From Mytilus galloprovincialis (Eukaryota; Mollusca; Bivalvia; Mytilida; Mytilidae): DNA of 64,000 bases. The position numbers and the translations under genes were made by a program. Under the pieces are notes generated by a model, which worked only from the letters and a program-made list of their open reading frames with translations, ran no database searches and had not been told where the DNA came from. Location of the stretch: positions 40,978,602-41,042,601 of the forward strand of contig NC_134850.1 in the NCBI RefSeq assembly GCF_965363235.1. The letters run 5' to 3'. Positions 1-64,000 of the stretch are shown here, one piece after another (positions within the stretch are counted from its first letter, which is position 1; each line of letters starts with the position of its first letter).

Positions 1-92
1 CAAATATATTTCAAAATCATTAGTGATCATTAGTCTATTATTATCTTAATAAGAAAAACACATTTCTAATAGCAAGTTATACTTAATTGAAA

Positions 93-262
93 TCAGTGAT
101 TTTACAAAATCTCTAGCTCTATTTTCAGTGATTTTGTAAAATCCCTAAAATTTCAGGGATTTTACAAAACCACTGAAACTGTTAGTGATTTTACAAAACC
201 ACTGAAACTGTTAGTGATTTTACAAAATCACTGATTAGTCCAGTGATTTTACAAATTCACTG
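93..262. repeat. Cluster of palindromic GATTTTACAAAATC repeats
   Basis: Six or more copies of GTGATTTTACAAAAYCACTG-like palindromes occur head to tail. Two consecutive units of 29 bp (from about 158 and 187) are practically identical. Some units are inverted (GTGATTTTGTAAAATC). No coding potential is visible. Confidence 0.8.
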
Positions 263-265
263 TAA

Positions 266-605
266 CATATATACATTCAGTCGTTAGTTTTCTCATTTGA
301 ATTGTTTTACTTACATTTGTCATTTCGGGACTTTTCATAGTTGACTATGCATGCAGTATGGGCTTTGCTGATTGATGAAGCCCAAACGGTGTCCTGTAGT
401 TGTAAGTTTCTGTGTCATTTGGTCTCTAGTAAAGAGGTGTCTCATTGGCAATTACACCCCATCTTAATTATTATACAAACGGTATGGGTTTTTCTATTGT
501 TGAAGGCCGTACGGTTTCCTACAAATTAATTGCTTACATCCACTTCATTTGAATTTTGGTCGTAATTTATCTCAAAGACAATCCTACCACATCTCCTTCT
601 TATCA
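266..605 (+). repeat. Interspersed mussel repeat, GACAACTCTCC family, fragment
   Basis: The block runs from 'GTTAGTTTTCTCATTTGAATT' through a 'GTTGAAGGCCGTACGG'-like stretch to 'ACCACATCT', the order seen in many other copies in this window (for example 36770-36960, 44880-45060 and 45435-45540). A second short piece follows at about 640-720. It has no coding content. Confidence 0.65.
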
Positions 606-848
606 TATAGGTTTTGCCTTTATTGTTTTTTTTTTTACATAAAGCAGGAAATTCGTTTTTTCGTTTGATTTTTTTTACATTTGTCATTTCTGGACCTTTT
701 ATAGCTGACTATTTTATAGCTATTAAAGGTACGTACAATACAATAGTTTTACCAAAGTTAAGTGATAAATCTAATTTTAACTTAATAGATATAAATGATC
801 ATGTTAAAGTAACCTTAAGACGTTAGAAAGTATATATTAATATCTTAC

Positions 849-1945
849 TATCGATTTTCCTTGAACTATTTCCAGATAAAACTTCAGAAATTGGCTTAAC
901 TTTAACAATATGTGGCAGAGTTGTTCTCACTTTAAATTTGACATCATAATCTTCGTGATTTGTAATGGTAATGGTGCCATCACAGTCTTCTTTATAACTG
1001 CCTGTAAAATTAATGAAAAGAGAACATTTTAGGAAAAGATTGGAACTTTAAACTGTTATTTTTCTGATATTTAACATTACTAATACAATTAACATGTACA
1101 TGTCGGCAGCATAGAAGGCTATACGAAAATATAAATATAAGTCAAACCCTAAAAACATAACTTTAGTGTGACGCTTAAAGCGATTTGTTTTTTTTAGATT
1201 TTATACTACGAAAATTAGATTTTATACTACGAAAATAGGCTACTTTCAAAATATGTTGGTGACTATAGATAAATCCAATGTTGAAACATCTTCTGGGTGA
1301 CGGTTGCACAGGCACTCGTCTCAGAATTTTTTTCCCTATATACCTTTATATAACAAGGTATATAGGAAATTTATTTTCTGAGACGAGTGCCTGTTGACGG
1401 TTGTGCGGCGATGATATTTCTAGCATGTATATACAATCCAAATAGTACCTCCTTCAAATTGTTATCATTTGTTTAAACTAAATCTTAATCGAGAAAATAA
1501 AATTGCAAAACACTTGACGAAGAACAACAGATTTACTAGTTATGAACATACATTCGTCAATACATGTGAAAATGCATAAGGCTTTAGGTCTCTATACGCA
1601 GCTAAACATAGCTAATTTTGTTCATACAAAGGAAACAAAATTTTCATTGAAATGGCCTTTTACTTTTAAAAAGAACCAAGAATTAGATTCAATGTAGTAT
1701 TTCAATTGCATACTTCTCACATATAAAATTAGTTCTTAACTGTACACAAGATAGCACACTTGAAACTAAAAATTATAATTAAGTTTATAACCTTTTATTA
1801 AATTGTATGACGAGTAAACTGACTAAAAATAACTTGTTTACCTTAGTAACTGTATAAATAGCTTAAATTTTAAAACATGAGATTGATAAATTAAATCCTT
1901 ACCGGACATATGAATAACTGAATTTGGTTCAATTTGAATTTTCAT
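849..1945 (-). CDS. 5' part of an MSP-domain (VAP/MOSPD-like) protein, two exons, incomplete
   Basis: Two coding exons on the minus strand join in frame. Exon 1 (1945-1903) starts at ATG, encodes MKIQIEPNSVIHMS plus the first base of a Gly codon, and ends at a GTAAGG donor. The frame is closed a short way upstream, which supports this Met as the start. Exon 2 (1001-849) follows a TTTTACAG acceptor, encodes about 50 residues and ends at a GTAAGA donor; both exons end in phase 1. The joined peptide has the MSP fold pattern: an N-terminal strand (IQIEP), then DGTITITNHEDYDVKFKVRT, then TTLPHIVKVKP. This corresponds to the 'L.N....V.FKVKTT.P..Y.V.P' core of MSP, VAP and MOSPD proteins, which bind partners such as FFAT-motif proteins at the ER. 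That role is family knowledge and is not shown here. The 3' exons were not found in 1-848 and probably lie beyond the left edge. Family fairly sure; exact orthologue unknown. Confidence 0.62.
1310..1392. repeat. 83-bp near-perfect palindrome flanked by a 9-bp direct repeat
   Basis: The arms begin AGGCACTCGTCTCAGAA and end TTCTGAGACGAGTGCCT, and continue inward through CCTATATACCTT / AAGGTATATAGG around a short loop. TGACGGTTG is present immediately outside on both sides (1298-1306 and 1395-1403). The structure suggests a tiny fold-back element with a target-site duplication. Confidence 0.7.
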
Positions 1946-2112
1946 ATTGAATATTTTCTTCCAGTTAAATATTTTTTTCAGAAATATTTCGACACAATCA
2001 TATTAATTTTATATGCACTACATTCTTAGACACATGTTAGATGTAAACACATCAATAGATCGATCTATAGAATATAAAATTAAAACAAATCAGGGAAAAC
2101 TTGATCGACATA

Positions 2113-2431
2113 TTATATGAGGGTAGTAATTATTGCCCTTTATCGTCAGGCGTCAAACGGCCATGTTCGGCTACCATTAGCGTCAAATTGATTACAGTTT
2201 TACCGTGATTCGTCAAAATATCCTTATAGATGTCTCAAATGATTATCGTTACCGTTATTTTTGGAAAGAAATTAACGTGATTCGTCAAAATCATTCGATT
2301 TTTTTTTCGTCTAAAAGAAGGTGCATATTTTATCGTTATGCACCAAAAATTACCGTTAACGTCATTTGGCAAGAATTGTTACCATTATTCGTCATGAAGG
2401 TAACGTTACCCCCATTACCACCCTCTTATAT
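2113..2431. mobile_element. MITE-like element with short terminal inverted repeats
   Basis: The termini are GAGGGTAGTAAT (2119-2130) and ATTACCACCCTC (2414-2425), 12 bp inverted with one mismatch. TTATAT flanks both sides (2113-2118 and 2426-2431), a likely target duplication. Inside, the phrase 'CGTGATTCGTCAAAAT' recurs. The open frame across it (2205-2591) has no recognisable domain and runs out of the element, so I do not call it a gene. Confidence 0.6.
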
Positions 2432-2599
2432 AGTTCCAGGCTCAAACTACTATAACGTTAGTAAGTTAATATTTGGTTCTCATCATATGGCTCGAGCATT
2501 CGGGCGATCTTCTTATCAGAAACTAGAGGCTCTCAAGAGCCTGTGTCGCTCACCTTGGTCTATGTGCATATTAAACAATGGACACAGATAAATTCATGA

Positions 2600-3965
2600 C
2601 ATAATTGTGTTTTGGTGATGGTGATGTGTTTGTAGATCTTACTTTACTGAACATTCTTGTTGCTACAATTATCTCTATTTATAATGAACTTGGCCCAGTA
2701 ATTAAAGTGGAAAATATTTTCTAAAAATTTACAAAAATTTATGAAAAATGCTAAAAATTAACTATAAAGGGCAATAACTCCTTAAGGGATCAATTGACTA
2801 TTTTGGTCATGAAACTTATTTGTAGATCTTGTTTTGCTGAACATTATTGCTGTTAACAGTTTATCTCTATCTATAATAATATTCAAGATAATAACAAAAA
2901 ACGGCAAAATTTCCTTAAAATTACCAATTCAGGGCAGTAACATAACAACGGGTTGTCCGATCCATGTGAAAATATTAGGGCAGATAGATCTTGACCTGAT
3001 AGACAATTTAACCCTGTCAGATTTTTTCTAAATGCTTCGGTTTTTGAGTTATAAGCAAAAAACTGCATTTTACCCCTATGTTCTATTTTTAGCCGTGGCA
3101 GTCATTTTGGTTGGATGGCCGGGTCACCGGACAATTTTTTTTAAATTAGATACCCCAAAGATGATTCTGGCCAAGTTTGGATTAATTTGGCCCAGTAGTT
3201 TCAGAGGAGAAGATTTTTTACGAAAAATGGTTAAAAATTGACTATAAAGGTCAATAACTCCTAAAGGGGTCAACTGACCATTTTGGTCATGTTGACTTAT
3301 TTGTAAATCTAACTTTGCTGAACATTATTGCTGTTTACAGTTTATCTCTATCTATAATAATATTCAAGATAATAACCAAAAACAGCAAAAATTCCCTAAA
3401 ATTACCAATTCAGGGGCAGCAACCCAACAACGGGTTAACATTTACGAAAAATGGTTAAAAATTGACTATAAAGGTCAATAACTCCTAAAGGGGTCAACTG
3501 ACCATTTTGGTCATGTTGACTTATTTGTAAATCTAACTTTGCTGAACAGTATTGCTGTTTACAGTTTATCTCTATCTATAATAATATTCAAGATAATAAC
3601 CAAAAACAGCAAAAATTCCCTAAAATTACCAATTCAGGGGCAGCAATTCAGGATTCATCTGAAAATTTGAGGGCAGAAAGGTCTTGACCTGATAAACAAT
3701 TTTACCCCATGTCAGATTTGCTCTAAATGCTTTGGTTTTTGAGTTATAAGCCAAAAACTGCATTTTACCCCTATGTTCTATTTTTAGCCACACATTTTTT
3801 AAACTAGATACCCCAATGATGATTGTGGCCAAGTTTGGTTTAATTTGGCCCAGTAGTTTCAGAAGAGCAGATTTTTGTAAAAGTTAACGACGACGGACGA
3901 CGACGACGACGGACGACGGACGCCAAGTGATGGGAAAAGCTCTTCGGGCCAGGTGAGCTAAAAAG
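2600..3965. repeat. Complex repeat block with tandem 224-bp units and a GAC-rich tail
   Basis: A module beginning near 'GACTATAAAGGTCAATAACTC' and running to 'CCAATTCAGGGGCAGCA' occurs three times (from about 2760, 3238 and 3462). The last two are almost identical at a 224-bp period. The block ends in a (GACGAC)n stretch (3886-3921) followed by 'GCCAAGTGATGGGAAAAGCT'. Short open frames here are repeats in different frames and not genes. Confidence 0.75.
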
Positions 3966-4503
3966 GGGGAGGGCTAAAAAAAATGTGACCTGTCTCCAAT
4001 TACCTATGGTTCTGATGGATCTTTGCCACAGGTATTTGTCTTTGATTTTTTCCAACCCTATAAAGCTTAAAAAATATATTAAGGAATACAGAATTTCTTT
4101 AGAGACAAGTGTCTGTGATGGTGGTCTTTGCTGATAACAAGGATTTGTATAGTACTGAGACTCTATTCAAACTGAGTATTCAAATAATTGTTATCGCCTT
4201 ATAAAAGAGGGACGAAAGATACCAGAGGAACAGTCAAACTCATAAATCGAAAATAAACTGACAACGCCATGGCAAAAAATTAAAAAGACAAACAGACAAA
4301 CAATAGTACACATGACACGACATAGAAAACTATAGAATAAGCAACACGAACCCCACCTAAAACTAGGGGTGATCTCAGGTGCTCCGGAAGGGTAAGCAGA
4401 TCCTGCTCCACATGTGGCACCCGCCGTGTTGCTTATTTGATAACAAATCCGGTAAATAGTCTAATTCGGTAGGTCACATTTATGAAAGGGAAGGGGATTG
4501 TAG

Positions 4504-4803
4504 TTACGACGTAAGGAACATATCCGATATCATTTGTGAAACGGTTATTCCATAATGGTCAACCAACTCGTGATGGCGTCCGTAAAATTTACGAAGGGGT
4601 GATTTCAACTTCACCATTTGGAACTCTTGGTTTAGTAATAGCTTCCTTGTGAGCAGCGGCCCTCTATCAAGAAAATCATGATAGGAAATGCAAGCACGGG
4701 AATATCGTATTAATTGGGAGATATATACCCCGTATGCAGGTGCTGCTGGAATGTTGCTACTTAGAGATGGAAAGTTCACAATTGGAAAGCTGAAATCATC
4801 TCT
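4504..4803 (-). pseudogene. C-terminal segment of the same retroelement protein
   Basis: This is the continuation of the interrupted reading frame, from DDFSFPIVNFPSL through AAPAYGVYISQLIRYSRA to YGITVSQMISDMF. It has no independent start: the upstream codons in the same open frame come from the nested repeat, including its (GTCC)n stretch that translates as a run of Arg/Thr/Asn. The final residues pass into the 3' non-coding part of the element. Confidence 0.55.
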
Positions 4804-4805
4804 TT

Positions 4806-5105
4806 TTATGCCCCACCTACGATAGTAGAGGGGCATTATGTTTTCTGGTCTGTGCGTCCGTCCGTCCGTTCGTTCGTTCGTTCGTCCGTTCGTCCGTCTG
4901 TCCCGCTTCAGGTTAAAGTTTTTGGTCGAGGTAGTTTTTGATGAAGTTGAAGTCCAATCGACTTCAAACTTGGTACACATGTTCCCTATGATATGATCTT
5001 TCTAATTTTAATGTCAAATTAGAGATTTTACCCCAATTTCACGGTACACTGAACATAGAAAATGATAGTGCGAGTGGGGCATTCGTGTACTGAGGACACA
5101 TTCTT
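4806..5105. mobile_element. Repeat nested inside the Penelope-like element
   Basis: It runs from 'GCCCCACCTACGATAGTAG' to 'GAGTGGGGCATTCGTGTACTG'. It contains a (TCCG/TTCG)n microsatellite at about 4856-4900 and the phrase 'ATGATCTTTCTAATTTTAATG'. On the minus strand the RT frame breaks after LYETR and resumes at KRDDF, so the insertion is clean. The flanks ACAAGA and AAAAGA may be a diverged target duplication. A related copy lies at 10633-10920. Confidence 0.65.
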
Positions 5106-5461
5106 GTTTCGTAAAGTTTTGTTTTCGACCGACCCTCATTGTCAATTTCTAGATGTAGGTCAAGATATGAGGCCGACTTAACTGTATCTGTAGTATCCTT
5201 TATCTTTAGTTCGATGGGATGAGAAGCGATCACTTTGACATAGTCACCAAATTTTGAATTATTTAGTGAAAGAACATCATCTATATAGCGGAAAGAAGAG
5301 TTAAAGGATATTGCTATCTTCTTATCTTTCTTCCTAAGAAGTTCCTGTATGAAGTCAGCCTCATAATAATAAAGAAACAAGTTGGCAAGAAGAGGGGCAC
5401 AATTTGTTCCCATTGGAATGCCGACCGCAGTCTTGAAAAACACGTCCTCCGAACGTAACAA
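5039..5461 (-). pseudogene. Reverse transcriptase palm fragment of the Penelope-like relic
   Basis: The 140-codon open frame carries the RT palm. GIPMGTNCAPLLANL starts near residue 14, and YIDD with the two catalytic aspartates sits near residue 59. The last 20 or so codons (after KTKLYETR) are not RT: they come from the repeat nested at 4806-5105, so the C-terminus is artificial. The original frame resumes at about 4803 with KRDDFSFPIVNFPSL. Confidence 0.6.
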
Positions 5462-6109
5462 CTATCATGGTTGTCAATCAAGAAATCAAACATCTTGATA
5501 ATGTCAATTTCAGAGAATTTTTGTGTGAATCAGAGTGATCCTTTACAAACTAGGATTTATCCCTTCCTAAGACAAGATACTAACTTGTACCTTGTGTTGA
5601 TCATTCTTTTTTTGTGAATATCAGAAAAAAATATACTAATATAAGTTTGCAGATAAATAAAAAAAATCCTATCGATTTTAAATGACCATCTACCTTCAGA
5701 TGTAATTTTTTCTAATTAGAATTTGCTGCATCATTGACGTTTTAAGCGAAATAAGACTTGAAATAAATTATTAAATTTTCGTCATCATGAACCCTAATGA
5801 TTACGTGGCTTTTCCAGAAAACATACTTGTCACTAACCAGTGTAGATTTATAATTCTTATAAATATCTTTGATGCGTTTTTTATCTAAAGATATTTAAGA
5901 CATGATTTTAGTAACTAAATGACACAGTGTAAACAAATTGAGTCAGAAAATTAGGCTTACGTGTGATATTTTTGTTATTTAAGTTGAACAGAATCGTATA
6001 GCTGATCAATATCGTCTACCTTAAAGAACAATATCGTTTAAATGTAAGTTTTTTCAATTCTTACAATGCAATTCTTAGATTTTGATTTTTCTTCCTTGTT
6101 TTATGAAAA

Positions 6110-7608
6110 TTAAGGTTCCACTAAAGTAAAAAATATGGGACACTACGTATACCGAAATATATAAACTTTGCCTGTATTTTTCAACCTATAATGAATAAAG
6201 TCCTACACTATGGGAACATATGTTCATTTAGAAATGCTTAACATTTACAATGTACACAGTCAGACAGTGAAAATTGAAAATAAATTTGAAATTTTTATGT
6301 TGTGGCCAAATAATCTGGGTACGTCCGCCCTGATTTCGGTTCGTCCGCCCTGATTTCGGTTCGCCCTAGTTACTGTTCGCCCTAGTTCCGTTTCGCCCTG
6401 AGACCGTTCGCCCTGATACCTGTTCGCCCCAGGTATGTTCGCCCTGATTTATATTTTTTATTATAGTGTTGTGTTGTGTGTATTTAATTGAATATGTTGA
6501 AGTCAGTCTACAATTTCGCCGAATATTTACGATGTATTATGTTGTCTACAGCTAGCTGCTACTAGGTTATAAGTTCCTGTAAATTATAGGACTACAAGAT
6601 ATTGTGACTTCAAGGTATTGAGAACTAAGTTAGTATCTGTATGTAATTACGTTACTAGGAAATTAGTTTTTGTGAATTTCAATCAGCACTACATTGTATT
6701 TTTAAATGTAAAACAACTGAAGACTAAATTATTTGTATGTAATGGCATATGTTGAAGTCTGTTTACATTCACCGAATATTTATTTATGATGTATTACGTG
6801 TTGTTGGTTTTGGGAAATAAGTGTCTCGGAATTTCAGCAAACTGCATGTTGACGAGGTCGGACTTCTCTGTCACAAGAAATACACATGTACACTTCCATA
6901 GTTTATGGAATAATGCACCGGTTCCATAATCCACTTCCATATATAACAAATTTGTCAAAACACACTTGAGATCAAAGAAGCCAAGCTGTGAAAATAATTT
7001 CCCTTTCATGCCTAACAATTTGTACATCAGTGTTTTTACCCATCCAAGCTGACTATTTTATTTGTGAAAAATGTTATTTTCATTATTAATCCATCAAAGA
7101 CAATTCATATACCAATCAGTGATATCAAAGATTTCAAATTATACCTAATCAGCCTATCAAAATTCAATCAACAGTAATTAAACGTAATTATAAAATAAAG
7201 TGTTACAATGCAGCCACGAATTTTATTTAATTAATATTCTGTATTTAACTTTTAATAGATATACATAAATTTTAATATATATAAATATATATTTCTTTCA
7301 TTATAAATTTTAAATATAAAATATATAATATATAACATATACATAGCATGCATAGCATGGTATCATAAATGAAAATAGGACGAACGAACCCAGGGCGAAC
7401 GGATTACCAGGGCGAACAAACTCAGTGCGAACGAACCTAGGGCGAACATGTAATCAGGGCGAATGATCCCGATACCGTGGCCAAACCGGTTTTGGGGGTG
7501 AACACTTAATTTGCAAAAAAATCTGTTTATTCATTATAGGTTGAAAAATATAGGCAAAGTTTATATATTTCTGTAGTGTCCTATATTTTGACTTTAGTGG
7601 AACCTTAA
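6110..7608. mobile_element. 1.5-kb inverted-repeat element with subterminal TTCGCCCTGA arrays
   Basis: The outer arms 6110-6199 and 7526-7608 are inverted copies, ending TTAAGGTTCCACTAAAGT and its reverse complement, with a few small indels. Inside them lie two oppositely oriented arrays of 15-17 bp units: about eight TTCGCCCT units (6325-6450) and about five AGGGCGAA units (7378-7466). The core has an internal direct repeat (about 6491-6545 and 6747-6806, 'ATGTTGAAGTC...GATGTATTA'). No open frame in it resembles a transposase; the 77-codon minus frame at 6794-7027 has no known motif. Probably a non-autonomous DNA transposon; TTAA at both ends could be the target site. Confidence 0.7.
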
Positions 7609-8954
7609 TCAAGACTTTTTTTTTTATGTCAACTGACAACAGTGAACAGACTGTTATTCACTATTGTTAAGTGTATGAAAACAACTTATACCAATAGAGC
7701 CTCTTAAAGAAAAGTTAATTGGTAAGAGCAATATGAAATTCTATCTTTAAACTGTTACAAGCTCCAGAAGCCAGTGAAAGAATATATATTTTTAGGCAGT
7801 TCCACAGAGTCTATTTTGCTGACACCAGCAAAACAGAAAAAATAATATGAGGCAGGCATTACCTGTGAATGGGGACAAAGTCTGAATGAATTATTTTTTA
7901 ATTCAAACATGTCAAAAAAGAAATGGAAATACTGCAACGTTTCTGGTTTTGGTTCTGTTGTTAGGGATTTAGTTGTGACTTTATTTAAGTTATGACATCA
8001 TATTCAACATGTTCAATGTAAACAAAGAAACACTTTCATCAGGTAACGTTTTTTTTCATATAAAAGGATTATTAAAAATGAACATGATGAATTGGTATTG
8101 AGTTGCAATCCTTAGACCTTTATTTTAACTTATATTTTCCAATAGTTTAAGCTCCAGGTATGTTGATATAAAAGTTAATCTTGAAAACTGTTTTGATACC
8201 ATTTTATGTATCTTAAATATTGCACCCTTTATCTTATCTATATTTAAAATTTTGTACAAATTACCTGTTATCTTAATAATTTGTATCTCAAGTATTGTAT
8301 TTGTTGAAAAATTATCTTATTCAACTACATGTACATGTATATGATTAATAATTTTGTTCTTTAATTTGACAATGCACATATTGGTAGTTCTTTTAAAGAG
8401 TGAATATTAAAAACAACACTTAACAAATTTAAAGAACTTACAAAATAACAATTAATTCATGTAGTTTAATGTACATACATATGTGTGGGTTCATGGTCTA
8501 GTGGTGGAGACCCAAGCTCCAAGAGAACAACAGAGTGATTTACATATACATATACATGCACATGTACATTTAGAAATAGAGAAACTAAATATAAAAATTG
8601 TTTATTAATATTCTAAAATTAAGTCAACATGTCTGAAATTTTTAACTAAATCCTTTCAGGAGTCATCAAAAAACTATTTACTTAATTAAACTGTAAAAAT
8701 GGAATATTGAAATTAGACGTTTTTAAAGGTACAGCAGAAGTTTATTCTGAGGAAGAAAAACATATAAGCATACATTGTACACACACACAGTTACACTTGT
8801 ATGTAGATTAACCACTACATGTAGGTTGATGAAAAGAATGATTTTTGAGTTTTTCCTTTTTGTTTTAGTTTCAGTTCATGGACAGATCTTTTTGGATAAG
8901 AAAATATAACAAAAAAGGTTCTTAAAGATAATAGAATCAGTATAACACACCACT
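7609..8954. other. Intergenic stretch upstream of the RGLG-like gene
   Basis: AT-rich sequence without a convincing coding exon. At 8488-8520 a short stretch reads TTCATGGTCTAGTGGTGGAG, identical in style to the A box of tRNA-Glu/Asp-like genes, but no B box follows, so it is not called as a tRNA. The promoter of the downstream gene should lie in this stretch; no clear TATA element could be chosen. Confidence 0.5.
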
Positions 8955-11900
8955 ATGGAATTCATCAGCATAATTATATTTGGTGGAATAGTTTTCCTAA
9001 TCTGGTACTTCTGTGGTGGATCAAGTAACCAGTCAAAAAGAGCAACAGATAAAAACAATAGCAGCACAAATAAACTGTATCCAGATTTGTCAAATCTACA
9101 GAAGAGCAAAGCAAGTATGCAACAAAACAGTATATGGAACATGTTTGGTGGTGGAGGATCTGATTATAATGCCATTCTGGACAAGTTTACTTCCCTTGAG
9201 GAAGTACAAAATGCCATTAGGCAAGCAGGATTAGAATCATGTAATTTGATTTTTGGTAAGTGTTATTATTTATAAATTCCTTATTGGAATTATGATTTGA
9301 AAATTTAATGAGAACTAATATGTAATGATTGTCAGATCAGTAGATTACATTTTACATGTACATAAAAATTGTACAATGAAGTAAGTGTACTTGTATACAT
9401 TGTTGTACACTCAAGTTTGAGCAATCACACTGTTGTTTTATGGACATTTTTTACGTATAAAGTGAATGAAAATGTTTTTGAGCAATATGGTAAACAAGTG
9501 TACATACATTCACATGACCATGTTTAACAAGCTTGATAAGTCTCTTGTGGAGAGTTGTCTCATTGGCAATCATACCACATCTTCTTTTTTATATTGATAT
9601 TTAACAGAAAAGAAAGTTACAAATGAGATTTTGGCTACTCTCAGTCTCTGTATGAAGATAAATTGTTAAAGTGAAATCAAACACACAACGTTAATGATTC
9701 TTAAATTCTGTTACAAAACACACTAATTGTAGTAAGACTAAGATGACAATTGCATTATAGGAATGGATTATACAGCAAGCAATCTTCAACAGGGCATGAG
9801 AACTTTTGGAGGCAGATCGTTACATCAGATTGTTCCCTATGAAATGAATCCTTATCAAAGAGTATGTTTAGATGACAAATATATATTGCATGTACATGTA
9901 CATGTTTTGTACCTAAATTCTGTTAAGACAGACAACATTGATTGTGAAAACTTCATTGTATGCTAAAATGATAATAAAATAATGAGGGAATCATTTATTT
10001 GGACTATCATATTGTGTTGTGACAGCTTAAATTTTTTTTTTTACAGTTCGGCTACATATTTATGTATAAAAAAATATATATATATATTTATCTGTATAAA
10101 GTATAAAAAATCCTGTTGATACATGTAAATTTAGAAAGGGAAGTTTTCACAATCAGCTAGTACTGTTAAATCCCTTAAACCCTGAATCTGTTGTTATCAT
10201 TTAACACTGTGTATAAAGTACAAAATATACTAACAATAAAACTCATTACTATTTTCCTAGGAATAGATTATACTGTCAGCAACTTACATCAAGGGCGTAT
10301 TACTTTTGGGGGTAACAGCCTACATGCAATAGAACCAAGATTTATGAATCCTTATCAACAGGTAAACTTTAATTTCATTATTGCATGTAAGGTTGCTTCA
10401 GAAACTTGGTGCAGTTTGTAAGACAGGGAAAAAATTAAAAAAAATAAAGTTTGCCAATAAAGACTTGAAAACAAATTTACCTACATGTACCATAATAAAT
10501 ATTCTAAATTTTCTTTTATTAAATTTGTAATTTTTCAAACATTGGTATAGGAAGATTCTGTATACAAATAGAAGTTGATAGAGTTTACATTAAAATGTAC
10601 ATGTGAATTCACTGATGTCACCTTCAATGTGCTATTATAATGCAATTATGTTTTTTTGGTCTGTGCATGGGTTGGTCTGTTTGTTCATTCGTGTGTTTGT
10701 TTGTACATCTGTTTGAGGATAAAGTTTTTGGTGTAGGCAGATTTTCATCTTAAAACTGAGTACACATTTTCTCTTTGATATGATCTTTCTAATTTTAATG
10801 CCAAATTAATAGAGTTGTTACCCAAATTTACCCCAATTTTACAGTCAACTGAAAAGAAAATGATAGTGTCACTGTGTGAGTGTGTCATCAGTGTACAATG
10901 TACTATGGACACATTAATGTTTTTACTCCTAGTTTTATAACCTAAACTATATCTACCAGTGTATACATGTATATGAGTGCACAACAAAATTAATTTAAGA
11001 CTTTAATAGGAGATTTAAACAGAATTATGTTTCTTTTTCTAGGCTTGCAGTATACCACTTGCATTATAATATATACATTATATAATATTATATATTTTCT
11101 AAATCTTGAATTGTATTGAAATATTTATGTTCAGTTTAGTTGATACTACACGTATATCTGATAAAATTGTAAATGTCCATGTTTTATGGTAGCATTCTTC
11201 ATAAAATCAACGTTTTGGTTTCCAGGCATTATCTTATGTGCTCCAAATTAGATCTTCACACATTAATTGACAATTGAATGTCTCTTAATATACACTTGCC
11301 TTTGTTTTTATGAACTTGATGTTTATTACAGGATTTTTGTATACCTGTAGTTTCTATGTTAAATTTATTCAAAATTTCAAGATTTGGATGATTTGGAGCT
11401 TGACATTTATGATTTATTTGGCATTGAAGACCAATCATATGCATTAACCACTATATGTCTTTTTGTTTTGTGTTATATCCTTGTTGTTGTATTGACATAC
11501 ACCATTCAGCTCCTTTTACCTGTTGATTGATACATTAATAATACATTTATGATAAAAACTTTTATATGGAAAAAAATATCAAGCATTTGTTAATAGAATT
11601 TTTATCTCATTTGTTGTCAAGAATATATGCACTTAGTATATAAGTATAATATCCTTCTTGCAACATCTTTTGATGTTTATGACAGAATATGAAGAAATCA
11701 GGACTAGCTAGTTGTACATCAGTAACTATATATAATGATTTACATTTACAGGTAATCTGTATCCTTGGAGAAACCTTAGAACCATTTGATGATGATGGTA
11801 TCATTCCAGCCTTTGGATTTGGAGATGCATCTACAAAGGATAGATCAGTCTTTTCATTCAGGTCTCAGGTAAAAATAATTACTGATAAATTTCCCAGGTT

Positions 11901-14463
11901 AAAAAAAGGTAAAAAGAATTGAGAATCTAAACAGGGGAATATGTCAAAGAGACAAACAACAGGGGAATATGTCAAAAAGATAACAACCTGACCAAAGATT
12001 TAGAGCAGAAAACAGCCCAAGACCACCAATAGGTCTTCAACAGAGCAAGAAAATCCAGCACCTTGAGTTTGGCTTCAGATGACTTAATAATTTACATATA
12101 TATATTCAACAAACTACAAATTACTTGTAACTTTGTTGAATTCACAGTAAAATCAACAAAATTAGTTATTCCTCTATCCTTTATGATTGTTACCAACAAA
12201 ATTAAATGAATCTACATTATTTGCCAAAATATTATAGAAGTTAATTCAACTACAAAAAAGAAGGTCAAATGCAAATAGACTGCAGGCCTTTTGTCAGAGG
12301 GACTGTGTGAAAAATTGGTCAGTCAATATCTAGGAACCCTATTTAGAAGTAGCAAACCCTGAATAAATGTATTGGTATATAATTATTACAAAAAAGATAG
12401 AGGCAGCAGGCACTTAGTTATTTTAAACTCTTAAAATCAATGAAAAAAACTGATAAGGCCAAATAAAAATATATGTGTGGTTCCAGTAACCCGACCGACC
12501 CTAGTTAAAACCCCCCGACCCTAGAACTTTTTTTCATTTCTGAAAAATAAATTTTCAAACGATCAAATTTTGAGGATTGTGAATTAAAATAATTAAAGTC
12601 ATAGATTTCTGTCATCTGAATTTCCATCACAAGTATCTGTTATGGCTAAAATGCAACAATTCATAACAGCATGCAACAAAATTAACTAAAAATGTATCAT
12701 GACTGTTTATTTTACAACCAAACACATGTAAAAATGGTGGACTTCCGGTTGGGGCGTGTCTAATACCGGAAACAATTTTGGTAAACACACGATTTTTTTC
12801 CGGATTTTGACATTCAAAAATAAAAATAAAAAAAAAAAAAAAAAGATTTGCCGACCTACCGACCCTATTTTTTAAAAGTATGTAACCGGAACCACACATA
12901 TATTTTTATTTGGCCTAATGCCATGGTAAAAGACAAAAACTAAAAAATACAAACCGATCCACAAAACACGACATTGAAAACTAGTGACTAAGCAATATGA
13001 ATGTCACCTAAATCTAGATTCCCCTGCGAGTTAAGATCATCATTATGTTGTTGTTCACTTTTTTTGCAAGATAAAACTATGGTAGGGAGCTTTTTGTACA
13101 TGACAAAGTCAATGTGGAGTTAATTCACTGGTTTGAAAGGAAGAAAATAATTTCTTAGAATTTAAATGACATGCAGGCTAAAGGAATGAACAAAATTACA
13201 ATAAAACAAAACCATCTGATTTATTATAATATAATCAACGAGTTCATTTACTAATCAATTTTACTTTTTTCAGGGTTACTGCAATGGTTTCCATGATGTT
13301 TTAAATGCTTATAATGAACTAACACCCAATGTAAGGTTGAGTGGACCTACAAGTTTTGCACCATTGATACGTCAGGCTATAGATACAGTGAAAAAAACTA
13401 AATCTGTAAGTGTTTATTTAAATTAATTTACAAATGTATATAAATACAAGGGTTATGTGTTATTGAAAAGATGATCACACCAAAATATCTAATAGAAAAA
13501 AATTGGTTTAAAGACTAAAAAAGTGGCTTGCAAAGAATGATTGTTATATAATGTATCATGGTCTGTTGTTACTAACGACCATTTAAATATGTTGAAATAT
13601 AAAATGTTGAAATTTCAAGAAAAATCTTTGATAAATTCCTTTATTAAATGTGTAGAACTTCAATTGGTATGCAAACATTCAGTAAATTTCAATGATTTGA
13701 GTTGAGAAACCGTAGGAGACATTGTTCACACAAAACTGGTTCTGTTGTTTGAAATTTGTCTTAAATATGACTAAGTTCTCAAAACAGAAAAATTGGAAAT
13801 TTTTTCTTTTAACAATTCCCAAAAGCAGATTGGCCATAAAACAGACTTCAACAATGAGCAAGATCTGTACTGAATGTAAAGATATTAAGGCACTTGGATG
13901 ACAAAATGTAAAACAATTCGAAATTATCAAAATTAAAAATACAAACCAATAAATGTTTTAATGAAATAACAAATGTTTTCTCTACTGCTTCTTTTTAAAA
14001 AAAAAACCCATAAAGTAACAAGCATAATAATTTGAGAAACAATTATTGATTTTATTGTTTTTATTTTCATTTGGAGCAATCCATATTCATGATGTTAGAT
14101 AGACATAAATCTCTGTGATCACCATTTATATTTTATTTATATATTTTTTTTCAGTATCACATACTTGTGATAGTTGCAGATGGACAAGTGACAAATGAAA
14201 GGGAGACAATTGATGCAATTGTTGAAGCTTCAAGATGGCCATTGTCAATTGTAATGGTTGGTGTTGGAGATGGACCCTGGGAAACTATGGAAGAATTTGA
14301 TGACAGAATCCCAGCACGAAAGTTTGACAATTTTCAATTTGTAGAATTTCACAAAATAATGTCTACAGCTAGAAATCCTCAAGCTGCATTTGCTCTACAT
14401 GCTTTAATGGAGATTCCAGATCAATATAAACTCGTCAAAAAGCATGGTCTTTTAAATTTTTGA
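8955..14463 (+). CDS. RGLG/copine-type vWA protein with N-terminal membrane segment, complete
   Basis: Exons are 8955-9255, then either 9761-9861 or 10261-10361, then 11752-11868, 13274-13405 and 14155-14463. All have GT-AG introns, and the frame closes at 319 residues. Residues 3-20 are hydrophobic ([17 protein letters not shown]). Residues about 78-101 read [20 protein letters not shown], the lead-in typical of RGLG proteins. The vWA/copine domain follows. Its metal-site motif D-Y-T-x-S is at residues 103-107, the Thr of GPTSFAP is residue 199, and the Asp of VADGQVT is residue 226. [19 protein letters not shown] and DNFQFVEF also match the family. Plant RGLG proteins end in a RING finger and act as ubiquitin ligases. 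Here the protein stops after [20 protein letters not shown], so no ligase domain is present. It may act as a membrane-tethered Ca2+/metal-dependent binding module, which is inference. Confidence 0.88.
9525..9592 (+). repeat. GACAACTCTCC-family fragment in intron 1 of the RGLG-like gene
   Basis: GTCTCTTGTGGAGAGTTGTC followed by CATTGGCAATCATACCACAT is the 3' end typical of this mussel repeat; only about 68 bp remain. Confidence 0.65.
9761..9861 (+). CDS. Alternative exon A of the RGLG-like gene
   Basis: A 101-nt exon after TGCATTATAG, with donor GTATGT. It encodes the Gly split across the junction plus [11 protein letters not shown]...EMNPYQR, including the vWA metal-site DxTxS. It shares 22 of 33 residues with the next exon and has the same length and phase. 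Confidence 0.82.
10261..10361 (+). CDS. Alternative exon B of the RGLG-like gene
   Basis: A 101-nt exon after TATTTTCCTAG, with donor GTAAAC. It encodes [11 protein letters not shown]...FMNPYQQ. SLHAI and NPYQQ match the family consensus slightly better than exon A. Since 101 is not divisible by three, using both exons together would shift the frame; each alone joins 9255 to 11752 correctly. Confidence 0.84.
10633..10920 (+). repeat. Diverged copy of the repeat nested at 4806-5105
   Basis: It shares 'TATGTTTT...GGTCTGTGCAT', 'GATATGATCTTTCTAATTTT' and 'GAAAATGATAGTGTCACTG...GGACACATT' in the same order. It lies in the intron between exon B and the exon at 11752. The G-rich microsatellite part has decayed. 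Confidence 0.65.
12457..12916. mobile_element. MITE with 34-35 bp terminal inverted repeats
   Basis: The left end AGGCCAAATAAAAATATATG continues to TGTGGTTCCAGTAAC. The right end is its reverse complement with one or two changes (GTAACCGGAACCACACATAT...TTTGGCCT). It is about 460 bp, carries GACCGACCCTA motifs near both ends, and sits in the intron before exon 13274-13405. No target duplication is obvious. The 90-codon minus open frame inside carries no recognised domain. Confidence 0.7.
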
Positions 14464-16520
14464 TCATGTCTAGATTAATTTGAGACAAGAATGATGAAAT
14501 ATGTTTATCATGTGTTTTAATGGTATCTGAAAGTCTAATGAACAGAATCAAAAATACATTGCAATCACTTCTTTGTTAGTGAAAGTTAGAAAGATGTGAA
14601 AGAATGAGTGATACAAATGTTTATCATGCTTATAGTGATGTTGATCATTGTTGATAAGTTCATATTTGGAAAACAATGAAACGTGTTAGATCATATATTC
14701 GAAAACAGTGCAATGTGCTGGGTAACCAGGAATGCACTAGATGTGTACCCAGTTGCAATCTTTGCTACCTGTTTTGAAAGTCAGAATAAGTAGATTTAGA
14801 TAAGGAATTTTGAGCCTTGAATCTTTCTTGCTTTGGGAGATATAAAAAAAAATTGAGATGGAATGGATTGTAAAAATGTTCATGAAAATCAGTAAAAATT
14901 GGTAGTTTATTTAGAATATTTTCATTTTTTATTGGAATTGACCTGAATTTATCAATTTTAACCAAATTAATGTTATCTATGTGGTCCGATGAAATTATTA
15001 AGAATAATGCTGCCCACAAAAAGATATTTCTTAAATACTGTAAACCAAAATATTTTCCATAACACTTTTTATTTTGTTAACTCTTTGTAACAGATTTGAG
15101 TCAAAAGATCTATATGATTTTATAAATAAGAGAAGATCCAAGTTATTCATATCAATTTATACTTTTGCTATTTTTGTACATGGGGAAAGTCCACAAAAAA
15201 TGATTGGTTATGAAAATTGGTTGTTTTTACTGTAAATTAATCTTAATTATGTCTTGTGTTCGTGTTATGTTTGTCAGAAATTGGTCTCTACATTAATATT
15301 TAACCTCAAATCGACAATGACAAATATTTTTTTACCATACATGTTTTATATGGCTTTAACTTTTGTATATGATGAAAACTATATATTTTTATATGATAGT
15401 GGTATTTTAAAAACTTTCAGACAACTTTTTTGTTAATCTTTTCAAAATCATGCCTAAATTTGTCATTTTTTTTATTACAAAGCAGTGCTTAATTTAAGAT
15501 CAAAATGTAAATTGAAAGATGTTTAGTTTTTGTTATGCTTTTAGATATACTCCGCCAATTTTGATAAAATAGTATAGAAGTTGGTCACATTTCATTTCTG
15601 GTGATACAGTTCTTTTTTAAAGTTACAGCCCTTCGATATTAACCCAAACTTATATAGTTTGTCCTTAACCTCATATCATTATTCAAGAATTTAAAAACAA
15701 AAACTTTGTTATCTATCATTAATTAGAAATAGAAATACCCACAACATAGTATTTACTTAAAGCTTAACTGAAACCTCGCCAATCTCACTGGACCCCTTAA
15801 CTGGACCTCATCCCCATTGCTGCGTAAATACCTACATTTTCATTATATTGAGAGAGATGGTTCAGTTATATTTTTGTGCGCCTGTTGTAAACTATACATG
15901 CTGCTATGGCAATCTGACTTTTCCCCCATAAAACATTATTTTCATATGTCAGTGGTTCACTGAAGGTTTCTTTTTTATGTGATTAAAAGAAACCATTTGA
16001 TAACAGACACAATTTCATTTGTCTCAATGTTCTGAGATTAAAAACTACAAGCCATTTGTTGTTTTTTTGTTTGTTGTTTGAATATATTTGATGTATCGAA
16101 TTTGTTTTTGTTATTCCACATTCCAGTTAGAAAATTTTAGGTAAATATACAAAATGATTTTATTTTCTTAAAGTGTCCACTTTAAAATAGAACACAGCAA
16201 CACAATTAAATGGTTCAGTCTTTAAAATGGCATCAAATTATTAAAGCTAGATTTATCTTTTTTTTGTTTCAAAAATAAGCTAATTGTAGGAATTTTGGCA
16301 AGCACAATTGTCGTCCAAAATATTTTTTTGCCAATGAATAATTTAATTTTGGATGTAACGTGTCTTCTGATTGGCTGACGTTATTTTGTTATGAGCCCAT
16401 AGACATAATTTAGTCATGTGACCGTGACGTCATCATCGTTTTTTCATGGTTTTCTACGGTTTAAAATGGAATTTAGAATTAAATTATAAGAAATGACTGT
16501 AATATTTTTTATGTCTATGC
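14464..16520. other. 3' flank of the RGLG-like gene, no further gene seen
   Basis: AT-rich sequence that probably includes the 3' UTR; I could not fix a polyadenylation site. Short open frames (14765-15019 minus, 15254-15436) lack domain signals, splice context and compositional bias. From about 16330 the sequence 'TTCTGATTGGCTGACGTTAT...GTGACGTCATCATCG' leads into the palindrome at 16521. Confidence 0.5.
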
Positions 16521-16606
16521 GAAATAACATAAAAAATGTGGTGCACACTGTTAAATAACCCGCTACGCGCGTTATTCAGTGTGCACCAAATTTTTTATGT
16601 TATTTC
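16521..16606. repeat. 86-bp palindrome
   Basis: The left arm GAAATAACATAAAAAATGTG plus GTGCACACTG pairs with the right arm CAGTGTGCACCAAATTTTTT plus ATGTTATTTC. The centre is CCCGCTACGCGCG. The arms are about 38 nt with few mismatches and could form a hairpin in DNA or RNA. Confidence 0.7.
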
Positions 16607-17379
16607 TTCATATTTTTGTCAAAATCGTAGCTACTGTCCCTTTAACCAGTTATCTGTTTAATGAAATAATGTTATATGTTATAAAAAAGTTTGCTAATCA
16701 ACTGTTAAATAAATATATTTTGAAAATAAGTTTTAAATTACTTTTGGCCTTGCTTCACTTTGTGTCTCTTGTCTGTTCATCCATCTTTAAAAATCATCTC
16801 TGAAACTACTGAACCAAAAAACACAGTACACTTCCTGAATGTTCCTTTGGGTATTTAGTTTAAAAGTTGAGTTCCGGGATTTGATCCATCAGCAAACATG
16901 GTCGCTGTTGCTAACAAGAACATGGACTAAATGCAGTTTTATCCACAGGTCAAGGTTTATTTCTCCTCACAAATCGAAAACCAATTTTGGAGTGATTGCC
17001 ATAAATATTTACATCTCAAAAACTAAAGCAAATCTCACACTCTTGAGAGCCTCTTTGATTAGATGTATTAAAGAAGTTGTTGTATGATTGCTTTTAAAAC
17101 AACTCTCCACACGAGACCAAATGATATAAAAATTAACAACTCTAGGTCACCGTATTTACTCTCTTCTAACAATTTAAGGCAACAGTAGTCACATTTCAAA
17201 AATCCCCTTATATCTGTAGCCAATGTGGCTTAAAGAAACGCATATCAATACAGAAAGTAAAACTAAGTTTTAAAGAAGTTTGATATCCATGTTAGATTAG
17301 TTAACAGAAGAAATTAAGCATAAAGACAGTGGTCAACATAAATTAATTAAAATTAAAATAAAAAAAATACCGAATTCTA

Positions 17380-18110
17380 AGGGACATTCAAAACAGAAAT
17401 TCCCTAATCAAACTAATCAAATGGCTTAATCAAAAGCTCAAACACATCAAACGAATGGGAAAAACTGTAAATTTGGTGAGGCATTTCCTTATGTATAACA
17501 TGGTGGTTTAAACCTGGTTATATATATACATGTATATATAGCTAGCTAAAACTCTTACTTGTATGAAACATTGAATTTTATTATATTGACAACAATGTGT
17601 GAGCAAGACAAACAGACATACCATGTAAAAATCTCAAAAATTAGCGTACTGCAGACAACATTGTAATATAATCTTAATCACTATAAAAGCAAATAACTGT
17701 TTCAACAAAGAAACACCAAAATTGCATATACACAAAGGACATAAGCAAAAATGATGGACAAGAATTCAAAACTGAACATAGCACACAAACACAATGGTTG
17801 GATGTATAAGTACTTGACCACGTCATAAGTATTTCATCAAAATGGACTAAGCAATGAAGGTTTAAAAAATACAAGCATGTATTATATTAAAAACGTATAA
17901 TATTAAAAGGACTACTAGCAGTTAAACAAAGTCAAATCCCCCATTTTGTACAAAAGGAAATGCCTGTACCAAGTCAATGACAGTTGTTTTCTAGTCGTTT
18001 GATGTGTTTGAGCTTTACATTTTGCCATTTGTTGAGGCATAAACCGATTTGAATTTTCAATGGAGTTCGACATTTTTCTACTGAAATGCCAGATTCTAAC
18101 CTCAATTAAA
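17380..18110. repeat. Interspersed repeat fragments (CAAACACATCAAACGAATGG family)
   Basis: A minus-oriented piece at 17384-17600 ('ATCAAAAGCTCAAACACATC...ACCTGGTTATATA...AGCTAGCTAAAACTC') matches 51077-51310. A second piece in the opposite orientation at about 17950-18085 ends 'TGGAGTTCGACATTTTTCTA'. Further diverged copies lie near 24470-24650 and 53565-53680. Not coding. Confidence 0.6.
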
Positions 18111-18859
18111 CTGATCAAAATATTATGTCTTCATCATAGGAGAATCAACCATAATCTCTATTGTTTGTAGATTTTTAGAATTATGCCATAATAATTTATA
18201 CAAGAGGAACAATACCCGTAAAATTCAAACAACTGGTTTTTAAAATGGATGAATTTACAAGGTATGGGCTCGATAATATGTATCATCGTTTCGAGTATAT
18301 TTGAGTTTAGACAGCATCTATTGAATTGATCTGCAAAGACTGCCAATGGTCATATGTGAGATATAAACATAAATATAGATATAAATAGATAGCGATCTAG
18401 TGCAATTAGAGTTTTTTCTAGGTCTTTTTAATTTCATATTATAGGTTAAAAATATATGTTAAAAATCATTTTTACTTGTATAAGTGAGTTTTTGTGGATC
18501 GAATCAGTCAATCAAATGATTTACCTTTTTTTTTTCAAATTTTCAATGTTGACATTCGTTTGCTTTTAAAAATTGAACACGTATAGTTAATTAGGGGTTA
18601 CATTGAAGATCACATGAATACGGATTCTATGAGATAGAACTCTTCACTTGCAAATGAACAATTCATCATCGATGATTCTTAGATTATTTTGACAAAACGG
18701 AACCATACTGTCCCTTATGGAAAACAACAATATATGAAACATTATATTCACCTGCTTCTTGATAATGGCGAAAGTTCCGTCCTTCGAATGTCGTATAAAT
18801 TGTTCATTAATGATAAACTTGTATTATATAAATTAGTAGTTTTACATGAATATAAATTT

Positions 18860-18955
18860 TTAGTTTTTGCTATATCATTGTCAGTTTGTTTTCGACTAAC
18901 ACATTTGAATATCCCTTTTGTATCTTTTACCTCTCTTGAAGGATATAATATGATA
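18860..18955 (+). repeat. Fragment of the retroelement 3' end
   Basis: CATTGTCAGTTTGTTTTCGA...TTGAATATCCCTTTTGTATC is a diverged version of the 3' non-coding end of the Penelope-like relic (compare 53160-53225). The open frame 18689-18976 spans it and is not a gene. Confidence 0.5.
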
Positions 18956-19234
18956 AGATCCATTTGTGCTGCCTGAACACCAAAAAATTATAAAAGAATT
19001 TGTTAAAATTCCTCACGTGTCTAAAAAACATTAGGTTGTTACATATTTTTAAAACGTGTATCGTATTTGCCTCGAAATGTCTTCATTTTAAGAATGAAAT
19101 ATTCTATTATGAGTCGCAGCCTTTATATACACAATTAGGCTTGAATATGATCAATATAAAGATGTTTATGTGCATCGAGTACGTTTGATCATAGCTGTTG
19201 CTCGTGTTTACTTTTACATAAAACATAGATATAG

Positions 19235-19330
19235 GAAGGTGTGGTGTTAGTGCCAATGAGACAACTCTCCATTCAAGTGACAATTTAAAAAAAAGTAAAC
19301 CATAGGTGAATGTACGGCCTTCGACATGTT
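19235..19330 (-). repeat. GACAACTCTCC-family fragment
   Basis: AGGAAGGTGTGGTGTTAGTG then CCAATGAGACAACTCTCCAT then AAAAGTAAACCATAGG...GTACGGCCTTC, in the order seen at 52165-52270 and 56610-56720. Confidence 0.7.
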
Positions 19331-20119
19331 TATATGTACAATTTGTTTTTATTTCCCATATTTTTTATCAATTAGATTAGTTTTATTATTCTTTACGAAA
19401 CTAAGGAATTTTAATACTTGTTATATGTTCTTTAATGTCTAAGTACCACAATAACCCGGTGCATATTAAACATAAACCTTGTTGTTTGCATATTTGTTCC
19501 AAGTTTTCGTATTGAAACAGAATACATTATTAAATATAACATTACGATTGCAAGATCCCTTAATTCATTGAAGTATGTAAACACTTTTATTTATCATGAT
19601 GTACCGTTACACCACTGGCACGCGTTAACATGGTTAAGGGGAAGGTTGAGTACTTAAACATATTTAAAACCCTTAACAATAGTTGTGTGCATGTCCTAAG
19701 CCAGGAGCCTGTAGAACAGTCGTTGTTGTTAGTTCATGTACATCATACTTGTATATACGTCCCAACTCAGAGCGGTATCAAACTTGTATGTAGTTTCCAT
19801 ACCATGCCAAGAAATTGTCTCCGTTGAAATTCTGCAAATATCATATAGAGCAAATTACATGGATGATTAATATTGACAATTTGGTATATGACCGTGTTCT
19901 AAGCGACATGTACATAAAGGTCATAAATTAATTTGTTGAATGAAATCAAATCTTTAACTACTAATGAGTGCCGTAGGAGGTCTACCGGAATTTTTAGCTA
20001 GCATTTCTTGGCATGCCTTCAACTGTTCGACCTCTCAGATCGTGATACATCTCTTTAATTTTAAAGGATGTAATCGTCTTTGCTGTATCTGACGTTATGA
20101 AGACAACTTACAACCAGTT

Positions 20120-20370
20120 TTTAATTACCCTAAACAATGATTTATTTTCAAAGGTTAATCTTTGACTGAGATATCAATCTGTGTTTTTAAGAGAAGAAGA
20201 AGATTATACTTTTTGCTCATTTGCACACATAAACATACCCTTTTGTAGAATTATTGATTAAAATGTAAATTGATAATTGAATAAAAGAAAGTGCGAAGTG
20301 TATGTCCTACTGGGCTTGGTTTAGTGCAACTATTTATGCATCAAATAAACAATTTTTTTTAAATGTTTAC
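20120..20370. repeat. Outlying relative of the 340-bp array
   Basis: CCTAAACAATGATTTATTTT...TTTTGCTCATTTGCACACAT...GAAAGTGCGAAGTGTATGTC...TTATGCATCAAATAAACAA parallels the array's end module at 23310-23550 (AACAATGATTTATT...AGAAAGTGCGAGATCTGTGT...TTATGCATGAAATAAACAA). The array therefore seems to have expanded within an older dispersed element. Confidence 0.6.
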
Positions 20371-20959
20371 AAAATGTTCACCCTTTTAAATCAAAATCGA
20401 AGGAATAAAGCGTAGAACAGGTCTCAATTGTGAAGATAAACAATTCGCTTGTTTACATTTTAGAGATTGTTACCTAGAATGTTGGTGTTATGAAATATTT
20501 AAACCAATTGAATAATTTCGCATTTGTCAAGTCGAGTCCTTTTAAAGCTTACTATAAGGTATGAGTGTTTCTCATTATTAAAGATCGAACAGTTGAACGG
20601 TAATTGCTAACTTCGACTCCATTAGAACTTTGATTGATAGTTGTGTGAAATACCTGACTTAAGTTTGGTGGACTAAAGACCAAATATATAGATTGTAAAT
20701 AAAAAGAACTTTCAAATTATGATCCTTTCTCTTTGGATTCAAACGCCAAAAGAGGCTGATACATGTAATCATCACAACAATCATGGTTAAGACAATACAA
20801 CGGTTCCGGAAAGTACGGATACAACATACAGATATATAACAGTTGTCTCATCGGCAGATGTACTTTATCTCCTGAGTTTTTTTAATGATTTATTGTATGT
20901 ATCGAAATGTGGAACTGATGAGTAAAGGCTGGAAAAATAATGCGGTTTTAGATTTCTTG

Positions 20960-21345
20960 ATTTTTTTTAAACTGAAAGATACTTATTCATCTAGTGAAAT
21001 ATTTATAATATGGATCGATACCTCTACTAGTGGACTATCAGTCCCCGAGGGTATCATCAGCTCAGTAGTCAGTACTTTGGTACTGATATGATTTAACAAA
21101 CTTTGCTAAAGTTGTCCGTTTATCAATTTTGAAATTATTAAGAAACAAAGGTTACAACTCCCTCCGGCAAAGTTGGCTTTAGCAGAATTTGGCTATTTAT
21201 TTTAGGTATTTTTAACATGTACGTAGCTCTTCAACGGTTTCGGTACTTATACATCTTCGGATTTCACATGTTTGGCATTGAGTGTTCCTGATGAAGGTAA
21301 ATCCAGAAAAGCGCTTCGAACGAAAGAAATTATTAACGTGTTGTT
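20960..21345 (+). repeat. Interspersed repeat with GGACTATCAGTCCCCGAGGG
   Basis: It contains 'TCTACTAGTGGACTATCAGT' and 'CCCGAGGGTATCATCAGCTC', then 'CTTCAACGGTTTCGGTACTT' and 'TGATGAAGGTAAATCCAGAA', phrases I recognise from repeated mussel sequence. The 68-codon open frame at 20885-21091 is inside it. Confidence 0.5.
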
Positions 21346-21779
21346 TTCAATTTTTTCCACCTTCTTTCTAGCTACACTAGTAGACGTTTAAAGGAAATAA
21401 ACAACACGCTATATACCAAAATCTACCCAGAATATGACTATCTAAAACATATTCTGTGCAAATGTTTTGAAAAACCTGAATCCTGACAATGTGCACATGT
21501 TACTATGTGTAAAGTCACTTTAGTATTTCAAGTGAATTTTAGACCCACAAATTACTGAAGGAAGAATCGATTAAAAAAAATATGCACCAAATTTACCGAA
21601 CGGACGACCCTGAATGTTTACAAGAATTTGAATGATATCATTGAATAAAACAAATATATTGCATGACTCCAATAAACTCGAAATCCTTACAAAATGTAGA
21701 TTTTCAGTCTGTAATAAAATTATGTGAAATGAACATTGAAGTCAGTAAGATGATTTGATTTAACAAACCCTATGCGCTT

Positions 21780-23470
21780 TAACGGACGGATATAAGTGAA
21801 ATAAACTGACAATGCCTTGGTAAAAGACGAAAGACAACAAATTGACAAACACGTTTGCAGAACACAATGTCAAAAGTTATACACAGGATAATTGTCTTGA
21901 TTAAATATGTAAAATTCATAAAACATTTCCCTCGTGATATGATCAAGGGGTGTTTTCATCATCTTGAATGTAGGTGAAGCTTAATGTAGACAACCAACCG
22001 TATGTTTTGCAATGCCCTAAACAATGATTTATTGCAAAATTTTAATAATTGGTTTTACATTGACTATTATACCAATAATTTTTAATTGAAGTAGGACTGT
22101 ATTGTTTGCTCTTTGACACATATAAGCATGGTCTTTTGTAGTTTAATGGATTACACTGCATTTTTTTTGTTTGAGACAAAAAGACAAACAAGCTAACAGA
22201 ACACGACGTTAAAAAATACAAACAATATAAGTGTCTTGATCAAATATTTTAAATTCATAAAACATTTCCCCCGAGATATGATCAAAGGGTGTTCTCATCT
22301 TTAATTTAGGTGACGCTTAATGCAGACTACCAACAGCATGTTTCTCTTTGCCCTAAACAATGATTTATTTCAAAATGTAAATAATTGGCTTTAAATTAAC
22401 CATTAATACCAATAATTTTAATGGAAGTAAGTTTAAATTGTTTGCCCTTTGATACTTATAAGCATGCTCTTTTGTAGTTTAATGGATTAAATTGCAATTT
22501 TTTGTTTGAGACAACGAAGAGACAAACAAGCTAACAGAACACGTACAACATTACACACAATATAAGTGTCTTGATTAAATTTGTAAAAATCATAAAACAT
22601 TTCCCCCTTGATATGATCAAAGGGTGTTTTCATCTTTAATTAATTAAAGCTTAATGTAGAAAACCAACCACATGTTTCTCTTTGCCTTAAACAATGATTT
22701 ATTTCAAAATGTTAATAATTAGCATTAAATTGACTCTTAATACCAATGATTTTTTAATGGAAGTAGGTCTAAATTGTTTGCCCTTTGATACATATAACAA
22801 CGAAGAGACAAACAAACTAACAGAACACGTACAGCATTACACACAATATAAGTGTCTTAATTAAATTTGTAAAAATCATAAAACATTTCCCCCTTGATAT
22901 GATCAAAGGGTGTTTTCATCTTTAATTAATTGAAGCTTAATGTAGAAAACCAACCACATGTTTCTCTTTGCCTTAAACAATGATTTATTTCAAAATGTTA
23001 ATAATTAGCATTAAATTGACTCTTAATACCAATAATTTTTTAATGGAAGTAGGTCAAATTGTTTGCCCTTTGATACATATAACTATGCTCTTTTGTAGTT
23101 AAATGGATAAAACTGCAATTTTGTTTGAGACAACGAAAAGACAAACAAGCTAACCGAACAGGACATTAAACAAATACACAAGAATAAGTGTCTTCATCAA
23201 ATACAATGTATGTAAAAATTATAAAACATTTCCCCCATGATATGATCAAAGGGTGTTTTCATCTTTAAGTAATTGAGGCTTAATGTAGACAACCAACCGC
23301 ATGTTTCTCATTGCCCTGAACAATGATTTATTTCAAAATGTTAATAATTAGCTTTAAATTGACTTTTTATATCAATAATTCTTAATGAAAGTAGGACTAA
23401 ATTGTTTGCCCTTTGACACATATAAGTATGCTCTTTTTGTAGTTTAATGAATTAAAATGCAATTTTGTTT
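21780..23470. repeat. Tandem array of about 340-bp units, five copies
   Basis: The anchor AAACATTTCCC...GATATGATCAA occurs at 21921, 22260, 22595, 22881 and 23224, giving spacings of 339, 335, 286 and 343 bp. Each unit also carries 'AACAATGATTTATT', 'GTTTGCCCTTTGA' and 'GACAAACAAGCTAACAGAAC'. Copies 3 and 4 are the most alike. The short spacing between them reflects a deletion around 22800. No coding content. Confidence 0.85.
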
Positions 23471-24230
23471 GATATAAATTAAGAAAGTGCGAGATCTGTG
23501 TCATGTTGGGCGTTGTTCAGTCCCATTATTTATGCATGAAATAAACAACTTCATACAAACAAGATGCTTATTATTGAAATTCAACAAAAAAGGCATGTGT
23601 AGTAACGATATGTAGTGTGATGGCAAAAGAGGATTGTTTATATTAAAAGCATCAGCGCCTTTAAAGTTTATTGGCACAAATTCAAAACAATATTAAGAAT
23701 GAAAGTTGTACAGTTTCAATTTTTTCCCATTAAATGCAAACTGCAAATTTTCGTTTGGATAAGGAATCAATATGAAAGCATGTAAACTGGGACGTTATCA
23801 TATTGACCTTTTTTTAACTTGTTGTATTCGAGCGTTACTGGCCATCGTTTTGCGTACAAACTTTTAAGCCTAAGTGGTATCTATGATTAGTTTTTTTTTA
23901 TTTACCGTCTTTTTGTTTAAAATGGAGCCTACGCCGTTCGCTTTGCTTAACAATTTTATAAATCTGTTCACAAACGAAGAAAGCAATTTTTTGCAACTTT
24001 CATTTGCGATCATTGAGAATCCAACAAACTCCTTCAAGTCGATAAATGTAATAATATTTAGCACATCGACGAAACCAGAAGGCTGCCAATTTGTTTTACC
24101 TTAATTGTCTTTTCTCTGTATATTTCAATGTGATCATTGTGTGCTTTTTAAATATTCCGTTTTTATATGAGGGAAATAAGAGGTTTACATTGGATACAAA
24201 TTAATTTTTTTTTGGTCTTGATGTGTTTTG

Positions 24231-24260
24231 TTTTGATTTGATTTGATTTGATTTGATTTT
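24231..24260. repeat. (TTTGA)n microsatellite
   Basis: About five perfect ATTTG units in a row. Confidence 0.8.
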
Positions 24261-25169
24261 TTTGCTTCGTTATTGATGTTTCTCACGATAATCACGGATT
24301 TTTTTTATTTGTTTATAATGGTTTATTTCTTGTGTTTAGAAAAAAAAAAACGCTATAACCAATTTGTCGATATGATTTAAAAAAAAACATAACAATTTGT
24401 TGTGTTTTGTTATTTCATTTGTTTAATAAATAGCTTTAGAGATACACAATCTCATATAATGGAATTTGATGCGACTATCATACAAGTGAGAGGTTTAGCG
24501 CAATAAAACCAGGTTCAATCCATCATTTTCTACATTTTAAAATGCCTTCACCAAGTTAGGAATATGACAGTTGTTGTCCATTCGTTTGATGTGTTTTATC
24601 ATTTGATGAGTGACTTTCCGTTTTGAATTTTCCTCGAAGTTCAGTATTTTTGTGATTTTACTTTTTACATGACTTTGAGTGTAGTTTTAGATTTTATAGT
24701 TTTGTTTCGTTTTAGAAATTCAGCAAAGATACTCTTGTATTCCACTTTAAATAAATTTGCCTTAAAAAAATATGCGTAAAATCCTTCGATGAGCCCGGAG
24801 TTGGATAGTATTATTGTTATGAAACAACATCCATTGTGTCTAGCATTTAAACTATTTTCAAACAATTCTCTTATCATTTTGAAGAATCTCATATGATTTG
24901 TAATATGTCTACAACACATTATAATCATAAGTAACTATTTCGACCGTCCGAAGCCTGGAAATACCTTCAGCAAGACCTCTCAAATTCAAACTTTTAAAGG
25001 GATTTTCCGTTTTCAGTTTCCTTTGGAGTTCGGTTTTTTAATTGTTTTACTTTCCCTCTGTAGCGTGAAAAAAGAAAATAATTATTGTTTTGCTTTTAGT
25101 CAATCTTATCTTGTCACCGTGTGACCTTCAACAATTTAGCAAACCTCATACAGTTTAATCAGCTATAAA

Positions 25170-25420
25170 ATGCCATTCGCATGACAAAATATGAATCAAT
25201 CTAAACGAGAATAATAAACATTAATAAAATCAACGGTACCAATTTTGTTGCACCAGATGCGCATTTCGACAATACATGTTTCTTCAGTGATGCTCGTGGC
25301 CAAAATATTTGAAATCCAAAGCTTATATAAAAGGTGAAGAGCCATAATCCAAAAGGTCCAAAAAGTATAGCCAAATTCGTGAAAGGAATCAGAGCTTTGC
25401 ACGAGGGAGATACATTCCTT
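25170..25420. repeat. Diverged copy of the GCCAGACGCGCGTTTCG repeat
   Basis: GGTACCAATTTTGTTGCACC then AGATGCGCATTTCGACAAT then CTTCAGTGATGCTCGTGGCC parallels the 30926 and 54404 elements. It is more diverged in the part before and after. Overlapping open frames (25196-25455, minus) are repeat-derived. Confidence 0.5.
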
Positions 25421-25539
25421 AATTTATAATAATTTTTAATATTTTGTAACAGCAAATTTTAATAACACAAAAAATCCGTATTTTCATGCCAGTACCTAAG
25501 TACATTAAATATTGTTTTCGTATTTTGTTTGTTTGTGCA

Positions 25540-25617
25540 TTAATGTTACACATATTGCATGTTTATTAATGTTATGCACATTAAATGTTTGTTAATGTTA
25601 TGCACATTGCATGTTTA
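25540..25617. repeat. 26-bp tandem repeat, three units
   Basis: TTAATGTTATGCACATTGCA plus TGTTTA recurs at 25540, 25566 and 25592 with a few substitutions. Confidence 0.8.
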
Positions 25618-26929
25618 TAATTATTTTAAAATCAAAATCAAACCGTAAGTACTTTCAATTGAATTTAAACCGTTGTAATTTGATGATAAATGATATTATT
25701 TTGAATATAGTAAATACATGGAGTTTGTGATAAAATTCTTTATGGGGACCAAAAATTGTTTTCGTCCTTTTGTTTATCACTCATGTGATTCAGAAAAGAA
25801 ACATTATACATATGACATATCATTTGTATATTTTCAGTTGATTTAACTATTTGCACGTGTTTAGTTTTCATTGAACACATAAAATGTACTTTAACATCTG
25901 AATCATACTATTCATTTTAACGGATAAACAAATGAACGTTTATGATTTTAAATGAGTTTAAATGTGCCATTTACATTTATACTTAAAAATAAACACCATC
26001 CTTACGTTCTGAGAGGGTCTAAACGAAATACTGAAGTTTAACCCGTTTGTCACATGCATATGTAAGGTGATTACATTTGTTTTATTTTGGTTTCAAAATA
26101 TCAACGATGATTGAATTTACATATTAATTAATTTTAATAATTAAAATATGTTTGAGTCTCCATTATTTTTCATTCTTTATATTTGAGATCTCCATTTTTT
26201 GTTTTTTAATGCCCAATTTTCATTGTATGTTTTAATGCCCTGTTATTCTCAATTTTATACTTTTTCATTTGTCATATTTGTTCTTAATTCTATCAACAAG
26301 ATTAAACCTTCAAACTCACGGCAAAAACCTACAGTAACTATTCATATTCGATTTCCTTTTTCTTGTGTGTGCTAATTAACTGTTCATTAGCCAGTGATTT
26401 GCATGGTAGACGATCATTTACTTTTCCTTTTAGCATATATGCATTATCGTGTTTCATATAGTATCAACTAAAGCAGCAAATTTAAGTATATGACAAGCTT
26501 GTTATCAGTTAATTTTACAAAGCTACTAATTTTATATTGGAATTATGTTGAAATTTTCGGTGACACATTATGCCATCAAACATAACATTGAAGGAACAAC
26601 ATGTGGTCAAACTAGCATTGATACAGTCTATAAATGAATAGATATAGTTCTCATAAAAATTGTGGTGCAGTTGACTTGTTATATATGTTTAAAACTGCAG
26701 TATTGGTATTTCAAACGTATAGAAAAGATAGAATGACTGGATTATAATACAGAAAGTGCAGCTATTGGGCAAAGGAAGAATATGACCTCATATTCACAGT
26801 AAGCTCATTCTGTTGGTAAGAAGACTGTGCAGGGTTTCACTTTATTTTATGAGATATTGTCAAGATTGGTAAAGTGTACTTGTATAATCTGGTCAATGTA
26901 AAACTTATCAAAGATAACAAGCTTAACAT

Positions 26930-27420
26930 TTGTTTTGTCAGACGAGCGTTTCCTCTACATAATACTCATCAATGAGCTTTGAATGAAACAGTTGGAAACA
27001 AACAAATCAAATACTGAGTTAAAGAGCATAAAAATTCGTAAAATTTCTTCAAATATTTAAATACATTTGACTAAGTCGCAATGTATAAAAAGTAAACCAT
27101 TACATGTCAAAGTACGGTCTTCAACACAGAACATTGGCTCACACCAAATATAGCAAGATATAAAGGACACAAACAATGACTATCGAAAAAACAATCCAGG
27201 AAACAGACAATACTAATGGTATATAAAAAAAAACCGAGAAACACTGATGAACCACATCAACAAACAACAACCACTGAAAATCAGATTTCTAACATAGGAC
27301 AGGTGCAAACAAATTTGATCTATGACAAATTGTATATACAAAATTAACAAAACAAGGGGTTTGGATGTCAAACAATATCAGATAGACATTACCTTGGACA
27401 AATAAAAAAAAACGTACACT
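26930..27420. repeat. Two adjacent interspersed repeat fragments
   Basis: 26938-27050 carries GACGAGCGTTTCCTCTACAT and AATACTCATCAATGAGCTTT (same family as 30926 and 54404). 27085-27420 carries AAAGTAAACCATTACATGTC...CGGTCTTCAACACAG...GGCTCACACC and the tail ACCACATCAACAAACAACAA, matching 56065-56290. No gene. Confidence 0.6.
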
Positions 27421-28619
27421 CTATTTACAAAACCTAATCTTCGAAAAAGGAACTGTTGTTTTAAAATGTATTTACCATATCATATCGTGAGATGTGTATT
27501 GCAGGTGGTAAATGATTAATCATATATTAAAAATTAATAACAATATAAACATCTATGACATAACATTTCGCCGTATGCCTTTATTACCAAACTTTTAAAC
27601 GAGGACACAATTATTGTATAACGTATTATAAAATTGATGTCAAGGCCCCCATATTTAATGAGCGATTAAATGGTTATCGACTAAACGAGCCATTCGTTGA
27701 TTAGCCCTATACAACAGCATCAAACAAAAGACCATTTTAAGACGCGATAAAGAAGTTATTATCTTCAAACTTCGTTATTTGATACATACACGACTGTTCA
27801 AATATTTTTGAACCATTCAATATACATATATAATGTTATTTTTATGGTTTCGAACAGAGTAAATCCAGTTTGTGTTCATGTAAGAATACTCGTAATAGTG
27901 CCTATAAATCAAATCGTCTTACGAAAGATCGGAGCAATTTTACCAATATTTTACTACTTTTTCATTATATTTGAAATGTTGACATATCCTTAACTGTTTC
28001 AATTTCAATGTTGCCATTAATTGAATTTGAATTACACAATTGATTTTCAATTTTAAAAAGAGATGCGTAGAGAAGCATGAGGAACAAACCAATCTGTATT
28101 TCTGGCTCATAGATAAGTATCAAATTGAATATAGGTTTTTATCACATGGGGCCATTTTAAGTTTGCTTTGCGACATTGGTTTTGCTCATTGTTGAAGGTC
28201 ATACGGTGCTTTATAGTTGTTAATATCTGAATTTTTCGTTCATTAATTTAGTTTTTACAATATTGACCAAAGCAAATTACCTTTGGGTAAAGAATACTAC
28301 GTGAAATATGGCTTACATAGACTACAATATACTCATATTTTGAAGCCGGAGATATCCCTTCTGTATCCAGCGTGAGATATGAATCACCTAACATGTTTTT
28401 CTGGTCCTTATAAAAGAAGAATCTTACTAACATTTTTTTTCACTGTTTCTCTTTGTGTTTGTTAATAAAATGTATATCTGTTCTTTGCTTTACAGTTTCT
28501 CACTGGATATGGAGTTCTAGACCTTCCACTCTGACCATCTTCTAGGTATAATGCAGATAATCGTCCTTTTTGATGTTACTGATTTGGAGATTACTCAAGA
28601 TAACTGCACTCTTACTCTA

Positions 28620-29075
28620 CATTGCAATTTCTTACAAGTATTGAAGGAATCGTGCGAGGTCTGTAGAGCCAGTCAAGGTCGTTAAACATTTCCATCATCA
28701 TAACACGTTTTCTACATGCGTATTATTGTGTTTGTTTTTTCTACATTGGCTAGAGGTATAGGGGTAGAGTTGAGATGTCAAAAACATATTTAACCCCGCT
28801 GCATTTTTGCGCCTACCCAAGTCAGGAGCCTCTGGCCTTTGCTAGTCTTGTATGATTTGTAATTTTATTTTCTTGTGTATATTTCGGAGTTTAGTATGCC
28901 GTCCATTATCACTGAACTAGTATATACTTTTGTTTAGGGACCAGCTGAAGTACGCCTCCGGCTGCGGGAGTTTCTCACTGCATTGAAGACCCATTAGTGG
29001 CCTTCGGTTGTTGTCTGCTGTTTGGTCGGGTTGCTGTCTCTTTGACATATTCCCCATTTTCAATTTTACCTTTAC
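28620..29075 (+). repeat. Interspersed repeat with GTTGAAGACCCATTGGTGGCC-type core
   Basis: AATCGTGCGAGGTCTGTAGA at the start; CATTGAAGACCCATTAGTGG, TTGGTCGGGTTGCTGTCTC and GACATATTCCCCATTTTC at the end. Copies of the first part occur at about 32045-32120 and of the second part at 35110-35270. Confidence 0.65.
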
Positions 29076-29720
29076 TTTACTTATGCATTTTCATAATTTA
29101 TCAAATATTGTGAATACTTCAAAACCATTGCAGATAGATTTTTATATGTATATTACACTTCGAACTATCTATTGTTGAAGGTAGTATGCTTAACTCAAAA
29201 TGTCTTGCAGATTTGTTGTGTTGTTTGTTTGCTGTCTTGTTGTAGCATATTCAATCGACTTTTTACAGTTTTGATTGGGTTCAATAATCCTCGCCACTGG
29301 TTATCTTAACATACATAATAACGCTGTGTTTTGAGAAAGAAAAAGAGTATAAACAGACCGAAGAGGATAGCATGCATTAGCTAAATAAAATTTTGGAAGA
29401 CAAGGTAGACAATTTAAAAATATTTTGTGTGTGATTTTGCCATGATTGAGTCTATTGAACTAAAAAAGGCACCTTTATTGAACATGCGAGATAAAACACT
29501 GTGATATGAACCATTTTAATTTAAAAATTTATGTAATTTAATTACGCACGCAACATTAAACAATAATGCATTGTACACGTACCCTTTAAACAGTTACTGC
29601 GCCAGTTGGTCCGTTATTTCACAGCTTTACGCAGAGAACTTACAACATATAAAAATTATTATGATATTTCATCACATATTTTCAAACGTTTCTAAGCATT
29701 TTTAGTTCTTATGCTCAATT

Positions 29721-32700
29721 ATGGGGAATGGAGCAAGTGTGAACATTACTCCAGTGAAAGGAGCTGATAGACTGAATAGGGATAATACTGTCGCCAAATC
29801 TGTGAAAAATGGGCATGGTCCTCGGTCTAGATCTACAGTGAGCGCCAGAACCAATAGATCAGACCAAAGTAAATCGTCCGGAGAAAATTATGTACCATCA
29901 AAAATCGTGAAAATGGTGAGTTTAATATATGGAGTCAAAATATATTCATGTTAACATTACTTTTCAGTGTGTAAATGTAGGCTAAATTATATCATAAAAC
30001 TGTTTTTCTTTTGGTTTGTGGTAATACAGCCATACTCCACATTTATGTTGCTTAACATGTTTGGGGAAAATATTTCGATTTCAAATCTTTCTTTTATCTC
30101 TCACAATTTATGTATGAGATTATAAAGTTTAAAGAATATTCATTCTCTGCGCTTGTTTTTATAAATTAAGTCGTAATAATTGAACATGCGATAGTGTATC
30201 TGGATTCTTCAGAAGGCTGCAATGTTGTCTATGATTTCGAGACGCCAGACTAAGTTACTTTTACTCTACGTTAAATTTTGTTTCTTCTTCTATAATCTCC
30301 GTTTTCATTCTCTCATATAGAACAGTTATTTCCTAGTTGTGCCTGATTTGGTACATATTGTGACCTTTTAAACATCATGTGGCTTATTAGACACGATAAA
30401 ATTAAATACAAATACAAATTGATAAATATATATATCTTTAATTTTTAACGCCGATGATTTAAAACAAAACATTTTGATGAAACTAAAGATTACTATATAA
30501 AAGTAGTATACAAATGATAGATATTTTATGACGTGTTATGACGTGAACTTCAGAAGGTGTCATTTTAAACATAACAAATAAAACCTATTACTTTATTTTA
30601 AATCTATGTTCTACATGTTTTTGAACTCCCGTGCATTTTTCCTTGCACTTTCTTGGTACATTAAGATATGTGCATCTCAGATAGGTACGCACCCATGTTA
30701 CCATGAATTACTATTTGAAGACATGCATATCCTCTATCAAAACTATTCCAAATGTACCAAAGAAAAGTTCACTTATACGCAATCCAATGTTGTGTGTGCT
30801 TAGTGCCGATCTGATGAGTTGATCTTTTTTCAAGCCGATTCTATAATTTATGTTTTAAATGTATGCATTGCGATTTCATCATTGTCTTATGTTAGAGAAG
30901 GCTTATTTCTTATATCTGCAATTAGTTATCAAAGGTACCAGGATTGTAATTTAGTACGCCAGACGCGCGTTTCGTCTACATAAGACTCATCAGTGACGCT
31001 CATATCAAAATAGTTATAAACCAAACAAATACAAAGTTGAAGAGCATTGAGGATTCAAAATTCCAAAAAGTTGTGCCAAATATGGCTAAGGTAATCTATG
31101 CCTGGGATAAGAAAATCCTTAGTTTTTCGAAAAATTCAAAGTTTTGTAAACAGGAAATTTATAAAAAAAAAATGACCTTCAACTTTCTTCAAATGTCTGT
31201 CCAAAGTTAGAAGCCTGTGCTTCAGTGGTTGTTGTTGATTTGCTGTATTTGGTTTTCGTTTGATGTTTCTTACAATTTAAGACTGCATATTCATTTCCTA
31301 ATGCAATAACAGATTATATACAGGGATAAGTTAACTATAGCTTTAGACAAGCAAACAACGTTGTTGTGTTGGATAGCACAAGCCTACAACTTGCTTAGTA
31401 CATAAAGTAAAAAGTTATCATTTTTTCTTATAATATAACAACTAATATATAAATATATCTATTTTAATATCTTGAAACTGAACTGAACTGTAAGCAATGA
31501 CATTTTGTTTATCTGATCGAAATAAAGCAAGTAAGCAATCCCGTTGACACATTCCAGACAAAGTCTATACATCAATATATTTACTTGTTTAAAAAAGGAC
31601 TTTAAAAGTTCAACACGAAAGTTTGATAGTCTGATAGGAAATGTACTTAAAATTCACATGTGGTAAAAATCTCCCCTAAAAGTCTTGTCGTATAACGAAT
31701 ATAAAAATAATAAAACAGTACAGTTTTGTATTTTGCGATGTTTTAACTATTAAATCATTATTATTGAAAAGTTTAACAATGTGGGAAAGAAATAATATAA
31801 GTATTTAACCGTATCATGATGAATGTGTGATTGAATTACAAAAAACTTACTTCCTTTTATGGTATTTGAACGTATTGACCTATTATTTAAAGGTCGAAAT
31901 GAATGTGAGAGCTTTGACTCATTCATCATTTATGTTCAATCATGATGAATGTATATATTTATCAAATAGTTCCCGGTCTACTACAACAGTACCTTATGGT
32001 TAAAAATTAATTATTTAAACGCGCAAAAAAAGGCGCAAGCCAGTACCGACCGTGCGAGGGCTGTATAGACAGGCAAGGTCGTCAAAAACTTCCCTCATCA
32101 TCAACAGTCCCAAACATCAATGTGGTAGAGAACATTTCATTTTAGAAGTCCCGTTTGTGACCCTCGGCATTTTTTGTTCTTTGATAGGTCTGTTGTCTCT
32201 AGACACATCCCATAAAGAACATTTTTAAATCGCCTTTCAAAAAAATACCCGTCTTCATACTAGAATTTAGAAAAACTCTTTGAATGTCAATAAGTCGTTC
32301 AAGGTTTAACAAAAGATGTTATGAATCATCTGAATTTATATTGAGCCACCACTTGTTGAAACCATGAGTGAAAATACAATTTTACCTACTATATTATTCA
32401 TAAAAGTCGCAAAATAAAAGAAAAAGAAATCATTTCATCTTGACTTCTTATGTTCAAACTATAATATGCTTGCGAATAATGATGAGATACCCTTTACGAC
32501 GAAAGATTTTTTACTCAATTTGAAGATAAATAAAAATAAAGGCTCATTTGATCCTTAAGATAGCGAAACACAGACGTTTGACGCTTGACAAAGGGCATTC
32601 CCTCATAAAATATATTGTGCAGAGATAGAGACATCATATTGTATGTGTATTTGATAACCTTCAAATCAATCTACAATTTAACAAAGCCATCATAGTTTAA

Positions 32701-35700
32701 AATTATATGTACTGAATAACATATGGAAAATATGATCAACAATGATGTTAAAACCAATTAATATTGTTTAAATGACAAATGTGTATTTTGAATCATCACG
32801 CCGTATAAATACAATTATATGCTGCTTAGCGCACTACACGTACACTTTGGTAGATATACTAGCTAATAAAAGTAGTGATATATGTTTGCATGAAAAGGCA
32901 GGGAGTTTATACAGAAATATGATTAAATAACATGGACAATTTAAACTGTTATGTGTCTTTTAACATATATAATTAATACAAAGAATAAGTTGCTTAGTCT
33001 TTAGTTTTTATGCAGTGTTATGTAGTTTAGTTAGTTTAAACATATTTATTTATAGTGGATTGGGAAACAAGTTTTGCAACTTATATTTATCCCTTTCCAC
33101 TTTGCGGGTGCGAGTGCTGCCTTGTAGTGGCATTAGCCTACTCTTTTTCGAAATCTACAAGGGTGTCTTTAACGTGCAAGATATATGGCTCTCTCTTAAC
33201 ACAGACTGTTGCTTGTATGACATTGTCTTTTTCGTCATTTTTCGTTTTGTTTCACGAGTTTGTTATAAAACATGTGACTTTTGCATCTGCATTTTATAAT
33301 TGTAAAGTTTTGAATAATAAAACTACATAGCCTCCTTGTGTTGAATAAGCACACAGCTTTATCCCTAGCATTATTTTATTATGTCTATTAATAATTTTTA
33401 GTTTGAACTGAAACTAAGGATACATCTGCCGTTTACGGACTTTCAAGGCTTAACCAAAATAATTGTTAGTTCATGTTTATTCACTCGCATCAAACTTTGA
33501 TGACATTTGATAACATAAACTGCAATTTTAAAAACATAATAGACTTAATGTTTGTTTTAATTTTTACACTTGACGGACGATATAGCCAAACATTTATTAG
33601 TTTGTCCTTTCATTAGAGTAAAAGTTAGATTTTAAACGTATGAAAGGCTCTTTCAATTGAAAAAAATTCACGCCATATATTTTTATTACTCCACAAAATA
33701 AGCATAAAATAATACAAGATAAAATAAATAAATAACTTTTTATTAAAATACATATATATGTATAAATTGCACCTATAAGTACTGCCAATTATATAATAGC
33801 TGTGGCCGTCAATGTCAGAAAGTTTAATCCTATTCTTACATATGAAATATAGCTAAGCTTTATGATATTTTTTTGTTAACAGGAAGGAAGGCGAATTTCG
33901 TTGAAATTTGCTACGTTCAAATTTGGTGACTTCCGGCAACTTACCTTCTCCGAATCACACCACTTTTATACAGACGAGGACGAGAAAACACTGGAAGAGA
34001 TACCACCACCGCATTCTCCTTACACAAGGAAAAATGAGTTCTTCGATCCGGAGGATTATGCTGAGGTTGACAAATGCGCCTCTGGTGTACGTATTAATTT
34101 ATTTAGAAAACAAATCGGACTATTTTCATCTACTTCATGCTATTTTTAATACCATGGGATAGTTTTTATTGTCAAATAAAACAAATCGTTATTATGTTGA
34201 CAAAAACAAGGTTATGTTTTAGCCAAACATTGCCTATATTTTAAACTTATTTATAAATGCGATGTGTGATATACGACTTTGAGATTGCTATCCATCAAAA
34301 AAAAAAAAAATCCCATTTTTATGTCTTTTAATACGCACGCATAGAGTAATTGACTTATAGCTAAAAAGTTCAAGAAATAGACCAGGGGTTTAAAATTCAA
34401 TCTTTAAGTTACACGAACCAAACGATATGCAAAATCAAATATCGTGGCAGAAGTCCAACATAAAAAGGCTGGTGGTTTTTCAAAAGTGAACTCACGTTAA
34501 GGCTTTTAAGTACTCAGAAAAAACCATACGTTACATTAAAGCAAAGAAAGAACACAAAAGCTGAAATGGTCTCCTTTCAAATAGATTTGTTTTAGAATAT
34601 TGTATGTTAGAAAGTAAATTTTCTGTTACTCACATTTATGATTTGAACCTATTTCAGATTCCGAAATCAAAGGCGACATCAGGGACATTAAAATCTTTAG
34701 TGTCCCTTCTAACAGACCAATACGAGGACGATATGTCAAAGGTCAGGGCCATTTATGTGTGGTTGACCTCACTCAACATCAATAAACTGTCTCATCCTTT
34801 AAAGAACCCTAAAGTTGGATACACCATGTTCTATCTTATGAAGATAAAAGAAAGACTTGGAAATTATTCCCAGCTGTTTAATAGAATGTGCAAGTAAGGC
34901 TTATGTTGAATTCTGATACTTGTGTTTTTGTTGTATGATTTCTGAGGTTGGTGATATAAAGGATTTGGGGGATTAAAACCGGTCATATTGACTCTTTTGT
35001 GCATATAATGTTATAAACTTGTCGAAATTGTCCCAAATGGTGATCTTCTTATTATATTTGGAAAAAATCAGATATATGGAAAGGCAATTGCTGAAAAAAT
35101 ATTCCATTTTCATTGAACTAGTACACATTTTTATTTAGGGGTTAGATAATTCCCGCCTTCGAGTGCAAGATTTTTTCGCTGTGTTGAAGACCCATTGGTG
35201 GCCTTCACCTCTTTCTGCTCTTGGGTCGGGTTGTTGTCTCTTGGACACATTCCCCATTTCCATTCTTAAAATTACCAACAATTACATCTTTAAGGACCAT
35301 CGGTATTTTTCTGTAATTTTTTTTTTTTGTGTATTTCATTTAAGCTTAGTAAAAAATAGAAGATACTTTTCTACAGTTTGATGTCTAATATATTAGTTTT
35401 TGCTTTTCAGTATTGCTGGAATTCCTTGTGTTGTAATACATGGATACTTAAAAGGCAACACTTATGAAATTGGACAAAAACTGGACATAAAAACTCACTA
35501 CGGTGAATGGAATGCTGTTTTAATTAGCAGTCAATGGCGTTTTGTTAATGCGTTCTGGGGCGCATGTGCTCTCGGAAGTGAGAAAGCAGTAAATGCTGCT
35601 CAGTATAAACCCGATGAGAACTACTTTGTTCCTGATCCACAGCACTTGATTCATACGCACTTTCCAGAAGAGGAAAAATGGCAGCTGTTAGAAGATCCCA

Positions 35701-38700
35701 TCACTTTTAAAGAATGGGAGGAAAAAGCATATTTAAAAGAACGATTTTTCGAGTTGGAATTACGTCTTTTATCTCATCAAGAGTGTGAAATTACTACAGA
35801 AAATGGTGAAATAGAAATGATGTTTGCGCTTCCGAAAAAGAGAGCAAAAGATTTGAAATTTATGGCATTAGTTTATATGAAGGAATTTAATGAATGGAAA
35901 ATATTAGAGGACAAAAAAGTTCAACATGACTTCATTCACGTGCCAATAGCGGAAGCACTTGTGGTGAAACTACGCTTTCCCAAACGTGGAATTTATCGAT
36001 TTGAACTCGTTGGTAAAGACACAACAATTACAGAAAAGAATTATGACTTTGATTGGGTAGCCATTTATAAAATTAAATGTGAACAAGCTGCTAGTCCATA
36101 CTCTGGATTTCCTAGAGTTGGGGCTGCTGGCTGGGGTCCAAACAATGATCATAGACTAGAGGATCTTGGATTAACTCCTCTTAAGCATACTCAAGGAATG
36201 ATATTTGCAAAAGACGGTTTCACAAAACTCAGGTTTAAATTCGAAGAACCAGAATTAGAGGACTTACAATTGTCAGTGAAAATGATAACGGTGAAAGAAT
36301 CTTTGGATGAGGTTCCGACTGAAACCGAGGGTATTCGAGTGGAATCACATGATAAGCATGTGATTGATATAGAAACAACTCCCGGTGAAGAGTCAGCAGC
36401 GTGTGTTTTTGCTCTTGTTGAAGACAAAACGTATGGATCAGTTGAAGTCAATATTTGTAATTATTTGATTGTTAGTTTTCCTATTGATGAAATAACACTG
36501 AAAGACATAGAATCAACGCGCAAAAGTAAGTTTTCATTTTGGTAGGCATTCCTATTTTTGATCCGGTATTGTACCTTTCGGATGGATAATTAGATACGGA
36601 TTGATTTATTCCAATATTTTTTTAAAGAACCCATAGCGTTAAGTTCTTACGCTTTCTTTCAAAAAAACCTTCTCATTCTGGAAGTGGAGGTTTCTGAACT
36701 AGAATCTGAAGCCAGGAGCCTGTATGTAATTCATTTGTTGTCGTTTATTGCTGAATATCATATTTGCTTTTCAGGGCGTTAGTTTTCTCATTGAATTGTT
36801 TTACATTGGAATTTAAGTTTCATTTATAGTTTGTACTGTTGTATGAATTTTGCTCATTGTTGAAAGCATATGTCGAATTTAATTTGCTTACTTCTACGTC
36901 ATTAGGTCTTTGGTGGTGAGTTGTGTCTTTGGCAAGCATACCACATCTTTTTATTTATATAGTGACATTAATAAAGGGCATCGGATGTTTTAAGTCTTTA
37001 TCCTAGTTACCCTTGGTGATTATTTTTAGGTAAATTGAAGTGAAAAATATCAAACATACATCCATGTTGTCAAAAAGTGATACAGAGAACATCAAATGTA
37101 AAAACACATCACATCAAATGCTAATGAAAAAAAGTAAGCCGTGATAGACATTCGATGATTACAATATTCTACAAAAATGTAATTTAATCGAATACAGTAC
37201 TTCAGAATATATAAAAGAAATTATTCAGTCGTGTTGCAACTAAATTGATTTTTTTTTTTGCAGCTTTGCTTTTGGCTATTGAACAGAAGAAGCTCGATTT
37301 GTTGGAAAGAGCAGTAGACATTGTAGAAACAAAAAATTACGAAAGACATATGCCAAAAGAAACTGACACAGCTCGAGATCTGATAGCACGTCTCCGTAAT
37401 ATACAACGACTAATGCATGATGTTCTGGCACTAGATAACAGAGTGTTCGCAGAGATTCGTTCATATCCGAGTCCTATTCCGGAAATTCACGATGTGATGA
37501 AAGCAGCACTGCTCCTTTTGGGAAATTTTGAAGAGGAGACAAAGGTAACTACAAAATGTAGCTATATATGGAATAGAAAAATAATATCCAAAATTTAGAA
37601 ATAAAATTTAAAAGCGTAAGGTAAAACTATGGAATTAATGTTAAGCTAAATGCCGCTAGTAGCCCCTTAAGCAGTTAAATACAGAAGCAAACTTAAAATT
37701 TAGTAAAATAAGTATAATTATGATAATTTTATTCCATTCCAAAAGACTTAAGTCAATGAGTTAATAATGTTTATATAGTACTGTACTAAAATATTATTAA
37801 GCTTTGATTTGAAAATTTTCGTTGGGTCAATTTTTTTCTGTTTGTTGTATTAAAAGTAAACATGTTTATAATATATTACTAGAATATTGCGCGGCATCTT
37901 TTTGTTACGTTCTTTGGAAAAAAATATATTTCTAATTATATATACATTAGATATTTTACAGAAAAATGTATTCTATATTTGCAAACACAAGTACAGTCGA
38001 TGCATACAACCATTGTTTGGTTTTCTATATTTTGTAGTACTGGGACAATGTACAAGCATTGCTGGGTAAAATTGGAAAGGAATCCATTAAAAGAAGAATA
38101 GCATTGTTTGACATTGATACACTAGAGCTGGATATAGCTTTGGGTGCTAGGAAGATGTTAGGGAATCTTCTCATTGACAATGTTAACCAGGCTAGTGCAG
38201 GGGCGGCAACATTCTATGTATGGGTACGTATCACAAGTAAAAAAAAAATATATAACAAAAAAAAAAAAAACGAACTCAAAAGCAAATTTAAAAAGTGGAA
38301 GTTCATACAAACTGTCAAAATCGAACGTTATAAATTAATTGAAGAAGTTAAACAACTGTCATATTCCTGATGCGGTACATGCATTTTACAGTTATCCTAT
38401 CCTTCCACAGGTCCATAAATAGTTGTGTGGTCTCACTACATAAGAAAAAACTATAAAAATCTGTCGAAAAAGGCTTAGCTCACCAGATCGATACAAAGAA
38501 AAACATCAAACAAAAGAACAGACAGGACGTGGCAGGGTATTTATTTATCCATCGTCATGATGTCTAACAACAAAAAGACGCATACGTACAGATCTGAGAG
38601 TACTTGCATTACTGACAGTAAGTTCAAAGCCTATAACAACTGACAAAATAAAATATGTATACACGACTGAAGTATCAATCAGTACACATCAAACATCCAA

Positions 38701-40160
38701 TGGATTTAGTGTAATGGCGTCATTATCTCATTTAGAATGCTCTGTTTAATGCATTTTTAATTATTATTTTGGTTTTAAACGGGGAAACTTATTTTAAATA
38801 AGATTGTATAAAAGAAATAAGTCAAATAGACATGGAAGTAGTAAGGATGTCTTTCTTTACGTTTGAATACATTTTTAAATTACGATGACTTTTTTTGTAA
38901 AGGTGCAAGGAATTGTCGGCGAAATGCAAAGTCGCTATTCAGATATGATTGGATTAGTTGCCCCTCGAACTCATCTTATGAGCGGACAAGGAAAGCCGCT
39001 TCAAATGGTTTTAGATGTCAATGAATATATGGCTCTTCATGACATTTGATTGCATAAAGAGGTTAAATCTGAATGTGTTGTTTGATTTTTGAACGCTTAC
39101 ACTGTGTTTACTTTGATTTTTTGTGTGGATAGATAACAATAACCAAAACGATACACAATTAGCAGTGTCAATTTCAGTACGATTTTTGTCTATCAAAGGA
39201 ACCTAGCTACTAACTTTTTAAAGATGTGATGGAAAATACTTATATTTAATGCTTTATTTTTCGTTGCATAATTGTTTAATACAGCATATATATTTGAGTG
39301 TGTGCAATGATAATTTTATCTATTGAGTGTTCAGGGGATTGTTTGTTTGTTAACTGGAACAATTGTTATATCAATTTTTACTAAGCCAATCAAATCAAGA
39401 AACAGATAAAGACGAACAACATACTTTGTTTTTGTCCATAGATTTACGAGTTTTGAACAGCGATATACTACTGTTGCCTTTATTTTATTGCAAAGTGTAT
39501 TGACATAAATTTGGCCGTTTAATTTTTTGTCACATTTTCATGTTGGATCTTTTTATGATACGGTTTGGTTTTGAATTGTTTAAGGCCGTATGGTGGCTTA
39601 CAATTCGCCGTTTCAGAATCTAATGCATCCTGGGTAATATTTTCAAAAATGTACACCAAAACGTCGTGATTGGTTAAAAATTTCATAAACAATGGAAATT
39701 CAACCAATGACGTGACGGTATTTTCATTTTGGGGTACGAACAATGAAATTACCCATAGTTCTTTAGATTCTGAAACGGCCAAATTATCTGTTATATCCAC
39801 GTCATTTGAACGCTGTCGTATGATAGTTGTCTCGTTGACAATCATGCCATATCTCCTCATTTTATATAATCTTCTTTCAATATTTTTTTTATAGTTGAAA
39901 ACAGCAATGTTTTAAATTTGGAGGTATCATCTATATTATATCATAAATGATAGGATGGGGTCCTTCAATTCTGAATGCTTAAAATGTTTAGGTTATTTTT
40001 CTCTTTTTTTTTATTTTGTGCCCATTAATCTCTATTTTATATATATATATATATTGTGCAAATCTTTAGGCTGATATAATTTTTTCCTTATCTGCATAGT
40101 ATCGCCTATTCTAGACGATCCGGTACATAGTAAATTTGCTGGTTGGTCGTTTTTTATAGA

Positions 40161-40234
<74 letters not shown>

Positions 40235-40520
40235 ACAGATTTATCCATCGGATCACCAGCAATGATGGTGATACATGGATGTGTACATTATGTATATACA
40301 ACTCGTCTTAAACATCAACCCAACAATGTTAGATCTGTTAATTTGCTTCAATATATATATATATTGTGCTCAATATTGTCTTTTCTTTATATATATTTCA
40401 TCAAATTTTAATATTCATTTGGGTCTATTTCAGATAATGGGAGTGATCGAAGAAGTGGAACGACGAAACTACAAAGTGATTGACAATACATTCCCAAGGA
40501 CAAAACGACAGAAGAAATAA
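29721..40520 (+). CDS. KY/hillarin-type pseudo-transglutaminase fused to a dynein-stalk-like domain
   Basis: Exons are 29721-29915, 33883-34086, 34658-34893, 35411-36525, 37264-37544 and 38038-38223, then one of two last exons: 38903-39049 (787 residues) or 40434-40520 (767 residues). All introns are GT-AG and phases match. The N-terminus MGNGAS is a classic myristoylation signal, followed by a basic, Ser-rich linker. Residues about 130-270 are the transglutaminase core (SKVRAIYVWLT, LFNRMCNIAGIPCVVIHGY, WNAVLISSQWRFVNAFWGA). The positions expected for Cys, His and Asp hold Leu200, Gly243 and Asn258, so it is probably not an enzyme. Residues about 300-580 resemble the beta domains that follow the core in kyphoscoliosis peptidase and hillarin. 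Residues about 585-767 are helical and match the dynein heavy chain stalk tip (EIRSY..P, LLLG, FD, AS.GAA..YVW). Likely a membrane-attached cytoskeletal adaptor (inference). A TATAAAA lies 73 bp before the ATG. Confidence 0.85.
30926..31165 (+). repeat. SINE- or MITE-like repeat, GCCAGACGCGCGTTTCG family
   Basis: TTATCAAAGGTACCAGGATT at the start, TACGCCAGACGCGCGTTTCG, AGACTCATCAGTGACGCTCA, AAGTTGAAGAGCATTGAGGA and CTTAGTTTTTCGAAAAATTC. It is in intron 1 of the pseudo-transglutaminase gene. Position by position it is close to 54404-54655. Confidence 0.8.
31985..32220 (+). repeat. Interspersed repeat fragment, GTGCGAGGGCTGTATAGAC
   Basis: Same family as 28620-29075: GTGCGAGGGCTGTATAGACA, GGCAAGGTCGTCAAAAACTT, then TTGTCTCTAGACACATCCC. 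Intronic. Confidence 0.6.
35105..35275 (+). repeat. Interspersed repeat fragment in intron 3
   Basis: TTGAACTAGTACACATTTTT, GTTGAAGACCCATTGGTGGC, TTGGGTCGGGTTGTTGTCTC and GACACATTCCCCATTTCCAT match the second half of 28620-29075. The 72-codon open frame there is repeat. Confidence 0.7.
36705..36960 (+). repeat. GACAACTCTCC-family copy in intron 4
   Basis: It starts GAAGCCAGGAGCCTGTATGT, passes GGCGTTAGTTTTCTCATTGA and TTTTGCTCATTGTTGAAAGC, and ends GGCAAGCATACCACATCTTT. This is one of the longer copies in the window. Confidence 0.7.
38903..39049 (+). CDS. Alternative last exon 1 of the pseudo-transglutaminase gene
   Basis: The acceptor is TTGTAAAG at 38902. The exon encodes VQGIVGEMQSRYSDMIGLVA...NEYMALHDI and a TGA stop at 39047-39049. 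Its start VQGIVGEM completes the helix that begins with YVW in the preceding exon. Confidence 0.75.
   Translation: MQGIVGEMQSRYSDMIGLVAPRTHLMSGQGKPLQMVLDVNEYMALHDI
39545..39865 (+). repeat. GACAACTCTCC-family copy split by a nested element
   Basis: TTGTTTAAGGCCGTATGGTG...CTTACAATT on the left continues as ATCTGTTATATCCACGTCAT...GTTGTCTCGTTGACAATCAT on the right, once 39606-39780 is removed. Confidence 0.7.
39606..39780. mobile_element. 175-bp MITE nested in the repeat at 39545-39865
   Basis: The ends GCCGTTTCAGAATCTAA and TTAGATTCTGAAACGGC are perfect inverted repeats. Weaker pairing continues inward (TGGGTAAT / ATTACCCA, then GATTGGTT / AACCAATG). CAATT on the left and CAAATT on the right are the probable target duplication. 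Open frames on both strands at 39519-39894 result from this palindrome and are not genes. Confidence 0.75.
40160..40232. repeat. (TA)n microsatellite
   Basis: More than 30 uninterrupted TA units, between the two alternative last exons of the pseudo-transglutaminase gene. Shorter TA runs lie at about 40040 and 40352. Confidence 0.9.
40434..40520 (+). CDS. Alternative last exon 2 of the pseudo-transglutaminase gene
   Basis: The acceptor is GTCTATTTCAG at 40433. The exon encodes IMGVIEEVERRNYKVIDN, a basic tail (PRTKRQKK) and TAA at 40518-40520, in the same phase 0 as the exon at 38903. The first residues are similar to that exon (x-x-G-[IV]-[IV]-x-E), so it is either an alternative end or the ancestral end of the gene. 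Confidence 0.7.
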   Translation: MMGVIEEVERRNYKVIDNTFPRTKRQKK

Positions 40521-41423
40521 TTATTTGAATTCTTCAAAAACCAATTGTGTAGTTCATACTATCGTGTTTGTGTAGCAAATTTCACACACCGTCAAAACTA
40601 GAATTTAGAAATACATCAAACAAAATACAAAAAAAAAAAAACTAATTACGAACACAAACAGCAAACTTACAAAAGCTGGGGGAAAAAATCTTCCATTACT
40701 ACACTAACTTAGATAAATCAAATTTTCGATGCTTGCATTCAAAAATTCAATTCTCCAATCAACGACTTCGTCATCAAAAGATAATACGGTACTTATAAAT
40801 TGCAATTATAGAAAAAAAATACGTCAGTATTTGGAGGAAATATTTTGTCATATGAGTTGTATGTTAATCAGTAACTGAAATATATAAGAAATAAGAAAAC
40901 AATTTTTGATAAGATATATATATTTGAAAAAAATCAAAAGAAATGGAAATTGGTTATATGTGGATTGTTTTTTTTTATCATGGTTATAATGCATGATTTT
41001 GTGTATGTTTAAAAACGAAATAGAATGATTCAAATGATTTAATTTTTATCATATATTTTTAACTGATATCTAAAAAATAATAGTGTATTTTAGGAAGGTT
41101 CTGTAAAGTTTTATGTCACTAAGCAATTCATTTTTTTGTTTGTTTATATGCATAGATAATGGAGAATTTATATTCTTGTAGATTTTATACATTATCGCCA
41201 AAAATATAATTTACCTATATATAAAACCATAAAGTGATGACATTACATTAAATTGTTTGATTCATTCACCTCTCAAATCTCAGTCTTAATAAAACACAAT
41301 TGAATATTGTTAATTCAGATATTTTTGCATCCATTCATTGAAAAAAAGGACACATAAAGAGAAATTGATTATTGCGATTTTAGTCAATATTGCATATAGA
41401 TAATGGTTTCAAAATTTAATGTG

Positions 41424-41494
41424 AGAGTTTTTATTTTTGCGATACTTCGTTTTTTTGCAATTTTTGCAATAATAAAAACCTCTCAAAATTTTCA
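41424..41494. repeat. Short inverted repeat
   Basis: GAGAGTTTTTATTTTTGC and GCAATAATAAAAACCTCTC form imperfect arms around a T-rich centre. Confidence 0.5.
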
Positions 41495-42109
41495 GAATTT
41501 ACATTAGCTTAAATAGTTATCAAAGGTACAAGGCTTATAAAATTACTTTTTGTACATTTTTCGTTTTGCCGACAAGCATAAAACGTATAGGTGTTTCCGC
41601 TACGGACAAATTGACTACAAGTTTACCAGCACTTGTCAATTTTAATATTTCGGTATACCAGTAGGTCAAATGTTATATTTTGAAATTCTTTATAACAGAT
41701 ATCCATAGTATCAATGAATTCCAGCGGATATCTGATCTATCATTGGCACATTTTTAAGTACTTTCAAAGTATTTGCTGTTCTAGTTATATTTTCTGCATA
41801 CTTTGTTTCATACTATATAGGTGCTAGTTTATCAAAATGGTAGTTGTCTATTATTTTGTTTAAAATGATGTTTGCTTGTTGCTGACAGAGACTGATACAA
41901 AATGTAAATAAATGTAAATGCTAATAAGGACAAAAGCAAAGCGTCTGTTGGTTAATAAATGCACATATGCTGTCGTAAATTTGTTACATTTATTCATTCA
42001 TATCGCATCAGTATTTATTTTGATTTTAATATTTTGAATAATGTCATCAACTTCTTGTTTACAGAATACTTATGTGCTCTCACGTACACACGTACTTGTC
42101 GTAAGACTA

Positions 42110-42540
42110 GTGACAATAAACTCATCATAGATACCAGGACTAAATTTTGTATATACGCCAGACGCGCGTTCCGTCTACAAAAGACTCATCAGTGACGCTC
42201 AAATCCAAAAAAGTTAAAAAAAAAACAAACAAAAAAACAAAAAAAAAACAATATAACACCAAGAGAAGCTGTTTAAGACCATGGGTGAGAGTTGAAAGAT
42301 GCAAAAAGGATATCCAAACTCATTAGTCGAAAACAAACTCACAATGCTATGGCAAAAAAAAAACAAAACGAAAAGAGATCAAAAGACAGTATAAAGTCCA
42401 CATCCTATAACATCTAAAGACCGACCAACAAAAACATCACCAAAACTGGGTGGGTGAGCAGATCTAGTGCCATCCGTCGGGTTGATTGCAAACCTCATCA
42501 GTCTTGTTCGGTAGGTCACATTCGACGAAAATAGGACAAC
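42110..42540. repeat. Two repeat fragments
   Basis: 42124-42210 is the 5' part of the GCCAGACGCGCGTTYCG family (ACTCATCAGTGACGCTCAAA), ending in A-rich sequence. 42285-42540 is a diverged, minus-oriented copy of the retroelement 3' region (CCAAACTCATTAGTCGAAAA...CTCACAATGCTATGGCAAAA...TTCGGTAGGTCACATTCG). Confidence 0.6.
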
Positions 42541-43404
42541 ATTACAGTAATGTATTTGAAATAAATGACAACATTACTAGGCAATAAATTTTTAGATACA
42601 TCATTACCAAAACACATAGTATAAGAAAAAAAAAACACATTTGCAACCGTTTAACAATTCCGTAACATGGGAAAATGGTGAAATATTACAACAAAAGAAC
42701 AAACTGTAAAAATCAGTCGGAAAAGGCTTTATTCATCATATCAATATAAAGCACATATATTTTTTTAAGCTACAAAGTACTAATCTACTTGCCATTTAAG
42801 TTATTTATCTTTAATAGGGTTTTTGTGTTTTTGACGAATACTAGTATCTCAAATCTCTGTTGATTCACCCATATAGGATGATAGGGAATAGTTTCAAAAT
42901 TTCAAATGTCATATCACATCAGGCAAATGATGAGTCATTACGAATGGTAGGTTAAAGATAATTTTAAATATACTTTAACTTCCCAATTACCACATTTCGT
43001 GAGGTACTTGAACAAAACGTCCGACTATTAGAATAATGAACTGCTATTTTAATTATTGAAAGTATTTAAATGAAGGGACACCTGTCTGTAGAATTAAACT
43101 TATTTCAAAATCAACTCATCATATATGTGTTAGTTCTAAAGTGAACATCATCGAATTTTGAAATGGCTTTCTTCAATCTTATAATGAAAACAATGCTGAC
43201 CAATTTGGTCTCATTAGGTGAGTTATATTACATATCACATTACTATGTATACAAAAATTTAAACGGCAAATAATATATATAGCTACTGCAAAACACTTTT
43301 TCATTCCTTCCAAAAGGAGATTAACGAGTGCTTGAAAGAATCACGATATTTTGCTCATATCATCTGCAATATTTTTATGCATTCTTAATATCATATATAA
43401 AAAA

Positions 43405-43505
43405 AAAACGATTTGTGGTATGATTGCCAATAAGACAACTCTCCACCAATACTCCACAAGAGACAAAATGACACAGAAATTTTACAACTATACGTCACCG
43501 TAGTA
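43405..43505 (-). repeat. GACAACTCTCC-family fragment inside copy 1
   Basis: TTTGTGGTATGATTGCCAAT, AAGACAACTCTCCACCAATA and TTTTACAACTATACGTCACC are the usual end of this family. Confidence 0.7.
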
Positions 43506-45429
43506 TAGTATATATTTGACTGATCATAACATGCATAAGGCTAAGCCTACAACAAACAATAAGTTATTTTTTTTTTTGTGAACACACAATGCAAAACCGG
43601 ATAATTAGTTTCAAGTAAACAGAAGAACGAGCACGTCAAACAACGTCTAGTTATTTTTACAGAACCTAACCTGTTCTATGTACTATAGATCAGTAATCAA
43701 TTGTATCTCATTGCTTTTCCAAATGCAATCGATGACACTGACATGGTTTTAAGGATGTAAAATTCAAGAGTTAGGTTTTTGTACTGGCCATCAAAGCGAC
43801 CAGCTATGTGGTGATGGTATTAAGTTAATACTACACGAACAGTTCTGATTTATACATTCATTTTCAATCAAAGCCGTGCGTTTTACAGGGAGTCAAACAT
43901 ATATGTCACGTTCACATCTCAGCTAATGCCTCTTCTGAATAACCGAAGATACTTGTTTATGTTGGCTATCCAAACTACACACACTACTTTTTATCTTGAC
44001 GTCTATTAAGTGTTCTTAGATATATCTTTCTATATTGCTAATCCTCATACTAAAGAACTAGTTATTAATTTTTCTAAAAAAAATAATGATTAAGGAATAT
44101 GTTGATGTTTTTAAAAGGTCAAGTGTTTCTGACGGTTCATTGATTTCGATTGACGTTTTGATACACGACCACATCTTTTTTTCCAACAGAATTTTTTTTT
44201 TCTGTAAATGGTTCTTTATCAAATCTTATTACAAAATTATTTGCTGCAATTATAACAAAGCATTCTTCTGTAATGAAAAAGGAAAATAGTCTTAATGCAG
44301 CTATGTCTTACAGGACATATTTCATCACATTCGAAAAATCTCTTAAATTGCATTCTGTTTATCGGTACTAACATTGATTTTGTATATGAAAATTTTAAAC
44401 ATAGCTAAATATATATATTGCTTTGTTTATGCAGTTATAAGTACTCATAATTTTACATTATTTCGATACTGTTTATTTCTATTTTGGCATTGGACAAGGA
44501 CATGCATTTTCCCGATTTTTTATGACGTCCTCACACTAAATCCCTTGAATGTGAACTGATTGATACTTTTGTCAGGTTGAACATTATTTATTTATGAGTT
44601 ATTTTCTTTGAACCTGCTTTTAATAACTGCGAGTATTATAATATAAATGCTTTGTGTCTATTGTATAATGTTATTTGTTATTTTGGCTTCGTATCGATCA
44701 TCTGTAACTGTCGTTTTGGTTCTTATGTTGTGCTGTCACACCAGTGTTCCAGGTTGAGCTCCTAAAAGTATGTTAAACTCCACCACATTGCTTATGTTCC
44801 TGTCAAGAGCCAGTGATTGTTATTGGTCCGTGTGTGTAATATTTGTTTTCGTAAACAGTTTTCGTAAACAGTTTTGCTATTAGTTAATAAGGCCGTTTGC
44901 TTCTCATTTGTAATGAAGTGTTGTTTTTGTTGACCTTATTGTCAAGATATTTCAATGGTCAAATGTCGTACGGTGACATATGAATGCTTACTTTTTCATA
45001 TGAACTTTGGTTGATAGTTCATTGACAATCATATCAAATCTCCTTATTTTCATAAATCTTTTAATTAAACGCATTTACTGTTATTATAGAATTAAGCAAA
45101 AGGTTAAACGGGCATTTTAATATGTGCACATGTGTCTCAAGCAAAAAAAAAAAAAAAAACGCAAGTAGCTATTACCTATCTGCTAATGATCTTTATAGTT
45201 ACTATAGTTTCATATTCTTCATTTTTTATTTGCAATAAGGTCAGCAAATGTCACCAGCTTTACTGATTAATATAAAAAAATCAAGAGGAAATCTGTCTAA
45301 TGGCAAACAATTAATATAAGATAAGACTAAAAAAGATAAGAACGGATTATTTTGATTCGGCATAGGTCAAATATACCGGACTAGCTACAAAGAGCTTTCG
45401 ACCAAATATAAAAACATATTGATAACATA

Positions 45430-45545
45430 AATCAGTCTCATAGTTGAAGGCCGTACGGTGACCTTTAGTTGTTAAGTGCTGTGTAATTTGGTCTCTTGTC
45501 GAGAGTTGTCTCATGGGCAATCACTCCACATCTTCTTTTTTTAAA
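45430..45545 (+). repeat. GACAACTCTCC-family fragment inside copy 1
   Basis: TAGTTGAAGGCCGTACGGTG, GTCTCTTGTCGAGAGTTGTC and GGGCAATCACTCCACATCTT. The corresponding place in copy 2 (about 47445) lacks it, so it inserted after the duplication. Confidence 0.7.
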
Positions 45546-46246
45546 TGTTAGATATAATAAAACCAACATGTAATACAAAGTTGAAACTTACAAATTGCAA
45601 GTTATAAAAAATTTAACATCAAATTTAGAATAAGTTAAAGCATGTTTTACCTAGATTTAAACGTTGAAATTAGTTTAAACTATGGTTTACTATTCAAATA
45701 GATTAGATAACTTTTATAGTTTGGAGATAGTTCTACTTCTTAATTACCACTTTAATACTGCAGTTGTATCTACAAGTTTCCATAAAATCGTGAGATACAT
45801 GTACTTACACAAAACGTCCAACTATTAAATAAATTATCTGCTACTTAAGCATGTTAAGTACTTAAAGTATCTATATAAAGAGACTTATGTCTGTTAAAAT
45901 AGACTAATTTCACTGACAAATTTGACCTCATTGGATTAGTCATATTACATTATACATTACTATGCAAACAAAACTTTAAACGGAATTAATTTATAAAACG
46001 CTATAAAGCAAAACATATTTTTACAAAAGTAGGATAATGTTTGCTAGAAATAATCAGCAGACATAATACACCAATCTTTTCAGATATTTGTCTCACATCT
46101 CTACGCTTAAATCTTATGCCTTCTGTATTATGAAAAATATCTGACAAACCGTAAGCCTGTAACAAACAATAAGGTATTCTTTTGTTAAACACAAAATGTA
46201 ATCAATAGTTTTAATCAAACAGAAAAACGAGAACGTCAAACTGTAA

Positions 46247-46375
46247 ATCACTCATCGTGTCTCAGTGCTCATTCCGAATGGAATGGGTAATCACTCATCG
46301 TGTCTCAGTGCTCATTCCGAATGGAATGGGTAATCACTCATCGTGTCTCAGTGCTCATTCTGAATGGAATTGGAA
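46247..46375. repeat. 43-bp tandem repeat, three units
   Basis: Units start ATCACTCATCGTGTCTCAGT at 46247, 46290 and 46333 and are almost identical. In copy 3 of the larger segment (about 48783) only one related unit is seen. Confidence 0.85.
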
Positions 46376-47299
46376 TAAGCCTGAGCCGATATGTTAAATT
46401 CAAGTTCTTGTAAATGTTTTGTTTATGTACCGGTCACCTAAGCAGCCAACTTATGAGGTGATGGTATGAAGTAAATGCTACACGTACAGTTCTGAATTAT
46501 CCATTTATTTTCAATCAAAGCTGTGCGCTTTATAGAGAGTTTAATTGTAAATATGTCACTTTCTCATCTCTCCTCTAAATAACTGAAGGTACTTATATGT
46601 GTTGGCTATCCAGACTACACACACTACTGTTTACCTTGACGCCTGGTTTATTTTATTAAATGTTCTTAGATCTATCCTTCTATTTTGCTAATCCCTTGAT
46701 TATTGAACAGTGATTGTTATTTGTTATAAAGCTTATGAAGGTAATGATTTTTTTAACGTTTGAATAAATCAATTGCTTCTGAGGGTTCGTTCATTTTGTT
46801 TGACGTTGGTTCGTGTCTGTAATGTTTGTTTTTGTAATCAGTATTGCTATTAGTTTATAAAGCTGTTAGTTTTCTTATTTATCTTTCTTTTCTTGTTTTT
46901 ATTGACCTTATTGTCAAGATTTTAAAATGGTAAAAACTCGTACGGTTACCTATAAATGCTTACAACTTTGTCATTTGAACTTTGGTTTATAGTTCATTGA
47001 CAATCGTATAAAATCTCCTATTTTCATAATTCTTTTAATTTAACACATCTACTGTTATTATAGAATTTAAACAAAAGGTTAAACGGGCGTATAATATGTG
47101 CATCTGTGTCTGAAGCAAAAGAAACAATCAGAAATACGCAAGTAGCTGTTTCTTATCTGCTAATGATCTTTATTGTTACTATAGTTACATCTTCTCCATT
47201 TTGATTTGCAGTGAAGTTATCAAAATATCACCCGCTTACATAATTAATGACTATAAAAAATCAAGAAAGAATTTGTTTCTTTGCAAACAATGCATACAA

Positions 47300-47357
47300 G
47301 ATAAGATAAGATAAGATAAGATAAGATAAGATAAGATACGATAAAATAAGATAAGAA
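47300..47357. repeat. (GATAA)n microsatellite
   Basis: About ten AGATA units, expanded from the shorter AGATAAGACTAAAAAAGATA seen at the equivalent place in copy 1 (about 45318). Confidence 0.85.
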
Positions 47358-47522
47358 GAAATTATTTTGATTCGACATTAGTCAAATATACAGCACTAGC
47401 TCTAAAGAGCGTTTGACAGAATATAAAAATATAAAGATACCATAAAAAACAGTTTAAGATTTAAAACAAACATGTAATACAAAGTGGAAACTTTTGCAAG
47501 TTATACAAAATTAAACATTAAA

Positions 47523-48079
47523 GGAGTAGGGGCATTAAGGCTTGTTTTTTTTTTAAATTAGCCCATAATGTTTAGAAATGCATAGGATGCATAGGGTCAA
47601 GAAATATAATGAAAATATATTAAGATTTTCATCTAATGACGTCACAATTACGTCATTATATGTACTGTTTTTATAAAACCGATGAAAAATATAGAATTTT
47701 TGCAGTTTTATATCTTTATTTCCGTAGTTGAAACATCGTGCACAGCTAAGAAACAACAAAATAATTAAACAGGAGCTTTATTATTACCATTGACATAATC
47801 TCACTAAATATAAAGTTGTTTCTTGGGTGCGTACATACTTTTTCAATGTAAAATATACTTAAAATTTGATGAAAAACAAGGAAAATCATAAAAAAAAAAT
47901 TAAATATGCAAATTTGTTCATGATTTGTTGCTATGGTAACTTGTTCAATGTCAAATTTGTTTTGTTTTTCTGAATACCTTGTACCTTAGTCAACTTTTCA
48001 GTAATTTAAGAATATATATGATAACTTTTAAATGCAGTAATTATTGGGCCAAATGAGGGCCTTATCGCTCCTACTTCAA
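47523..48079. mobile_element. Inverted-repeat element of about 555 bp between copies 2 and 3
   Basis: The left end GAGTAGGGGCATTAAGGC and right end GGCCTTATCGCTCCTAC pair as imperfect terminal inverted repeats. The interior includes ATGACGTCACAATTACGTCA and GTTGCTATGGTAACTTGTTC. It interrupts the larger duplicated segment (ACATTAAA before, TTCAAATGAGTTAAA after). Confidence 0.55.
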
Positions 48080-48889
48080 ATGAGTTAAAGTATGTTTTAC
48101 CTATATATAAAAGTTAAAGATTAGATTATAAAATGGTTAACTTTTCAAAAAGAATAGATAACTTTTTTTGTTAAAAGATAATTCTACTACCCAATTGCCC
48201 AATTTTGAAACTGTAGGGGTATCTATTAATTATCTACAAGATACTTACATAAAACGTCCGACTATTAAATATATTTTCTGCTATTAAAGTACTTAAAAGT
48301 AATTATCTACTTTAGTACATAAAGGGACGTATGTTTGTTCAAGTAGACTTATTTTAAAATCATCTCATCATATATGTGTGAGTTCTCAAGTGAACATCAC
48401 CGAATTGTGAAATAGCTATCTTCAATCTTTTATTGAAAACGTTACTGACCAATTTGATTTCATTGGGTGAGTTATAAAACATTATACATTACAATATTTA
48501 CAAAACTTTCAACGGCAAAAAGTATTTTTAGACGGCTATAAAACATTTTTCATTTCTTTCAAAAGTAGGTCAATGTTTGCTAGAAATAATCAGCAGACAT
48601 AATACACCAAATCTTTATAGATATTAGTCTTACATCTCTACGCTTAAATCTTATGCCTTCTGTATTATTTAGAATATCTAACATTTCGTTATCCTGTGAC
48701 AAACAAAATCGTATTCTTTTGTAAACACAAAATGTTAGGATTAGTTTTAATCAAACAGAAAAACAAGAACGTCAAACTGTAGATAAGTCATAGTGTCTCA
48801 GGACTCTTTCCGAACGCAATCTATGACACTGAAATCGGTTAAAGCACGAGCCGGTGTATACAATTCAAGTACTTGCAAAAGAGGAGCTT

Positions 48890-49025
48890 AAGATACGAGA
48901 GAAACATTCAAACTCATAGATCTGAAATAAACTGACAACGCCATGTTTATAAGATAAAAGGACAAACAGACAAATACAAGCACACAAGAAACAATATAGA
49001 AAACTAAAGACTAAGCGTTTTGTTT
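48890..49025 (-). repeat. Retroelement 3'-end copy, truncated
   Basis: ACGAGAGAAACATTCAAACT, CATAGATCTGAAATAAACTG and ACAACGCCATG match 4210-4275 in the same orientation. It interrupts copy 3 of the triplicated segment. Confidence 0.65.
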
Positions 49026-50209
49026 TTGTACGGTCATCATAGCAGCAAACTAGCTGGTGGTGGTTATAGGTAAATACCTCACTAAAAGTTATAATTTGAA
49101 CAATCTTCTTCAACCAAAGCCGCGCGCTTCAAAGAGGGTTTAATAGTTAATAATTTCGTCATGATCACATCTCAGCCCATGCCTTCTCTGAATATCTTTA
49201 ATGTATTGGCTTCCAAAACTATGTACACAACTCCTAAATTTCGATTTATCTTGGCGTCTTGTAAATGATCTTAGATTATCTTTCTGTTTTGTTACTACAA
49301 AACAAGCTATTTATTATTGAAATAAAGCTTTTGCAAATATAAATGTTTATGAATCAATAAATAAATCAAGTGCTTCTGATGGTTCGGTCATTTTGCTTGA
49401 AGTTTTAAATCTGTTTATTACATAACCACATCATTATATCCAATTGAAGTGTTCTTGCTTATTTGAATAGTCCCTCATAAAATCGGATTGCAGAAATATT
49501 AGCTACAACTCAAACGAAGCATTCTTCTGGAATGAAAAAGGAAAATAATCTTAATGCAACTGTGATGAGATAAGTACATTATAGATGTAATTTTTCTTAA
49601 AACATACGTTTCAGCTGTTGATATTATTGAGGGGGCACACTATTGACAGTATTCGTATATATATTCGTTCGAGAGCTTATGGTGTCCTTTTTAAAACACA
49701 TTTTTTTTATAAATCACAATTTATTGACAAACTAATTAAAAATAATTGATGAATTTGTAACACTTAGTTGCAACTGTATCACATACAAAGGAAACAATCA
49801 GAAATATACAACCAATGAAGTTGGGACATGCATATGAATAAGATTGCTTGGTTTAAGATGTGTGTGAGCACTCAACCCTCCACTAACTTGGGACAGTGCT
49901 GTTACAGCACAACATGAGAACAAACTTAAAATAAGGCTTAACTCATAGCATATTTCTCGTAATTTGAAAGGCTAATGACACGTCGTTAAAACCCCATAGC
50001 CCCGGTGTTGCTAACCATATACCGGGACGTTGCTACCTATTTACATGAGGAGCCTCCAACGTGTTTCCTAGATCTGTTGTTCTGCCCGTAAAAATTGAAT
50101 TTTGTCGATTATCCAGGATTTCTGTAATTGAAACGATTTTAGTATCTTAGTAAATGCATCACCTGGCTATCACGTCGTCAATGCATGGAACTTTGACCTA
50201 GTAAAGTCT

Positions 50210-50300
50210 CATTATAATAGGTATTAGAAAATGTGGTATGAGTGCCAATTATACAACTTTCCATCCAAGTCTCAATTTGTAAAAGTAAAACATTTGCAAA
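50210..50300 (-). repeat. GACAACTCTCC-family fragment, diverged
   Basis: AAATGTGGTATGAGTGCCAA then TTATACAACTTTCCATCCAA. Confidence 0.55.
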
Positions 50301-50700
50301 TGAGCGAGGTGTTAGATTATTGACCTAGGGTCATATTCATACATCATTTCCCATAGTCCATTGTGCCTTACTTTTTTCACCTCATCACATGACAATCTTT
50401 CAAAATGAAAGTCAAAATATCAGAATCGGTGGGTCACTGTGAAAACTGTCTAAATATGAGAAAATAAAGGGTGGGAGGTAGGTGAAACTTACCTCCATTT
50501 GCAAATTAAATATATATTTAGGACAAAGACATGATAATGTGATATGAATATATAAACACTACTACGAACAATACATTAACACATAGCTGGATTTTTAACG
50601 AGCTAGTTGAAAAAGTGACCTCACATATACCATACCCAAACGGGATTCGAACTCACCTAAATTCGAGGTAAACTAGCTACCACAAACCACCGTCTGAAAA
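50290..50700 (-). mobile_element. Possible tRNA-derived SINE
   Basis: On the minus strand TAGCTAGTTTACC (A-box-like) is followed about 34 nt later by GAGTTCGAATCCC (B-box-like), then a non-tRNA body. The body ends near a CATTTGCAAATG motif. A full tRNA cloverleaf cannot be formed, so it is not called as a tRNA gene. The call is tentative because only one copy is seen here. Confidence 0.4.
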
Positions 50701-51076
50701 TATTTTTCGAAACTTCTTTTTAGCTCTTATTCTATAATATAAAAATACATATAAAATTGTAACTTAAATAAGTGAGAGAAAAACATATATTTTTTAGTAA
50801 TGTTAATGGTAAATGTAACACTATTGACTGTGGTATTAAATATTCTTATATTACTTTTATTGATGGGTACGATCAAATTCTCAGGTGAAGTTTTTATGCT
50901 CAAACATTGTTGTCAATAAAATTTAATTTAATGTGACTGTATGAGTTTGAGCGTCTCTCTGGTATCTTTCATACAGGCGACAGGTTGACCTAGTCATTAA
51001 ACCAGATTTAATTAACCATTTTTTACAAATAAAAAATGCCTGTACTAAAAAGTTAAATCATAAAAGTACTGAACTC

Positions 51077-51310
51077 CGAGGAAAATTCAGAAAAGGAAAG
51101 TCCCTAATCAAATGGTAAAATTAAAAGTTCAAACACATCAAACTAATGGATAACAACTGTCATATTCCTGACTTATACAGAAATTTTCTGATGTTGAAAA
51201 TAATGGATTAAACCTGGTTATATAGCTAGCTAAACCTCTCACATGTATGACAGTCGCATCTAGTTCCATCATATTTACAACGATGTGTGAACAATACAAA
51301 CAAGCATTAT
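51077..51310. repeat. Interspersed repeat, CAAACACATCAAAC family
   Basis: AAAGTCCCTAATCAAATGGT, AGTTCAAACACATCAAACTA and ACCTGGTTATATAGCTAGCT; matches 17384-17600. Confidence 0.7.
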
Positions 51311-51823
51311 AGGTAGAGTAAGGAATATCAACGTTGTTTTCTCATTTGTTTAATGTATGTAGGCTTTCGAATTTTCCTTTTGATAAGGAAATTTCTAAAG
51401 CTTACATTTCCTTTTTGAAATTTCCTTTTTGAAATTTCCTGTGAATTCGATAGTTTTATGAATTAGACTTTTTTCTTTAGATATGCTTTTGTCAGTATAG
51501 CTCATAAAGTTACTACACAATGCATTTCGGTCGATTGTTATTGGCAACCAATGTCTCAATTTATTCGTTCCGTACGAAGATAATTATATAATAGCGCGCA
51601 ATGTATGAACTGTTATGTTCACGGATTGATTTGAAAATAATTTTTGATGTAATAAAACTCTTCAAATATGAACAAATTGCAAATTTTAAAGATTTTGATT
51701 TTGCATTTATGGAAATATTGTATTGCAAACTCGTTAACACTTAATTCTCATACACATTAAATTTACTATTCTTCTTTACACAAATAAAAAGAAAATTAAA
51801 TAGAAGCGAAAAAGAAACGTCTC

Positions 51824-54800
51824 TTGCTTACATTGCACTCTATGCTTGCCATAAAATTGATATTTTTGTTTTTATTTATAGATAAACCATCTTTGTTAAT
51901 AGCTCGAGGAGGTGTCAGCATCAAAGAGGAACCTCTTTGGAATACGAAGAAGATTGTTAATGTATCACCTTCTTCTGGCCTTCCTGTTTCGGTCGATTAT
52001 CACTGGGAAAAACAATTTATATACTATTCTGAAATGCCAGCTGGAGAGTTATATAGGTGATGGTTTCCTAAGTTTTCAGAACCGTTAAATTAAACACATG
52101 TGATGCAATCCTTATATGAATATCCTAAACTCAATACTCGTCATAAATTATAGTTGGCGTATACCTAGATATAGGAAGATGTGGTGTGAGTGCCAATGAG
52201 ACAACTCTCAATACAAATAACAATTTAAAAAGTAAACCATTTTAGGTTAAAGTACGGCCTTCAACACGGAGCCTTGGCTCACACCGAACAACAAGCTATA
52301 AAGGGCCACAAAATTACTAGTGTAAAACCATTCAAACGGGAAAACCAACGGTCTAATTTTGACGTAATTATTTTTTTGCAAATGAATAATGTCTTCGAAT
52401 CAGAAAACTTAACAATAAATAATGAAAGGCATCATAAAACTTCCTTGTCAATTTATTCTATTTCTAGTTGATTCCAAATGAGCTAATTTAACTGAAAACT
52501 TGATTAGGTGAATGTATATGTGTTTTAACCACTCGCCTAATGAACAAACTAATTAATTTATGGAGTATTGATAATCACCAAGATGTTGGTTAAAATAAGT
52601 ATACAAACATGATAGTTTTAATCGTAATAATCGATTAAAAGAATAAAGGATATTGAATCATTTTATTATTTTTCACCTAAATAATACTATTGTTACACCA
52701 TGGTCAAAATAAAAGACATTGTTCTCCATTCATTTCTGCTGATGTATCACAATTATTGTCGCGTTAAACACAGGGGGGTCCATTTATTTTCAAAGGTACC
52801 ATTTTTTGTAGAATGCCGAAAACTTTCCCTTTCAGGGATATGTGATTTCGTGGTTTTGCTAAATGCTGCATTCAATCTATAGTAAAATTTTAATTCGTGG
52901 TAAGCTGTATCCACGAATAATGAATTCATAATATGTCTCTTTTGGTCTGCTCACACAATATAACGGAACTTGATACAACTCACTGACAAGTGCAATGTTA
53001 TCAACGTGTGCCACATGTGGAGCAGGATCTGCTTACCCTTCCGGAGCACCTGAGATCACCCCTAGTTTTTGGTGGGGTTCGTGTTGTTTATTCTTTAGTT
53101 TTCTATGTTGTGTCATGTGTACTATTGTTTTTCTGTTTGTCTTTTTCCTTTTTAGCCATGGCGTTGTCAGTTTGTTTTAGATTTATGAGTTTGACTGTCC
53201 CTGTGGTATCTTTCGTCCCTCTTTTATCAAATTTTAAGGTTTATTTTTATACATAACTTAGCAGGAAAAGTTCTGTTTGCGATAAATTACTTATACAGTT
53301 TATTATCTATGGATTTTATTATACCTCTTTTCATAAGGAGTCAGTACCAAACAATATACTGTGAATTCATTTATGTTAGTTGGAACAATTTTCGTGGATT
53401 TCATGGGTACAAGGGAACCACGAATTTTTAAAAATATTCAACGAATTACAAATTTTCCAAAGGCGTGAATGCCGAATCCACGAAATTAAATATCCACATT
53501 CATCCAAGCATTCCTCAATCCACGAAAATTTCTACCCATGAAAATAAATGAATCCACAGTAAAAAGTAAAATCACAAAAATACTGAACTCAGAGGAAAAT
53601 CCAATCGGAAAGTCCACAATCACATGGCAAAATTAAATGACAAAACACTTAAAAACGAATGGACAAGAAATGTCATAGTAACTTATCGTGTACGTTCTAT
53701 TTTTAGTTGTTTTGCATTTATCCCTGTTTTTCTTTGATAAAGGATCTATTTTATTGCAGAGTAAAACTTGGAGATGATGGAAGTGTATCACCTAAAGAAA
53801 GTATCATCACTACTAAATCTATAGACTTTTCTCAATATGCTGTAGACTGGGTACAAGACAAAATTTACTGGATAGAAATTGAGAAGAATGATACTTTGTA
53901 TGTATCAAATCTTGATGGAACAATGATCAAGACCCTGGCTGTTTTAAATCGAGTCAGAAAGACAAAACCGATACTGGATCCGTATAAAAAGTATGTATAT
54001 CATAGTTTGTTGTATACAATCATTTTTATCAAATTACTTATGTGACGTTTATTTATTGCTCAAACTTTCCATTGTTTTTTCTGCGATGGAAAGTATTTTC
54101 TATTGTTCATTTTCATTCAATAGGATGTTTATCCTTATTTATTAAAAAAGTGTTCAGCCATATGTAACGTGATATTCGCATAATTGATTCAAATAATTAT
54201 CTTTCTGCCAAAGCGGTTCGTTTCAGGTGACGACGTTATTTGATGTCAATTGTTGGACATACCATCTCAATCAGTAGTACCCTTTTATCTAAGGGATTGA
54301 TATTCAAAGGGGATAACTTCTGATGACTGCTTCGATTTTTAAATGATAAAATTTATATATATATTTTTTTTTAGCCAGGATTAGATTATGTGCATAACAC
54401 TTAATAGTTATCAAAGGTACCAGGATTATAATTTAGTACGCCAGACGCGCGTTTCGTCTACATAAGACTCATCAGTGACGCTCAAATCAAAAGATTTATA
54501 AGCCAAACAAGTACAAAGTTGAAGAGCATTGAGGAGCCAAAATTCCCAAAAGTTGTGCCAAATACGGCTAAGGTAATCTATACCTGGGATAAGAAAATCC
54601 TTAGTTTTTCGAAAATTCAAAGTTTTGTAAACAGAAATTTATCAAAATGACCACATTGTTGATATTCATGTCAACGCAGAATGTTAAGACAGATGTTTAA
54701 AAAATGTCAAGCGGAATCATAATTACTTTATGAGCTCAAAGATGCATGGAACCAATTAGACTATAAAACGTTCTAAATGTATAGAAAAGGAATATTTCTG

Positions 54801-57800
54801 GTAATGGAAATATTATGGACCACATAGTGAATAAAGACAAAAACTTAGTAATTATGAAAAAACAGATTTAATTTGCGAATCGTAATTCTATCGTATAAAA
54901 TGAAGTATCTCAAATTCAACAACAATATCCGCAGTTTGTTATTAACTTGGCTGAATAACTGTCACTGATATTATCCATTGAGTGCCTTGCCTCTTGTGCA
55001 CATTTTATACTTATTGACTGCATATGAGTGGAATAGTGAGTTTATTTTCCCCGAGGTGCAACTATTGCCATGATCCTGTATATTTGAGCTCCCAAAGTAA
55101 TTGTGACTGCGCTTGGCATTTTTTAAACAACCGTCTTAATTGTTATGCACCGATACTGTGTTTGATCGAAATATATTCCTTTCAGATATATTTATTTTAC
55201 TTCATCCAATGGAATAGAGAGAATAGGAATGAACGGCAGGGACAGGAAGGTTATTTATAGCGATATTTTCTTCATAGGAACAGATTTAGGCTCCGATATG
55301 GCCATTGGTAAGTTATAGAATTTTGTGTTTGAATCTTGCGTAAGAAAAACTTTAAGATTATATGATTTAATATGCATGAGCGTTATTTTGAATTGCTTAT
55401 CACATTTTATTTTGTATTTACATGATACGCAATAAAGTAAGAGGTGATTTTCACAGTTGAAACATGCTAAAAAATCAGTTTTCATGAGGAATTGTATCTA
55501 AAATATGGTCTTTTGATATTAAATTTACCATTTAAGATTTTCGCTATGCCATGGACAAAGCTTTTCCCCTTGAAAAGTAAATCAATGGTTTTATTAATTT
55601 ATTTATCTTCAGCCTTCCTATTAGTTATGTTATGTTTTTTTAACATAAAGATTTCTTTAATATTCAGCAAAATTATTAATTTTTACAAACATACGATAAA
55701 ATTACTAGTTCTTTCGATATTGAATAATCTCTAACAGTCGTGCAAACTTCTAATATAGGTAACACATTAAAATCTTTATCAACCAGGAATCTGCCAAGTA
55801 ATACTTTAAACTTCAATATCATATCGTTTATCTACTTTCAGATTTCAAAACTGATCGAATATACTACATAGAAAAAGTGCATTCTAGAATTAGCTCGATG
55901 AAATCCGATGGTACCGATAACAGAAAAGAATTGACAAATGTATACAAAAGTAAATTTCTCACATGCTATCAGGCAAGTATTTTGAATAATAGTCAATACA
56001 GATGTAAGAAGATAAGGCAAGAGTGTCATCGAGACATCTTTCCACCGAAGTCACAATTTGTAAAAGTAAACCATAATGTAAAGCACGGTCTTTAACACCG
56101 AGCTTTAGCTCACACCGAACAGCAAGCTAAAAGGACTGTCAAAATGACTAGTGTATTCAAACAGAAAAACCTTCGGTCTTATATATATAAAAGCGAGAAA
56201 CACTTATGACCCACATCAACAAACGACAAACACTGGAAATCAGGTTCCTGACTTAGGACAGGTACAAACAAAATCAGTGGGCTAAAACGTTTTAATATGC
56301 AACAACCTGCACCCATCCGGAAACTATAGTTTAGCATTACAACATAGAAAGACACACTATAAAATATTAACTGGAATGACTTAACTAAATAAAAAGACAT
56401 ATTTACAAAAAACAAGTGAACCATCACTGAACGAACAAGTTTGATCTCTGACTCACACAAAACAAAATGTCAAAGTTAAATGGTTGCTCCCTTAACGTTA
56501 CAAAAACTTATGATTCTAATTCTGACCGAACATCAAATTTAAGTGTAAAGAACCTTATGAGGGTGGTTAAATTCTGTATTCATTATTTTTATTAGACCGT
56601 TGTCTATAATAGATATAGGAAGATGTGGTGTGCGTGCCAATGAGACAACTCTCCATCCAAATAAAAGAAAGAAAAAAAGTAAACCTTTATAGGTCAATAT
56701 ACGGTCTTCAACACGGAGCCTTGGCTCACACCGAACAATAAGCTATAAAGGGCCCAAACCAACGGTCTAATCTATATAAAATAAAAAAAAAACAAGAAAC
56801 GAAAAACACGTATAAATGACAGAAACAAACGACAACTATTGTACATCAGATTCCTGACTTAGGACATGTGCAATCATTTGCAGCGGGATTAAACGTTTTA
56901 ATGGATCCAAACCTTCTCCCTTTTTCTGAAACAATAGCATAACATCACAACATAGAAAAACACTATACTTTTCTATACTATGTTGTATTCTAGCCTTATT
57001 ATTCTCTATACTATGTTGTATTCTAGCCTTATTATTCTCTATTCTATATTTTGCTTCCTCCTTATTCTGCACTTTTAAACCATTATTTTCCATTCTGTTA
57101 ACCCTATCTATACCATTCGCAATGTCCTCTGGGGAAATTTGTAAGACGAACAAATGTCCTCAAACACACAAAAAATAGTTATTATGTAATTGAATGATTT
57201 TATGACAATGGTATCTATCCGAATAAAGATGTCAACATCGAAAAGTTTTATTTAAGAAAAAAGAAGCTTTAAATCATTGAATAAATTATATGTCATTGTT
57301 CAATTTCGCAGGGTAACTTATATTACCTTGGTTCAAAGTATGACTTGGATACATTCATGCGCTACAATCCTTCAACAGGAGCGACAACACAGCAAGACCT
57401 TGATAACATTTTGTGGGATTACAGGATATATCATCCGTTCGCACAGGTATCAGGTAAGTAACTAAAATAGTGAAAAAGGAGAGGGAGTGAGAGAGAAAAA
57501 GAGAGAATCAGAGATAAAAAAAAATGTTCATATGATTTATATTTTAGTTTTGTTTTTATACGGCCGCAAAAATTTTGACGGGACGTATTATGGTATACAA
57601 ATGTCCGGCGTTGGTCCGTCTGTCGTCTGTCTGGTTTTCTGTCTGTCCGTCTGTCTTTTCCGCGTCCACATGTCGCACCGTAACTTCAGAAACACTTATC
57701 GAGTTGTTTCTTATAATAGTCAAACGACCTGTAAACTTTATGGAGGAAATAGGATTTAAATTTTTTGAGTTACGGGACAGGGTTGTGATTTTTTCATATG

Positions 57801-60800
57801 TCGCCCCGTATCTCAAAAAGCGATTCTTGATTATTGCGTAAAACTTTACACCCTTATTGGTTATATTTATCTAAAGATCTGTATACTTTTTGGTGATGAT
57901 TCAAAATTTTATTTTATAGTTAATGAGTTCTTTTTAAACACGGGGGAGGGGGTTTCACATGTCGCGCCGTATCTCAGAAACGGTTTATGTTTATTGCTTT
58001 AAACTTTACACACTTCTTAGTTATATTAATCTAAAGATCTGTATATTTTTTGGTGATGATTCAAAATTTATTTTAGAGTTCTTGAGTTTTTGTTATAAAA
58101 ATAGGTGGGTTTTCACATGTCGCACTGTATTTCAGGGACTATTCATGATTATTGCATAAAACTTCACACACAAGGCGAAGAGCGTATCATGCTCTCGTTG
58201 CGTAGCTGTTTATAAACTTAGTAAAACAATAGTATTTTGTTTTTACATTCTTGACACAGCGAAACACCTTATTCAGGTGGTGTTGAAAGGGTGTGTTAAA
58301 ATCCTGACTACTGAAAAAATAAATTAAACAAAAACTAAAAAGCTATACATTTTTGAAGATATCATTTGTATTAAGTACAGTCAATAAAATTATGAGCTAA
58401 ACAAATCTAACTTATAGTAAGCAAAATATAATATAAAGTAAAACAAAATTCATAAGATGTAAAAAAATTTTTAGAACAAATGACAACGATTAACTCATAA
58501 ATTGAGGTCATGACATTACTTGTAATCTAATTTCTTGAAAGATTTAGAAAGTAAAAAATAAATGTGATTCATTATGATGGGATGCATGTTTAATTAGACT
58601 ATTTACCGGATTTGTTTTAACATGAGCAACACGACGGGTGCCACATGTGGAGAAGAATCTGCTTACCCTTCCGGAGCACCTGAGATCACCCCTAGTTTTT
58701 TGGTGGGGTTCGTGTTGTTTATTCTTTAGTTTTTATGTTGTGTCATGTGTGCTGTTGTTTGTTTGTCTTTTTCATTTTAGCCATGGCGTTGTCAGTTTGT
58801 TCTAGATTTATGAGTTTGACTGTCCATTTGGTATCTTTCGTCCCTCTTTTAATTACTGATGTAATACTAACTTTTAAACAAACGGTCACATGGACACCAA
58901 TATATTCTTTTTTTCTCGTTTTTTTAAGACATATAAACGTTTCACTCCTAAGTATTTCTGTATACAATTACTTTAGTCGTCCAGGAACAGGCTAAGGGTC
59001 CCTGTTTATAAAATGAACCATCTATCCAGGGGAAATTGCAATAAAAATGTAGTCCACCTTTTACCTTGGATTTACAATAAGTGTACAAAAATAAATACAT
59101 ATAATGTTAGAAGCATCTAACAGTTCTATACTTTTATTTCAAAATAAAAAGTAAATAATAAGATACTCACACAAAATATGTGCATTTACTATAATAAACA
59201 TGATAGGCTAATACATTTTATCGGTTTTTTTTATGTTTGTATAAATTGATAAAATCGATATTCTTATACGATAAAATATAAAAAAAAAATGTTTACTGTC
59301 TAAATTTTCATTATAACCGACCCCAATTTTGTCTTATCAATGATGTCAACGCCTTTCAAAAGAAGAACAAATTATTTTTCAAGTTTTGTTTCCAGATTTT
59401 ATAAATATCTTGCGGTTCTTAAGGCGTTTTGTCAAATTTTATTGAATTCCTAATTTTCCATAGTGCCCATTTAAAATATATGATAATTATGTTTAAAAAA
59501 ATATCATATTTTAAATCTCTCGTATTTTTACCTAATAGAATGTCCTTTTCAACAAAAGGATTATTTATTCCTATGTTTGATTTGATAAGTATTTCTTGGA
59601 GATTTTTTTAAATTAACTGAGATGTACTACAACTGAAAAATAAGTGTTGCAGGGTTTCTATATCACTGTCATTTTGACAAATATGGTATTTTCCATTTGA
59701 TATCTTCATTTTTTTAATCTTTCTTCAGTATATAAAATATTGTGCATGGATCTCCATTGAAATTCTTTTACTTTATTTTCAATTTTCAAATGTTCTAATC
59801 CCGACCATAAATTTTCCCAAGGTATATTTGTTCCAAATATTTCCGCCCACTTAATTTGACATTTTGGAGATACATCTTTATTTAAAATCGTACAAATATA
59901 TTTGAGTTTTAACTTTTATAGTTTGATTGTTTGGTTGTTTAAGTTAATGATCTCAAGGTCATTCGATATCTTTAATTTATTTTCATGATTCAAATTCTGG
60001 TTTCCGCAAGATTTCAAAATTTGCACGAAATCTTTAGGAATTGCCTGTTTAATTTTTGAAAATTCGGAAATACAATTTCTCCTATCAATCACTGAATCAG
60101 CCTCCTATAAATTTCATTACAGCTAATAAAATCTGTAGTTTCTGAATCCCAAATGTCCTGGGTAGTTGTGATATCGCTTTTCAAAAAAGAAGAGTAGAAC
60201 AATGGTTTATTTTTGAAACGAATAGAAGAGTTTCCAAATATCCTCGTATTTAAAATATCACTTTTATTAGAAAGTGTATCAACATTTATTTGAATGAATC
60301 CTGACCACGTATTTATAATTTTCTGATAAATCTGTGGTAGTTGGTTCATATCTAAAATATTTAAACTTGAACATTTACATACAAAAAAGGCATCATTATA
60401 TTTTTCATCAAATTTCCGAAGCCAATACTTACCGATCGCATTCCAGCTTTCAAATGGCTCATGAATTAAACGATATACAAGTTTTGTTTGTTTACTTTTA
60501 ATAAACGTATCTATACTTACCATTCCTATCCCCCCTTTTATTTCAGTAAACAGCAGACAATTCTATCTACCTGATTCACTTTTCCGTCCCATATAAAGTT
60601 CCAAATCATATTATTTAGCTCTTTAGTATAATTATCCGGAATTCCTCGTATTTCGATCTCGTAAGACCAGAGAGAAAGTATCATATTTTTTACTATAAGT
60701 GTTTTACCTTTAAATGTAAGCTTCTTACTTTTCCATACTTGTATACACTTTTTAACTTTATCTATTATTTTTCTCCAAATATCATCGTCATTTATTTCAT

Positions 60801-63134
60801 ATCCATGACACACCCCTAAAGTTTTAACATTGCCTGTGATCCATTTGATTTTATCAAATTTAAATCGCTTTCTTTTAGAAGCCCCTAATAGTTAGCCTTT
60901 TGTTTTGTCAAAGTTTATTCTAGAACCCGAAGCTTTTTCGTATAAGGACAAAATTTTGAAAGTATTTTCTACAGAGTTTTCATTTTTATTAAATACTTGG
61001 GTGTCATCTGCAAACATACATAATTTGGTTTCTATAAAGTTCACTCCCTCTTCTGGTAATGTTAATCCTTCTATTTTAATGTTACCCCTAATCGCACATG
61101 CCATGGGTTTAGTCTTTATGATATACAAGAGAGGCGCTATTGGACACCCTTGCCTAGCGGAGCGAGTAATCGAAAAGTATCTTGATAAAAAACCATTGGT
61201 TTTAATACATGTAGTAGCATTGTATAATAGCATTTTTATCCATGCTCTAAATTTTCCGCCAAATTCAAATTTCTCCAATACAAAATCTATCCATATCCAT
61301 TCAACCCTATCAAACGCTTTTTGTTGATCCAAAAATAATATGATTCCTTCTTCCTCTTCGTTGTAAATATATTCTATAATGTCCTGAATCATTCGGTAAG
61401 CCTCTCTTATATTTCGACCTTTAACAAACCCCTTTTGATCGGTGTGAATAATTTTAGGCAATATTATCTTAAGTCTTTCAGATAGAATCTTTGCAATAAT
61501 TTTATAATCACAATTTAGTAAAGTTAGTGGTCTCCAATTTTTTATATTTTCCCTTTCTCCTCCTTTATGAAACAAGGTTAAGGCCCCCTTATGTTGAGAG
61601 TTACTCAAAATAGTATCATTAAAAATTTCTTGTAGTAAACTAAAGAAATCGTCTTTTATTATATCCCAGTATAAAACATAAAATTCTGATATTATGCCAT
61701 CTTCGCCAGGTGATTTGTTCTGTTTGAGTAATTTTAGTACCTTTTCTACTTCACAGATATTTATATCTCTATCTAACATTTCTTTATATTCCTTACTTAC
61801 CTTATCTATCATAAACTGACACAGTTTTTCGCCTGCTGTTTTGTCCCAGCCTTCAGTTGCAAAAAGTTTAGTATAAAATTTTACTTGTTCATTTAAGATA
61901 GAATCAATGTCACATTTATACTCACCGTTTTCTGTTTTTACACGTTGCCATAATTTGTTCCGCCCATTTTTCTTTTCTAAATTAAAAAAGTATTTGGTCG
62001 ACTACTCCCCGTCTTCGGCCCATTTAGTTCGTGATCTAATTTTTGCGGAGACTGTTTTGTTAGTATAATATTCCTTAATTTTATTTTCTATTTCTAAAAT
62101 TTTGTCACATGATTAAATTTTATTTGAATCGTTCAATTGAAGTTTCAATTTTTCAAGCTGTTTTTCTAAAACTATGACATAATTTTGTTTTGATAAACGG
62201 TTTAGTTTTTGACTAATTTCCATGGTCAAAAATATAATTTTTGATTAAATTTGTAACATCCCACCACTCTTGAATGCTATTAAATCGGTTCTTACTTTTA
62301 ACCCAATTTTCCCAAAACGTTTTAAATGCATTTGAAAATTCATCTGTCTTAATTGTATTTAGATTCATGATCCACATTCCCGGTCCTCTTTCAATATCAT
62401 CTAATTTTATTTTTGAAGTAACTATGTCATGATCACTAAATGGAAATGTGATAATACGTGTGTTTAAAATTTTGCAGCTAAGAGAGTTCGTACAAAAAAT
62501 GTAATCTATTCGTGATTTTGAATTGCCTCTTTGAAAACTATACCGTCTATTTGTTGGAAATTTAGACTGCCATATATCATCTAAATCAAAATTTAATAGG
62601 AGACTTTTCAACTCGTTTAAGCCTGTATCATCATTTTGATGTGAAGGGGACCTATCTAGTTTTCTATCTAACGCACAATTAAAATCTCCTACGAAGATAT
62701 TATAATGATCTGTGCCATCATCTGAATACATGTCATTTTTAGAGTTTTTCAGGTTTTCAAAAAAAAATATTCAATGACTTTAATGTTTCTGTAAATTGTT
62801 TTTTTTTTCGGAAAATTATAGGATATTTGTAGAAATTTTCATTCTAATCCCAAGTTTACTCTTAATTTCTAAGTTCATTTGTAGAAATTGAAAAATAGTA
62901 TGCAAAGGAAACAATGAAGCCGAATTTGCTGAAATGTATTCGATAAATATAATAATATGAGACAAGTGTATACACATATTTTTTATTTAAATTTCAGGTA
63001 CAAATCCCTGTGGTAGCAACAACGGTGGCTGCACTCACTTGTGCTTACCGAATAATACAGGAAACCCAGCGTATACCTGCGAATGTCCAGACAAATATGA
63101 GAAACAAGGCAACACATGTGTTGAATCCTCCTGA
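51824..63134 (+). CDS. LRP-like secreted protein: YWTD propeller plus one EGF domain
   Basis: Exons are (51824 or upstream exon)-52056, 53760-53990, 55186-55307, 55842-55972, 57312-57453 and 62998-63134. The frame is continuous to TGA at 63132-63134. From 51882 it encodes about 312 residues. They open with [11 protein letters not shown], the usual first strand after an EGF in LDL-receptor-type propellers. Blades follow with [73 protein letters not shown] and [20 protein letters not shown]. The last exon is a six-cysteine EGF domain ([25 protein letters not shown]). There are no LDLR-A repeats and no membrane segment. The start is uncertain: Met at 51824 or 51842 would give a signal peptide ([12 protein letters not shown]), but TTTTTATTTATAG at 51881 could equally be an acceptor for an upstream exon. 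Such propellers bind extracellular ligands. Confidence 0.82.
52160..52340 (-). repeat. GACAACTCTCC-family copy in intron 1 of the LRP-like gene
   Basis: AGATATAGGAAGATGTGGTG, GTGCCAATGAGACAACTCTC, AAAGTACGGCCTTCAACACG and CTTGGCTCACACCGAACAAC, in the same order as 56605-56760. The 65-codon open frame beginning at 52274 overlaps it and is not a gene. Confidence 0.75.
52990..53232 (+). repeat. Retroelement 3' end, 5'-truncated copy
   Basis: TGCCACATGTGGAGCAGGAT, CTGCTTACCCTTCCGGAGCA, ATGGCGTTGTCAGTTTGTTT, ending GGTATCTTTCGTCCCTCTTT. It is the plus-strand equivalent of the 3' non-coding region at 4195-4430. The overlapping open frames are repeat. Confidence 0.8.
53359..53562. mobile_element. 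MITE with TA-flanked inverted repeats
   Basis: The ends CTGTGAATTCATTTA and TAAATGAATCCACAG are inverted repeats with one mismatch. TTTTCGTGGATT / AATCCACGAAAA pair further in. TA flanks both ends. About 200 bp, in intron 1 of the LRP-like gene. Confidence 0.75.
54404..54655 (+). repeat. SINE- or MITE-like repeat, second full copy
   Basis: AATAGTTATCAAAGGTACCA to TTTGTAAACAGAAATTTATC. The same ordered landmarks as 30926-31165 and few differences. Confidence 0.8.
55842..55972 (+). CDS. Exon of the LRP-like gene ending at a GC donor
   Basis: It follows TCTACTTTCAG and encodes [20 protein letters not shown]...[12 protein letters not shown]. The GTAAAT at 55950 would leave the next exon out of frame. 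CAG|GCAAGT at 55973 gives the matching phase 0 and supplies the strand SKFLTCYQ that continues into GNLYYLGS. The donor is otherwise a perfect consensus, as expected for GC-AG introns. Confidence 0.72.
56035..56470 (-). repeat. Interspersed repeat copy in intron 4 of the LRP-like gene
   Basis: It starts in CCACCGAAGTCACAATTTGT, includes TTAGCTCACACCGAACAGCA, AACTAGTGTATTCAAACAG and ACCCACATCAACAAACGACA, then TGACTTAGGACAGGTACAAA. Related to 27085-27310. Confidence 0.65.
56605..57060 (-). repeat. GACAACTCTCC-family copy with an internal 33-bp tandem
   Basis: AGATATAGGAAGATGTGGTG and CCAATGAGACAACTCTCCAT at the start. The tail AGGACATGTGCAATCATTTG, GCAGCGGGATTAAACGTTTT leads to two and a half copies of a 33-bp unit (from 56972, 57005 and 57038). 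On the minus strand the tandem translates to repeats of [11 protein letters not shown] within a 105-codon open frame; I see this as repeat-derived. Confidence 0.65.
57559..58200 (+). repeat. Repeat with about 160-bp internal units (CACATGTCGC)
   Basis: It begins TACGGCCGCAAAAATTTTGA and a (GTCTGTC)n stretch. CACATGTCGC-type motifs recur at 57667, 57795, 57956 and 58114, each followed by TATCTCAGAAA-like sequence, TTATTGC and AAAACTTTACAC. It ends near AGAGCGTATCATGCTCTCGT. The open frames 57487-57841 and 57959-58159 are from this repeat. Confidence 0.7.
58618..58860 (+). repeat. Retroelement 3' end, second 5'-truncated copy
   Basis: Almost the same as 52990-53232, with the same end GGTATCTTTCGTCCCTCTTT. 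The open frames at 58735-58995 and 58743-58967 are repeat. Confidence 0.8.
60089..60813 (-). pseudogene. LINE C-terminal region in two frames
   Basis: 60813-60538 encodes [20 protein letters not shown] and [19 protein letters not shown]. The frame then shifts to 60523-60089 ([20 protein letters not shown] and further), the region after the RT thumb in L1-like ORF2. Confidence 0.65.
60892..61812 (-). pseudogene. LINE reverse transcriptase
   Basis: [14 protein letters not shown] near residue 33, [30 protein letters not shown] with the first catalytic Asp, [10 protein letters not shown], and MFADDTQVF with the catalytic Asp-Asp. The frame is open upstream as well to about 61999, so the Met is only the first in the preserved stretch. 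It ends at a stop after FDKTKG. Confidence 0.85.
62213..62731 (-). pseudogene. LINE endonuclease fragment
   Basis: C-terminal half of an APE-type endonuclease: [10 protein letters not shown] near the start, [12 protein letters not shown] and [13 protein letters not shown] with the catalytic Asp-His pair. The upstream catalytic residues are absent. The frame extends a little upstream ([11 protein letters not shown]) beyond the first Met. Confidence 0.75.
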
Positions 63135-64000
63135 TTATATTTTTTAATGTATATGCTTATTATTCCTTTACATAAAAAAAATAGTTAAACATAAGAAAGA
63201 TTTATTTATACAAACATTCTGGATTCATATATCGATTGATAAATATACTTTTTTTTGTCTAGCATGTATACACAACGAATTGGGCTTGAGTATCAGAAAC
63301 ATGTTCAGCCCTGTCTCATATTTTACGCAACAATATGATTACCAATGAGAAATGTATAAGCCAAGATTAGAATAAAGGCAACAGTAGTAAAGACGTCGCG
63401 TACGGTGTTGGTGATAATACGGGTTTCTCTTTCCAGTTCGCCTTTATTGCATTTGTTAGAAGTTTCGGAATTGATAACTATATAAATGTATATATCAAAA
63501 TGTGCGTAATTAAAAGTTGAAATGGAATATGCCTTAAAATCAATAATTTTATTCATTTTGTTACTCGAATGATCCCTAATAACACTGATTTTGAGCGTGT
63601 AGACAAGTAACACCGCGACAAATGATCAGCGTTGCTTTGAAGTTATTCTTGTCATTTTTTAAACTTAAAAAAAAAAACGTTGTACCCCTAGCAAGAGTAG
63701 TCTTTGGTGTTAATGGTGTATGTTTTATTTATGACGTCATCGTTAACTGGACAAGTCTAACCAGGACGAAAAGTTCACTTTGTTTTGTGGTCAAGCCGAA
63801 AATTGAAAACAAATATGGATAGGGGTGAAGTTAAGAGTGATTTTAAAGGTAATTCAAATAGATTATTCCGAAAATGATATATCTTTTTATTCCGTATATA
63901 ATAAGGAAAAAAAATAAAAAAAAGTTTTGTTACAACATTTCAAAAGATTGTGGCAGAATTAATGTTTTTTTGAAATTTGTATTTCTGTCACAAAACCCAA
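63135..64000. other. 3' flank of the LRP-like gene
   Basis: No polyadenylation signal could be fixed. A minus-strand open frame (63613-63323, 96 codons) ends in a hydrophobic stretch DVFTTVAFILILAYTFLIG. Its last third is less AT-rich than its surroundings and follows a possible acceptor (TGCAATAAAG). It may be a terminal exon of a membrane protein but has no family match I can name. A perfect TGACGTCA lies at 63732-63739. Confidence 0.3.

Follow-up and report, generated by a model that had tools for sequence, protein, structure and literature searches.

A gene of Mytilus galloprovincialis on contig NC_134850.1 encodes a predicted protein in which a transglutaminase-like core that has lost its catalytic residues is followed by a KY Ig-like domain and by a C-terminal domain that is, as judged by sequence comparison, homologous to the dynein stalk tip (the microtubule-binding domain). 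The gene lies in a window of 64,000 nucleotides (positions 40,978,602 to 41,042,601), to which all coordinates given here refer. The fusion of a KY pseudo-transglutaminase with a dynein tip appears to constitute about 14 genes in this genome and is not a single oddity. The protein is probably a non-catalytic, possibly lipidated scaffold in which the fold of the dynein tip would be reused for docking; the scaffold function is inferred from sequence.

Seven exons on the + strand, all with GT/AG borders, join in matching phase into one open frame of 767 amino acids (form B), as the original prediction had proposed. Exon 1 (29721..29915) encodes residues 1-65 and exon 2 (33883..34086) residues 66-133. 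The transglutaminase-like core begins in exon 3 (34658..34893, residues 134-212) and is completed in exon 4 (35411..36525, residues 212-584), which also encodes the Ig-like_KY domain (residues 312-445) and an extra stretch appearing as beta strands in a low-confidence model. Exon 5 (37264..37544, residues 584-677) carries a lead-in segment and the first part of the dynein-tip-like domain (EIRSY..P...), and exon 6 (38038..38223, residues 678-739) carries its remainder, with SAGAATFYVW at the end. Last exon B (40434..40520) adds a basic C-terminal tail and stops at TAA. A second possible last exon had been missed in the earlier list: exon A (38903..39049), with the stop TGA, is entered in the same phase as exon B and yields form A of 787 amino acids. 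The C-terminal tail would differ according to which of the two is chosen. At the other end of the protein, MGNGAS fits the N-myristoylation pattern, and the Ser/Thr-rich leader is basic, with 12 K/R and 4 D/E in residues 1-65. This motif and the basic leader possibly point to an N-terminal membrane anchor.

In a Pfam scan, the transglutaminase-like core is matched by PF01841 barely above the cut-off (23.4 bits, cut-off 23, E 7.7e-5), while the KY Ig-like match behind it (PF23265) is strong (87.8 bits, cut-off 27, E 8.6e-25). The order of the two domains is that of the KY (kyphoscoliosis peptidase) family. All three residues of the Cys-His-Asp triad are missing, as originally claimed; their positions are occupied by Leu200 (34856-34858, exon 3), Gly243 (35502-35504, exon 4) and Asn258 (35547-35549, exon 4). 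Among the PDB matches of the KY part only FAP246 is convincing (E 1.2e-5), and a local alignment places Gly243 over a FAP246 His and Asn258 over a FAP246 Asp, so that FAP246 has His and Asp where the mussel protein does not. His241 had raised a caveat about the His position, which is answered at the level of this alignment, as His241 pairs with a different FAP246 His, two residues upstream. Exon 4 alone, modelled with AlphaFold without alignment input, gave a poor model (pLDDT 39.7).

Loss of the catalytic residues is, on alignment, the rule among the alignable KY-type genes of the genome: Cys is kept in 0/16, genes without a detected Cys exon being uncounted, His in 2/22 and Asp in 6/22. A genome-wide search with PF01841 returned two matches, one to a KY gene and one to a gene that reads as PNGase-like from its translation, so that a KY gene retaining all three catalytic residues could not come to light in this way. 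Vertebrate KY differs in that it is described as retaining putative catalytic residues (PMC6078408), whereas the mussel protein lacks all three and carries the dynein-tip-like domain in addition.

The C-terminal domain shares a colinear tip of about 105 residues with the dynein heavy chain MT domain, the central part of PF12777. A profile built from five dyneins scores 33.2 bits against the C-terminus, compared with 11.5 bits for the best shuffle (of 5000 shuffles, 3795 obtained a score), while the exact reversal is at -1.0; leave-one-out dynein profiles score between 24.3 and 34.3 bits. In phmmer searches of the PDB, dyneins account for 6 of the 7 matches of form A (best E 0.003), these rows representing only two different dyneins, and for 7 of the 8 matches of form B, representing only three. 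The exact reversal, used as a control, had one match, which is not a dynein. Comparison by hhalign using 14 modules of the genome's family gave 98.7% with a pairwise E of 2.5e-16. A profile made from the copies of this genome alone, built on 10 of the 14 modules aligned, reached a best E of 1.2e-11 against the PDB, and dyneins, identified either from their names or from length and position, are the best 60 of its 76 matches. FAP246 is absent among the PDB matches of the tip, both in the phmmer searches with either form and among those best 60 of 76. These comparisons uphold the originally noted likeness to the dynein stalk tip. The expected match to PF12777 (MT) was not obtained in the Pfam scan of this protein. 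The same model gives weak matches to 6 of 10 members of the family (best E 0.001), and the genuine human DYNC2H1 tip, at 22.0 bits, falls short of the model's cut-off of 24. Exon 6 alone, again without alignment input, also gave a poor AlphaFold model (pLDDT 70.5, pTM 0.33). Motifs resembling SAGAATFYVW may be present in predicted proteins of many eukaryotes.

The domain differs from a dynein heavy chain in its surroundings. No Pfam match to the AAA+ motor ring or the linker occurs in the joined protein of 787 amino acids. Only 28 residues (form B) or 48 residues (form A) follow exon 6, and CC2 of dynein is longer than either, so the protein would have a tip without the full coiled-coil stalk (CC1 and CC2).

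Several tubulin-contact positions also appear to be replaced, as judged from the alignment. Asn642 stands at the position of K3299, Gln683 at that of R3337, Gln728 at that of R3382 and Lys691 at that of R3342, the last two being contact residues of dynein. K3299 and R3337 are described as contacts of dynein to the microtubule (PMC6629372). The R3337 position is basic in all five dyneins and Gln in 11 of the 14 modules, this protein included. At the R3382 position K/R is found in 5/5 dyneins and 0/14 modules (His in one); a K/R one residue ahead of it occurs in 11/14 modules, this protein not being among them. The R3342 position, which adjoins a small insertion, is basic in 10/14 modules including this one. 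The tip has a net charge of -3, against +3 to +7 in the five dynein segments (103-128 residues), and some paralogs have a positive tip with a net charge of up to +10. The set of basic residues at dynein contact positions is thus not kept in this protein.

These features bear on the reading under which the protein is a true microtubule adaptor, with the tip binding microtubules and the lipidated N-terminus tying them to a membrane, for instance within a cilium. Such an adaptor is favoured by the homology between the C-terminus and the microtubule-binding domain of dynein, by the basic tail of form B, by the paralogs with a positive tip, by the frequently basic R3342 position and by the match of the KY part to FAP246. 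FAP246 is described as belonging to the central apparatus of cilia and as having a TGC domain (PMC9113940, PMC7999657), beside which LRR and EF-hand motifs are listed for it (PMC7999657). The Gln at the R3337 position, the loss at the R3382 position, the negative tip and the short end beyond exon 6 argue against it. A microtubule-binding adaptor, as first proposed, is therefore unlikely for this protein, though it has better prospects than the other alternatives considered.

A role within a binding scaffold suits the tip better than that of an established microtubule adaptor. In such a scaffold, a partner would be bound by the dead core together with the KY Ig-like domains, by analogy with vertebrate KY and filamin C. 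The basic, possibly lipidated N-terminus would anchor the protein to a membrane, and the fold of the dynein tip would offer a second docking surface. Because the dynein tubulin-contact positions are replaced, the partner of the tip is more likely to be a different protein of the cytoskeleton or of cilia, or tubulin bound in a different way, than a microtubule bound as dynein binds it. Tubulin or lipids could also be bound directly by the basic tail of form B. Vertebrate KY has been linked to filamin C, its enzymatic activity is described as not demonstrated, and its domain may have been co-opted for protein binding (PMC6078408). Cyk3, CC2D2A and EPB42 likewise retain pseudo-transglutaminase or papain-like domains that lack the Cys or are called inactive and have other roles (PMC7773586, PMC10318531), but their partner domains are different, and a dynein tip is not mentioned in the relevant passages of these sources.

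The two-exon tip module is found at 16 places in the genome. At 14 of them a KY Ig-like exon of the same strand precedes it within 15 kb, and at 12 within 4 kb. The chance of such a placement is about 3e-4 per module if 50 KY loci are assumed, tandem copies not being independent. The module intron occupies the identical spot wherever both exons are read, with GT in 15/15 exon-5 copies and AG in 14/14 exon-6 copies. The fusion of a dead core with the tip, originally described for one gene, is thus seen in one frame here and repeated at 14 of 16 module places. This placement, together with the phase-matched splice sites, makes it very improbable that two adjoining genes have been misjoined, with exon 4 closing a KY gene and exon 5 opening a tip gene of its own. 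The frame holding exon 5 also has no ATG ahead of the exon, although an internal Met is present. In favour of two genes, the exon 4/5 join is predicted from sequence, and the intron contains one AATAAA, but there are 98 of these on the + strand of the window. For two modules (C1:101.44 Mb and C4:59.71 Mb) no KY exon was detected over 5.9 and 5.8 kb of upstream sequence, respectively, and the module perhaps exists without KY at these two places. The idea that the tip resemblance reflects convergence of helical sequence and not homology hardly merits credence, since four kinds of test (shuffling, exact reversal, leave-one-out, family profile) all agree and conserved residues are spread across the entire tip in the family alignment, despite the silence of PF12777, an identity of only 22-27% to the five dyneins, and the score of one of these, DYNC1H1, which on its own does not rise above shuffles (5.5 against 6.5 bits).

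The dynein stalk tip is usually regarded as a part of the motor only. A wider interpretation, offered tentatively and with less assurance than the scaffold reading itself, is that the tip is a mobile animal module, which in a mollusc was fused to a KY pseudo-transglutaminase, the fusion then multiplying to about 14 genes, to give motor-free, membrane-anchored scaffolds, maybe with new tubulin or axonemal recognition. If true, the tubulin-reading domain of dynein would exist outside dynein as a module of its own, having multiplied and diverged along with dead enzyme cores. The copies would also represent a natural variant set for separating the tip residues needed for the fold from those needed for microtubule binding, and would suggest a cytoskeletal scaffold family of which no description was found in the open-access literature. 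The lack of a published description of this architecture is weak evidence of novelty. No relatives were found in virus and prokaryote contig collections, which are uninformative on other animals.

The two alternative last exons look like diverged duplicates of each other. Aligned, A and B reach a BLOSUM62 score of 31, matched by 1 of 100,000 shuffles, and 7/28 ungapped identities, matched by 27 of 100,000. Last exon B further resembles an exon downstream of one paralog (AKGMIEEVE...KGRKKRR).

A probable gene combining a KY-type transglutaminase-like core with a dynein-stalk-tip-like C-terminus occupies positions 29721-40520 on the + strand. In the joined translation, six exons and either of two last exons form one open frame with GT/AG borders, and the tip module is encoded by exon 5 (37264-37544) and exon 6 (38038-38223). 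The 767 aa form B of the original prediction, which ends in last exon B (40434-40520, + strand), joins in frame, but a 787 aa form A ending in last exon A (38903-39049, + strand) had been overlooked. The two last exons look like a duplicated and diverged pair, as their ungapped comparison has a BLOSUM62 score of 31 (equalled by 1 of 100,000 shuffles) and 7 identities in 28 positions (equalled by 27 of 100,000). The choice between them would alter the C-terminal tail. In a regular-expression search of the tip-module loci, a B-like exon was located downstream at one paralog. The intron preceding last exon B contains a long TA dinucleotide repeat (40160-40232).

The likeness of the C-terminus to a dynein stalk tip is borne out by a profile built from five real dynein tips, which scores form A with 33.2 bits and form B with 33.8 bits, compared to at most 11.5 bits among 5000 shuffles, 3795 of which scored. 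When any one dynein is left out, 24.3 to 34.3 bits are retained. Profile-profile comparison of both forms with the five dyneins gave 94.5% and a pairwise E of 7.6e-8 over 108 columns. Searching the PDB with the form A C-terminus yielded seven matches, six of them dynein (four dynein-2 constructs and two DNAH2, best E 0.003) and colinear across the microtubule-binding domain. With form B, seven of eight matches are dynein, while the exact reversal of the C-terminus has a single, non-dynein match. Two observations count against homology: DYNC1H1 alone gives 5.5 bits, no better than the 6.5 bits of shuffles, and PF12777 does not report the gene's protein in a Pfam scan, so that the match expected for the C-terminus was not obtained. 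The other four dyneins singly score above all scored shuffles, and PF12777 gives the real DYNC2H1 tip only 22.0 bits, under its own cut-off.

Searches of the species' own genome, in which the window lies at C13:40978602-41042601, covered 1.385 Gb in 331 contigs. At E up to 1, the tip module has 31 exon matches, which group by position into 16 places including the window gene. At five places on chromosomes C1 and C4 (C1:110.25, C4:74.40, C4:29.48, C4:94.37 and C4:101.99), no exon match falls below E 0.001; that at C4:101.99 has E 0.72. A same-strand KY Ig-like exon lies upstream within 15 kb at 14 of the 16 places, and within 4 kb at 12. After extension of the copies to the exon borders of the window gene, all 15 exon-5 copies are followed by GT and all 14 exon-6 copies have AG in front of them, indicating that the exon 5/6 intron is common to the copies. 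Fourteen modules were aligned, leaving out C4:74.40 (no exon 6 found) and C4:101.99. Their profile matches the five dyneins in hhalign with 98.7% and a pairwise E of 2.5e-16 over 96 columns, and the five-dynein profile scores them at 18.5 to 45.3 bits. A dynein-free profile of ten of these modules (without C1:110.24, C1:110.25, C4:94.37 and C4:29.48) matched 76 PDB sequences with a best E of 1.2e-11, and the best 60 of the 76 can be identified as dyneins, either from their names or from length and position. Judged from sequence, the fusion of KY and tip is a gene family and not a one-off. A Pfam scan reports PF12777 in six of those ten modules (best E 0.001), the window gene not among them. 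The 40 listed genomic PF12777 matches include none of the tip-module places, so that a plain PF12777 scan overlooks these modules.

At C1:101.44 Mb and C4:59.71 Mb, the upstream 5.9 and 5.8 kb, respectively, contain no detected KY exon, and the tip module may therefore extend beyond KY genes. The former place is locus L069. The tip-like module at the latter spans positions 3808-4242 of locus L070, where an upstream open frame resembles a helical hairpin.

In the KY part of the gene's protein, Pfam recognises Transglut_core, whose 23.4 bits just exceed the cut-off of 23, and Ig-like_KY, with 87.8 bits against a cut-off of 27. The proposed loss of all three catalytic residues holds, with Leu200 standing in place of Cys, Gly243 in place of His and Asn258 in place of Asp. 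An alignment to FAP246, made by HMMER unaided, agrees for the latter two, setting Gly243 opposite a FAP246 His and Asn258 opposite an Asp; His241, two residues upstream, faces another FAP246 His. For a catalytic survey, 30 KY loci were taken, 24 of which are alignable at the His and Asp positions and represent 22 genes, because L011, L022 and L031 sit in one open frame. Of the 22 genes, 2 retain His and 6 retain Asp, and none of the 16 with a detected Cys exon retains Cys; the survey includes four nearly identical KY-type genes (L033, L035, L037 and L038). In these sequences, catalytic loss is not peculiar to the window gene. The other 6 of the 30 loci and the further Ig-like_KY matches that lie outside the survey may still include a KY gene whose triad is intact. 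KY-type genes are strongly expanded, with 86 Ig-like_KY exon matches in the genome, many of them closely spaced, at C1:110.18-110.26 Mb, on C4, at C13:32.1-33.4 Mb and at C10:77.6-78.0 Mb.

The C-terminus had also been predicted to be a microtubule-binding module, a claim that fares less well. For mouse dynein-1, one study names K3299 and R3337 as contacts (PMC6629372). In the alignment, the window gene has Asn642 and Gln683 at these positions. The R3337 position is K/R in all five dyneins; among the 14 modules, it is Gln in 11, Lys in two and His in one. At the R3382 position, presumably a dynein contact as well, K/R is present in all five dyneins and in none of the 14 modules (His in one). 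The tip of the window gene has a net charge of -3, whereas the five dynein segments carry +3 to +7, and exon 6 is followed by only 28 residues in form B or 48 in form A. Overall, the dynein tip fold is probably retained in the gene's C-terminus, and the dynein contact set probably is not. Dynein-like binding to microtubules is considered unlikely, although the net charge of paralog tips varies between -6 and +10, a basic residue occupies the R3342 position in 10 of the 14 modules including the window gene, and K/R immediately precedes the R3382 position in 11 of 14, the window gene excepted.

Beyond the architecture, catalytic loss, tip homology and repeated fusion observed here, the gene's protein would most likely act as a scaffold. 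Vertebrate KY has a reported link to filamin C at the Z-disc and had shown no enzymatic activity, and co-option of the KY domain for protein binding has been proposed (PMC6078408). Cyk3 is described as having a domain that lacks the Cys and is nevertheless needed (PMC7773586), and a survey of papain-like folds terms CC2D2A and EPB42 inactive (PMC10318531). The protein may belong to a ciliary setting, as the KY part has one convincing PDB match, FAP246, which is described as a central apparatus protein (PMC9113940, PMC7999657). The KY-type core and the dynein tip are each a known family, and their combination and its multiplication appear to be new; no description of this architecture was found in the searched literature, which lacks most subscription journals.

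Elsewhere in the window, a Copine C-terminal exon is located at 14119-14463 on the + strand (PF07002, E 1.4e-37). On the - strand, LINE-like retrotransposon pieces at 60892-62770 comprise a reverse transcriptase (PF00078) and an endonuclease-like domain (PF03372), and a fragment of another reverse transcriptase, under the Pfam cut-off, lies at 5039-5461.
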